A program made the translations under genes and the position numbers. Below, piece by piece: positions 1-64,000 of a DNA stretch of 64,000 nt. A model generated the notes under the pieces. It ran no database searches. It saw only the letters and a list, made by a program, of their open reading frames with translations, and was not told the origin of the DNA. The stretch spans positions 3,118,001 to 3,182,000 of the forward strand of contig NC_019867.2 of NCBI RefSeq assembly GCF_002234675.1, given 5' to 3'. Each line of letters starts with the position of its first letter. The first letter of the stretch is position 1. The stretch comes from Oryzias latipes. Its lineage: Eukaryota; Chordata; Actinopteri; Beloniformes; Adrianichthyidae.

Positions 1-45
1 AGCTAAGGTTTGTGTTAACGTGCTTTTCGACCTGAGGAGACTCAC

Positions 46-3000
46 CCCGCTAGGACGTAGTTGTCACAGGAGCTGACGTCACACAGCACTTTTCCCAACT
101 CGAACTGCAACTGGCTGATGGATCCCACTCGATTCTGGTCAAAACACATGAAAGAAACGCTAAAGTTATGATTAAAGACCCGCTCTGATCATCTGTTGAT
201 CTATTATAAAGCGCTCCAGGTGGTCTTTTAGGTATGATGATGCCGTTTTTAGCCAAAATCCCCCAAAACTTGTGTCCTTTTCTAGGACTTCATTAGAATT
301 TCACCTCTGAGTTGTCGGCGGGACCGTTGGCACGGAGCAACCCCATCCCCACCTCCCCTCCCCGTAGTGGGGAGCTGGGAGCTCTGCATATTTTTTATAC
401 ATCACAAATCATTTTTTATTTTACGACTGCATTTTTTTCATCTGCTCCTGATTCACAACGATTTAAATAAAGAAGCACTGAGCTTCATTTTATGGTTTTT
501 TTTTTTTTTAGAAAAACATTTCCACGGGGTCGAGTGAAAGGTCACATGTTCCTTTTTTTAGCCCTCTCATCGGCAGCCCAGGCCCACCTTCCAGTTGGAG
601 CGCACGGCTTTGGCAGAGTTCCTGCAGTCGCGCAGGGTGCTCTTCCAGCACGGGGAGTCGGAGACGCTGGCGTGCGGGTGGTAGCCCTCCCTGGTGCACA
701 TCCTGAACCACAGGACCCCGTCCTCTGCGAGGACCCTCCACGCCCTGCTCACCTGGGAGGAGAGGAGACGCGAGGACAGCAGCCTGAGTCAGCATACATT
801 AACGGCTCGCATCGCTCACTCGGGTTTAACAAGCACGGCTGACGGCCAAATGGACTCGCTGTTCTGCAAACCTGATGCACAAAATATAATTTACTAATCG
901 GAGCTGAATGAAGCCGCATCGGATGCTGCGGCTCCAGGAGGCAGCGGGGCATTTTATGGACACAAAGGCTTGTTTACTTTACACACAAATATGACCCCTT
1001 TTTACATATGAACAATAAAATTACATCAATTTGATCTGGCTTTAGTGGAAAAATGTAATTAAAATTTGGAAGCTGGGCTAGTATATTGTTCTTTTTTATT
1101 TCCTTTTAAAACATCAGTATTTTTAATACTGGAATCTGAATTCTTTACTGACTTTTGCACTTTAAACAAAGGAAAAATGTTGTTATTTTTTATCTGCTTG
1201 TAACACATTACTTTTTAGCATTTAGGGGGAATTATTACCACCTAAAAATTTTATATATATATAAGTATCAAAATCAAAAATGTAACTGAAAACTTTAAAA
1301 AAAAATCAAAAAATTACTCAGAAAATCTGCTTAATGCTGAAACTTTACTCAACTCTTGAGGACTTTAGAGTCAATGATGCTCAAATGCACAAGTATTTAA
1401 AAACAAAGAAACATCTGTTGCATCACTAAGCAGTAAAACCAGCCTAAAAGGGCGATGCTTTTAATAATGTGCATCTTTATTATAGTATAGATTATAAAAT
1501 TACCTCTAAACCTTTTAATATATACAACAGATGGATGACACGAGAGCAGCTTTATGTGCTCTGTTCAAACTAAAGACCAAAACATAAGAAGAAATAGAAT
1601 CTCAATAATAATGCTGTGAAATGCATGTTTGTTTGTTTTTAATATATTTTAAAAGTTCCAATTTCTTAACTTGAGAGAAAAGCACTCAAACAAACTTTGG
1701 GTTTTGCTCTGTTAAAAAACTGGACCAAGTGGCTTTTTTATTGTTAAAGGTTGCTGACCTCAATGAGTCATAAAATACTGGTAAATGTCAGTTTTACATA
1801 TAAATGTGTCTTTTTACCTAAAACATGCCTTGTTGTGCACTAATTGCACCGCATGAGGTTCCTTCAGTGACAGACTTCCACTCCCCAGTGAGGGCAGAGG
1901 AACCGTCAGTCTCTTATTTCCACAGCAGTTAGACTGTTTAGACCAGGAGCCTGAAGCCTCATTTAAGTTTGTGTTAGTGACTCACGTTTTGTCACTTATG
2001 CTTAGATTTGTAACTTGTCAGACAACTGAGCAAAATTATCTTTAAAAAAAAAACTTGAGTAAGAGTGCTATATTTTTAGATTAGGCTTAAAGAGTTTCTA
2101 GTTGTTGTTGAGACGCAAACTTCTTCAAATACAAAATTGCATTTATACATACAGACTAAAATTAATTGGATTTAAAACCAGCATTTTCATTTTTACATTC
2201 AAAATCCCATGTTTGACTTTATTGTATTTTTATTCACAGCATATCTGCAGCAGGAGGATCTTTTATTTTTATACAGGGTGTAGTTTATTTTGAAAGAAAC
2301 TTGTATGTGCGGCTGTCATAAGTAGAATACGTAAAAATAAACCTGTTATATATCTATTTTTTCTTTTAAATACCTAAAAGTTTTGTTTTATAAATGAATG
2401 GATGGCCACAAAAGCATAACTAAATTGTATTTTTCTTTGAGTTTTGCTTTGTCAAAAAACTGGACCAAGTGGCTTTTTTATTGTTAAAGGTTGCTGACCT
2501 CAAGTTTAGACAAACTGAATTTTTTAAATACTGTACATTTGTGAAAATGATTATATTTTGATGTTTTTTTCAGAACATTGTTAATTTTCTCATAACAAAG
2601 ATATTTCCCTAAAAGTTGCATAAGGGGAAAATTTTCTTTCATGTGGGGATCAAAACATTTATCAAACCTTTGAGTTAGCTCAGTTGACTTAAAACATAAA
2701 AATTTTTAAAGTCTTTGTCAGTCTTTATTTACGTCAGAGGCACAGAGACAGTTTTTGACTGCAGCTTCATCTTCAGCGTCACAGCGGACCACTCAACAAA
2801 CTGCTTTATTTCATATTTTGCTCTGGTTTTAAGAGTTACATTTGACACATTTTGCCAAATTTGATCTCTTCCTGTTTATACCTCGACTTTTTCCACCTTG
2901 ACATCTTGTCTTTTAACATTAATCAAAGGCACGTGAAATTCTCAATTTGTCCGTTTTAAAATTTTATTTAGTTGATATTTTTATGACAATTCTGGGATTT

Positions 3001-3726
3001 TTGTGTGTAAATCCGCCTTTTTGATGGGCTTCTTGTCTGTTGGCGAAAAGGTATAAATAAATAACAGCCATTTTATGAGTCGCCTCTTGGGGTCTGTTTG
3101 GGCAAATGAATGGAAGTTGGTGTCTTCCATCATTCCGATCTTCCACCAAAAGCTCACCTGCGCACACCTGCCAAGCTCAGCACAGGTGAGATATTGGAAA
3201 ATCTTCAAGGCTAACTCGTATGGAAGCTCAACGTCAAAAAAGGGAATGTCATTGACTTCATTCTGCAAAAGAACAGATCAGACTGAGTGTTAGGTCCTCT
3301 TCAATGATCCCTCTGGGACCAATAGGATTCACCTCCTACCAAATCCTCTATGAGTTGCTCCACCAGCTCCTCTTCTCTCCTCCCTTTGGGCTGCTTCTGC
3401 TGCTGCAGAGACGCGCTGCAAGCGTCGGTCATGTTGTGATACAGCCTCTTTCTCCTGGTTCTCTCCTCCTGGATCCTGTCCAGCAGCGGGCTGGTTCTCC
3501 CATCCAGCAAACCGCGAGCGATGGACACATATTCGGGCTGGTCCTCCGTTTCTGCTGCTTCCTCGGAACAAATGAGGTGTCTGTTCTTTGAGGCATCTCC
3601 GCGGCTCGACTGGAGAGGAGCATCGACAGAGGTGGAAGGAGCGCAACCGAGGCGCTGCTCCTCCTTTTTATAGCTTAACTCTTGTTTCCAACGCTCCCTG
3701 AACGTAGCAAGCTCTTTTTCTGCCAT
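46..3726 (-). CDS. fbxw8: F-box/WD repeat protein 8, 5' half (exons 1-4, partial)
   Basis: Substrate-recognition subunit of a cullin-RING (CUL7-type in mammals) ubiquitin ligase. Coding exons on the minus strand: 3340-3726 (start ATG at 3726, 129 codons, phase 0), 3158-3262, 588-752 and 46-134. All have GT-AG borders and keep one frame. Exon 1 is a low-complexity N-terminus ending EQLIEDL. Exon 2 begins NEVNDIPFFDVELPYEL and carries the F-box core up to ELGRCAQ; exon 3 continues VSRAWRVLAEDGVLW; exon 4 reads LGKVLCDVSSCDNYVLAG, the entry to the WD repeats. The match to vertebrate FBXW8 is close in each exon. The WD-repeat propeller lies left of position 46, outside the window. The gene is head-to-head with hrk, 540 bp between start codons, as in human. 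Confidence 0.95.
135..587. other. fbxw8 intron 3
   Basis: Non-coding. Most of it (about 145-500) is a copy of a dispersed repeat, in reverse orientation, sharing blocks with 6600-6720, 18870-18990, 29290-29480, 45510-45860 and 61330-61480. The open frames here on either strand are antisense or intronic shadows of exon 3. Confidence 0.6.
753..3157. other. fbxw8 intron 2
   Basis: AT-rich intron of about 2.4 kb with no coding signal. It contains a 62-bp segment (1701-1762) repeated in direct orientation at 2441-2502 with about two mismatches. Nothing else was recognised. Confidence 0.7.
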
Positions 3727-4266
3727 GTCATCGTCGACAAAGCGCGACTTTACATTTTTTTATAGGAATTAAACATAAAAGTTTCAAATAAAGTTTTAAA
3801 ATCGGATATTAAAGTCAGGAGTGTATGCGAGTTCTGCGTTAGCGACGGAAACAAAACAATCCTTCGATATAAGCAGTCCGACGAGGAACAAAAGCTTGTG
3901 ATACTTCAGTTCCGCTGGTGTGTTGTGTAACTCCAAACTTTCAAATCATAATTAAAATGTTAATTAAGTTAACTAGTATTTTACTTTTTGAGGTGGACTG
4001 AATAAACTTTCTTTGTTTTTTACAATCTAGAGAATAAAGAACACGCTGTCCCTACCCACCCACCAAAAAAAAGAAAAGACCGTTGCAGCTCTCTGGGAAA
4101 AGATGATGTAAACCTCAAACCATGTGACGACGTAATGAATATTACAGTAGATAAAAGTGGAGGGTGCGCAAACAGGGACGGTTTGATGTGAGAATTAGAG
4201 GAGGGTCATTTTCTTCCTGAAGACTTTAAAGAGGTGGGGGCCCCCGGCTGCTGTGTCAGAAAAAAG
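3727..4266. promoter_or_regulatory. Divergent promoter region fbxw8 / hrk
   Basis: The 540 bp between the start codons of two head-to-head genes must hold both promoters unless upstream untranslated exons exist. An AT-rich GATAAAAGT stretch at 4150-4158, on the hrk side, could serve as a TATA-like element. No other motif is convincing by eye. Confidence 0.5.
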
Positions 4267-4566
4267 ATGTGCTGGCTGCAGGTGGATCAGCCGTTTCTGC
4301 GGCCAGGTGAGTCCAGCTGCGGCGCGCGCGCGCCCTCCCCGTGCTCCGTGGCACAGCTGCTCGCCTCGCGCCTGCGGAGGATCGGGGACCAGCTCGAGAA
4401 GAGCTGGACCCCCCTGGAGGGGGCCGTCGGCCCGGGCTGCAGGAGCGGAGAGCAGGCGGTGTGGAACGGGAGAAGCGGCTTCTTCACCATCTGCTGGGGG
4501 GGCTTTCTGCGCCTCGCGGTGCGATTCACGGTGCTCGTGCTGTTCGGCGCGAGACCACACCTGTAG
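4267..4566 (+). CDS. hrk: BH3-only apoptosis activator, harakiri-like
   Basis: Small BH3-only protein that would bind BCL2/BCL-XL on mitochondrial membranes and trigger apoptosis. Single coding exon of 99 codons plus stop; the first ATG (4267) gives MCWLQVDQ, and human HRK also starts MC. Residues 31-44 read LLASRLRRIGDQLE, a BH3 helix with the conserved leucine and the GD pair; the position after GD is Q rather than the commoner E. The C-terminus (about residues 73-95) is hydrophobic and would serve as tail anchor. The coding DNA is very GC-rich, unlike its surroundings. Identity rests on the BH3 motif, size, tail and position: HRK is head-to-head with FBXW8 and tail-to-tail with RNFT2 in human. 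BH3 proteins diverge fast, so another BH3-only family member cannot be fully excluded from sequence alone. Confidence 0.85.
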   Translation: MCWLQVDQPFLRPGESSCGARAPSPCSVAQLLASRLRRIGDQLEKSWTPLEGAVGPGCRSGEQAVWNGRSGFFTICWGGFLRLAVRFTVLVLFGARPHL

Positions 4567-4666
4567 GGCGCGAGGCTCCAAAAGCAGGTCAGCCATTTTA
4601 TTATATTTAAGTTATGACAATACATCATCATGTCAAAATAATAGTTCTTCTAATACTTATTAACCA

Positions 4667-4672
4667 AATAAA
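4667..4672 (+). terminator. Candidate hrk polyadenylation signal
   Basis: AATAAA about 100 nt after the hrk stop. A second plus-strand AATAAA at 6108-6113 would give a long 3' UTR. Confidence 0.4.
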
Positions 4673-6107
4673 AATAGGGATTTCAATAACGAAAAAAGAA
4701 GAATAATTCTGTAAATTAAAATGCCTATTTTCTGTGCAGGTTGCGTTTTTGTTGACATCACGTTATGATTTTGTGTTTTTAAGCCTCATCTAACAGCCGC
4801 GCGCTCTTTGTGGGATTATGCCACGCGCATCTTTTGCACTGACAGGAGAGCACGCGCTCTCTGAAGCGGCTGCGCTCACGGAGGAGGTGGAAAGGAGCCG
4901 TGCATTGTGGACTCGGAGCTCGCGGAGCTGCATCTCGGAGCCGCTGGAGATCGCTGACACTGACAGGAGCTGACGCAGCTTCTCCTGCTGGTCCCCGCAG
5001 CCCCCGCGCGGCCGCGGCTCCTCCATTCTGTCATCGCTTTTTTACCAAGCGGTGATGTAATCCTCCCCTGGTGGAGCGCAGGGAAAAGCTAATGCCGCGC
5101 GCCCTTCAGCTGCTTTCACCTGCAGCTGGACTCAAGTAAAAACACCTGCGACTCATTTAAAGCAGTTGTGTTATTTATTAATGCACTAAAATTATAAGCT
5201 TCAAAATGCAATCGACTGTTTCCCTATAAATAATTTATGTCTGTGTAAACATAATACTATTGGTGTTTTTTTGTTCGTTTTTACTGTTTTTTTAACAACA
5301 AAAATCTGAAACAAATATGAGGCAAAAGTTTCTATGCAGTTGGAAGTTGGAGCATTAAAAGGTGAAAAATAAAACACTAAAAAAGTTTTTTTAAGTCGAA
5401 GACAGGGTTCTTTCAGGTGCACAAGTCTTTTTGTATTTTTAAGCTTTAAAAAAGGGCTTGAATTCTTTTCTAATTTCGAAAACCATTGTTTGCTTATTGA
5501 AAGACATTTTTATTGAACCTAAACTGAAGGTTTTGTATTGGAAAAAATACAAACAAGGCAGTTCTTTTGCCGTTGGAAATATGCTATTTTACATTCTTGA
5601 CATTAAAAAAAGTGTTTGTTTTTTCATTTACATTTTTTAACTGTCTAAAACTTTGATTATCTGTAAATTAGTAACAGTAGTAAATACTAGAAAAAAATAA
5701 TTTTGGGCTGTATAATTGTGTGGTTTTTACTTCATTTTCAGTAAAGTGCTGGAAAAGTTTTTATAAATGACCCTGGATGGGAGGAGAGCGTAAAAAATGT
5801 GTTGGAAAAACTTTAAAAACAAAAAATAACAATCAACGCAGAAATGCAAACATTGTTTCAGGTTATGAGACAAATGATTTTTTTAAAAAAGTTGCACAGT
5901 CTTGCCTCAAACAGGGATAGCAGGTCACCCTTTATTTGTGCTTTATTAGCTTTTTGGCAGTGTTATGTGGCTTTTTATAGACATGCTGGATTTGTGGATA
6001 ATGTGTGTTTTCTATTAAGAAAAAAAGATTCAATTTTAATGACATTCATACAGTCTGTTTTCTTTTTTGTCTATAATATTTCATATGGATTTTTTAGCAG
6101 TCGTCCT
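4673..6107. other. hrk 3' UTR or hrk-rnft2 intergenic DNA
   Basis: No coding gene recognised. 4790-5100 is a GC/CpG-rich block after hrk; an open frame on the minus strand (4790-5026) has no family resemblance I can name. 5150-6107 is AT-rich and could be a long hrk 3' UTR ending at the signal at 6108. Confidence 0.4.
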
Positions 6108-6157
6108 AATAAAATCTTTCACTGCATTCCCCGACTTCAGCTGCGTCTTTATTTATT
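6108..6157. terminator. Convergent polyadenylation signals, hrk / rnft2
   Basis: A plus-strand AATAAA (6108-6113) and a minus-strand AATAAATAAA (complement of 6148-6157) face each other about 35 bp apart. Together they fit the tail-to-tail ends of hrk and rnft2; the minus signal is about 570 nt after the rnft2 stop. Confidence 0.5.
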
Positions 6158-6599
6158 GAACAATCACCGCCTTTTCTTTCACCACTGAACAGCTTTACTG
6201 AGCGGGAAACCTTTACAAAAATGATAGTCCGGGAAGTTTTAGATTGAAAAAAGTTGCAAATCGTCCATGGAAATATAACAAAATCACAAACAGAACAAGT
6301 ACAATAGAACAAGTGAACAGACCATAATGAAGGAGCAGCTTTTTCTAAATTAAAATAAAAATTAAATTTGTGTACCAGTCGGGTGAGTCTTAAAGATTCA
6401 TGCTGATCAAAATCCGTGTTTTTAACATGTTTTTGTGGCATTTGTCTTACGATGGAGGACATGTATAATTTTGCATTTCTAAATGGTGAAAATCAAGAGC
6501 AGACAAACAAAATACAGTTTGAAAGAGATAATATTTGTGACATAGAAAATGTGTCACCAGCTCCCTGCTCTGCTCCATTCTGATGCATCCGCTTGCAGA

Positions 6600-6720
6600 T
6601 GACTAGATCCGTTAACGTCTTTGTTGATTTGGGCTAAAAACAGTATAGTCATAATTAAAAGACCACCGCTTTGAAAATGGATCAAAAGATGATTGGAGTG
6701 GGACTTTAAATCTTTTTTTT
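6600..6720 (+). repeat. Dispersed repeat fragment
   Basis: Contains GTCATAATTAAAAGACCACC followed by an ATCAAAAGATGAT block, shared with 45510-45860 and 61330-61480 and, inverted, with 145-300. It lies in the rnft2 3' UTR. Confidence 0.6.
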
Positions 6721-6730
6721 TTCGAGCACC

Positions 6731-9700
6731 TCAGTAGATCTGGAAGTGAGCCGAGGTGGTTCCGTCTTTCCAGCAGCGTTGCGTCTCGATGACGTTGGCG
6801 CGGCACAGCGGACACGTTCTCTCCCGCTCGAACCACAAACCCAGGCACTCCTCACAGAACACGTGCTGCAGGAGGACACATTTCACGTGCGCGCTTCATT
6901 ATCGGCACAAAGGAGCAGCCATGATGGCTAAAGTCAACAAACTCAGACTTCCTCTAAACATTTTTCTTTGCTAGAATTGAACAGTCTTCTGATGGAACCA
7001 TGTTTGGCCCTCAGTTTTTGTGTGGGAACTAGGGGTGTGTATTGGCAAGAGTCTGGCGATACAATACGCATCCCGATACGCGCCCCATGATACGATACGT
7101 ATCTCGATATTGTACCGGAACACCTTTTCTTTCTTTGAAAAAAAATATGACTTAGAAAAAACTCTACCTGAATTTTAATACGTCTTCCATATATAACCGT
7201 CTTCATAAATATATTTCAATACGTTTGTAATAAAATTGTCAAATTCAGTTTAATTAATTATCACAAGGCTAGGCACTGCAACTGTATCTTATATAGAAGT
7301 TGCTTTTACCCAATAAGAATCAGGGTGCTTTTATTTTGGTAACTTAAAACATAGAAAGGAAACGGTCAACATGGTTCTGATTTCCACAAAAAAAAATATT
7401 TCAGTATAAGAAAAAAAAAATGGAATGAATGTGCCTTAACCAATAAGGTTCTAAAAGTATGATTAAGTTAATAAAGTTCGGTTTATTTTCAATATTGCTT
7501 AATGTGCTTCTCCAGTACTTTTAAACAGTTAACGAGTCTGATTGGTGCTTAAAAACAAAAAGGGGGGAAAAACACAAATTGGTGCAGCAGCATGACAGGA
7601 TGAAGGAGACGCTTTAATGAGGCGAAGATGCTTTGTTTACATCAGTCTGCTCTGCACCGCTGCAGCCACGCTTTCTCACACTAGTAACGCTCATCGCCAT
7701 GATGTCAGCCTTTTTTCAGAGCGTTGCACACATCAGGCTGATCCATCAGGTCGCTAAACCAGAATCTATCGCTTGGAGGTTCTGCAGAACTTTGGCCCGT
7801 TTTGCTGATAGCATTTTGGTTGATGCTAGGTGCGTTAGCCTATTAGCCGCTGTGCAGCTGCAGTGCTTCACTCGTTCTTATCTGGGCCTCTAAAAAGCAC
7901 TGCAAAACGCGTTTTTGTATGTTGCTGGCTGCTCAGAGAGACTCCGCCTGCTCTGCTGCCAACTAGCGGTTGAAGGGTGAAGTGGAAAACAAGAGTCAGA
8001 CGCTGAAGGACGCTCAGAAATAATTACATTAATATTGTCCTGACACCATTTTGAAACGATGCAAGTATCGCAGAATGAACTATCGCGATTTATTGCCGAA
8101 TCGATTTTTTCTCACACCCTTAGTGAGAACTATGTGAACGCATTCATCCACACACACACACCAGGGCTATGTCCAACTTTCCTCGCTATTATGAATTATA
8201 GCGCAGGACTATCTACTGCCCTGGATTTTAACAGTAAATCTATTTATTTATTTATTTATTTTAAACGCCAAACATGATCTCACCGATCTCCTGAAGTAAA
8301 AACCAACTAAATATGACCACTTTTTGAACAGCATTTATGAATTTGATGGTGAAAACTTGGACGATTTAAGTACAATTTTTTCAAATTATAAATTATAGTC
8401 CATAATTGCTAATCTAGTGAGCATCGATGCACACTAGTTTTTTTGCAGAGACCTTGGGGAAATTTCCAGGTCACTCGATTCAGGAATTGCTGATTCCGAC
8501 TACCAGACAAAACGGCAAATGTCTTTTATGGCGCTCTGAGTAGTGAGGGAATTCGGGCACAACCCGAGGCTACAGATGAAGTTCACAGCCCTCCTGAGAT
8601 AAACTCCTGAAGATTTCCCAACGATGAATGTCTCATCGTGACATAGTTTCATAATTTAACATAGTTTCTGACAAGAACAAATTACAAACTGACAACTGAT
8701 GACAAAGGATGCATGTCAATTAGATAAATCTCAAAAACTTAAGCTGCTTGTTTTTTTTTTTTAAAACAGGAAATGTAATATTGAGCAATTTAAAGTCAAA
8801 ACGTTTCTAACTTCTAAATTTCCTTCAAGTTAAAACAAAAGCAGTCAAATGTAGAAACGTTTTTCAGCTTTTCTAAATATAAAAAAATAAAATAGAGGCT
8901 GTTTATGCTTTAAAGTCTTTGACAGTAAAGGAAAATCCCTCAATCGGATGATTTCTCACCAACAGGGGGCGGTAAACTCCCCCAGTAAACTAATTCCTGC
9001 ATGACCTTTGACCTCCTCACCTGACAGTGAAGAGCGATGGGGTCCCTGAAATCAGCCTGACAAATGGCGCAGACGTCACCCGCCTCGCTGCACTGCTGGC
9101 TGCCGGCTCTCGTTCCGTAGCTCTACGGGGAGGGGGGGGAGGAAAAAAGGTGAGCTTGACCTCATGTGACCCCGGCTCAAACGTGTTCCCGAACGTGTCG
9201 AGGGTCTTCGTGGCGTCTGAATCTGACCTGGGAGCTGCAGAGAATGACCACGGCCTTCCGAATCGCAGATATGCGTCCGCAGATGTCAAAGGACTGCAAA
9301 CGGGGAAAGAAAAGGTGCAATGACATCAGCTGCAGGCAGGAATGACCCATGCCAAAACAAAACCTCTCCGTATATGGCCCGACTCCAGAGGACACTTTTA
9401 TCACCCCTCCCTCACACTCACGGGAAACCCCCCTCCATACCGATTCTGCTGAATAAGCCGATCTGATGCAACGGCTGCTTCAAACGCCGGAAGAGTCAGC
9501 GTGCAGACACAAACTGAATGACAGATCCAGCTTCGCTGTCAAAATAGTTTTGCATCATCCTGCATAAAATTCCACTCATCTTAGTCACTGAATCTCCTTT
9601 AGGAACTCTGATGAATTTTAGCCCGCCTCCTCCAAGAAACCAAAATCCCATTGATGTCAATGGAGAAATAAACAGCTATTCCTCAGTCATTCTATTTGTC

Positions 9701-12700
9701 AGAAGCTCTGTTGCCTTTTTCTTAAAATGTTCTTTATAATCCTTTTTCTTTTTCATGATATTTTTTCTGTGTTTTAAGTCATAAACTGGCCAATCAGACG
9801 CCTCAGTGAAAGGAAGCGGTGTTAACTGGCCCCCACGTCCAACATTCAAAACGTTTGATTAAACGATTTCCTGTAGACCACTTCTAAGTGGTAGGGGGAT
9901 GAACGTCCAACAAACTCAATCCTGATTGGCGAGAGTGGTTGCTATAGAAACATCAACTCAGACTGACTTGGACCAATCGCTACCTATTGAAGTCATCTGG
10001 CTCCAACATGGAAACGTCCGTATCAAACGAAAATGATGATTCAAATGACTTCATTTGTCGGAGATGGAAGTCATTTCCTTTGGGTCACGCCACTCTGACT
10101 CGGTCCAGTTCTCAGATACACTCAATGGTTGGGACTCAGAGGACGACGGAGTATTAGAGCCAAAATAAAAGTAAAAAAAAGTTGTAGCTAAGGGGATAAA
10201 GTATTTATGAGGAAAAAGTCGAACTTTATGAGAAGGAAGTCGTAAATTAGTAATTTTATGAGAATAAAGGTGTAAATTTATGAGGAATAAGTCGAAAATG
10301 TACAGGAATAGTCTTTAATTTATGATGGAAAAAATAGTAATTATATATTAATAAAGTATTACATTTATAAGGAAAAATCCATAACTATACAAGAATAAAG
10401 TCGTACATTTATGAGGAAAAGTCGTTATTATATGAAAATAAAGTCGTAAATTTGAGTAAATAGTCGTAACTTTACGTGAATAAAGTCGAAAATTTATAAG
10501 GAAAAGTCGTTATTTTAAGAGAAAGTCGTAAATTTATGAGGAAAAACTATATTTATCAAAAATATAGTTTGTTGTGTAAACTTCCTTCCACAATAACCCT
10601 TGTGCTATCTTAGATGACCCCACCCTTACATTGACGTGTTCTCCCTACCAAGAAAAAGGTGGATAAAGGTGGAAAGATTTCATGTAATCCATGGACACCA
10701 GTGAAGATCACAAATCATTGAAGAAAAAAGGTTCAGAGCACTGTCTAGTGGGTCTAGATGACCCAACTCCCAATGGTAAAGTGACTAGGATAGCACAAGG
10801 GTTAATGGACTTCCGGGCGCTGTCAGGTAAACGCTAACGTGGATGACCGAGGACCATTGATGATGTCATCGAGTGGGACTGGCGTCTGAATTAGAAGACA
10901 TCCCTCTCCGTTTGGAGGGCTAAATGTAGGGGGGGGGGGCTTAGGGGTTGGGGAAGAATTCAGATTGGGCCTCCTATACTGAAGCTTTGGTTATTTTTTT
11001 TTGTTGTTTCTGTTTTTGCTTCGTATACAGACTTTTGTCTCATAAATTTATGACTTTATTCTCATTAAAATTCTCAATTTATAACTTTATCATCATAAAA
11101 TATAAACTCTCACTCAAAATTCTACAAGTTCATTCTCATCAAATTTTTCCTAATTATTTAACGACTTTCGTCTCGTCAAATTATGAATCTTTTCTCATGA
11201 TTGTACTGCTTTATTCTGGTAAATGTTTTTTTTTTTATAGTGGCCCTAGTACTCCATAGTTTCATTTTATTCCAACTCCTGTAAGGAACTTCTGCGGTTC
11301 ATAAATATAACTTTTATAAATAAATAAACACAGACTTTTAAAGCTTCAACTAACATCTTAATGAAACACAACTGACTGATTTGACAAAAAAAAGGAATGA
11401 AAATATTTTTGCAAAGCTTTCATCTTGTAGCAAACTCTGCTTTTCTTTGTGATAATTATTTGTGTAGATTTGGGTTAAAGTAGGATATTGAAGGTTGTGA
11501 AATGTGTTTCTCTGTGGGTCTGGGTACCTTGCAGAGGCTGTAGATGATGATGAGGGAGGCCCCCAGGAAGTAGCCGTTGGAGGGGTCTTCTCCCATGATG
11601 TACTTGTACCACAGCTGGATGGGCACCAGGGCTCGAAACAGCTGGCTCAGCTCCTCGATCAGCAGGTAGAACTTACCCTGGGAGAACGGGCATTAAAAAA
11701 ACGTATTAACAAACCCAACAGCTGAGGCGCTTTTCAGCAAAAACACAGATTCAATCTTAAGCGAGAAGCAAATAAACTCCCAAAGTCGTAATGTGCGTTT
11801 TTTGAAAAACAAGATGGTTTCTGGTGCTTGGGGGCCACTTTTCTATGTCGTCGAAAAGCAGAGAGGTATAAAAAGCTTAGGAGGGCTGGCCTCCAGCGTG
11901 AGTGTGGCCGCCGTCCAGACCTCGGCAGCTCAGGCGACTTCGCCTCACTGCGAGGGGAAACTGGCAGCGGCTCCTTCCACCTGCTACCCAGCGCCCACCA
12001 CATAACCCGGCACGATGGGGGCCCGGGACTCACCCTCCGTAATCACACAGAAGAAAATTGTCTGCGGCCCCCGCGGCTACAGAGTGCGAGATGTGAATTG
12101 GGGACAGTTACAAAAATGGAGGCAAATAAGGCAAACTTGACTCCCCGATGGCCCCCGTGGCTTCCCAGCTCGCGTAATGACTTCACGGATGGCAGCAGAC
12201 AAAGATGGATGACTGTGGGTAAAGAGGCAAACGCGGCCGAGCTGGTAGGGGAGGAAGACGTCGGCTAACTGCTAATTCATCTTCCTTATTGTTCCCTCTT
12301 CTTTGCATCCCACTGTGGCCATCACTCCCACGCAGAAACTGTCAAATTTAAAGTTTGGACTGGAGCCAGTGGGTTTGAGCGGCTCCACTGAAGGCTGCAT
12401 CTGAACAGGTTCCTGCTCGTTTTCAGCATTTATTACCGTCTTCAAACGAATCATTATCTATTTCATTAATCAACTGAAGTGCAAAGCATCAAATATTTGG
12501 CTCAACTGGTTTTGCTGTTCTCATAACGTCTGGCGTTTTTCATGTTCTCAAGTATTTTTATTACCAAGGTTGCACATGAAAAAATGCCCATTAGATTGAT
12601 TTTTACAAATATTGACAATTTACATCAGGTATTCCTTTTTTGAAAATGGATTTATGCAAATTTTCTTTGTTTAAAATTTCCATACATTTCTTACATTCTG

Positions 12701-15700
12701 GTTTACTTTGAACCATTTTTTCCGTAACGTTGCAAGATTGAAGAAAGCGTCTCATTATTTTGTGCCGCCGCCGGCATCTCTGGCATTAAAAGGGTAATTG
12801 AGCCAGATTACTAAAAAGACGAATCACAGAGTCCAAACAAAATAGGTTCAAACGGACTCTACAGAAGCCCAACTGGGCCAAACCATTTCACTCACACCAC
12901 CCACCAGCTAATTGACAAAAAAATACAAATGCACAATTGATTCACAGCCGATAAGCTTATTTATCAGCAAAAAATATTCTGGAATTATAACATTAAAATG
13001 TAATAGAAAAGCTTCTTTTTTCCTCCAAAAAGGTGAAAGTAATTGATTTAAAAATCAATTATTATATTTGATGAATCCATAGTTTCTAATTTTTTGAGCA
13101 CAGATTGATCAAGATGTAATACAGGAAACCGCCGACGGCTCTGATTGTGTCAATCGTTTGTGTGTCACTGGATGAAAACGCACAACTCATCACATGTTCC
13201 ATTAACCATCAAATCCTGCGGATGTGTGTGTGTGTGTGTGTGCAGCATGCGGGAAACACTCCAGCTCCACGGAGGGATGACCTCACCCTATCAAACCGCC
13301 CCCCCAGGGGCAAATGAGCTCAGTTGCTTGCGGAGACAGTTCTGACAGAGCTTTGTTGATCAGTGGAAATTTCTATCCCCCTGCCCTCCGTCCACACACA
13401 GGAGCGGTGCTCTGCTGCTGTACGGAAACACAAATCTGTGTGTGCGTTTGGGTGTGTGTGTGTGTACGGTCATATTTTGATGCCTCAGGTGAGAACACTT
13501 CCCACACACCTGCGCAGCATCATTTAAAACCTTATGAATACAGAACAGCTTCACACTGTGACCCTTCAGCACTTCTTCACTCAGTGAAGAGTTTCATCCC
13601 TTTTGAACATTTACCTTTTTTATTTATTTTATTTTCCCCCCAAAACCAGATTTCAGAACTCAACTTTGTGAACCAGAGAGAGATTCAAGGGATGTTCAAG
13701 AGCTCCGGAGTTCTTTCAGGCTTCTTACTGTCAGCATTATTTTTTACATGTTATTCCCACAAAAAGGGTTGAAATTGTTTTCTTCACGCCTGTATGACAT
13801 GAAATCCAGTTAAAAACAGTCGTAGGGAATGTAACAGAGGAGGCTAAAGGTTAAGAGCACCACTTCAAAATCCATCCATTTATTATCTTTGTGGCTAAAA
13901 TTGCCATCAGCGCCGTTGTATGGCAGGCCGCCTCCTTTGGAGCCGCCCACTAAGCGGCTGCTACACGCACACCCCCTCTGCCCCTCCCACCCCGGTCAGA
14001 GCTACACTATTCAAAAAAAGAAAGACAAAAGGCAACTTTAATTTCAGTTTTGTCACCATTGAATTCTTTGTTTTGGGTCGTCTGGGGATGACAAACCGAT
14101 CCATGTAAGTTTTAGAAAAAATCGGCAAAAGTAAACGTTTGGATTTCCTTGGCAACAGGGGGTTTTCTTAGCCACGCCCACTTTCCTAATATGTTCACAT
14201 CATGTGTCATATCAGCTTCAGCTCAGCGATTCATGTTCTATATTTTCACAATGTTACAGTAATTCAGGCCATCAGACAATACGACACAGTATTAAGGTAA
14301 CATACTGTGTAGACACACGGTGTATTTCATTTGTTGTTTGTATTTTAATTTTAATTAATTTACTTTGTCCTGTAAATTTTGTAAAGATTGTCAAAAGTGG
14401 GAAAATTGTCTGATTTCACACTTTAATGGCCATCATACGGTGGCTGACAGGGCTCACACTACATACAAAAAGAAACAACACAACGGCACTACCCGCAACA
14501 CAACGACATAAACCGCAGCACAACGGAAATGACGGAAGAAGAGGAAATGAGGACTTTATTTTCCTACCGGCGGAAAAAAAAAATTCAGTTTAAAACGAAT
14601 CGTATGACGGAGTTTTACGGCCACCAAAAAAAGAAAATTTAAACAAAAAAGTAAAATTACGAGATTTTAAGAAGTAAATTTACGAGAAAAAAACTCGTAA
14701 TTTTACGAGATTAAAGTGGAGGTGAGCATACAGAGCAGCAAGTGAACGCAGCAGCAGAGCAGACCCACTAAATCTAGTAGATTAGGTGAGCTGAATGTTT
14801 TAAGTCGTAAATTAGTAAGTTTACTAGTTTTTATCTTGTAAATTTACATGAAAAAGATTTAAATTAATGAGTCAGCGTGCATTTATTAACAAATAAATGT
14901 AAATTAACAAGATTTCTTTCTCGTAAATTTACGACTTAAAAGTCCCCCCCTTACATTGACGTGTTCTCCCTACCATGATAAAGGTGGATAAAGGTGGAAA
15001 GATTTCATGTAATCCATGGAAACCAGTGAAGATCACAAATCATTGAAGAAAAAAGGTTCAGAGCACTGTCTAGTGGGTCTAGATGACCCAACTCCCAACG
15101 TTAAAGTGCCTAGGATAGCACAAGGGTTAACAAAAAAGAAAGAAAAAGAGCGTTAGATGCGGTTGTCACTATGGAGAGCTGGGTAAATTTATAATTTTAG
15201 ACAAACGTATATTTTTAAGAAGTTACATTATCTAGTAAGAAAACACCCTAATCTAGTCCAAATATCACGTAGCTTTCAGGAGCGCCGAATAGTTTGAAAC
15301 TGATTTTTTTTTTCCCGCCGGTAGGAAAAAAAAGTCCTCATTTTCTCTTCTTCCGTCATTTCCGTTGCGCTGTGGTTTGTGTCGTTGTGATGAGGGTATT
15401 GTCTCTGTGCTTCGGGTAATACCGTTGCCTTGTTTCTTTTGTATGCAGTGTGAGCCCTGTTGGCCACAGTACCATCCCATAATAATTTCAAAACTTCCTT
15501 TGGATATCTCTGACGTGTGTTTTGGTTTCGTTAGTGGATTTTGACTTTCTTTTAGGCCATAAGAGATTTGGTTTCTCCCACCTTTTTTTTGGGGGGGGGG
15601 TGTTCGTTCACTATGAAAAACAATTCATTTTCAGCTGGTACTGGGTGCGTGCACATTTTGGTTAGTATATGGCGGGGGAAAAGCCCAGGACGAAAGACGA

Positions 15701-18700
15701 ATACTGCGAACAACCTGGTCTTTCAGTCCAGGACGGCTGCAGGGCAGAATGGCGTCATACATGAAGATTCGTACACGGAAAGTGGGAGTTTTAGTGGGCG
15801 TCTTTGAATCTTGGTTCACACAAAGACCACAGGATTTTCTCACCCTGGATTTGAAGGGCAGCGCAATCTTGGGCAGGAAAAGGACGAAGCACTTCAGGCC
15901 GATGGTGACATATTTGAGGATGAAGTCGGTGATTCCCACGGCCCAGATCAGGTCGAAGAAGTCAAAGCTGCTGAGGTTGGGCTTGGCAAATATGAGGCTG
16001 AAAGAAGAAGCAACACCCATGTCAACTGAGAGCAAAGAGATGCTTTCTATCAGGTTTTTTTGGTGAGAAAAGCTGATTCTAGAAGATCTCAACGATGAAC
16101 CTGCTATGTTAAGGTAGAAGTTTTTATTTTAAAGGCTGAGTTGCACATTTTTTCATGATACATGCGTTCTTCTGTTTGTCATTTGTCGATGTGCGCAGAT
16201 CTACGTCGAGGGTTTCGGCCGGCGGTTTAAGTTCAATCATGTTTTACGTAGTTTGAGGCATTCCACGTCTGTACAACGGACTTTTCACGCATGAACCACC
16301 AACGTATAACTTTTATTTCACGTACGCGGCGCACACATCACAGTAAAATTATGTTATGTTGATTTACGTGTTCTTTGCGTGGTCCATTCGTGATCCATCT
16401 GTGAGCATTTCTTTGACATTACGTTTGTAGAAATCTGTTTTCACGTTGACATTGAAGGTTTTTTTATAGTACATTTTGACTAATTGTATCGACCCGTGAG
16501 TGATTTATGAAAGCAGCAAAAGGGACAAATATCCAAGAGGGGGGAATACTTTAGCAAGGCACCGTAACTTCACGTATGACCAATTTTCATGCGTACAATA
16601 TGCGTAAAATGTGCGTGGTGGCTGATTGACACGTCATTTCTGGATCTGTGATGTATGCTGGCAGCAGAATGTCATCTTCAGGAGACATTACGTAGATTGG
16701 TACATCCCCTAATCCCTTTAACCCGAACCATGAGCTGCGGTTCTATGTGCAAAATATCTATGATCGGACCAAAGATCGGGTTTGAATTGAACTGTGTACA
16801 TGGGTCCAGAAAAACTCGATCCGATTATAACAAACGTTTACTTACGCCGCACTTTTGGTCGGGACAAATCATTTTGACGTGCGCAGAACATAAAATACAG
16901 GAAACGACCATAGAAGAAGAAACAGCGATTTCTGTTGTAGACCAACATGCTGCAGCACAGAGCGAGATGATCTTCTAGATGATCTTCTTTTATTATTATT
17001 ATGATTATTATTCAGTGTCTGTTCACGCATGATTTTCTAAAATTGATTTTTCCGTGATTTTTGATTTCCATGATTTTCCGTGTGCTTTATTCTTGGTCCC
17101 AAAGGGGGATTTAGTGACTGCGGGCCGTACGTTGACTCAGACTGCACTCCATCCCCCCCAAACATTTTATCTATGAATGTGGTCATAACTTAAAGGAAAG
17201 TTCAACTAAAAAAAAGGATTTCCAAAAGCATAGAAAAAGAATAAACTAAACATTTTTTGTGTCAATGTAATAATATTGGATGAAATGTAAGCAGCATGGA
17301 ACACAGTTGGATAATGCAAAGTAACAGCTGGAAACCAAAAAATACTCACAGAACATGATCAGACAAGAACGGTAACACTCCCTAAAAAACAAAAACAAAA
17401 TGGAAGCAAAAATAAAAAAACAGGTAGCACAGAATGAGATGAATAGAATGAAAAACAAACCCAGGAAATGGCGAGTGAAGGCACAAAGATTTGAAAAACG
17501 CCGCCTGCTTCACCTGTTCTGTAGCTCCTCCTCACTGAAGGTGTAGAAGACGTAGACGACGTTTCCTCCCAGGAAAACAACCAGCCACAAGGACACGAGG
17601 ACAGAACGGTCCTCCTGAGGACAAAAAAACAGAAAGCTGGCATTTTCAGAAGAATCCACACAAGAAAAGTCTTACGGTGGAATCTGAATTGAAGCGAGGC
17701 TTTTAAAAGCATCAAATGTGGATCTGTTTTATGTTCTAACATGTTCATCTTCATTTAGTCTTGATTTAATCATATGATTCTACAAGCAGTAGAGTTTCTG
17801 AGATGTTGACTTAGATAATAAAGACTTGATGAATCAAATATTGTGTCAAAAAGAATAGAAACTGATGGAGATATCATTAAGAGAACCTTCAAGTCCAGAA
17901 AACGGTCTCAAGTGCAACATGAAACTAAGCGGAAAAAACGGAGTTCTGGGTTCACATTTGAAGACTAGCAGACATGATTTGTACCCGCAGAGATACTTGG
18001 TGCCGTAAAGTGGAATTGGCGTAGGCGAAGGTGCTGGCCATCCCCAAACACACAGCGATCCCTGCAGAAACAGATGAAGCCCCACAGAGTAGAAGTTTGG
18101 GCTGAAAACGAGGCTAAGATGATGACGGGAAAATGCTAGAAGTCTGGTTGGTACCCAGTTCGTGCTGAAAGCAGACTTTAGCCAGCAGAATCAGGATGAA
18201 GGGAAAGCCCCGCTGCAGCCAGGTCACCACCGCCTTTAGCTCGGACAAAGCCGGGGCCGGGGTGGACGGCTCGTCTTGGGCGTCCTCCCTGGAGCCGTGC
18301 CTCTCTGACCCGGCCGCAGAGGTGGCCTGCTGCAGCAGAGAGGAGGTCCTGTGCTGCAGGGGCTGGTGGTGGAAGTGGTGGTGGTGGTGGTGCGGAGGCC
18401 GAGGAAGGAAAGCTCCGCCCTCCGTGCGATGGGGACCCCCCTCCTCTCTGGAAGCAGCAGTCATCTGGATGAAAACTTCAGGGGGGGAGCCCAGAACCAA
18501 GCCCGCCGCCTGGAGCTGGGCGGAGGAGACAGAGCTGGGGGGGACGCCCACCAGGCCGGAGAACATCTGCTGCGAAGACGCGGACGAGTCGGGCTTCAGG
18601 CAGTCTAACACACCACCCTCATCCAGGCTGCTCTCAGACCCCACAGTTTGACTTCGGCTCCTGAGTGGAAAAACCTAGAGGTTAACACTTAAAAATACAT

Positions 18701-19895
18701 GTAAACTCATTTAAGGTCCACTAGCTTACAGCCCCTCAACCTAACATTAATGGTACACTGAAAAAGCTGAGCAATGTTGGAGCTATCCAGCCGTACACTT
18801 TTGAGCCAGAGACATAAACGGATTTATTTGTCTGCAAATGGACGCATGAAAATGGGGCGGAGCTTATGGCGTATTTTCTACGTCACAAATGTGATTTTTT
18901 TTTTCATAGATTTTTTCATCTCCTACCAATTCACAACGGTTTAAAAAAGACATCTACAGAAATTTCATTTTAAGCCTAATTTGTCTAATATATGTTCTCC
19001 ATCATCAGAAAAATCCCCCCCCCCCCCACACACCCACACACACAGATGTATATAGGGGGCGACAGTGGCTCAGGTGGTTGAGCGGGTCGTCCAATGACCG
19101 AAGGGTTGGCGGTTCGATCCCCGCTACCACCAGCCAAATGTCGTTGTGTCCTTGGGCAAGACACTTCACCCTCCCTGCCTCCAGTGTGGCTACACTAGTG
19201 TGTGAATGTGCATGAATGATCCCGGTGATGGTCAGAGGGGCCGTAGGCGTGAAATGGCAGCCACGCCTCTGTCAGTCTGCCCCAGGGCTGCTGTGGCTAC
19301 AACCGTAGCTTACCATCACCAAGTATGAATGAGGAGTGAATGAATAATGGACACAATGTAAGCGCTTTGAGCGTTTGGAAAAGTGCAGAAAAATCAAATC
19401 CATTATTATTATTATATATTCTAAACACATTCAGCAAGCTCATTCTGCATTAGTGGATGTGGTTTAAACAAGTGCTCTCTTCTATTTCTGGTCTTCTGAT
19501 TTATATATAAGTATATATGTATAGAACATAAAATATGTGCCTCTGTGCATAAAATGCACTAATGTTTCTGCGTAAAGCTGTAACACTGAAAAAAGAAGCC
19601 GAGTAAATTTGGTTCCTCATTAAAATGTCCAGCATCAGGTTAAAATAATCAAAAAGTGGAGATTCCAAGTACCCAGCAGGCTTTGAACGCAACACTGGTA
19701 TTTGTTTAATTGACGTTTTCGGACGCAAACAGGAAAAGTGACTCACAAAGAAAGATATCAAAAATGATCAACAGAGTCATTTTGTGGAGGGCACGTGTCT
19801 CATAAATGAATGACAAAGCGTCATAAACCGCAGAGATGTGGACCGAACCTTTCAGTGGGCATCCCATCGGTGTTGCTGCTGTGTCTCCTCTGCAT
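6731..19895 (-). CDS. rnft2: RING finger and transmembrane domain protein 2
   Basis: Multi-pass membrane E3 ubiquitin ligase. Nine coding exons on the minus strand: 19849-19895, 18155-18660, 17985-18061, 17514-17614, 15844-15997, 11528-11677, 9228-9293, 9021-9122, 6731-6865. Phases join exactly to 1338 nt, 445 aa (human about 444). Start MQRRHSSNTDGMPTER; then an acidic/proline-rich N-terminus with a His-rich run at about residues 106-114, several hydrophobic membrane segments (such as FPFILILLAK, SVLVSLWLVVFLGG, FDLIWAVGITDF), and a C3HC4 RING near the C-terminus: C385, C388, C400, H402, C405, C408, C419, C422. It ends GTTSAHFQIY. The first donor (AG|gttcgg) is weak but is required by phase and by the conserved ER-RSQ junction. 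An in-frame extension exists upstream of the ATG to an acceptor at 19916. Confidence 0.96.
7031..8120. mobile_element. hAT-like non-autonomous element in rnft2 intron
   Basis: Left end AGGGGTGTGTATTGGC and right end, read on the other strand, AGGGTGTGAGAAAAAATCGA are imperfect terminal inverted repeats. Both ends carry GATACG/CGATA-rich subterminal sequence. No transposase is visible. Flanking target duplications are not clean (GGGAACT left, GAGAACT a few bases beyond the right end). Confidence 0.5.
10148..11255. mobile_element. Foldback MITE with arrays of a degenerate ~20-nt unit
   Basis: Terminal repeats GGAGTATTAGAGCCA and, inverted, GGAGTACTAGGGCCA. The left arm (10150-10560) is a degenerate tandem array around AAAGTCGTAAATTTATGAGG; the right arm (11035-11235) carries the reverse complement (TTTATGACTTTATTCTCAT). 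A second MITE is nested at 10597-10801. It sits in the rnft2 intron 9294-11527. Confidence 0.65.
10597..10801. mobile_element. Nested piggyBac-type MITE, copy 1
   Basis: CCCTTGTGCTATCTTAG at the left and CTAGGATAGCACAAGGG at the right form terminal inverted repeats, with TTAA directly right and TAA left, as expected for TTAA-targeting elements. About 205 bp, non-coding. A second copy is at 14948-15126. Confidence 0.65.
11678..14448. other. rnft2 intron, left part
   Basis: No supported gene. 11830-12260 is relatively GC-rich with an open plus-strand frame of 146 codons lacking family resemblance. (TG)n tracts occur near 13222-13241 and 13439-13463. 13870-14320 is a dispersed non-coding repeat resembling 23890-24340. 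Confidence 0.5.
14449..15461. mobile_element. Element with ~130-bp terminal inverted repeats
   Basis: The left arm from AGGGCTCACACTACATAC (14449-14578) is the imperfect reverse complement of the right arm ending GTATGCAGTGTGAGCCCT (15314-15461). Both arms include ACGGAAATGACGGAAGAAGA and CCTACCGGCGG. The interior has TTTACGAG-type units like those of the 10148 element and a 5'-truncated copy of the piggyBac-type MITE. No coding capacity. Confidence 0.7.
14948..15126. mobile_element. piggyBac-type MITE, copy 2 (left end missing)
   Basis: Same sequence as 10610-10801 with few changes, from CCTTACATTGACGTG to GATAGCACAAGGG plus TTAA. The left terminal repeat is absent, replaced by a poly-C junction. 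Confidence 0.65.
15998..17513. other. rnft2 intron with CGT-rich segment
   Basis: No gene recognised. 16140-16640 is unusually rich in ACGT/GCGT motifs on both strands, suggesting an old inverted-repeat element, but clear ends were not found. Confidence 0.35.
19055..19415 (+). mobile_element. tRNA-derived SINE
   Basis: The head GGGGGCGACAGTGGCTCAGG carries an A box (about 19065-19077). The B box GGTTCGATCCC is at 19111-19121. A body follows and ends in a short ATT repeat tail. It lies in the first rnft2 intron, just after a poly-C/(CA)n tract at 19014-19045. Confidence 0.75.
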
Positions 19896-20649
19896 GGCAT
19901 CAGTGCATGGCTCAATCTGCAAAAGCAGCATCCACCTGTTCACTCACACACTGTCCCCTTTTCCTTTAACCCCTTAAACAACCTATCTTCTTTTTTGTTT
20001 CAGTACAACTCCTCAGCTCTAGTCATATTTAGGAGGAGAATGGTCGATCTTCCTGCGGTGAAGCCGCAAAGGAAAACACTTCCTGTATGACGTCAGTCAA
20101 GATGGAATCCACCAATCAGAGTCCTCCCTCTTGGCTAACTACTTCCGTGTCTCAGTGTCAGTGTTGTTGATGCTGGAAGCGCGGCTCCGCTGGAACTAAC
20201 GTCCCCTTTGCTTCTTCCTAGAAATTATCAGAGATCCGTTTTTGCTGGAGATGAAATAGCACCGTTTTCAGCTTAATTTTAATAGCACATTGGATCGGTT
20301 TGGTCCCGAAAAGCTAATGCTAACACAAGGCTAGCTAAACTGTCAACAAAACGTGCACGTGACTACAGCAGCTGGAGAAGGTTCAATCGTTCCTCGAAAG
20401 CGCAGCATGGGTTAGTTCGTTTCTATTTTTGGTTGCAGTCGCTTCTGTTTGTAAAAGACTTTGGACCAGAACAACAGATATTGGAAATTAGCTTCTCATG
20501 CTAGCTGCCTCCAGCTCGAGACTTGTTTTTTTTTCTCCATTTTTTTTTTTTTTTTTTGTAGTTACAGTTAGGGGGAAACTGGAGACTGTCCGCTCAGGAG
20601 GTTTGGTGTTTCTGGAGGTTTGAGGCTCCTTGTTCGTGAAAGCGATGCC
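19896..20649. promoter_or_regulatory. Divergent promoter region rnft2 / spring1
   Basis: The 754 bp between start codons of head-to-head genes. It contains a perfect CRE (TGACGTCA, 20088-20095), an ETS-like ACTTCCTG (20078-20085), an AAGATGG YY1-like site (20099-20105) and a CCAAT box (20112-20116). The cluster is typical of a housekeeping bidirectional promoter. A short uATG (20645) is followed at once by a stop just before the spring1 start. Confidence 0.6.
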
Positions 20650-23550
20650 ATGATGATGGTGTTACGGAGGTTACTGAGGAAGCGCTGGGTGCTGGGGGTC
20701 GTCTTTGGGCTTTCTCTCATCTACTTCCTCACCAGCACGCTCAAACAGGTACACCAGCACACCTGAGCACGGCTTTCTTCTTCTCATCAGTATTAAAAGA
20801 AAAAGCCTCATTTGTTCTTCCACCCCAGCTATTGGTTAAAGAATAATTCAAGCCAATAATCCATTTTTATTACAATAAACTCCTTTAGTTTCTGTCCGTT
20901 TTTCACGGTTTAAACACAAATTCCAGCGTTTAGGAATCATAGTAAAAGGATGTACAAGTCAGAAACATGAAAAATGATTTTCACTAAAATCAAACCAATC
21001 AAAATTCTGTGAGACAAACTTTTTATTTTTTATAAAAAAAAAAAATAATGCAGAAAAGGCAAACTAGTTTTAGGCAAACTAGAATTGCCGTAAAAGTGGT
21101 TTGTTGTAAGAATGTTTATGTTTTCAAAGCAATAAAGTAAAAACCTGTTCTTAGCAAAGAGGAAATCTGAAGTACATAAACAGCCAATTCTCTGTTTTTC
21201 TGTGTTGGATTGCAAATACAATTTAGTGAAGGCGATAAATCAGCTGATCAGGGTCATGCTTTAGTAGTTTTGTCTCTAAAAAGGTTCAAAATCCACGTAA
21301 GGATTAGTCATTTAAAAAACACCCAGAAACAAAATAAATAAAATGCTGTTCAGCTGTTTTCCATACAGACGACTGGAGTAAATATGACAGGAAACAAACA
21401 ATCAAGGAAGCCCTTTGCATTTCATTACACGTTTGTGGCTGATTGTACATTGAAACGATGTGTGGGCAGTTGTGCTGAAATCCTTTATCGTCAAGCCAAC
21501 GTGTGGACAGCAAACGTCAGATGACCAAGTCTCACAGAGGAGGTCAAAGCAGGAACACACGCCGCCGTGACCAAATACCCGTTTAATAAATAGGTTCTCT
21601 TAAGTAGTAGAAGATTCAGCTTTAGCGCCTGGAAGCAGAATAACCAAGTTCTAGTGAAAAGCTGATGGGAAATGGCTGTAAATGTACGTATACTCCAATT
21701 CAATTTTATTTGTATAGCCAACATTCACAACAACAGTCGTCTCGATCGGTAATTGGTATCGGTAATTGATAAAGTAAAACATAGAATCAAAAGGATCATA
21801 AATACATATAATTCAATAGGAAAATACTGAATAGAACTAACAAACTGACTAAGCTAAACTGGCATCCCTGCCCTTAGACCCGGTAAGGAAAAACTCCTAA
21901 AAAAAAAAAAAAAGGATTCCGGAAAAAAAGAAGAAACCATCAGCAGGTAAAGGCTGGTGGTCTTCAGTTCAGTCATCTATGAAGTGAAATTGATGTCTCA
22001 GCTGCATTGAGGCTCTTTTAAAAAAGCTTTCTTTGTGTTACAAATGTTAATTATTTAAGCAACAAAACAAAAAAACATGAATGGACTGTTTTCCCTACAT
22101 CTTCACCTTTTTTGAAAGAGATTAAGAAAACAAGACAAATACATGTTTAGTTACTTTTATTTTATTCATAAAACTGAATAAATAACTACAAATATGTATT
22201 TTTTTCCTCAGATTTAAAGACAAAATTTGGCTCTAGATGTTGTATGAGAAATAAATTACTCCTTAAACGTAAACATGATTAATTTTCTCGATAAATACAT
22301 CTAAAACAAAAAAAATCCTAAATTGAGAAAAAAGGCGGATTCTCTTCAGCATTCAGCAGGGAATCCACCTCAGTTGCTCTAGTGTTTTTTTTAATATGTC
22401 CCCTTTGACCGTATTTCCTTGATTTCCTTAGGAGGAGCGGACGATACGGGATCGCACACTCCTGCAGGTTCGAGACCCGGATCACCGTATTCCCTGGAAA
22501 GTCCGGTTCAATCTGGGCAACAGCAGCCGGCAGATGACCCAGTGCAGAAACTCCATCCAGGGCAAGTCTCTGCTGACAGACGAGCTGGGTGAGTGGAGAG
22601 AGAGTCGGCGCTTCGCGGGCGACCAGCGCCACCCTTTTGTCCTCATCCCTGTGAACGTCCCAACAGGTTACGTGTGCGAGAGGAAGGACCTGCTGGTTAA
22701 CGGCTGCTGCAACGTCAACGCGCCCAACAGCAGGCAGCACATCTGTAAGAGCTGCCTGGCCAACGGCTGCTGCAGCATCTATGAGTACTGCGTGTCCTGC
22801 TGCCTGCAGCCAGATAAGGTCAGCTGTCGCTTCACCCAAGCAGCACATTCTAACATCGCAACGCAACAATTCTAAGGACTGATTTTGCTTCTCGTACACA
22901 GCAGTGGTCGCTAGGAAAATCTGATTCCTTTCTGCGTTTCCTATGTGGTAATTTTCTTATCTGTGCGCCCTGGTGTAGCAACTTCTCCTCGAGCGCTTCC
23001 TGAATCGTGCAGCCGAAGGTTTCCAGAACCTCTTCACTGCCGTGGAGGATCATTTCGAGTTGTGCCTGGCCAAGTGTAGGACGTCTTCCCAAGTACGTCC
23101 TCATAGACACCAGGAAAATCTCCTTTAAACCTCCTACAATCATAAAGTAAAACACAAAACAGAGAGCTTTATTGTTTCACTTAAGTCAACTTTTTTCAAA
23201 TTAGGATCAGCTAAAAGTGAATAAAAACCTAAAAAACAAAACAAACTCAAAAGTACATTTTATAAACTTAAAAGATGCATGTGATTCATGTCATTCATCA
23301 TATTTTGGATTTGTTTTTTGTCAATTTAGCAGAAAAACTGTCAGATTTCAGATAAAAAAACTCCACAGAATCAAATTAACATTCATCATATTTTCTACTA
23401 ACTCTTCTGACTTGGTTTCCATTTGTTCTTGGATGTTAAATTTTAAATCCCCTTTTTTCCCCCCAGAGCGTCCAGCACGAAAACACGTACCGAAACCCGC
23501 AGGCGAAGTTCTGCTACGGCGAGAGTCCTCCAGAGCTACTTCCTGTTTGA
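20650..23550 (+). CDS. spring1: SREBF pathway regulator in Golgi 1
   Basis: Golgi membrane protein required for SREBP processing in mammals (formerly C12orf49). Five coding exons: 20650-20748, 22432-22588, 22667-22818, 22979-23092, 23467-23550, joining to 606 nt, 201 aa (human 205). Three consecutive ATGs open the protein; I chose the first. The N-terminus [16 protein letters not shown] is basic, followed by one hydrophobic segment (about residues 14-30) as signal anchor. The lumenal part includes [13 protein letters not shown] and a Cys-rich stretch with two NGCC motifs and YCVSCCLQP, then [20 protein letters not shown] and [12 protein letters not shown] at the end. All borders are GT-AG and phases fit. 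The gene is head-to-head with rnft2. Confidence 0.97.
21694..21920 (+). repeat. Interspersed repeat fragment, LINE 3'-end type
   Basis: Starts ATTCAATTTTATTTGTATAG and ends CTGGCATCCCTGCCCTTAGA plus AAGGAAAAACTCCT and poly-A, a block common in fish retroelement tails. Located in spring1 intron 1, which otherwise shows nothing. Confidence 0.5.
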
Positions 23551-23865
23551 CGCCGGCCCGGAGCAGCAGCTGCAAATGAAGCTCTTTCCTGGACAAATGT
23601 GCATCCATGTGAACGTAAACCCCAAAAGAGGAGAGACACTTTTGTGATTGATGACATTTTTTTATGTTTTACACTTCATAAGTGCATAGAACGCTTCGTA
23701 AATTCATCTGTGATGATCATCAAGTCTAAAGAACCGGCAGCTCACCAATCAGGATTTGCTTCACATTTAAGGTCACATCATGGGCTTGTGTGTGTTTCTT
23801 TTCCTTTCCGGACAGCGTGTCATCATTTTTTGTGTATGTGTTCCATGCGTATGAAATGACTATTT

Positions 23866-23871
23866 AATAAA
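23866..23871 (+). terminator. spring1 polyadenylation signal
   Basis: AATAAA about 315 nt after the spring1 stop, in an otherwise open 3' UTR. Confidence 0.6.
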
Positions 23872-23889
23872 AGCAGCTGTGAAACAAGT

Positions 23890-25723
23890 GCAGATTGTAT
23901 TTCGTAGGGTTTATCCAAAGTATTTCGGAATAAAAAAAGCAAGCACCCGCTTTAAAAATGTCACACGCAGCCGACTGGTCAGAGCTGCATGTGACATGTT
24001 TAAAATAACACTTTTGTTTCCAAATGGCGGCCTGTTTTATCTCCATAGCAACTTTCATTTTTTTGGTTGACGAACTTGTTTTTTTTCAGAATCTGCAAGA
24101 GTAGATTTCTGGATTTCCTTAGCAATGGAGGTTTTTTTTTTTTTGGTTCATGCCCACATTTATAATACATTTATATCTTGTGTTGTATTGTTTTGTTAAA
24201 CTTGTAAAAACATAGCAGTAGCAGGGGAACGCCACTATTGTGGGCTCGCCACGATAAACGCGTTCAAAATCTACAAACTTAAATTCCAACAGGCGAAGGA
24301 TTGAAGGTTCTAAAAGTTTTTTTTTTGGGGGGGGGAAAGTCAAGAGTATGGCCTCTTCCTGAGGTCGAAGGTCAAAGCAACTTCAAAGCAACCAGGTGGC
24401 GTGCGCGAAATTTCAGAAAGATTGCTTGAACAAAAGTTTGTTTTTTCCCCCCATATTGGGGGCAACTGTGGTTTAGACGTGGAGCGGTCGACCTCTGATT
24501 GGAAGATCGCAGGCCCAATTGTCGGCGCCGGCGTTCGGCAGCAGAGCTGCTGTGTGTGAGAATAGGACCCTAAAGCTCTTCCAGCCTTCTAAGAAAGTAG
24601 TTTATGTTGTGGAAAAATGCAAAAAAAAAAAAAAAACATTCAATTTGATGTGATCATCCAATAATAGTCTTAAAACTTCATTTGGATACCCTTGACGTGT
24701 GCGTATTTTGCCCCGTAAGAGATTTTGGCTTTTTATTTATTTATTTTTTTTTTAAACCGTTCCACTCACTGATTTTTCTTTTTCTTCTGGGAGGATGTGT
24801 GTCGCTCTCCAGGCCAGAAATTCCTTTTCACCGGAATCTAGGCGGGTACAAGATTTGCTGCGTTTTTGAGTCTGCGGAAGGGGCAAAAAATTTTCTCTAA
24901 GCCATAGAAATAAAGAATTGTGAAAACAATCTGGACCTTGCCGTCTGGGAATGCTGTGGGACTTCAATTCAATCGTGGTTTAAAAAAATAAAATGTTAGT
25001 ATACATATTTGCAGATAAGCTAGATAAGTGATGTCAATGAAAGTTAAAAAAAAAATAGTTTAATCACAGGACACATTTAGAAATTTAAGACTTATTTAAA
25101 AAGGTGAAAAAAAATCTGTATTTGCCCAAACTTTAGCTCTGCCTTCTTGTTTTATTTCATAGGGTGTGGGTGGGGGGGGGACCTGTCAGTCACATCCATC
25201 TGGCAGCAAATTTCTTTAAAGGTTCAACCCTGCAGCCTGCTCATGGAGGGGAGGGAACCGGTGGTCGGAGCAAAAACAATTAATCACGGTGAAGGCTGGA
25301 AAAACAAACTCTTGTAATTAGAAAATGCATTAAGAGGCTCTTCTCATCTGCATCCTTTGGCAACTTGATTAATTACAGTCACATGGGAGGATGTGGTCAT
25401 CAAGTTTAATACAACAGAGACATTTATGGTTTTGCTTTGCAGCAGAAGGTTTCATACGTTTACAACCTTTGATGACTGATGCAACAAACCAGAATGCTAT
25501 AGGCGGTCTAGCATAAAACTAAAACCATGATATGGCATTTGGGGATGACACTCTCTGGATTCAATTTGAATGATATTGCATGTAAATATTTTCTATATTC
25601 TAATCCACTTTACAGTCAGTAAGTATTGCTATAAAAGTTCACAGGCAGTCTAATGCTAGAGTAAAAAAGATTCAAATCTGTAAAGCCCTCAAAGTTGGAA
25701 CCGCCTCTGCAGGAGGAACGGAT
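23890..25723. other. Intergenic region spring1 / LIF-like gene
   Basis: 23890-24340 is a dispersed non-coding repeat sharing blocks with 13870-14320 (GGATTTCCTT, GGAGGTTTTTT / GGGGGTTTTCTT). 24457-24640 is a SINE. The rest is AT-rich; it must hold the 3' UTR of the minus-strand cytokine gene. No other gene seen. Confidence 0.5.
24457..24640 (+). mobile_element. Degenerate tRNA-derived SINE
   Basis: A tRNA-like head, GGGGCAACTGTGGTTTAGAC then GGTCGACCTCTGATTGGAAG, ends in a poly-A run. The related head at 38688 reads GGGCAGCTGTGGTGCAGATG. The B box has decayed. Confidence 0.5.
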
Positions 25724-26697
25724 TCACAGCAGATATTTACCTCCCAGTTCGTATTTTTGAAGTACTGCCCTTGGTGCCTTCTGCTTGATCCTACTTGGTT
25801 GCTGAACCTTTAAAACTTGGATCAGAAACTTCTTGTACAACCAGCCGGTGTAATCTTTGGCCGACGTCAGCAGAGCGTGTCCCCACTGTTTCCTCTCAAA
25901 CAGGTACTTGGGCATCCCTGGCAGGGACGGTTTTGGGGAGCATTCCCCTCCAAGAACGTGCTTCAGACACAACCCAAGCAGCTCCACCCTCCGCGTCGTT
26001 TCTTGGAGTCGTCTCTTTAACAGGTTCCCGTTTCGGTACAACATTTTCTGCTGCTCTGAGATTGCCTCCAGGCCCTGAGCGACGACGGAGAGGCTGCACT
26101 GGACCTTTGGCCCATCCAGGACGGTGCTCTGGTGGACCTTCAGCTCAGGAAAGCCAGGAGACCAGGTGCCAAAGTGCTTTCCATTGACATCTTCCTACAT
26201 CAGGTGACAAAACATCATTTCACTCATTAAATTTGGTTCTTCCAAGGAAATAGTTGCATTAAATTTTAGTCTCATGCAATTTAGCTGCTAAAAAAAATAT
26301 ACAATTGACTTCATTGTGGGATTATTTTGGAAATGTCTGCAAAGAAAACCCCAAAAAATAAAAACAAAGTTCAAATAGATGGAAATTACATTTACAACAA
26401 AGCTTTGCAAATATCACAATAGTGATAAAAATAATTTTGATACTTACAAAACTGGTCAAACAGGATTCAAGCTCCATGTTTGTAACGAGAATCAGTTCTT
26501 TAGGTCTGCACGCTGGCCCAGAAGCCCGTTTCTTCAGCCCCGATCCTGCAGCCGAGCCTTGGGTCAGAACCACCACCAAGGCACAAACCAGACTGAAACG
26601 ACCTGCAAACGTCTTTACATTAGGTGTCAAGAAACGTGCTTTTTGCTAGAAAAAAAAAAAAAAAAGGCTTTTGGACTGTACCTGTGATGGAGTGCAT
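25724..26697 (-). CDS. LIF/OSM (M17) family cytokine, LIF position
   Basis: Secreted four-helix cytokine of the gp130-signalling family. Three coding exons: 26682-26697 (16 nt, MHSIT plus one base), 26448-26602, 25724-26194; 642 nt, 213 aa. The tiny first exon with a phase-1 intron inside the signal peptide is the classic IL-6/LIF/OSM gene plan. Signal peptide about residues 1-24 (FSLVCALVVVLTQGSAAG). Cysteines of the mature part at 37, 53, 90, 133, 142. Near the last helix YLFERKQWGHALL carries the FxxK receptor motif (F156, K159) seen in mammalian LIF, OSM and CNTF. It lies in the place and orientation of human LIF relative to OSM and CASTOR1. Fish nomenclature (lif, m17, osm) is unsettled, so no symbol is given. 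Confidence 0.85.
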
Positions 26698-26834
26698 GAT
26701 CAAAGTCAAAGCAGGCAGAGTCTTACTGTCACGTCAGTCAGGAAGGATCATTTTTCTGTACGTGCACCTCAGCGAGGAGGCGTGGAAGATGGAAGATAAC
26801 TTGGCCTACCACCATTTCAGCTATATCCTCTGAA

Positions 26835-26858
26835 GATGATGATGATGATGATGATGAT
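26835..26858. repeat. (GAT)8 microsatellite
   Basis: Eight perfect GAT units about 140 bp upstream of the start codon of the minus-strand cytokine gene, in its probable promoter. Confidence 0.9.
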
Positions 26859-28018
26859 CGGGTCATCAGGTTAACACCTTGCAACACATCCATGTCACCA
26901 CCGCAACAGGAAACTCTGAGAATAACTTCTGTAGGGGAGGTTTCCTTTCTAAAAAAAATAAAAAACATTTCTTGAGAATTACTCATAATAATACTTCACA
27001 CATCCAAAAAGAAAGTTTGTAGAAAGATTTCTAGTAAACGGCAGATATCAATCTGGTAGTTCAAAAAAAAAAAGTGTTCTAGTAGTACTTCCTGTGCAAA
27101 CAGAACCAAAGTACATCTCTTCATATCAGTCGGTTTTCCTTTTCCTACCATTTCTAATGAATTTGGCAGCAGATTCATTTGGGTTGAACAGGAAGTTAGA
27201 TAAAAAAAAAAAAAACAACCTATAAATTAAAAAAGATTAAAAAAAATTTTGTTAGGTGAAGCCAATACAAAAAAAAATCATGGGAATAGAAACAACCACA
27301 CTGGAGATGAGCAAAAGTTTGATGCTGAATAAGATGGATCAAATTTTTTATTTTTAAAAAAAGGCGGCGGCTTTGGTGGAGGAATGTCCTCACACAAACT
27401 CACCTCTGAAGAACAACACCTGCTCCAATAAGTACAGGACAACCAGAATTCTTTTAGGATTTTATTTAATAATAAAAAAAATCAACAGATACATTATTTA
27501 CTTGCAATTAACAAGACCTGACAAACTAAATATATTTTATGTCCGTGGACTCAGAAACCAAGGATGATTTGGTGAAGCCACATTGACAGAAGGTGCAGCG
27601 GCAGCAGAAGTAATGATGCAAACCTGTTTTCACTCCTCACTGATTGCACAAATGATTTACATCCAAGAAAAAAAAAACACCAGAGAAAATCAAGACCTTC
27701 TTTTCTTTTTCTCCATTCATTCATATTTCTAAACCAGTTTTCGAAGGTTCCCAAGTCATGACTTGGTCTGGGGGCTGCTTGCTGGGATGCAAGGGTGCTA
27801 ACCACTGCACCAACATGCATACCCCCCCCCCCCCCAAAAAAAAATAAAATAAAAAGGTTTTTTTTATTCATTTTTATTGCAAAATCTTCACTTTTTTTTT
27901 TTTAGAATAAATAACACAAAACCGTCATCTTAAAGTGATAAATATAAATAAATAATTTAACCATAAAAACGGTTATAAAAGTTCTGCATAGATAAAAAAT
28001 AAATTGAATTAAACATGT
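26859..28018. other. Region between the two cytokine genes
   Basis: No gene recognised. AT-rich, with poly-A runs. At 27735-27830 it holds the tRNA-like end of a decayed SINE (minus orientation, ...GCTAACCACTGCACCA) followed by poly-C. Confidence 0.5.
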
Positions 28019-28024
28019 TTTATT
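28019..28024 (-). terminator. Polyadenylation signal of second cytokine gene
   Basis: TTTATT on the plus strand, AATAAA on the minus, 44 nt after the stop at 28068. Confidence 0.5.
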
Positions 28025-28067
28025 TAGCACTGAATGCTGGTTGGGATTGGGCACATTGTGATGAGCG

Positions 28068-30442
28068 CTAGCATCCATGAGCCTGTTTCACATGACCCCC
28101 CAGTACTTGTGTCACCTTTTCCACCCACTCCTTCAGTCTGAACGTCACCACCGTTCCATGTTTTCTCTTTTCAAACGTATCCCGTTTGGGGAATTCTGGG
28201 GGATCTGGTTGGATCAGATCCCCCATTTTTAAGCAATCGAAAACCGGCTTTATGGTCAGCAGCAGATGACGGAGTCTGTTTTTGACGGTGTTAGAAATCG
28301 TAGAGATGCATTCCGGTCTCCTGACGAGGCTCTCCTGATTTCTGATCACCTCTTCCATGTGAAAATAAAAAAGGTGGCCTTTGATGAAGATGTCCCGCAG
28401 CTTTTCGGAGAAATTCCTGCCAGTCACTGACGAAGAGGGCGTGTCCTCTGGATGTTTTGGCATCTGTTTTAAAATACTGCCACATTTTTGCTGCAAAGGG
28501 AAGAAAAAAATAAAGTTTAGTAAATTGGTCTTAGCTCTTAACACCCATTAAAGTCACAGATAAACCCTTCGTAGTCTCTGCACTCTGCGGCCCTTTTTTC
28601 AATCACATCAGTTGTTTATAGTGACACCGACCCCCCCATCATTATGGTTTTTTTTTAAAATGTAATATAAAGGGTTCAAAAAGGTTTTTAGTAATAAATC
28701 CAACCTGCTGTGTCCCAGTAGTCCCGGCTACTGCTGGGTCAAGGCGGGGTACACACAGATCAGGTCACTAGTCTGTCACCTATGAAGCACGTTTTTGGAC
28801 TGTGGGAGGAGCCTGGAGAAAACCCACGCGTGCACGAGAGGAACTTGCAAACTTCACACAGAAAGGTCGCGGGGCCTTTTTGCTGGGAGGTGAAAAGCGC
28901 TAACCACTGCGCCACCATGTAGCTCCATACACATTTTTGAATTTATAGATTTTTCTCTCTACATGTTTGATATCTGTTACACAACATAAAGAAAAAATGA
29001 CTTTAGTTTTTGTTTTTTTGCACACAAAAAACCCCATTAAACCTGAATTGAGTTTTTGTACAGTTTCAGCTTTATTGTGGATTTATTTTTTTAAAATATA
29101 AAATATTTGCTTAAAAAAAAGAAGCAGTCTTAAAGTTTCACTTCAAACATTTTTTAATCCATTTTCACAGTGGTGGGCTTTTAACTATGTTTATCCTGTT
29201 CTTAGGCAAAATTAAAAAACAAAATAAAATGGATCCAGATTCCAGCTCGAACGAGGAAAACAAAGACGGTCATGCATCAGAATGGAAAAGAGCGGGAGAC
29301 TGCAGCCCGTTCAGTGTATTTACTACGTCAAAAATACAATCTTTTTCATACATGTTTTTTAGTTTGCTCCTAATTCCATCAAAGAAATACTCAGAAATGC
29401 TATTTTAAGCTCAATTTTCTTTTCATAACCTGAAAAATGCCACAAGAACATGTTAAAAACACCAAACCTGGATTTTTATCAGAGTGGGTCTTTGAAGATA
29501 ATTTATTCAAGCAAACTATAAAGTAGTAAAAGACAACATTCAAAAAGGCCCTCAAACTAAGAAGGGCTAATGCAGTATCTTCATCAAAAAATGGCTGAAA
29601 GCCAGATTTTGGACCAGTTTAATAAAAAACTGAATAAAACCAAATTGCATTACACTTCAGGTATGATTTCCTGTGACAGCTGAGACTATAACTTGTGATC
29701 ATGAAGACTTGAGAAGGAAAAAGACCCAATCCCTGCACAAACTGTGTCCTAAAAGTTTCCCCTTCTCCTCTAATTTACGGAGAGTCACTTTTCTCCCATC
29801 ACCCCCCCCCCCCAATATGGAGGATGACGCCTCCTAACTGCACTGCACAAGCAAGAAGTTTGTTTCTGAGAGACTGTGAGGGATACTTACGGAGGTATTC
29901 AGTAGTATCAGTACATCGTGGTGCAGCAGTTCTGCTAAGCGCATCATTCGATCAAAATCGGTCCGAACTGCCGCAGGAACCACAGCACTCAACTGAAGCC
30001 CCAGCAGGGTCAGGAAAAATGCTTAAATAAAAAAAACGAAAAGAAAAGGATGAAGAACAGATTGATAACATTTATTTGGGGACGTTCAAAAAATTCACAG
30101 TAAATCTGGACTCCTGGATGTCGCTAAGTACATCTGGGTTTGTTTCTTTCCAAGAGAAAATGAAAATCTCTTCAAAATTGACTCTGAAGATATCAAAATG
30201 CACAAGAAATGTATTCAATTAATAGATAGAATTAAAATAACGACATACGAGATTAAAAAAACTGCTTCAAAGCATTTAAAAAAACAACAACACACAACAT
30301 AAAGACAAATCTAACAATGTTTCAGTAAAAGCCAAAACACGATAAAAGTTCTGTAAGAAGATGCGTTTCTTGAAGTAAAATGTCCTTTCTGCTAAGAATT
30401 TGCAAAAAAGTAAAGTTTTAAGGACTACTTACCAGGAAACAT
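28068..30442 (-). CDS. LIF/OSM (M17) family cytokine, OSM position
   Basis: Second secreted four-helix cytokine. Coding exons 30433-30442 (10 nt: MFP plus one base), 29891-30021, 28068-28490; 564 nt, 187 aa. Same plan as its neighbour: very short exon 1, phase-1 intron, then a phase-0 intron. Signal peptide about residues 1-20 (FFLTLLGLQLSAVVPAA). Four mature cysteines at 50, 108, 133, 187; N-glycosylation sequons NTS (45) and NFS. The C-terminal helix DTFEKRKHGTVVTF aligns with LIF around its FxxK site, but the lysine position is arginine (F153, R156). NRLRHLLLTIKPVF fits LIF helix C. By place it is the OSM counterpart; by sequence it looks at least as LIF-like. Probably the gene called M17 or lif in fish. 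Confidence 0.85.
28720..28925 (-). mobile_element. Decayed tRNA-derived SINE in cytokine intron
   Basis: Same family as 35884-36238: GTTTTTGGACTGTGGGAGGA, GGAGAAAACCC and, at the right, AAAGCGCTAACCACTGCGCC (tRNA-like head on the minus strand). Confidence 0.65.
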
Positions 30443-30502
30443 TTCAAGTCGACGTTCTCAACAAGTGACTAGACTGAATCAAGGTATTTCCAAAGACGGA
30501 GG

Positions 30503-30513
30503 CCTATTTAAAG
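30503..30513 (-). promoter_or_regulatory. TATA-like box of second cytokine gene
   Basis: CTTTAAATAGG on the minus strand about 60-70 nt upstream of the start codon, in keeping with an inducible cytokine promoter and a short 5' UTR. Confidence 0.45.
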
Positions 30514-30896
30514 GTCCCCGGTCATCCACAAACCCGCCTACTTTTGAAACTTTTGCACAAAATGAAGAAAAAGATTCCATGATGACACTTCTATTTTTAG
30601 ATTATTCATCTGAGCAAGTGCTTATCTAATACGCAAATAGCTTTCACACCTCGATAAGACTGTTAGATGACAAAAAAAGTTTATGCCTTCCAAATAATTA
30701 AACACCTTTCAGTTTTTTTGTTAAGGTAATTTGGAAAATAGTTCTTTTTTCGATGACAAGAAACCACTTCTCGTTGACAATTTTGGGACAGTACCGTAAA
30801 AAAGGAACAAATTTCTTAAATGCTGTATGTTTCTGACAAAACCATTAAGATGTCAAAGAGAAAATGCTAATATTACTGCATTATATTGCTTTTATG

Positions 30897-31140
30897 TGGT
30901 GAATGCCGCATACTTGTATAACACTTTCCTATCTTCTTCGAAGGTGCAAAGCGCTTTATAGAAACATTCAAACTGATGGCAGCTGCGCTGCCGAATACTG
31001 TCGCCAACCTTCCACCAGGGGAAATGTGGGCTTCAGTGGACACTGTGGCACATGGGCGGGCGAGGCGGGAATCCAACCTGCGATCTTCCTATCAGGGGTC
31101 AACCGCCCTCCCACTGCCCCGCGGTCAACCGCTTTATGCA
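30897..31140 (-). mobile_element. tRNA-derived SINE
   Basis: Contains GCAAAGCGCTTTATAGAAAC and, at the right, GGGAATCCAACCTGCGATCT, the reverse of a decayed tRNA B-box region. The block order matches teleost SINEs in minus orientation. Confidence 0.55.
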
Positions 31141-31229
31141 TCTTTAACAGTTAATCCGATTTTCATGATGTTTGAGCTCACAAAGGATTTCACGTCACAA
31201 GTCGGTCAGTGGTATTCACTCCTTTTTTT

Positions 31230-32460
31230 TGGTCTTTTCTTTTGACAGTCACTGTTAAATAACATAAATATAAGCCAGTCCCCTGGGTGCTGGCTTCCTG
31301 GGCCCGGCAGGCCCTTTCTCCACGCAGAGAGAGGGATCCCTGAGTTCTCTGGCCAGACCAAGAGCCGGGGATTACATCTGAGCCTGGGGGTGTCCGTGCC
31401 CCTGTGGTGAAGGTTCTGGTCCTTGCCCTCCAGCGCCGGCCTTCTCCAACATTCCAGCTGTGGGGTAGACTTGTCGGGCCATGTTTACAACACTCATGGA
31501 GACCCCCACCTCTCTGGGGTGTCTTCCTCCTGGGCAGGGGTGGCTGGCCCTGCCTTGCTCTCTCCTGGGCCAACCGTGGGCTGGGTGGGAGCGTGGGGCG
31601 GGTCTCCCTTGGAGGGGGGGGGCGCCTGGCTCGTGCCTGGGGTTGGAGGATGCTCGGAACTCCTGTGTGCTGGTGGGGTGCTCGTCTGGAGCTGGGCCCT
31701 CCTGGCGTGGCGGGGGCTGCTCTCCTGTTTGGGCTGGAGCTTTCACTCTCTGTCCCCCCCATGCCTCCCTGCTCTCTGGCTTTGGGGGCCCCTGCTGGCC
31801 CTGGCCTGGGTGGCGGATGAGATTGCGGCAGTTGTTCTCCATCTGCTACTGTGCGGGTGTTGGGGGGGGGGTTCTTGGCTGCTGCTGCGGCGGGAGTCTT
31901 TGGTGTGGGGGTGACTGGGTTCCTTCCCTCCTTTTTACATTCCATCATCCACCTTAGAGGAACATAAACACTCACTCGAGCGCAGGCGTTAGCTCACATT
32001 TGCAATAGTTTGCGTGACTAAATGTCTCACATGTGTTGGTCTGAATGCACAAGTATGCGTGTGTGAACATTAGTTCTATTGTGTACACCTTGACATGTTT
32101 GTATGTCAACATTTATGGAGCCAACAGGTATGTTTATAACATTTAAGTGTGTGTGTGGACAGGCCCCGCCCCTTCTAGTTTTGTATTACATCTGAACCCG
32201 ACTAATGATTATAACCATCTGTTGCTCTATGTAACTTCATGGTCCCCCCCCTTCTATAATCACCCTCCTGTCCCACCTTCTCTCTTCTTCCTTCCTTTCC
32301 TTTTGCATCGGGTCCAACACAAAAATGTTACAGATATGATTAAGATGAATAAAGTCTGGTCTAGATTACAAAAAGGGTTTAATGAGACATACCTCTGGCA
32401 TGTCAGGTGATTCATAACCCATGTTGTAACAGTGATATATATATATATTAGGTTTAAAAC
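31230..32460 (+). repeat. Unclassified GC-rich interspersed repeat, copy 1
   Basis: 31290-31920 is strongly GC-rich and strand-asymmetric (G/T-rich on the plus strand). 31935-32350 is homologous to the reverse complement of 49890-50440: shared CATTCCATCATCCA, GTGTGTGTGTGGACAGGCCC, a T/C-rich block and a GGTCCAACAC motif. Long frames on either strand here are low-complexity and not supported as genes. I cannot name the element class. Confidence 0.55.
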
Positions 32461-33306
32461 CCCCACCTATTCATATAATCCCACATTTATATCTCTGGTG
32501 TTCCTCAAAGAACTATTAAGCCCCCCCCCCCCATTATTCACTCAGACAACTGTGTTTTATATTGTTTCCACTTTAGTTTTTCTTTAAATGAGTAACTATT
32601 ACGCATCAAAACTATGCAAACACAATTAGCTCTTTATTTCCCACATCAGTTCTGTCTCATTAAAGTGATGAATGACTATTAAATCAGGAAGAATAAAGTG
32701 ACATCAGCATCTGTAGTAAGTATTCGTAGAAGAGTGGGTCTGTGCAACAATTTACTTATAACCCCCACTTCCCTAAAATGGCAGCCAAAAAAAAAAGAAA
32801 ACAACTAATCCCTTATTACACAACTTTGTTACACACAAAACTGAGCTTATATTGTCAAAAAACACTGATTTGAGAGTAGACTTTTTCTTAAGAGACACAC
32901 AAATTTGGCTTTATAACGACTTTTTGTATGTTAAAAATGTCTTCTGTGAGAGGATACAAAGAAAACTTCCACAGGAAAAGTTCTAACTGCAGAAAATAAA
33001 GTGCATCCACTGCTGCATAAGCAAATATCCTTTCAAGAACTGGTAAAACAAAAGATAAAAAAGAAAAGCTGCCTTAAAGCCACTTCCTAAATATCTTATT
33101 AAATCCAGGAAACCATGCTGTGACAAAATGATGAAATATTCCAAGTAAATGCTGAAAGACAAAACCAGCCTTGCTCAGTGGCACGCTTGAATTTATTTAT
33201 AGCTGAACTGATTTTAGTGGGTCAGAAAATCCCCTGGAGGAAAAGTGTTTTTTCAGATGAAAGATGACAAAGATCCTGATGAGTTTCCTTCAAAAATGTT
33301 TTGTTG

Positions 33307-34407
33307 TTTATTGAATAAAGCAGCACAGAGAATAGTAATGTTTACAGAAAACTTTGAGTTGTATAAAATGTAGCCGTCTTAAAGAAATCCAAGTTCAATT
33401 TCTGTGCAAATAACAACAACAAAAACTAAGACATAGTGTTAATAACTGTTAAAAAAAGTCTGACCTCTGAAATCATGTTTTATATGCACATTCAGAACCA
33501 AAAACGTCTGTAGTATGAAAACCATTGTCCCATAAGTGTCTCTGGCTTACAAAATACAAGACCTGCTGCGACTGTTTAACAATATACTGAATCTGGAAGA
33601 TCATACAATTTCTCTAAAAGAAAGTAACTTTTGCTGCCATTTTCCTTTGACCTCAACATAACTGAACAATATTTCTAATAAAAAGTAAAGTCACTCGAAC
33701 TTTTTCTGCTCATTATTTCTCAGGAAGTTACCAAAACATAAGGAATACCTAAAAAAAAAACCATTGGTGTTAGTTATTCAGGAGTTGAAATTGAAATGCA
33801 GCACAAAACCAAAACACTGGAACAGTACATATGATCCGAGATCGCCTTGAATGAGGAAGTATTTCTTGTAATTCTAACTTCCTCATTTTATTTTCTGAAA
33901 TAAACAAAATAAGCTGCATCAAAGCTGTTCACAAACTCTTCCCTCGAGTGTCGGCCTTATTTTAGTCCAAAAAAGAACCAGATCACATGTCTCCGAAATG
34001 CTGAACGGCTCGCCCTGTCACATTTTACAAGTACGAACTTTTCACGTTTTAATTATAGGATAACCACATGAAGAGGTCATGTGAGATGTCACAAAGTTTG
34101 TGCAGGAACAGTCCACCCATCATGTCGCTATTCCTACTCTGGGACCAACTATTCACCGTCATGCGTGTGTGCAGCTTTGATGCCCCCATCCTAGAATAAC
34201 TCAGACAAGGTGCCTCATACACACAACCTGTAAGGGGTTCATGTTAAGAAAAAGCGCTTCTGGTGTTCATGGCAAACGTGTGATTATCGCAGTGCAACTT
34301 TTGTGCACAGAGTCAGCCTCCCTCAATGCAAACCTGCCACCCCCTCGGCCTGGGGGAGGAAAGGGAAGACACGGCGATCGATAGCAGCTCCGCGCCTGCT
34401 TCGGAAG
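33307..34407 (-). other. castor1: Probable castor1 3' UTR
   Basis: Unique-looking DNA between the castor1 stop and the first good minus-strand polyadenylation signals (complement of TTTATT at 33887-33892 and 33307-33312). Inferred from position only. Confidence 0.45.
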
Positions 34408-35283
34408 TCAGCTGGTGGCTGCTTCTTTCCTGTGATGCTGAAGCATGCCCATCACACTCACTATGTCTTCCTCAGGAACCTGAAGGCGAAGAAAGAAATC
34501 CCCACGGTGAGATTTTTGAACCAGGATAGAAATGTTGACTCACTTAGATTCAAAAAATGAGTTTAAAACTAAAAAGGTAACACATATACCAGTTTACCTG
34601 GAAATTTTAGTTCTCCACATTTAGTCCTACTTTTTACCTCAATTGATTAAGTAGCATATCATCAGCATAATCACGACCATTGATCCAAGTATATAACAAA
34701 AAACACATTTGTTAACTGTAATATGTGATAAATTAAGTGCATTGGTGCCCTCAATCCTCAAATCAAATAAGTTTTATTTCAAATCAAAACAACAATTACA
34801 TAAAATAAAACAAGTCAATACAAGACTTTAAAAATTTAATTTGAAAGGGGATTGGAAGAAGCTTATAGGAATCCAATCCTCCACTCAACACCACTCATAA
34901 CCGACAACAACAAAATTAAACATTAAAACGTTAACACACGACATACACAAGACAAGACAAACACGCCCAAACACTCCGACCACACCCACGTAAAAGAGAA
35001 GGAAAAAAAGGAAGAAAGAAACAGAACGCCTCAGCTGAAAAAGAAACAAAAATAAACCAAAACATACCAACAACACGAGTAAGCATATACTGTATAAACA
35101 CGTTCTTTTGTCTTTTCCTTCTCCCTTTTCCTTCATCATCCCCCCCTTTCCTTCCTTTTTTTTTCCTTTTCTTTTTTCTTCCCCTTTCTCTTTCTTCCTC
35201 CTTTATGTATTTTTTTTTCTTCTTTTCCCTTTCCCATAGTTTATGGAGATTCAATAGAAAAAAATAAATACATAAATTAAAGA

Positions 35284-35330
<47 letters not shown>

Positions 35331-38300
35331 ATATAAAATAAAATAAATAAAAAAAACGCTCACCAACTTATAGATGTAAAACATACATGTAAACAGATAT
35401 ACCATAGCCCCACTGTATTCCTAAGCCTGTTCATCATATTGTTACATTACATCGTGGACTTATTCAATATGTATCTTTTAAAGAAACATTCAAACTGGAC
35501 AAGACTTTTACAAGTTTTCTTATCATCCAACAGATCGTTCCATAGTGTAACACCCTGCACTGAGATACACATGGATTTTAGGGTGGTCTTACTTTAGGTT
35601 GATAAAATTTGTTGGTTCCTCTCAAGTTGTATTTATTTACCGCATCTCTGCTTTGAAACAAAGTTTGAATATTAGATGGCAAAGAATTTATTGATACTTT
35701 ATACATGATTTGAGCAGTTTTAAAATCAACCAAATCCTGTAATTTTAAATTAAATGTTTTAAGAAAAAGTGAATAGGTGTGTTGATTATATTTAACTTTG
35801 TGAACTAATCCGATTGCTCACTTTTGGAGTATAATTAGAGGATGCAGATTTGTTTTGTAACAATTTCCCCACACTTTAATACATTCATTCATGGGTTGCC
35901 GGAGCCTATCCCGGCCACTTGGGCGAAGGCAAGGGATGCCCTGGACTGGTCGCCAGTCTGTCGCAGGGTGGAGTATCCTCAATCACACATCCATTCACTC
36001 TCACACTCACGGACAATTTAGAGTTGCCAATCAACCTATGTAGCATGTTTTTGGACGGTGGGAGGAAGCCGGAGATCCCGGAGAAAACCCATGCATGCAC
36101 AGGGAGAACATGCAAACTCCACACAGAAAGGTCCCCCATTGATGTTGTGTTTTTCATGTCCCCCAGCCGGGACTTGAACCGGGGGCCCTCTTGCTGTGAG
36201 GCAAGAGCGCTAACCACTGCGCCACCGTGCAGCCCACACACACTTCAATACAGTAATTCAAATATGCCATTATGAAGGAGTGATGCAAAATAAGTAAGGC
36301 GTATTGATTAAGCATCGAGCTAAATCTTTTAATCCCTCCTACACATTTAGCCACTTTTGAACGCAAATACTGTATGTGAGGTTTCCAACAAAGTTTATCA
36401 TTGATAACTACACCCAAAAACACATGTTTTTGCACTTTCTCAGTAGCTGTATCATTGATAACAATTTGCACTGGCACTTCCCTTCTCTGTCTCCTAAATA
36501 ATATGAAGTTAGTCTTTTTTAGATACAATGATAACTTATTCCTATTAAACCAATATTTTAACTTGTAAATTTCTTTAGTTATGTCTCTTAGAAGTTTCTC
36601 TAAATTCTCCCCTGAACAAAGAATGTTAGTATCATCTGCAAAAAGTATGAATTTCATAATTTGTGATTATTTACATATATCATTAATATAAAGTAAAAAC
36701 AGAGTTGGTCCAAGATTTGAACCTTGAGGTACACCACATATGATTTTCCTATTTTTTGATTTATATTTACCAATTTGTACAAACTGTTGTCTATCTTCCA
36801 GATAGCTCTTTAACCAGTTTTGTGTCACTCTTCTGATTCCATACTTTACCAATTTATACAGTAAAATATGATGGTCAATCGTATCGAAGGCTTTCTCTAG
36901 ATCTATACAAATTCCAATTGATGAATTTATTTTTTTCAATACAATTTTTCCCACTTTAATATAATATGTGCACACAGCATTCGCTACAAACTCACTTTAT
37001 TTTTCCTGCAGACTCGTTTATAAAACATCCACCTTCTTTACTGACTCTCAAAGTCATCCTGCGTAATATAGCCCAAACATACCAAACTCCCACAACTGTG
37101 TTTCTCCCAAGAAAAAACAAACTGCATCCACTGCTGCCTGATATACGTACTCTTTGGAAACAAGAAACAACTGTCTTTAACAGGTTAAAATGAAACCAAA
37201 CCCTGTAATGTGCTGAAGAATGTCCAGCAGGGAAAATGTATTATAGAAAAATATGGGGCATTTGGAGTTTAGCTTTTATACCACATTTAAAAAAAAAAGG
37301 AAAATATTTATTTGAATTCAAAAAGATGAAATTGAACAAAAATCTCAGGAAATTTTAATGCTGTTTTAATATTCAGAGTAATCCAGATGAATCATTTTAC
37401 TTCTTAAAACTGACAGTTTTATTTTGACATGCAGCACTTTGGGAATGTTGTGGTCAGCATTCCTAGGTCAATGCAGAACTCCCCGGAAACACAAAGGGTT
37501 GCAGCATGTTTCAGACTAATTACAAACATGTGAGCCAGCAAAAAGTGACCTCCCAAAAGTCACATGACGGAAGTGATTCAGGGCTTGGGGAAGTCCTAAT
37601 TTACAGAACTCACAATAGGTTAGGGATGTTGTTAAAAATACATTCTGAGGGAATGTCATGACCCTAGTTTTTTTTTTGTATATTGAGTTTGTTTTGTTTT
37701 GTTTTGTCTACGTTTTGTTTCACGTGACTTTGTGGCTGCACTGGATTGGAGGAAGAGAGACTGGTGCTGGCTTTGGATTGGAGGGAGGAAGATTGGTGGC
37801 TGCACGTGATTGGACATTGGGACTTTAAATACATGGTATACCTAGGTTTTTAACATTTGGGACAGTAAACCCTTCTATTATTTGTACATTGTCATTGGTC
37901 TTGGCACCTTTATGAAATTGTTTGATGATTTGAGGGCTTACTTTTTGGCATTAGGGTTAATTTCCTTCTTATTTATGTAATGGCCTGCACCCCTAGACAT
38001 AAGGTGCATGAGGGAATAAAAGGAAATCTTTCCAAGTTCATCATTCAAAAAGCCATGAACACTCGACGTCACCTGGCCATAACGCCTTCAGGTTGGTAGT
38101 AGGCAGTCAGATGTTTCAGGTGAACTTGGAGAGTCTCAAAGTGTCACCAGGAGGTTTGCATCAAGACACAGAACTACTGGCAGATTTTGAGACAGAGCCA
38201 GGGGTGGAGCCCCGCCAGTGACAGACCGCAACCATGACCAGAACTCCAGGACCTCCAACCTCAGACATGGTATAGCAAACGTCTCACAACAGAAGGCCTG

Positions 38301-41300
38301 TTTACCAGATGTGAGGGTACTAGGATTTCCAAACAAACCATTCACAACCGACTCCACCACTTTGACCTGAGACAACCGTTGCAGGTGACTCCACCGACAC
38401 CAAGACATCGCCATCAATGTTTGCATTGGACACGAGACCATGTGACCTGGACAATGCAGCAATGGTCACTGATGGACGTCAGGTCACCTTGCAAAGACAT
38501 TATGGTTGGTTAGTGATGCGGGAGAAGGCGAGGTGAGCGATGCGCCAAGGTCAACATGGTCAAAATAGGAGAAGCACAAATAGCAATATCCCAGATGTAT
38601 TATGAACAGTGTATTTATGTCACTGCAATACATCCGGTAAAATAGTTTCCACATAACTCACAGCTTCCTTAAGCTCTTATCTTGGGCAGCTGTGGTGCAG
38701 ATGTAAGAGGATTGACCTCTGATCGCAATATCACTGGTTCGGTTCTCGCCTTATCCACCCAGTGGATCAAATCCAAATCAAATCAAAACTTCATTTATAA
38801 AGCACTTTTATATAAAAGTAAAACACAAAGTGCTTTACATTAAAACACAACAAAATAAAAAAAACAAGCATGACAATTAAAATAAACAAGCACAAAAATT
38901 AAAAAAAATGGGGCCCCCTCCCCATACCTAGGCCCCCACTCCTTTCACACCTCCCACCCCATAACTGATGGGGGAAAACAATGAGCAATAGGCTGAGCAC
39001 GAAAACAAGATGTTGGAAATGCTGATAATTGGAACCTCCCTCTCTGTGAACAGCTGCATAGACAGCTAAATGCAGCATCACAGGCGGGGACCGCTCCACC
39101 ACAGCTAAGTGGTGATGCAGGTTCCCATCTAGAGTGGCTGAACAGCAGCCGACCCAGAGGGAGAGGTTCCAGCTGAGGAAGCACCGGAAATAAAAATGAG
39201 AATAAAAATGAGAATGAAAAAGTTAACATATTGCAGGGCTCCAGACTAACTTTTTTCACTAGGAGCACAGTGGCCCCTAACTGAAAATTTTAGGGGCGCA
39301 TACCGTAAATCAACATTCTAACCAAATCTACTAATTTCCACTGTATTACTAATAAGTGCTTTAATAATAGATGCAGAAATTACAATGTGCTGTTTCAAAT
39401 TCAGTGTCACATTTTATTCTGCACTTTTGAAGATGCAACAAAACAAAAGCATCGCTGTCATGACAGTACAAATTTATCTTTGTGACACCAAATAGGTGCA
39501 GCCAAGATGCACAATAAGCGTGTTTGAGATCACCCAGGTGAACTCAACGCTGCGCAGATCACCTGGTGTGTGACATATATTTTTGTTTTTGCTCCAACAT
39601 CAACTGTCAATCGAGAAAGGGGTGGGAGCAAGGGGCAAACCTACCCGGACACAGCTGGAAACTGAACTGACTGAAAGCTGCTCTACAGACTACAAAACAA
39701 TGCATTATGGGACATGTGTCCTGATGGTTTTTGTAGTGGAGTGATTAATTAAAATAATTTAAAATACCAATTCATTAAAAAAAGGCTACATACATCACAA
39801 AACATTAAAATAATCATAAAATATATAATAACACAGATCATACTAAGGGGGAGAAGAATATTAAAACTAAATTGAATGTTAAGGACAATTCCTATTTCCT
39901 GTCCTCCTTCAGTCTTGCTGCAGATTCGCTTTCATCTCACAGCCCCCCCCCCCGCCTGGTCTCCCCAACGATCCAGGCGAGGTGCTGGTTCATCTCAAAC
40001 ACGTCTATCGTTGCATTTTCCCCACGTATTTTCAGTGAGTCTAAAACTAATGTTGTTTTTGCTCGAGCGTGTTTAATGTTAGAGCCCCGTTAGCTGTCAC
40101 GCATGTAGGTGTGGGACATTTATTCTCCTCAGCTGACCCGACTCCAGCGGGAGCGGTGTGCTGCCGTAACAACCGCGCAGGACCGTTTTCTGCGCCGCCG
40201 TAACCGTAACCAAAACCTAAACCTTCCTCCGGTTCTGTGCGGCCCAAACAAAAGTTCAGCACGGGCTGCATGTATGTAGAAAATTACGAGCGAATAAATA
40301 CGTTCTAAAGGAAAGTAAGGAACTTCTTAATGTGGTCCGGGGAGGGGGCTGTCAGGTTTCCTGCTTTCAAACCCTGTCATTGTCACGCCCCCAAGTTTCG
40401 TATACCCCACTGTGATTGGTTGGTCAGCTTCGCGCACGACAATGAAAAAGTGTCATTCATACAAACTGGCGGGGCTGCAGTAACATTAAACCTTCATATT
40501 AAGGCGGGGACCGCAATATATCATCTTGGGGGCCGCAAATAGCCTGCGGGCCACGAGTTTGAGACCCCTGCTGTACACTCTGGCACTGGTACACTAGCCG
40601 CAGGTGGGAAGAACGAATCAATAGTTCGCTTGCTCATAGCTCAGATGCAGATATCAGGTTTTGATATTTGTCTCTCCGTTTCCTTCCCACAGATGTTTAC
40701 GCGCTCGATTATCTCTAGGCCCCTCCCCCTACACGCATTTTAGCCACTCACAGTGGCTTTCCCTATTCTTCTCACACGCAGTGGCCGCCTCGCACACAGG
40801 TATCACGCGAGAGTGTACGTGCTCGCGTTTCATGAATATGTGCGCGAGTGTGTGTGTCTGCCTGCGTCCGTGTGCGCTTGCGTCTCATTAATTATTTCAT
40901 TGATCATCGACGTGCCCCTTCCACGTTTGATGTATAAAAAATACGAAGGGTGGGGGAAGCAAATTTACTGGTCGCGCATGTGCGACTGGATGTAAAATTC
41001 AGTCGCACACTCTCAAATTTTGGTCGCAAAATGCGACCAATTGCTCGCAGTCTGGAGCCCTGTATTGATAAAAACAATAAAACATTGAAATAAGGTAAAT
41101 TAAAATAACGCGTTAAAAATCTAGTTCAAGTTCATAAAACAAGATAAAATGGATAAATAAATACATATAAATAACTAACTAAATAAATAAATAAAAGTAA
41201 TAAAAAATCAGCTAAAAGCCAGGTTAAAAAGATGGGTCTTGAGCCTTTTCCTAAAATCATCAATGCTCTCTGCGGCTCTCAGGTCCTCTGGCAGACCGTT

Positions 41301-44300
41301 CCATAAACGGGGCCATAGTGTTGAAACGCAGCCTCTCTGTAGGTTTTGGTTTTTACAGTGGGAATGGTTAACAGACCAGTGCCAGATGATCTCAGGGTCC
41401 GCGAGGGTTCATACTTTACTAAAAGACCAGGGGCCTCATTTATAAACGTTGCGTACGCACAAAAGAAGCCGTACGCCACTCTCTACGCAATAGTTGAGAT
41501 TTATAAAAAGCAAACTTGACAGGAAAATGTGCGGTCCTTCACGCAAGCTCTGACCCAGGCGTACGCACAAAAACGGGTGAAATGAGAAACGGCGACGCCG
41601 TCGGCACATGGAAGAAACACGTGAAAGTGAAAATGACAATACTGCCTCTCAGAAATAACATGAAGACTTCACAAAGCAAGTCTTACAATTAACAGCTACA
41701 CAAACACGAACACGTTTGATCGTTCAGCAGTGAAACAAACAAAAAAAAAATCAAACGAAAATTACAACAGAAATTCAAATGAACACATAATTGCAAAAAG
41801 AAAAGTGAAATATTTTCTGCAATATTGGCATGTTGTGCAATTCATCCTCATAAATAATATATTTAACAGAACGAAATAATGTACACAACTGATATTCCCG
41901 TCAATGTGTCCGTCTGGCGGAGCAGATATAGGTGCAGACAGACAGATGGATAGACAGAGAGAGATGCATTAATTGTCCACTGGGGAAAGTTGTTTTCATA
42001 GTAAAACATTTCTTCATAAGCTACAGAATTATGGTATTCATGCATATGCCTTTAGTTTGTTTTATTTTTGACGAAACAATGTATGGCGTATGTCTCAACC
42101 ATTCAGAAAGCAACAAGAAATTAAATTTGCGCTGATCAATTTCCCATTTCCACGTCGATTATTACCGACATCTGCAGCTTGTCAGATGTAATTAAATGGA
42201 GGGAAATAAAATGCCCCATCACAATGCGTAATGACGCACAATGGCTGATCTTGCGCTCTTAGAAGATGTGGCAAATGGAAGAATTCGGAGTGAACGCATC
42301 TTTAGACAGCAAGGAGACTTGTTGGCAAACGAGGACGAGTGGCTTATGAGCCGGTTCCGACTTCCTCTGCGGGCTTTTGGGGGTGTGTCACCCGGTGCAT
42401 CTGGCGCATCGGTGTTCCCCCCTGCGCCTCAGTCACCACTCCACTTAAAAGGGATTCCCCAATTATTGCCGCCAGTCTCTCATCAGGAGGGGTCAGCTCC
42501 GGTGTCCCCCCCCCCCCCCACACACACACACCCGTGTGTGGGTGTGGGTGTGGGGGGGGGGGGGGTACAGCGCTAGACGTTTTTTTGCTTTGACTTTGAT
42601 GTCCGACCTTTTCTTTTTTATTTCGGCCACGGTCCGAGGTCGTGAGGCTACAGCATTTTCGGCTTCTGCCGCCGTCTGCCACTCACGTGCCTTTTTAGCA
42701 TTTGTAATGCCCACACTGTGCCCTCCAAACAACATTATTCTCCTCTTTTCCACCTCGCCAACGATAACTTCTACTTCACATTGAGTGAAGTTACGTTTTT
42801 TTGATTTTCTCTCCGTGTTTGGCATGGTTTCGCAATCAATGAATATTCATTTGTGGGCGTTTCACGGACTATTTATGGGCAACTATAGGCGTGTGATGAG
42901 GCCGCAAAAGCTGCGCAGCATTTAGGATTGGTTGTGATTTATTAAGAGAAAGATGCGTAGGATGTGCGTGCGCACGGTTTTATAACTCCGAATATTTCTG
43001 TGCGTACGCACGTCCTATGTTTCATCCGTACGCCACTTCTGACGCAAATCCTACGCAAAGTTTTATAAATGAGGCCCCAGGAGGCGAGCTCACATCACCC
43101 CAATTTTAAAATCCCTGCTTTGGCTCCCCATATGCTTCATGATTCATTTTAAGATACTTTTAACAGTTTTTAAATGTCTTAACGGTCTTGCGCCTTCTTA
43201 CTTATCAGGGGCCTCATTTATAAAACAGACGCCGAAAATGCTGTAGCCTCACAACCTCGGACCGTGGCCGAAATAAAAAAGAAAAGGTCGGACATCAAAG
43301 TCAAAGCAAAAAAACATCTAGCGCTGTACCCCCCCCCCCCCCCCCCACACACACACAGACACACCCGTGTCTGCCACGGGTGTGGGGGGGGGGGGGGGGG
43401 GGGGACACCGGAGCTGACCCCTCCTGATGAGAGACTGGCGGCAATAATTGGGGAATCCCTTTTAAGTGGAGTGGTGACTGAGGCGCAGGGGGACACCGAT
43501 GCGCCAGATGCACCGGGTGACACACCCCCAAAAGCCCGCAGAGGAAGTCGGAACCGGCTCATAAGCCACTCGTCCTCGTTTGCCAACAAGTCTCCTTGCT
43601 GTCTAAAGATGCGTTCACTCCGAATTCTTCCATTTGCCACATCTTCTAAGAGCGCAAGATCAGCCATTGTGCGTCATTACGCATTTTGATGGGGCATTTT
43701 ATTTCCATCCATTTAATTACATCTGACAAGCTACAGATGTCGGTAATAATCGACGTGGAAATGGGAAATTGATCAGCGCAAATTTAATTTCTTGTTGCTT
43801 TCTGAATGGTCGAGACATACGCCATACATTGTTTCATCAAAAATAAAACAAACTAAAGGCATATGCATGAATACCATAATTCTGTAGCTTATGAAGAAAT
43901 GTTTTACTATGAAAACAACTTTCCCCAGTGGACAATTAATGCATCTCTATCTATCCATCTGTCTGTCTGCACCTATATCTGCTCCGCCAGACGGACACAT
44001 TGACGAGAATATCAGTTTTGTACATTATTTCGTTCTGTTAAATATATTATTTATGAGGATGAATTGCACAACATGCCAATATTGCAGAAAATATTTCACT
44101 TTTCTTTTTGCAATTATGTGTTCATTTGAATTTCTGTTGTAATTTTCGTTTGATTTTTTTTTTGTTTGTTTCACTGCTGAACGATCAAACGTGTTCGTGT
44201 TTGTGTAGCTGTTAATTGTAAGACTTGCTTTGTGAAGTCTTCATGTTATTTCTGAGAGGCAGTATTGTCATTTTCACTTTCACGTGTTTCTTCCATGTGC

Positions 44301-47300
44301 CGACGGTGTCGCCGTTTCTCATTTCACCCGTTTTTGTGCGTACGCCTGGGTCAGAGCTTGCGTGAAGGACCGCACATTTTCCCGTCAAGTTTGCTTTTTA
44401 TAAATCTCAACTATTGCGTAGAGAGTGGCGTACGCCTTCTTTTGTGCGTACGCAACGTTTATAAATGAGGCCCCTGGTCTTGGTGAGAACTCGTGCAGCA
44501 GAATTTTGGAGAAGCTGAAGGTTCCAGCAAGCAGGGCGTTACAATAATCAACTTTACTCATGATAAAAGCATGCATTAGCATCTCCATATTAGCAAGAGA
44601 GAGTAGTGTGCGGACCCTAACCAGATTTCTAAGATGATAAAAACCAGTTTTAACCACCTGTTTCATATGGGGGATAAAATTTAGCTTAGAGTCGAAGATA
44701 ACGCCCATGTTTCTGACCGTTTCTGAATGACTTAATGAAAGTTCCTGTAGCTTCAGAAACGGTTTCTCTCTTTTGGCTTCAGGACAGATAACTAAAATAC
44801 ATTTGGTTTTGACTCAAAGTTATGGAAACAAGGCTGGAGATGATAATAAAAAACAAAGATTTAGTATTAAGTAAATAAAAGTAAACATTTCTATTGATAC
44901 AAAAATTGCGCTAAAAAAGAAAACTGCTTCTAAATTACAACATTTTAACCAAAGAGCAGAGATCTTCTCCCCTGTGTTTGTGCAAAATGAACTTGGACAG
45001 GATTTCTCAGAAGTGTGCAAACAGATGCGATCACAGACTATCACTTCTGCAGATAAGATGAATTCTCTAGCTTCAATCTTTGGTCTTCGCTTTAAATTCC
45101 AGACCCTTTAGTGAGATGAGCTCATCGACAAACGGATGTTCAGGCTTAACATAAACAGAACGCTATCAGAGGAAGCCACAGACTCACTCATGAAAAGCCT
45201 TTGTGGGAGGAAAGTGGGAGATATTCACAAGTGTAAAAAAAATCCTCAAAGATTCTTTGTGATGACGCTCACCTTCACTTGGCTGACCTCAAGCAAATCC
45301 CAGTGACCGCCGTGTGATCTAATGTGAACAGTGTACACGAGGCAAACTGTTAACACACCAGATCCCACCAAAGACCCGCCGTTAGAAACTAACAAGCTCA
45401 GTCTTTGGGTCATTTTTAAAAGCATTTGCTCGTCCCGCAGAAACATGGACACGGACTCGCCCACCGTATCAGTTCTTAACAAAAAATATTAAATTGGAAT
45501 TGAAGCAGCTTCAAAGACCCGTTAAAAATAGGGTTTTTGGTGTTTTTAACATGTTCTTGTGTCCTTTTTCTGATTGCATTTCTTAGTATTTATTCAAGTT
45601 GTTGTGAATCAGGAGCAGAAAAAAAAATATTGCTTGAAAAAGATCGTATTTGTGAAAATATAGAAAAGGGGGGCCACAAACTCCGCAATGGGGGAGGGGG
45701 CAGGCCCACACCAATGGTCCCGCCCACAACTAGGAGGTACCTTTCTAATGACCTCCTGAACTGTGTCATAGAAAACGGCTGTTTTTTTATTTTTACCAAA
45801 AACCCCATAATCATAATTAAAAGACCACCAGATGATGGGAGTCAGACTTTAACAACCTATGAGCATATAAAGCGATCATTACTGGAAAAAAAAATCTTCA
45901 AGAGGAAGGAAAAACTTTGCCACAAATTTGCATTTGAACAAATTTGCCAAATGCCCTTGGTTAACTACCGTCTACAAAATGCTTGTAAAAAGAAAATAAC
46001 CTCTATAAGAATTTCTTAAAACAGAGGACATAAGATATAAGTCATATAAAAATAAACTAACTTAAATAACATGGCACTGTAAAAAAGTTTACTTTAATAA
46101 TCTACTGAATGAAAATAAAAACAACGTAAAGCGAGTTTGGGAAATATTAAATAACGTCATTAAAAATGGGACAAAAAGCCAAACATATCCAGAGTTCTTT
46201 ACAGATGAGAAGGGTCAAAGCTTTAACATCAATGAAGCAGCAAACAGTCTCAATAACTATTTTGTAAACGTGGGTCCAGAGTTGGCAGCGGAAATTCCAA
46301 AATGCAAAACCAGCAAAGACAATAATCCACTCATCGAAAGGATCCCACACTCAATCTTTCTCTCTGATGTGAACCAAAATGAGCTGATATCAATTGTAGA
46401 TAAATTCAAGAGTAACAACTCCAAAGATTGTGAAGATATAGATATGAAGGTGGTGAAAAAGGTAATTATTAGTATCTCTAAGCCTTTAACAGACATGTAA
46501 CTTATCATTACAAACTGGGAGATTCCCAAACCAAATGAAAATTGCAAAAGTGATTCCGATCTATAAGAGTGGAGACAAACACCAATTTACAAACTATAGA
46601 CCTGTCTCTCTTCTTCCACAATTCAATCATTTTAGAAAAAATATTGACAAATATAACTTTATAAATGAAAACTATCAGCTATCATTGATGCTGTGGAGGA
46701 AATCACAAATGCTCTGGACAAAAAGAAATATGCAGCTGGAATTTTCATTGACTTAAAAAAAGCATTTAACACTCTCAACCATGACATCCTACTTGACAAA
46801 CTGGAAATGTATGGGATAAGAGGAATAGCGCTAACTTGGGTCAAAAGCTATTTAACGGGAAGAAAACAATTTGTCAAGATGAATCAGAAACCAAAGAGAT
46901 AAGTTGTGGTGTCCCACAAGGATCAATCCTGGGCCCGCTACTATTCAATATTTACATAAATCTTCTTTTTCTTTCGGCTTTTCCCATCAGGGGTCGCAAC
47001 AGCGAAACAACCACTCTTTCGAATATAAGTTGCATGGTTAACTTGGCAATGTTTTATGCCGGATGCCCTTCCTGATGCAACCCTCTCAATTTATCCGGGC
47101 TTGGGACCGGCACAGAAGCAGAGAAGGGAACACGGAGCAACCCGGATTCGAACCCTGGTTCCGCGGACGGAAGGCGCCGCAAACCAGCACGAGCTAAACT
47201 GGCTCCCAGGTATTCAATATTTACATAAATGATATGTATTTAATGTTTCAAAGCTTATGAAACTCACTTTGTTTGCTGATGACACAAACATATTCTATTG

Positions 47301-50300
47301 TACACATAATCATATGGAACTTATCAATGTGGTAAACACAGAGTTAAACAAAATAAAATTATGGATGGATTACAACATATTATCTTTGAACCTAGATAAA
47401 ACCAAAGTGATGTTTTTTGGAAACGCAAATAAAGAGCTCTCAATTGAAATAAATAATATCTTAATTGAAAGTGTTACAGAAATCCAATTCTTAGGGGTTG
47501 TTATCGATGACAAACTAAAGTCTCAATAAGTATTTCAATCGTAAATAAATCTAAATTATATTAGAATACAACAGTAGATATTTATTGTACTGTTCTTTAA
47601 TACTACCATATTTCACCTACTGTATAGAAATTTGGGGGAATAATTTTAAGCGCTCACTACATCCTCTCTTTCTACTTCAAAAACGTCAGAGTTGTACATA
47701 AAGCCGGATATCTTGATCAAATAAACAATTTATGTTATCAATCTAGACTTTTAAAACTGTATGACCTTGTGGATTTTTACACTGCACAACTTTTATACAG
47801 AGCCAGTGGGAAATCGTTACCATTCAATATCCAAAAACAGTTCTTAGAAAATGAAGGAGGAACAAACTGAGGGGATGTAGGAACTTTAAGATCAAACTGA
47901 TAAGAACCACTAAGAAAAGTTTCTGTGTGTCGGTGTGTGGCACTAAACTTTTGAACGGGTCAAGTAATGAGCTTAAACAATGTTCAAATATCCAAATATT
48001 CTATAGTGTTTATGTAAAATAATTCTAACATCTTCAGAGCTATTGAGGATTTTTGACCAAATCTGATCCATTTGTAAATATGAAAAATTCCTGAAAATAA
48101 ACAAATTGAAATATTGACATATTCTTTATTTTAGTATGACAATAAGTTCATGATTAGACCGTCCAGAAGGTTTGGTGACAGTAGCTTCAGTATCTTCATA
48201 ACTATTGATAACTTTAGTCATGATTCATATCTATTAAAATTTGAAAAAGTATATGCAACAAGATAAAATAAAGATGGACCTTCCGACAAAATATTTATTG
48301 TGACACGAATATACTGACGAGTCTTCATTACCAGTTCATATAAATATAGAAATTTATTCTTTTTTGTGAGATTATTGATTTTTACAGAATGGTGTTTCAC
48401 AGAGTTTGCACTTTGTTGACGGTCCCTTGGCTTGCTGCCCTTTCTGCATTCACAGCTTGAAGCAAACAATTCTGATTAACAGGCAAAAAAAAAAGAAGGT
48501 CTTTTTACTTTAGAAATGCATTTGCGGTTCACTCTCTGAGTTAATACAAAAGGATTGAGATACTTGCTGACACATTTGAACGTTTATCAGAAGAGTTATT
48601 GAGGCCGGAAGTCCTAATCTGTGAAGATCTTTCTAACTTTATCAAACCTCAGCTGCAAGAGAATTTAAAATGATGAATCCATGGTTCGCAAGTGAGACTC
48701 TGGAAAACCAACTCCGACAAGACAAGAAGACGCAGCAGCAGCTGAGTTTCCGCGGAAAAGGAAAGGCCTGTGTTGGAAGATCGACTCGAGGCTGAGCGCA
48801 GCAACTTCCAGCAGATGACAGTGAAAAGCTGTCCATCCTCCCCCCTTTTACTGGGACGCAGCGCCGGCGAGTTACGCCACACTTTGGGACTGCAACTAAA
48901 GCTGGGGCTGACGCGTCTGCTTTCACTGTTCTTTGGAGCCGCACGGCAACGAGACGGACTCTGACGATGACGTAGCTGGAAGCTGGTGTGTTTGATAGAA
49001 ATTAAGCCCAGCTGACTTTGATGGATTTGTGGATGCTGATTGATGACTGAAAAAATGAAAAATAAATCACAACCAACTCAGTTTTGCGCTCGCTGCCTTT
49101 TTAAAACACACACCAGCATGCATGTTTTACTGGTATGTGTTAACGTTAAATACAAAAAAAAAAACACCCATAACTAACTGAAACAGTGCAGTTTAATCCA
49201 GTGCCGTTGTATTGTAAGGAGAGGAGTGTGTTATGGGAAATAATATGGCTTTAATTGCGTGTTTGTGTTTCTGGCAGGTCAGTGCGTGGTGTGACTCTTT
49301 GACTATCACAGTTAAAAATGTCGGCTCTTTGTGTCAAACTTGTTCGCCACCCCTTGTTAGTGTTAGAGGCTTTAAAAAAAAGGCGGATGTAACGTGGATT
49401 AAAACCTTAACCAACGACCCAAGACCAAGGTAAGAAAGTGCGGCTGGTTTTTTTGTGCTGCAAGTTTTTCTCATGTGTAAATCACTGCATTTGTTACCGT
49501 TTTAATCCTTTTAATCCACGTTACAGTCTTTTCTATTAAAGCCCCTAAAAGAAAGTCCTGCCTCGCTGGACATGACATGTAAATTTTAGCTAATCAGATC
49601 AACCAGAAAGGTTACTGCCCCCAAGTGACAAAAACGGCCCCTTAACACTGAGCGTAAATCCTGGTGAGGGCGCAAAAAGGAACTGACCACGCAGGATCCC
49701 CGCTCAGTGATTTGTTTTTTTTTGTTTTTTTAACTTGTCCTGTCCAACAGCTAGGCAGGCAGATGAGAGCTGAGGGCCTCTTGTGTTGGAAATATTTTAC
49801 TTTAACAAGAGGGGTTATTAATCTTCAGACAAACCAAAGGTATGTCTGAATAAACCCCTTTTGTAATTGAGGCCAAACTTTATTAATTTCAATCATGTTT
49901 GAAAATCTTTGGTGTTGGACCGGACGGAAAAGGAAAGAGGGGAAGAAGAGAGAGGGACGTCAGAGAGAGGGGGGGGGTAGGGGGTGATAATAGGGGGGAG
50001 GGGGGGTAAGACCATGAAGCAGCATAAAGCAACAAGTTTACTGGTTGTTTATCATTACGGTACGGTTCAAATGTAGTACAAAAAGGGCGGGGCCTGTCCA
50101 CACACACACTCAAATGTTATCAACACACCTGCTTGCTGCAAAAATGTCCACCTGTCGACAAGTCAACATGTACACAAAACAGACAGTGCCCGCACGCACA
50201 CCCATGCCCCAAAACCAACTAGTGTGAAACACCTCACCCATTCCATCACGCAAACCACTAGTGCAAAGGCGAGCCAACACCCGCGCCCAGGCGAGCGCCC

Positions 50301-53300
50301 ACGCTCCTCCAAAATGGATGGTGGAATGCGAAAAGAAGGAGGGAGAGCCCCGCTCAGTTATAATTGCAGGCCTGCAGTTGTAAAATGCTGGGTCGCTCGG
50401 GTAGTATTGCGCCTCCGCGGTTGTAAGGTTCACTCAATCACTTCCTGAATACGCCCGCTCAGTTGTCTTTACGCCCTTTTACTTTATGGCAGAGATGAAA
50501 CGCCATACACACCGTCACAGCTCTATTCCAAACAGTGCCTGTGATGCGGCAGTAACACGGCAGCAATAAGGGAGTAACAGCACTAACAGGGCTGGTTAAA
50601 CAAACATACCGGTAAAAGTCACTGAGAGCAGCAGTAACTTATACGGGTCTGCACGGCACGCGCCTTCTGTGCACTAAAACCATGGAAGTCTTCCTCCTCA
50701 GTGTAGGATTGGAACTTTAACTTGAAAATAAGCCGCAGGGTTGAAAGCGTGTGACAAAAATAGCGGTTTATAATCCGGAAATTATGATAAATATGTCAGA
50801 ATGGTCGCTTAATGTGTGTATTTTTACTGGATGTTCGAAAAAAATAAATAAATGTTTTGAATTACCACCCATTTTTAAAACAGCAGACCAGAGTCAGCAA
50901 AACAACAAATAATGTCACTTGAAACTATGTCACACTCAAACTTTTTTATGTCAACTTCCTGGTTAACTTCAGCAGTAAACAAAACAAACATTGTTGATTT
51001 GGGCCTTTGACAAGAAATCCTGAACATGCTTTCATGACATTTTGTATTCTATTTTTATTCTAATCTATTTAATCCATTTTATTCTCTGAACATATTTCAG
51101 TAAACTGAACCTCGGTCTTCATCCACACTTAATAAGAGATTTATTTACTTCCCGTGTTTAGTTTATGTCTTTAAAATCCAACATTATTCTCCATTTTGGA
51201 GTGATAATTACATAGCATTAAGTGCCTTTCTACAACACTCCATTAGATCAAACTTCTCTTTTTTTTCAGCTAAAACCGATGCGTTTCAGTGGTAAGGCCC
51301 TCAGATTAGAGTCATTTCAAGACAACGTTGTGGGCAGAAGATGCCAGTTGTGACGGAGAACACCTTCAGAAACCACAATCAGAAAAAGGAAACCAACCAT
51401 CCATCACGTAAGAATCATTAAAAGACCTTTTACTGAAGCAGTGTAGACTCCAGCAACCTACTTTTTTATGTCGACTGGATTGTGTTAAAAACAGAATGAT
51501 AACAATAATAATAATTTATTTATAATGCAGCTTTCATTAAACATTACCTCAAAGTGCTACAACAAGATGTGAGAAAAAAAAGAACACTAAATAAAAATTA
51601 GCCAACTAAACAAAGCTAACTAAAAGCTAAAAAACTAGCACTTAACAATAAGGGTGTGACGGTAACCGCATCACCGTGGTGATGTTTGCTTTTTAATTTT
51701 TTTTTTTTTTTTAGTTCTGCATATGGTGCGTGATTGGAACTATAATCAACACATTTAACACATTCATCTTTGCTGATAATTCACTTTTTCTACTAGTCCT
51801 ATGTGTTCAGACTTCAAAGGTTTCTGGGGGAAACTTTTCATTACTGTTCTCCTTCACTCCGTAACACCAAACATGAACACGCACTGTTAGAGTGCGATAA
51901 ACATCACTACATGTTTTGTTTGGAAACTATTTTGTGCAGCGCAACGTTACGTGTCCGTATAAACAAAGGCGGAGCCTCCTGCCCCGCCTTCTTCATGGGT
52001 GTCAGGCTCACGGCTACTGGAAAGGTGACAAAGTGTCTGCTGTTTGGTATATTACTGGGCAATATATAATATTCTGAGAAGATGTCTGTACCAGAGAGCA
52101 CAGGTGAAGCCTCGCGTGCAGCTGGAGAGCGATCCGCTGCAGAAGAATCAACACGCACCCCCAACACACTTGTGTGCGCTCCTTCCTCCAACACACGCAG
52201 CACGCTGACACACATACACAGTCATTGTACAACACCTATATGGTTAGTTCATTAGGTAGATAGGTAGTAGTGAGTTGTTACTGTTGTTTGTTAATAAAGA
52301 ATACTGCGTTGTAATTGTATTCATTTGCGACGCGGCCACCGGGGGATTTTGTGTTTGGCGGTTAATCGCGACACCGCGCCCCCTGCTGGTTCATCACATC
52401 AAAAATCCCACACCGTCACAGCTCTACTTATTAAAGAGATGCCTTCAAAAGAGCTTTAAAAGAGTTCAGGGTCTGCGATGTTCTGAGATGTAAAGGAATG
52501 GAATCATTAAGACGGTGATGAAGCATGAAGAAATGTGTGTTTGGTTTTATCTTTTGGCACTCCCTTAATCATCCAGATGGTTTTAAATTCCTGCGGTGAG
52601 TGTAAAGGAGTTTCTCCTGTTGAACGGCAAAGGTACAGGAGTGGCGGTTTGATGGAAACTCACCAAAACGTGGTCGAAGCTGAAGGTACTGATGTAATAG
52701 GCAGAGATGTCGCCGTCAGCGAGAGGCTGCGATATCTGGGCGACGATGCCGCATTCATCTGGAAAGATAACACAAAATGAAGGAAAACGATGTCAGAAGA
52801 ACTGAAATGAAACCATTTTCTTTACTTGAATAATCCATAAGGCAAACAAATATGGATATTGCACAGCTTGATAAATTTGTGATATATTGTGCAGGCCTAA
52901 AGGTTTCAAAGAATGCAGGCTGGAAGGTTGGCCCTCAGAACAAAGTCCAGACATCTACAGGCAACAACAGGTCGGTGGAAACCCAGAGAGCTCAGAGTGG
53001 AAGACGAGGACTTTCTTACCAAAACCAAGTGGCTGTCCTCCGATCCGGACCATTCTCCAAAGCTCCCCGGAGGAGCTGGTGAACAGAAGATCAGAAGGAA
53101 ACCTAGAGGAATGAGAGAGAGAAGCTCCACTTCAATCAAATACAATTGATCATGAAATAGTAGAGGTAGAAACACCGACTCGCTTCGAGAACTAGTTCTT
53201 TGTCCTGACAAAACTCCACCAAGACGCTTTTATGTGAGGACTCATCTCTTTGAAGGACTTCACAGCAGTTTGCCGTCAGGCAGGAGAAAGTGAAGAGCCT

Positions 53301-56300
53301 TACTGTCGCTGGGCCTCAGAGTCCATCACCAGGGAGATGTATCCATCGATGAGGGAGAAGGAGAAGAACTTGATGCAGTCCAGCTCCTGGTCTGGAGATT
53401 CTTCTTTCGGACTAAAGGAGGAGAGGAGGACTGTTAAACAGAAACCTTCTTTGGTGACCGTTAAAGAGCTTTGGTGACACATCCATGAGTGGAAAATCTT
53501 TCTTTCACTAGAATTGATGAATAAGGGCAGCATTATTTCCCACCAAAGACTTTTAGACAAGCGTCTCGATGACGGCATCTTTTTCTGCTGCCGCCACACT
53601 AACCACATCTGGGTTGGGGCTTAGCGACGGTCGCACTCCGCCATCCTGTGGCTCAGACAGGTACTGCACGGCTGTGGGGGACGCAGCGTCTCACCTGCTG
53701 GAGTAAAAGAGGACGTCGATGAGCGTGGTGGCGATGGACGGCAGTGTGTCCGGGTCCAGAGACATGACACAGAACTGGTTCGGGGGGATCAGCACCGGGT
53801 GAACTGTCAGTTGGATGGCTGCAAAGGAAAAGGACAGTTACAAGATCATTTCAAAATAAACGCCATCAAATAATATAAATATATCTTTGGATATCAAAAA
53901 GCATTTTTATGCTTAAAAATGACAATTTTAAGGATCTTTTAGAATATTGGAGTAAATTAAAGTGGTTTAAAGGGGAGTCATCGACTTTTTTTTTTTTTTT
54001 AACCAGAAATACAACAGTTTGTGTGTGTTTTAATGTAAATCCATTCTCTTTTAGATGCAATCACAAAAGCTGATTCTGACATAGAAATGCATGGTTTGAA
54101 AACACAGCAAACATACATGTTCTAACCTTTCCATTTGTTATTTTTAAAAATGTTTTGAAAATCGATGACGAAACATGAAGCAAAGACTGTGATGATGCAT
54201 GTTTGAATGCAGACAGCTACCACTGATAAAATGTATCATATATGGAAATGCTGGAACTTCCAAAGTAACTTCGTCATGCTCACTTGGATAAGGAAGTTTT
54301 AGCAAGAAAAAAAAAAAGTAGGAGAAATCTAAAAAAAAAAAAGAAGAAAAAAAGTAGAAAAACTGCAATCCTTCCATGTTTCGTGTTATGACTTGACAAA
54401 CTGCAGCCGGCTCAGATCTGGTCTGAGGAAGCTGCAGAAGAGGCATCAAGCCACTGAGGAGGCTTCTGCACAACATTGACAGCAACCAAAAAGAAATAAA
54501 TGATTGAGCAGTCACACAATCTTTGTGCACCAGATTCTCTTTTCTACAGTTGTAGCTTTTGGAACTTCTACAGAGACCACACGAACTACACCTGCAGGAA
54601 AGAGCAGTTAGTTCCATGTCCGCACACATTTTTTATAACTGATTCTTCGATGGAAAGACCATTAACAACCTTTTACACACAGATTGCTCCCTTCCAGTCT
54701 AAAAGAAGTGTTCCCCTAATTCCTTTAAACCAACTATTGCAACAAAATAAAAGCATGTGATTCGTGCTCAGTGGCTCCAGTCTATGTGCTCAGTTCAGTT
54801 GTTTCTGTGCAACCCTTTGCTGCACAATTTGGCTCAAAAAGCTGAATATTATGAACACACAAAGTGATAAATATTTACTCAACTGTGTGCTTTTAAACCA
54901 TCCATGCACTTTAAATGAAAGACTTTTAAAAACTTATTTTATTTTTCTTTCTAGAAAGGTTCAAACTTTTTTGCAAGCTTTAATCAAACCTCAATCTGGT
55001 AGTTTTAACATTGGTTTGGGGGGAGTTTAGGGAGGGCACAGAGAAGGGCTGACAGTGCTGTACAACCAATCAGGCACTTTCCTTGAATTTACATAAGTAT
55101 TTGCGATTTCTGTTTACATTTTTTCCCAAAAACGTGTGGTCAGCTTCAAACGTTTTTCCCCAAAAATGCATCTGAACTGCATTGTGCACCTTCTTTGCTG
55201 TTCTTCTGAAGGTTGTGTGTCACATCCTGGCAACGCACGGGGACGGACTCTCCCTCCACCTCCTGGTAAATGCTGAATTCTTCCTTTAAGGTGCTGACAA
55301 CCACAGACAGGTCTTTCTCTCTCACCTGTACCCCAATCATTTGAGAGGAAAATTTTAATTACAAAAGATCTGTTTAAAAAAACCAAAAACACTTGAGTTT
55401 AATCATTAAAGTGATTGCTGACACAGGCGTGCGATGCATTTTTGCCCACCTAACATTTCTTGCATGTAATACATCAACCAACTTTGGAGTGTTTGTCAGC
55501 TCTGCTGGGAATTAATTATGTAAAATGCAAACACGGTGAATTCCTTTGTCTGGCAGCAGCTGAAAGACCGTCTGGAGGCATCAAAGGAAAAGTCTTCTGA
55601 ATTAATTTTAAAAAAAGGAGGAAGAGGAGGTCTCTCACCAGGATGAAGTCAGTCTGATATGTGGACAGCATGAATACAGAGACGTGCTGTTGGGCCAGGG
55701 GAGCGATGACCGACTTGGCAATCTTGGTCACGCCGACCGCCTGGGAGCTGCTGGAGACGTTGCCGTTGGAGACCACGTTGAGTGGCAGCCAGGTGGAGCT
55801 CTCAACCTGGAGGTGCTCTGAGGGCTGCAGCTCTGAGGAAGAAGACATCAGTGGCCCAAAGTCAAACCCGTGCCGTGTATCTGAATGGTTTACATTCTAA
55901 AAAAAAATGCACTTAAAATACCAGCAGGGGGCGACTTATGGTCCTGAAAAAAAAATCCAATCAAAAGGGTTTTTGGTGTTTTGTGTTGGTGTTCTCGTAG
56001 CATTTTTCTCATGATGGCGGATATATTGAAAGAAAAAGAAGGTGAAAACTGCTTCCCTGAGGTCAAAGGTCAAACCAATATAGCAATACGCAGATAAAAA
56101 AACAGATTAGAAAACCTAGAAAGGTCAGCTGTGAAGGCACGGCAGTGGAGGAACACTTTGGCTCTAAAACGCTCAAAAATTCAAATTGAAATTAAACGTC
56201 AAATACAATTCTTTGGATGGCAGAATGAAGCTTTTTTCTTCCTACATACTTTACAATAATTCTGATCGTTTGTTATTCATTCAAACTAGTGATATTAATA

Positions 56301-59300
56301 AAATGATGGGTCAAAACCTGCAGATTTTGCATCCTATAAAAATGCTTTTCATGACCTGAAAAATGAAAAGTGGGCAGATTGAAACTGTGGGCTAAACAGC
56401 TGTTTATGGCTTTGTACCATGAAAACTTTGTAGTTTCTGTTTTCTCCTTCAAAGGGCCTCTCTTCTGGTTGGCACATTTCTTTTAAGGACAGCCTCTCAT
56501 TCTACACAGCTTTCACCTCCTAAAATAGGAACTCGGAAGGAGAAAAAGGAGACCGACGCCTGCAGGCGACGCAAGCCTCAACATCTGAATCTGGAGGAAA
56601 GAATCAAGGTAAAAAAAGAGCAAACCGGAAGTGACTTGCATGTCGTCACTTTATGGGTTTTCATTGCCTTTATTTAACAACCAATTTAAAAAAAAAAAAC
56701 TGTCATCCTGTGAAGAAAATGAAAATTGTGCAAAGCACAGTCTGTAGATCACTGCTGCACTTATTAAACCATAAAAACTCTAAAATGAATCACCAGAAGC
56801 AGAGAAACTGTTTCATAAACATTGTATTTGGTTCTCCTTAAATCCTATTTTCACAAAAGATAAACTCATTTTTTTGGAAAACAGTTTAAAATTCTTAGAA
56901 AAATATGTCAAAATACATGTTGCAGAAACTACATCAGTGAATTTCACCCACGGTTTTTACCAGAGCTCCAGTGAGGATGTTGCAGAAATGAACAGTTCAT
57001 CCGTTATCTTTGTTTTCAGAGGCCAATTGAAAGCACTGGCACTTTTGTTATGATGCAGCGTTTTCTGTGATCCTGTTCTTTCAGCGAATCGGGTCACACT
57101 CATCCTGCCTGCAGGACGGGAGGAGGAAGGAAGTGCTGAAAACAAAGCTCGACGTTTTGTGGCCAAATCCAAGAAACGACGAGCAGACGCTCGGGATTTA
57201 GGACGACTCATCTTCAAGTTAAACTTTTTAAGACGTGAATGTAATAAATAAAGAGCAATTTCTCAGCCTATTTCCCATTTTCTTCCTTTATTCCCATTTT
57301 AGGATAAAAAACGAAGCTTCTTTTCTTGTTTGTGGTCAGTGTCGTGATGCTTTAGCGCGCTTCGTTTTCTTTTTTTTCTTTTTTAACCAGCAGTGGGAAC
57401 ATAATGTTGGGGTCCACGGTGACAATCGTGTTTGAAAAAATTACATTTTCAACAAGAAATGTGAAACAGGCTCAGGTATCAAAATCAAGACTTTTTAAGG
57501 CATTTTCAAATGTCATAAATTCAAAGCTTTTAAAAGATCCCGTGTCTCCAATAATAAAGATCTTTTCGTTTGAACAGTATTTTCATGGGGATGAAAAATG
57601 GGGACGTCCCAATCCCATCAGGTAGTTTCAGACTATTGTTTCATCCAGATAAGGGATCGGGTAGTTATTTTATTCTCTTTATTATGATCAGTGCAAAACC
57701 TGCGCAAAATATGGCAAATGTATTGTTAACGCCATATCAAGATGATGTGCAGTAAGAATATCGCAAATCTCTGCAAAAATTGATATAAATTGTTAACTTA
57801 AATGAGCTCAAACAATCTTAAGGCAGCTTGAAGAATTTCACGAATCAAATAAATCCATTAATGCATTTGACCAATCGAATGGACCCGTTACATCATTGAC
57901 CAATCAGATGCAGATCTTTTATGTTAGAAGTTCACCTCCTCTATAGACGAGGGTCTATAGAATAATTTAGTAGTATAATTTAAGTTATGTTGAATTTTAT
58001 TTAGAAAAAAAAAGGACAGGATGTTTTTGGTTTGTTTGCTATTTCTTCATGTATCGCAAGTAATATCGTCATCGCAATATTGATCACTAACATCGCGAGT
58101 TTTCCTCATATCGTGTAGCCCTAATCAGTGCTCTAGATCAGCGATCCCCATCCTTTATTGCGCCACGGACCGGTTTGATGTCTGGCAAAATTCTCACGGA
58201 CCGGTATGTTATTATATGTGGCGGGACACACGCTGCAGCAACGCAGCAATAAAGTCAGAGACATGTGATAAGTCGTACTCTGCACTTTTATTTTGACACG
58301 CTTAGGGCTGCACGATATGAGGAAAACTCGCGATATTGGTAATTAATATTTCGATAACGATATAAATTGCGGTATATAAACAAATAGCAAAAAAAACAAA
58401 AACATCATTTCCATTTCACTGCAACAGTTTAAAAATTATACTCCAAATGACCCTTGTCGACGTAGGAGGCAAACATCAAACATAAAAGGGCTCATCTGAT
58501 TGATCAACAACGTAAACGGGTCCTTCTGATTGGTTAAATGCATAAAAGGATTTATTTCATTTGTTGAATATTTCAAACTGCCATGAGTTTGTTTTAGCAC
58601 ATTTAAGGTAATCATTTATTGCGATTTTTGCCGACTTTTGCGGTATGCATATTGCACAGCTTGATTTCGCGATAACGATAAATTTGCGGTATATTGTGCA
58701 GGCCTAGACACACTAAACATTGTACATCGCACAGGTGTCATCATCCTCTCCACTTCCCTCACTCATGGTGCTAAAAAGAAGTAAACACAACAGGAAGAAA
58801 TAACTAAGGGTGAAACAACATAACTGCCAGATAAAACGACCTGTAGGCAAAAAGAAACACCCGTGCTCAACCCTATCTTGACCAAAGCAGACAAAGGGGA
58901 TTGATTTAATTCCATGTGCTGCCAGCTCCGACAGTAACCCCTGCAGCCTGCGGAACTCTGACAGCAGACCAAACGTGCACGTGACCGACACTACAGTACA
59001 ACAAAATAATAAATGACCTGCATGAAAACTGTGGTATGTTCTAAACATAATAAACACGTATTATGACATGAGCAACGTCCTCTCTGCACGCAACACTCTT
59101 TGGTCGCTATTGTTATAACATTTAAACATGCCTTCAAAATAAGTGCATGGAAAATCCAACTCACCACAATGCTGAATGGTTGGAGGGAATCTCCCGTTGG
59201 GATAAATCCGTATTTTAAGTAGGACTCCTGATACTGTCTATTAAATGTAGCTTTCTTTTTTTGGAAGTGGAAGGCTCCTCTTCTGTCTCGTATCTGGGCA

Positions 59301-60229
59301 TTTTCCACTTGGCAAAGAAACTTTCCAAAGACGTTTGTTTTTTATTAATTTTGCTTTGTTTTATTTTAGCGGTATCCTATCACGTGACCGAGACGAGCGA
59401 ATTGGCCTGTGTCAAGAGTAACATAGACGGATGGAACAGAGAACCGGGCAATTTTTCAAAATAAAACATCTTTCAAATTCCGAAATAAATAAAACGGAAG
59501 TCATGTAAGTTATTTTATTTTATTTTTTCTGTGCGGCCCGGTACCAAATGACCCACGGACCAGTACCGGTCTGCGGCCCGGGGGTTAGGGACCACTGCTA
59601 TAGATTTCAAGCTTCTTAAAAAACAGATATATACTCTACCAGAACTTTGCAGATCATGAACGAATCACGACAACGTATTGCTGTAAAGCCCAGCAGGAAG
59701 CGCTCAAAAACATTCCGGTAAAGTCAGCGAGATATTCACAGATTCAGACTTCCGCGCTCAATAACTCTTTAGATAAGCATTTCAAACTGACAGCAAGTTT
59801 TCTCAACCAAGGCTGCACGATAAGAGGAAATATTAGTGATCAATATTGCAATTACAATATGATTTACCATGCATGAATAGTAAAACAAAAAACAACTTGT
59901 GTCATTTCCTTTTCACCGCAACAGTTTTATTTAAATGAAAGTCAACACCACCTACATTTTACTGCAAATAACCCTCGTCTACGTAGGAGGTGGGCATCTA
60001 ACATTAAAGGGCTCCATCAGATTGGTCAAATGTGTAACAAGCTCTTTTGAATCATAAAATACCTCAAGTTATTTTGGGGGCAATTTCCAGCTGTGCATAA
60101 CACAGATAAAACCCCAAATTCCTCCTCCGATGAGGGTCGGTGAGCCCGTCACATTTACCTTTGAAGCCCTCCTCGTCAAGCACCAGCGTGAAGTTCTCCG
60201 GGGTTTCCGTCAGGCTGAAGAACTTGCAT
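34408..60229 (-). CDS. castor1: Cytosolic arginine sensor for mTORC1 (GATS-like 3), first exon missing
   Basis: CASTOR1 binds arginine and, when unbound, inhibits GATOR2, so restraining mTORC1. Coding exons on the minus strand: 60159-60229, 55639-55832, 55190-55325, 53695-53818, 53304-53411, 53020-53102, 52664-52758, 34408-34479; every junction is GT-AG and in phase. The start of the first exon here corresponds to human residue 39; the preceding N-terminal exon was not found and should lie beyond 64000 or in unreadable DNA at 60230-64000. ACT-type blocks are clear: GVTKIAKSVIAPLA, VSVFMLSTYQTDFIL, FFSFSLIDGYISLVMD, YYISTFSFDHVL. Residues matching human arginine contacts S111-V112 and T300, F301, D304 are kept. 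The last exon is only 23 codons (VPEEDIVSVMGMLQHH...) and is separated by an 18-kb intron. Confidence 0.95.
35289..35326. repeat. (TA)n microsatellite
   Basis: Nineteen TA units, inside the 3' region of the LINE. Confidence 0.95.
35884..36238 (-). mobile_element. tRNA-derived SINE inserted in LINE
   Basis: On the minus strand: head GGGCTGCACGGTGGCGCAGT, B box GGTTCAAGTCC, then GTGTGGAGTTTGCATGTTCT and a body typical of a very common teleost SINE. Flanked by target duplications CACACTTTAATACA (35870-35883) and CACACTTCAATACA (36239-36252). Removing it restores the LINE frame across CIEVWG. Confidence 0.8.
36976..38687. other. castor1 last intron, unassigned part
   Basis: No gene recognised. 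TGTCATGACCCTAG at 37654 resembles the start of some fish LTRs, but no matching end or coding domain was found. Confidence 0.4.
38688..38765 (+). mobile_element. SINE head fragment
   Basis: GGGCAGCTGTGGTGCAGATG ... TTGACCTCTGATCGCAATAT ... TGGTTCGGTTC: a tRNA-like head related to 24457-24640, cut off by the LINE tail that follows. Confidence 0.5.
39234..41062. mobile_element. hAT element
   Basis: Both ends begin CAGGGCTCCAGACT in inverted orientation (39234 and 41062), followed by sequence rich in GGTCGCA/TGCGACC at the right. It is inserted in the 3' UTR of the surrounding LINE; five bases (TATTG) are shared by the flanks. No intact transposase. A further hAT-type end lies inside it (40570). 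Confidence 0.7.
40340..40570 (-). mobile_element. hAT-type terminus nested inside hAT element
   Basis: From 40570 leftwards on the minus strand: CAGGGGTCTCAAACTCGTGG then GGCCCGCAGG, the hallmark end of Charlie-like hAT elements. Its other end was not found. Confidence 0.55.
41431..43077 (+). mobile_element. PIF/Harbinger element, copy A
   Basis: Terminal inverted repeats GGGCCTCATTTATAAA at both ends; CAG flanks both sides (41428-41430, 43078-43080). A plus-strand frame from 42241 encodes the N-terminus of a HARBI1-like nuclease (MADLALLEDVANGRI, DEWLMSRFRLP). A minus-strand frame from 42825 encodes a Myb/SANT-like protein (KKRNFTQCEVEVIVGEVEKR, NAKKAREWQT). The two meet at a C/CA and TG/G palindrome (42508-42563). 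The catalytic core of the nuclease is missing, so the copy is non-autonomous. Confidence 0.85.
43209..44473 (-). mobile_element. PIF/Harbinger element, copy B (inverted)
   Basis: Near-identical to copy A in opposite orientation, with the same HARBI1-like start (minus strand from 43667) and part of the Myb-like frame (LTPPDERLAAIIGESLLSG). It lacks the N-terminal part of the Myb-like frame. Ends GGGCCTCATTTATAAA; flanks CAG (43206-43208) and CTG (44474-44476). The C/G palindrome (43330-43404) is longer than in copy A. Confidence 0.85.
44819..45959. other. castor1 last intron, middle part
   Basis: Mostly unassigned. 45510-45860 is a copy of the dispersed repeat with CATAATTAAAAGACCACCAG. No gene recognised. 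Confidence 0.4.
45960..48070 (+). mobile_element. Non-LTR retrotransposon (degenerate LINE)
   Basis: Plus-strand reverse transcriptase pieces with frameshifts: FVNVGPELAAEIPKC, KIAKVIPIYKSGDKHQFTN, YRPVSLLP, FIDLKKAFNTLNHDILLDKL, CGVPQGSILGPLLFNIYI, FADDTNIFY, FLGVVIDDKL, and a C-terminal YCIEIWGN. A SINE (46962-47210) splits it directly after the VPQG block. Same family as 34752-36975, in opposite orientation. Confidence 0.85.
46962..47210 (-). mobile_element. Young tRNA-derived SINE with perfect 20-bp TSD
   Basis: Minus-strand head GAGCCAGTTTAGCTCGTGCT, B box GGTTCGAATCCGG, a body with GGAAGGGCATCCGGC, and a GAAAGAAAAAGAAG tail. Target duplication TATTCAATATTTACATAAAT at 46942-46961 and 47211-47230, identical over 20 bp. 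Confidence 0.92.
48071..49883. other. castor1 last intron, unassigned
   Basis: No gene or named element recognised. 48640-48970 is somewhat GC-richer but has no continuous, recognisable frame. Confidence 0.4.
49890..50440 (-). repeat. Unclassified GC-rich interspersed repeat, copy 2
   Basis: Reverse complement homologous to 31935-32350. It includes GGACAGGCCCCGCCC, a G/A-rich tract (T/C on the minus strand) and GTTGGACCGG. It covers the 3' part of the family; the GC-rich 5' part of copy 1 is not present. Confidence 0.55.
51649..52426. mobile_element. hAT-type MITE
   Basis: Ends TAAGGGTGTGACGGTAACC and, inverted, TAGAGCTGTGACGGTGTGGG. Flanking 8-mers CTTAACAA and CTTATTAA match at six of eight. 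A related single end occurs at 50505-50525. Frames inside are not supported as genes. Confidence 0.65.
52850..52898 (+). mobile_element. Fragment of TAGGGCTGCACGATAT MITE
   Basis: GCACAGCTTGATAAATTTGT then ATATATTGTGCAGGCCTA matches the right end of the 58303-58706 element. Confidence 0.6.
53819..55189. other. castor1 intron
   Basis: About 1.4 kb of AT-rich intron with poly-A/T runs; no gene or element recognised. Confidence 0.6.
56483..57217 (+). other. Possible spliced exons on the opposite strand (weak)
   Basis: Two plus-strand stretches within a castor1 intron have splice-like borders. About 56493-56611 follows a pyrimidine-rich stretch ending AAG and ends before GTAAAA; its open frame is basic (KIGTRKEKKETDACRRRKP). 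About 57084-57217 follows TTCTTTCAG and has two open frames; the longer contains KSKKRRADARDLGRLIF. I recognise no family and the joint frame is not decisive. This could be chance or a pseudogene. Confidence 0.2.
57690..58124 (-). mobile_element. TAGGGCTGCACGATAT MITE, copy 1
   Basis: The right end reads, on the minus strand, TAGGGCTACACGATATGAGG, followed by the same interior as 58303-58706. The left end is decayed. Confidence 0.6.
58139..59597. mobile_element. hAT element (Charlie-like) with 8-bp TSD
   Basis: Ends CAGCGATCCCCATCC and, inverted, CAGTGGTCCCTAACCCCC, with subterminal ACGGACCGG/GTACCGGTC motifs. Flanking 8-mers CTCTAGAT (58131-58138) and CTATAGAT (59598-59605) differ at one base. 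The minus-strand frame near 59160-59300 (FNRQYQESYLKYGFIPTG) resembles the N-terminus of hAT-derived transposases. It contains a nested MITE. Confidence 0.8.
58303..58706 (+). mobile_element. TAGGGCTGCACGATAT MITE, copy 2, nested in hAT
   Basis: Ends TAGGGCTGCACGATAT and, inverted, TAGGCCTGCACAATAT. Flanking 8-mers GACACGCT (58295-58302) and GACACACT (58707-58714) differ at one base. 404 bp, non-coding; hAT-type by its 8-bp target. Confidence 0.8.
59811..60070 (+). mobile_element. TAGGGCTGCACGATAT MITE, copy 3 (right-truncated)
   Basis: AAGGCTGCACGATAAGAGGA start and shared interior blocks (CACCGCAACAGTTT, CGTCTACGTAGGAGG); the right end is missing. It lies 89 bp left of the 60159 castor1 exon. 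Confidence 0.6.
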
Positions 60230-61689
60230 CTGGAAACCAAAAAAAAAAGGGCAAAAATAAGAGAAGTTTAAAAACATGAAAAAATGGGAAGTAGAAGAAA
60301 TAAGGTTTAAACAATAGAAACCCTAAATGAAGTCCACTGAAATGCTCAGGACTATGAATCAATCAGCACACATTCCCAAAACCTGTTGTCATTTCCGCAT
60401 TACTGCAGCAAATAAGCTTTCATCACAATCTATAACCATAGTTTGAACTTCTAACTAGAATCAGCAAAGCCGGCAATATTCTCTGCAAAATTCTTTTACG
60501 TAGCCTCTTCACCCTTTGCAGAAAAGTGGATAAAGGCGACTGACAAAGCTCAGTATGTTAGAGGTTTATTAAAAAAAAGTCATTGGTATTCAGCTGGAAT
60601 TTTTTCCCCCCAACACTTGAGGCCAAATGCATTTGCTTTCAAAGGCTGTTGCTTGGGCAGCCTATTTAGCCTGCCTGAATGCCTGAATGTTGTCTTTGTG
60701 AACGGTCCAAAAAAGGCTTGCAGAGGGACCCAACTGTTCATACGCGGTAAAAACAATTAGGGCCCTTTTATCAAAAGAGGGGGAGAAAAGTGTTTGTCTA
60801 CACATTTTCTGTTATTTTGTCCAATAAACAAATTCAAAGTGTGTTCACAGGGCAAAAAAATCCACTCAATTCCCTTCTCTCACAATCGTATATAACATGA
60901 ACCACTGTTGGGCTTAAACAGTTGAACAAGGTTTCCTCATCCAAATGTCCTCACTTTAAACTGCTGAAGTTTAGCCTTTTTATAAACCATCCTCCTCAAT
61001 TCAGCGGTCACCTGATCAGCCATGTCCTGCACAGAAACAATGCAGCCCGTCTGCACCACAAGCACTGCTCATGCGCCAATCAACCAGCACAAAGGACGGC
61101 CCAAAGTGCTGACCTGTAGGGACGAAGTTCGAATCCCACAACAAGCTTCCCCAAACGTCGCTGGTTTGCTTTTCTACCAGGGGTGCAACAATTAATCGAT
61201 TAATTGATGAATCGATATATCCATCCACATTGATCTGTCTGAGGCAGGTTCTTAACTGTAAGAAACTATACCATTAAAAATTATTTCAAAATAGTCTAAA
61301 TCGATTATAATGAATCTTAGAAAATACCATTTGCTCCATGCCAGCAGTCCCACCCACAACTCAGAGGAGAATTTCTGCAAAAACTAGATTCTAGCTATAA
61401 AAAGAAGGCATAATCATAATCAAAAGACCACTGGAACACTTTGAAAAAAGCTCAAAAGATGATCAGAGCAGGTCCTTAAGGTTTGTTATCTCCTTTTTGT
61501 ATTTATAATGCTTTTTAGCAACTAACTGTGGTAATTATGTCATTTTGGGCTTTTAGACTCAACTCTTACTCTCAACAGAGTTGACAATGGAATTTTAATG
61601 TCGTTTTTTAGGGATTTTTGAGACATTATTTTACATTATTTTAGTCTTCTTGGTCAAATTTGGTAGACGGAACAACATTTACTCTATTT
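60230..61689. other. castor1 upstream intron, left part
   Basis: No exon found. 61020-61140 has a possible tRNA-like remnant (GTTCGAATCCC at about 61128). 61330-61480 is a copy of the dispersed repeat with AATCAAAAGACCACT. Confidence 0.4.
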
Positions 61690-62150
61690 TGGGGTTCCGC
61701 AGGGCAAGCTAATTGGCCCTCTTCTTTTTTTTAAACTGTATTTACTTTGTCATCTTGTTTTCATATCCAAGAAGTAAGGAATTTTATTACAATGCTACGC
61801 AGATGACACTCAGGTTTACGTGTCTCTAAAAAATATTGTTAAAACCAAACTACTAACTACTTTTAGTGAGATCATTTAAAAATATCTAAACTAAAGAAAA
61901 AGCCCTACCAACTAGGTTTATAATAAATCACAAACCTGCTTAAATAATTTAGGTAGGAGAAAACGAATCAATTTTAATCTCAAACGTAGACCATTACAGA
62001 TATTTGTTGTTAAAATAGTTTAGTGCTTAACTGACCACGCTGCTGCTGTAAAAATTACAGCAGGCAGAACTGTGATACTGACATTTGTATAAACAGAAAA
62101 CTGCACTGGACTCTGGCAGTGTTCAAACTGTAGGTCATTGAGCTTAATGT
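61690..62150 (+). mobile_element. L2-like LINE fragment
   Basis: GVPQGKLIGPLLFF followed by CYADDTQVYVSLK, the reverse transcriptase core of L2/Rex-like elements, with stops and frameshifts. Confidence 0.65.
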
Positions 62151-64000
62151 TGTGGCAAGATTTTGGGCCAATTTAATTTGGAAGGTTAAAAGGGGATTGG
62201 AAAAATCTTGCATTAAATATTTCTATCATTTTGTGCAATTGTGCTCAAGGCAAATAAGAAGTATTTCTTGGTTCTGTTGTGACCCGCGGGTCGGCATTTG
62301 AACAACCCTTTCCTGTAGAACCCTGTTCCATTGGCAAGTCAGTCTTCATGTACGGGTCGAAATTTGGACTGAAAGTGTAAAACATTATTAAAACTCTTTT
62401 TTTCACCATTTAGCTAGATTTCAGTTTCCTAACAAATGGACCATCAAAAAAGTCCCACAAGGTTCAGTTACTTTTTTTTATATTTAATCTTGAAACTGCA
62501 CACAGACACCGGCCTTCCAACTGAGAGAAAGTCAATAAGTTTTAGCTTTCAAAAATACACATCAGCATGTTTTGAGTTTTCCTGGTGTTGTGCAGGCTTC
62601 CATCTTCATCAGAAGACAAAGGGCAATTGTTGCTTGAAGAAAACCAACTCGGCCTTCATGGTGGCTTAGCGGAGCGAACAAAAACCTTTTTAACGACTTG
62701 GAGAAGCATTTATTTTGCAAATACCAGAATAAAAACAAAGTTGTTTCTATGGATTGCTTCTTCTTACGTATGCATAATAAGAAAAAAGATGGGGTTTTTT
62801 CCACACGTCATTGCCTAAAAATGTACATTTCTTCATTTCCGCCCATCGGTTAGCTTTAGGATGCAACAGTGTGGGAAACCACCAACCGCTGACTCAGCAA
62901 AAGATAATCCCTGTCATGACATGGGACAATCGCACCACGGAGACAAAGCAATGCAGGGAGAACACACTGTCACAACAACCGCCAGCTGTGCAAGCAAGCT
63001 CAGCCGGACCATTGTGTTATTATTACACCCTTTTTCATTTCCTGTTGCACTTTCACCTTCCTCACGCTGCGGCTTCCGGCAAACTCTGCATGTCATGCCA
63101 CGAGCATCGCTTTGCATACCGCGTGTCATTGTGCACGTCAGGGACACGCTAACTTTCCTGCAACACAAAATCTTAAGATTTTGCAGCACAATATAGAATT
63201 TTCATCCTACCAATAAAGTCAATTCTTAGGACTAGTAGTTTTTTTAATTCCTCTTCAACTGTTTTATTTCTTACATTAACCGTTTTATGCAGAGGTCGGA
63301 TGTAAATGCTCTTTAGCAGCAAGCTATTTTTTGTTGTTTGGGGTATTACATCATTTCCTGAAGTTAAATTTTCACCTTAGCCTTCATCTTAGGGAGTCCC
63401 CGTCCTGCAAGCTTCACTTTTTTAATGGTTTTTATGGAAAACATGAGCTTGAATTTGAGAAGAAGTTCTGACAAATGAAACTCGAGAATTTGATATCTTT
63501 GCCGCACATTTTTAAAGGAGATGTTGCACCTTAAACGGACCACCTTTGGCTTTTTTTTGGGGGGGGGGGTGGGGGGGGTGGGGGCTAAGATAGACCCTGC
63601 TTTGAGTTCATGGACTTGGGGAACATGCATGTCAAATCAGTTATTCTGTAACACTAGAACACAGAGTTCCTGCAGCCTTTCATGCAGTAAAAACAGGTTG
63701 TTTTTGTTTTTTCTTTGGTCTCCAGCCTACATAGATAGTAAACCTGGAAGAAAATAACTGTTCTCCATCTTTGCCCTCCATCCTCCATCAGCTGAACCAT
63801 CACGTTTGCACCTTTCTGCTCAGAAAGCAGTTTTGGAGGATTAACAGCTGCTAAAAAAAATAAAAGTCTTTGTTGCTTTTAATTTTAGACTTTGTCTTTT
63901 CTTGTTGTTGTGCTTGCAGAAACCCGTCCTCAGCGGGATCAAATGTTGTGTAATGGGACGGGGAAAAAAACAAACTCTTTCCTTGAAGCAGGAACCACCA
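62151..64000. other. Right end, unassigned
   Basis: No exon, including no castor1 first exon, and no named repeat recognised. There is a poly-G tract at 63560-63582 on the plus strand. Confidence 0.4.

What the first reader, a model, noticed from the sequence alone, without database searches (positions are those of the whole stretch)
41063..44818. LINE segment inverted between two opposite Harbinger copies
The LINE reads on the minus strand on both outer sides, but the intervening coding piece (43081-43205) is on the plus strand. It is flanked by Harbinger copies A and B in inverted orientation. Flipping the middle segment joins VLTKTR to SSHITPILKS and APSYLS to LLVKYEPS, and pairs the CAG target duplications of one insertion. 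This fits recombination between two inverted Harbinger copies.
Basis: partly seen in the sequence, partly recalled or inferred. Interest (0 to 1): 0.8.

Follow-up and report, generated by a model that had tools for sequence, protein, structure and literature searches.

The report
Tiny inversion between two inverted transposons
A 131-base piece of an old retrotransposon has been flipped end for end between two opposite-facing copies of a cut-and-paste transposon, most likely by recombination between the copies: a clean but small example of a known kind of genome rearrangement.

Summary
In 7 of 7 other LINE copies from the same genome, the right outer, middle and left outer pieces are contiguous, in that order, on one strand, with no base missing at the joins. 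In the window the middle (43078-43208) is inverted, and both breakpoints coincide with the ends of two opposite Harbinger-type elements, A (41431-43077) and B (43209-44473), about 1.2% apart. GGG termini, CWG target triplets and a Myb/SANT frame in A fit the NuwaI group of PIF/Harbinger-like elements. Flipping the middle pairs CAG with CAG at one site but CAG with CTG at the other. The present arrangement also pairs one of two, so the triplets alone prove nothing; the LINE context does. Recombination between A and B is the best explanation. Hybrid-element transposition of one original element and an assembly flip remain open: the deciding tests need other copies of the element, and none of my 37 genome requests after one search was answered. 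Known kind (compare Galileo in Drosophila); modest interest.

The parts
38766..39233 (-). 3' part of the host LINE copy
   Evidence: matched from 38762-38768 to 39233 in 5 of 7 LINE loci (L003, L004, L005, L007, L008); L002 only 39149-39233, L006 none
39234..41062 (.). another DNA-transposon-like insertion in the same LINE, 14-base termini CAGGGCTCCAGACT / AGTCTGGAGCCCTG, 5-base duplication TATTG (39229-39233 and 41063-41067)
   Evidence: termini and duplication; LINE resumes at 41063
41063..41430 (-). left outer LINE piece
   Evidence: follows the middle piece directly in 7 of 7 LINE copies
41428..41430 (.). CAG, outer target triplet of element A (site 1); the LINE copies read CTG here on this strand
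41431..43077 (+). element A, 1647 bases, Harbinger-type (NuwaI-like), ends GGGCCTCATTTATAAA...TTTATAAATGAGGCCC
   Evidence: 16-base perfect terminal inverted repeat
42493..42825 (-). 110-aa frame in A with Myb/SANT-like domain (PF13873, E 8.9e-16; its first 88 aa were scanned)
43078..43080 (.). CAG, inner triplet of A; belongs to LINE site 2
43078..43208 (+). inverted middle LINE piece (131 bases with its target triplets; 4 substitutions against the 7-copy majority)
43206..43208 (.). CAG, inner triplet of B; belongs to LINE site 1
43209..44473 (-). element B, 1265 bases, same family in opposite orientation; lacks 392 bases present in A (42671-43062 by the alignment) next to its left terminus
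44474..44476 (.). CTG, outer target triplet of B (site 2)
44474..44798 (-). right outer LINE piece; similarity to the 7 LINE copies ends at 44798 although the copies go on, so this LINE is probably 5'-truncated; it also lacks about 22 bases that the copies have
   Evidence: 44473-44798 in 7 of 7 copies

Best explanation
Two non-autonomous Harbinger-type (NuwaI-like) elements inserted in opposite orientation at two CWG sites 131 bases apart in one old LINE copy. A later exchange between the two inverted copies (ectopic, non-allelic homologous recombination) flipped the stretch between the exchange points, and with it the 131-base LINE piece. Shown: the inversion relative to the LINE, the coincidence of both breakpoints with element ends, the opposite orientation, and the high identity of A and B. 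Inferred: that both elements were already present before the flip, that homologous exchange (not transposase) did it, and that a short conversion tract from B's outer flank produced the odd triplet at A's outer flank.
For: LINE order and strand in 7 of 7 copies; a 3-base overlap (CAG) at site 2, and at site 1 a 3-base overlap with one mismatch by the alignment (BLAST trims it); no base missing at the joins. Flipped-back joins score 1067-1150 bits against 436-771 as in the window. A and B are inverted, with 14 substitutions in about 1200 comparable bases outside the GC-rich loop (counted by hand). At site 2 the flip restores CAG/CAG. The outer flanks of A and B share 8 of 8 bases next to the elements (AAGACCAG), whereas the 7-copy LINE majority at site 1 reads AAGATCTG on that strand; both departures at site 1 equal B's flank, as a short conversion tract would leave. 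PMC2775673 (section 10 part 1) and PMC8225341 (passages) describe this signature: inverted copies with inner target duplications exchanged and no new duplication.
Against: The triplets at site 1 are CAG (inner) and CTG (outer) after the flip, so one pair does not match. The present arrangement also has one matching pair (A: CAG/CAG), so the triplets alone do not choose. Two independent insertions of one family 131 bases apart in opposite orientation are needed, a coincidence that hybrid-element transposition of one element would not need. Chimerism of A and B was not tested. The conversion tract is read from two letters.
Confidence: 0.62

Rival explanations
1. Hybrid-element (aberrant) transposition: one element sat at site 2; after replication the ends from the two sister chromatids were used together and inserted at site 1, 131 bases away, leaving an inverted middle with a copy at each end.
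For: Predicts nearly the same anatomy (PMC2775673, section 10 part 1 and Figure S1 legend). Explains why two copies of one family lie 131 bases apart and why they are about 98.8% identical outside the loop and the deletion. Site 2 keeps matching CAG/CAG after the flip.
Against: The new insertion at site 1 should have identical triplets, but they are CAG and CTG. The copies should have started identical; they now differ by 14 substitutions, 2 short indels, a changed GC-rich loop and a 392-base deletion, all of which would have to be later.
Confidence: 0.18
2. Assembly artefact: the 131-base spacer between two near-identical inverted repeats was placed in the wrong orientation.
For: Spacers between inverted repeats of over 1 kb are a known weak point of assemblies (general knowledge). 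No reads were available here.
Against: The whole structure, about 3.4 kb with flanks, is short for long reads. A and B differ in length by 382 bases, which helps to place them. None of this was tested.
Confidence: 0.1
3. Break repair with template switching (two breaks at the element sites with the middle rejoined backwards, or replication fork switching in the short stretch shared by both outer flanks), without a crossover inside the elements.
For: 8 of 8 bases shared by the two outer flanks. [quoted passage not shown] such ends could join in either orientation (inference).
Against: The change is on A's flank only; B's outer flank keeps the LINE majority letters next to the element, so there was no reciprocal exchange there. 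Both elements are present with terminal triplets, so excision alone does not explain the product.
Confidence: 0.07
4. No inversion: the middle is a separate LINE fragment that happens to lie in the opposite orientation.
For: Sequences of this LINE family are abundant (2308 first-look candidates).
Against: It is exactly the missing 131 bases of the outer LINE, with nothing missing at either join.
Confidence: 0.01

Closest known systems
Galileo-generated inversions of Drosophila buzzatii, in particular 2z3 (PMC2775673; section 10 part 1 and find passages seen)
   Same: Two inverted copies of one cut-and-paste transposon at the two breakpoints, with target duplications out of place.
   Different: There the copies were shown to be chimeric and non-inverted chromosomes were sequenced; that inversion is chromosomal, whereas here the flipped LINE spacer is 131 bases. 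The element here is Harbinger-type, not a P-superfamily transposon.
Inversions by alternative (reversed-ends) Ac/fAc transposition in maize (PMC8225341; passages seen)
   Same: Transposon copies at the inversion junctions.
   Different: Those start from directly oriented copies and carry a fresh matching duplication at the junctions; here the copies are inverted and one triplet pair does not match.
NuwaI group of the PHIS (PIF/Harbinger-ISL2EU-Spy) superfamily (PMC4482050; section 7 and passages seen)
   Same: CWG target duplication, termini usually starting GGG, Myb/SANT reading frame; 12 of its 16 listed host genomes are bony fish.
   Different: A and B are short copies in which no transposase was identified; in A the only domain matched is the Myb/SANT one, and only two A frames were scanned in part.

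Membership tests
NuwaI (Harbinger-type transposons) | 3-base CWG target duplication | tested here: met
   CAG/CAG overlap at site 2; at site 1 CAG and CTG, both CWG but not identical
NuwaI (Harbinger-type transposons) | Terminal inverted repeats of 12-61 bases, usually beginning GGG | tested here: met
   16-base perfect terminal repeat GGGCCTCATTTATAAA in A and in B; family description from PMC4482050 section 7
NuwaI (Harbinger-type transposons) | Myb/SANT protein | tested here: met
   PF13873 E 8.9e-16 in A (first 88 aa of the 110-aa frame scanned); over half of the matched domain lies in the stretch missing from B
NuwaI (Harbinger-type transposons) | DDE transposase | tested here: inconclusive
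   The longest listed frame within A or B is 149 aa and largely low-complexity; no transposase model was searched and no autonomous relative was reached
Inversion by ectopic recombination between transposon copies | Two copies in opposite orientation at the two breakpoints | tested here: met
Inversion by ectopic recombination between transposon copies | Target duplications exchanged between the copies | tested here: inconclusive
   LINE context shows that the inner triplets are exchanged, but because CAG and CTG are reverse complements the triplets alone match once in either arrangement
Inversion by ectopic recombination between transposon copies | Both copies chimeric with respect to other copies | not tested
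   Needs other copies of the element; the genome server did not answer (calls listed in Tried and rejected)
Inversion by hybrid-element transposition | Copies identical at origin and matching triplets at the new site | tested here: inconclusive
   Copies now differ by 14 substitutions, indels and a 392-base deletion; site-1 triplets CAG/CTG do not match; later mutation cannot be excluded

The most novel reading that the evidence does not exclude
A Harbinger-type element in a fish made the inversion itself: ends from two sister copies acted as one hybrid element and reinserted 131 bases away. Aberrant transposition of this general kind is described for Ac/fAc (PMC8225341, passages) and P elements (recalled). 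My listings on Harbinger-type elements (15 of 211, 12 of 23 and 3 of 3 papers listed, bodies mostly unread) showed no such case by title or abstract opening.
Probability: 0.15. Interest if true: 0.5.

Novelty: new member of a known kind. Interest (0 to 1): 0.28.

Why it matters
The LINE gives an internal ruler, so the inversion can be read from one genome without an outgroup. Scanning a genome for old LINE copies in which a piece is flipped between inverted transposons would give a count of such micro-inversions and would test how often close inverted transposon pairs recombine or transpose aberrantly. This single case is small and lies inside repeats; whether any gene is affected was not examined.

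Tried and rejected
Target duplications as proof: rejected, since CAG and CTG are reverse complements and one pair matches in either arrangement. Separate LINE fragment: rejected by the exact 131-base fit. LINE 5' inversion by twin priming (recalled mechanism): rejected because the flipped piece is internal and its ends are Harbinger ends. Flipped GC-rich loop inside B as a second inversion: alignment scores 14.5 against 14.0, so no orientation can be told. Match of the sites to the Harbinger3_DR target AAACACCWGGTCTTT (quoted in a passage of PMC3016246): site 2 11 of 15, site 1 10 of 15 (11 with the outer letters). Among 1050 shuffled 25-base stretches 6 reach 11 and 16 reach 10, but 8 places in L006 (one of them site 2 by its coordinate) reach 11, so this is weak support only. 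Lower divergence of the middle (4 of 131) than of the outer pieces (right 32 of 345, part of which lies beyond the end of LINE similarity; left 24 of 368) is at least partly due to choosing the loci by similarity to the middle. Of the four sequences scanned only the Myb-like one matched a family above its cut-off; the LINE outer peptide and the middle gave 0 families, and the other A frame gave 3 below the cut-off (E 0.13 or weaker). The second L006 LINE frame gave 0 Pfam families. No Rfam match at the gathering score and no tRNA in the window.

Planned but not obtained: other copies of A and of B in the genome, and 20 more LINE loci. The requests did not complete: the genome search (29 requests) and the fetch from genomes (8 requests). 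Paper searches, each seen as a listing with abstract openings. Passages were seen of PMC9179366, PMC8225341, PMC10288884 and PMC3016246; passages and one section (or part of it) of PMC2775673 and PMC4482050; of PMC4561436 only the abstract and outline. No paper was read whole.

Full report
Setting. The window is bases 3118001-3182000 of contig C9 of a 734-Mb genome in 25 contigs. That size and number fit medaka, Oryzias latipes; this identification is recalled and comes from no call. The finding lies inside a LINE copy on the minus strand, probably 5'-truncated at about 44798. A relative, L006, carries a reverse transcriptase domain (RVT_1, E 3.1e-28).

Observation. I took seven other copies of the LINE from the same genome (L002-L008, all the loci returned apart from the window itself) and placed the window's three pieces on them. 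In 7 of 7 the right outer piece, the middle and the left outer piece follow one another on one strand. The right outer piece ends on the three bases with which the middle begins (CAG). By the alignment the left outer piece begins on the three bases with which the middle ends (CAG in the middle, CTG in the outer piece); BLAST trims these mismatched letters. No base is missing at either join, though the right outer piece lacks about 22 bases internally. Joined with the middle flipped back, the pieces score 1067-1150 bits; joined as in the window, 436-771 bits (7 of 7 lower; in 6 of 7 the best second alignment covers the left outer piece only, and in L008 it runs through at 771 bits). In L006 the open frame runs unbroken through both sites (VLTKTRRRAHITPILKS...APSYLSDLLVRYEPS). 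The inversion relative to the LINE is therefore established for the assembled sequence. Among 40 scored genome matches out of 2308 candidates, the 39 others all stop at 43077 and 43208, so the joins to the elements are peculiar to this locus among those scored.

The elements. A (1647 bases) and B (1265 bases) are inverted copies of one family with 16-base perfect terminal repeats beginning GGG. They differ by 14 substitutions over about 1200 comparable bases (my count, leaving out the loop and the edge of the deletion), a 4-base and a 2-base indel, a changed GC-rich loop of C and G runs, and 392 bases missing from B next to its left end. A contains a 110-aa frame whose first 88 residues match the Myb/SANT-like domain PF13873 (E 8.9e-16). 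CWG duplications, termini usually starting GGG and a Myb/SANT protein are the features given for the NuwaI group of the PIF/Harbinger-like (PHIS) superfamily; 12 of its 16 listed host genomes are bony fish (PMC4482050 section 7). No listed frame in A or B exceeds 149 aa, so I file them as non-autonomous NuwaI-like elements; no transposase model was searched.

Target duplications. As they stand, A is flanked by CAG and CAG, B by CAG and CTG. After the flip, site 2 has CAG and CAG (LINE sense) and site 1 has CAG and CTG. One pair matches in either arrangement, so the triplets do not by themselves show the inversion; the LINE letters beyond them do. The mismatch at site 1 needs an explanation under every model. 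The outer flank of A reads AAGACCAG, the same 8 bases as the outer flank of B, whereas the seven-copy majority is AAGATCTG at site 1 and AAGACCAG at site 2, each read towards the element. Both departures at site 1 are thus the letters of site 2, as a conversion tract running a few bases out of B into A's flank would leave. Two independent substitutions are the alternative, and the evidence is two letters.

Mechanism. Inverted copies at both breakpoints and inner duplications that belong to the other site are the published signature of ectopic recombination (PMC2775673 section 10 part 1; PMC8225341 passages). PMC2775673 also states that transposition of a hybrid element formed from copies at the same site gives a strikingly similar product, except that the copies are then identical rather than chimeric. 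Here the copies are about 1.2% apart, with a deletion in B, which leans towards two source copies but is compatible with one source and later change. Against recombination stands the coincidence of two insertions 131 bases apart. I put recombination at 0.62, hybrid-element transposition at 0.18, an assembly flip at 0.10 and other break repair at 0.07. The tests for chimeric copies and for B's deletion elsewhere need other copies of the element. 37 requests to the genome server after one search did not complete (calls listed in Tried and rejected), so this part is open.

Verdict. It is a clean instance of a known kind of rearrangement, small and inside repeats. Three paper searches (CC-licensed PMC only; 15 of 211, 12 of 23 and 3 of 3 papers listed) showed no paper that by its title or abstract opening reports such an inversion by a Harbinger-type element; that is weak evidence of absence.

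Noticed in passing
39234-41062: A second DNA-transposon-like insertion in the same LINE copy, with 14-base termini CAGGGCTCCAGACT and a 5-base duplication TATTG.
   Followed up: partly
42506-42566 and 43329-43405: GC-rich C-run/G-run loop inside A and B whose centre differs strongly between the two copies; its orientation in B relative to the element cannot be told.
   Followed up: partly
43209-43230: B lacks 392 bases next to its left terminus, leaving only the first 18 bases of that end; looks like an internal deletion of the kind seen in non-autonomous elements.
   Followed up: partly
10244-10546: Array of AT-rich tandem repeats with units of about 21-22, 43 and 85-87 bases.
   Followed up: no
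14479-14602 and 15286-15409: Another inverted pair in the window, 124-base arms at 87% complementarity, 683 bases apart; a 187-base direct repeat (10619 and 14944, 96%) has its second copy between these arms.
   Followed up: no
46270-47529: Frames resembling a non-LTR reverse transcriptase (DLKKAFNTLNHDIL, CGVPQGSILGPLLF, FADDTNIF) on the plus strand, probably another decayed LINE; by eye only.
   Followed up: no
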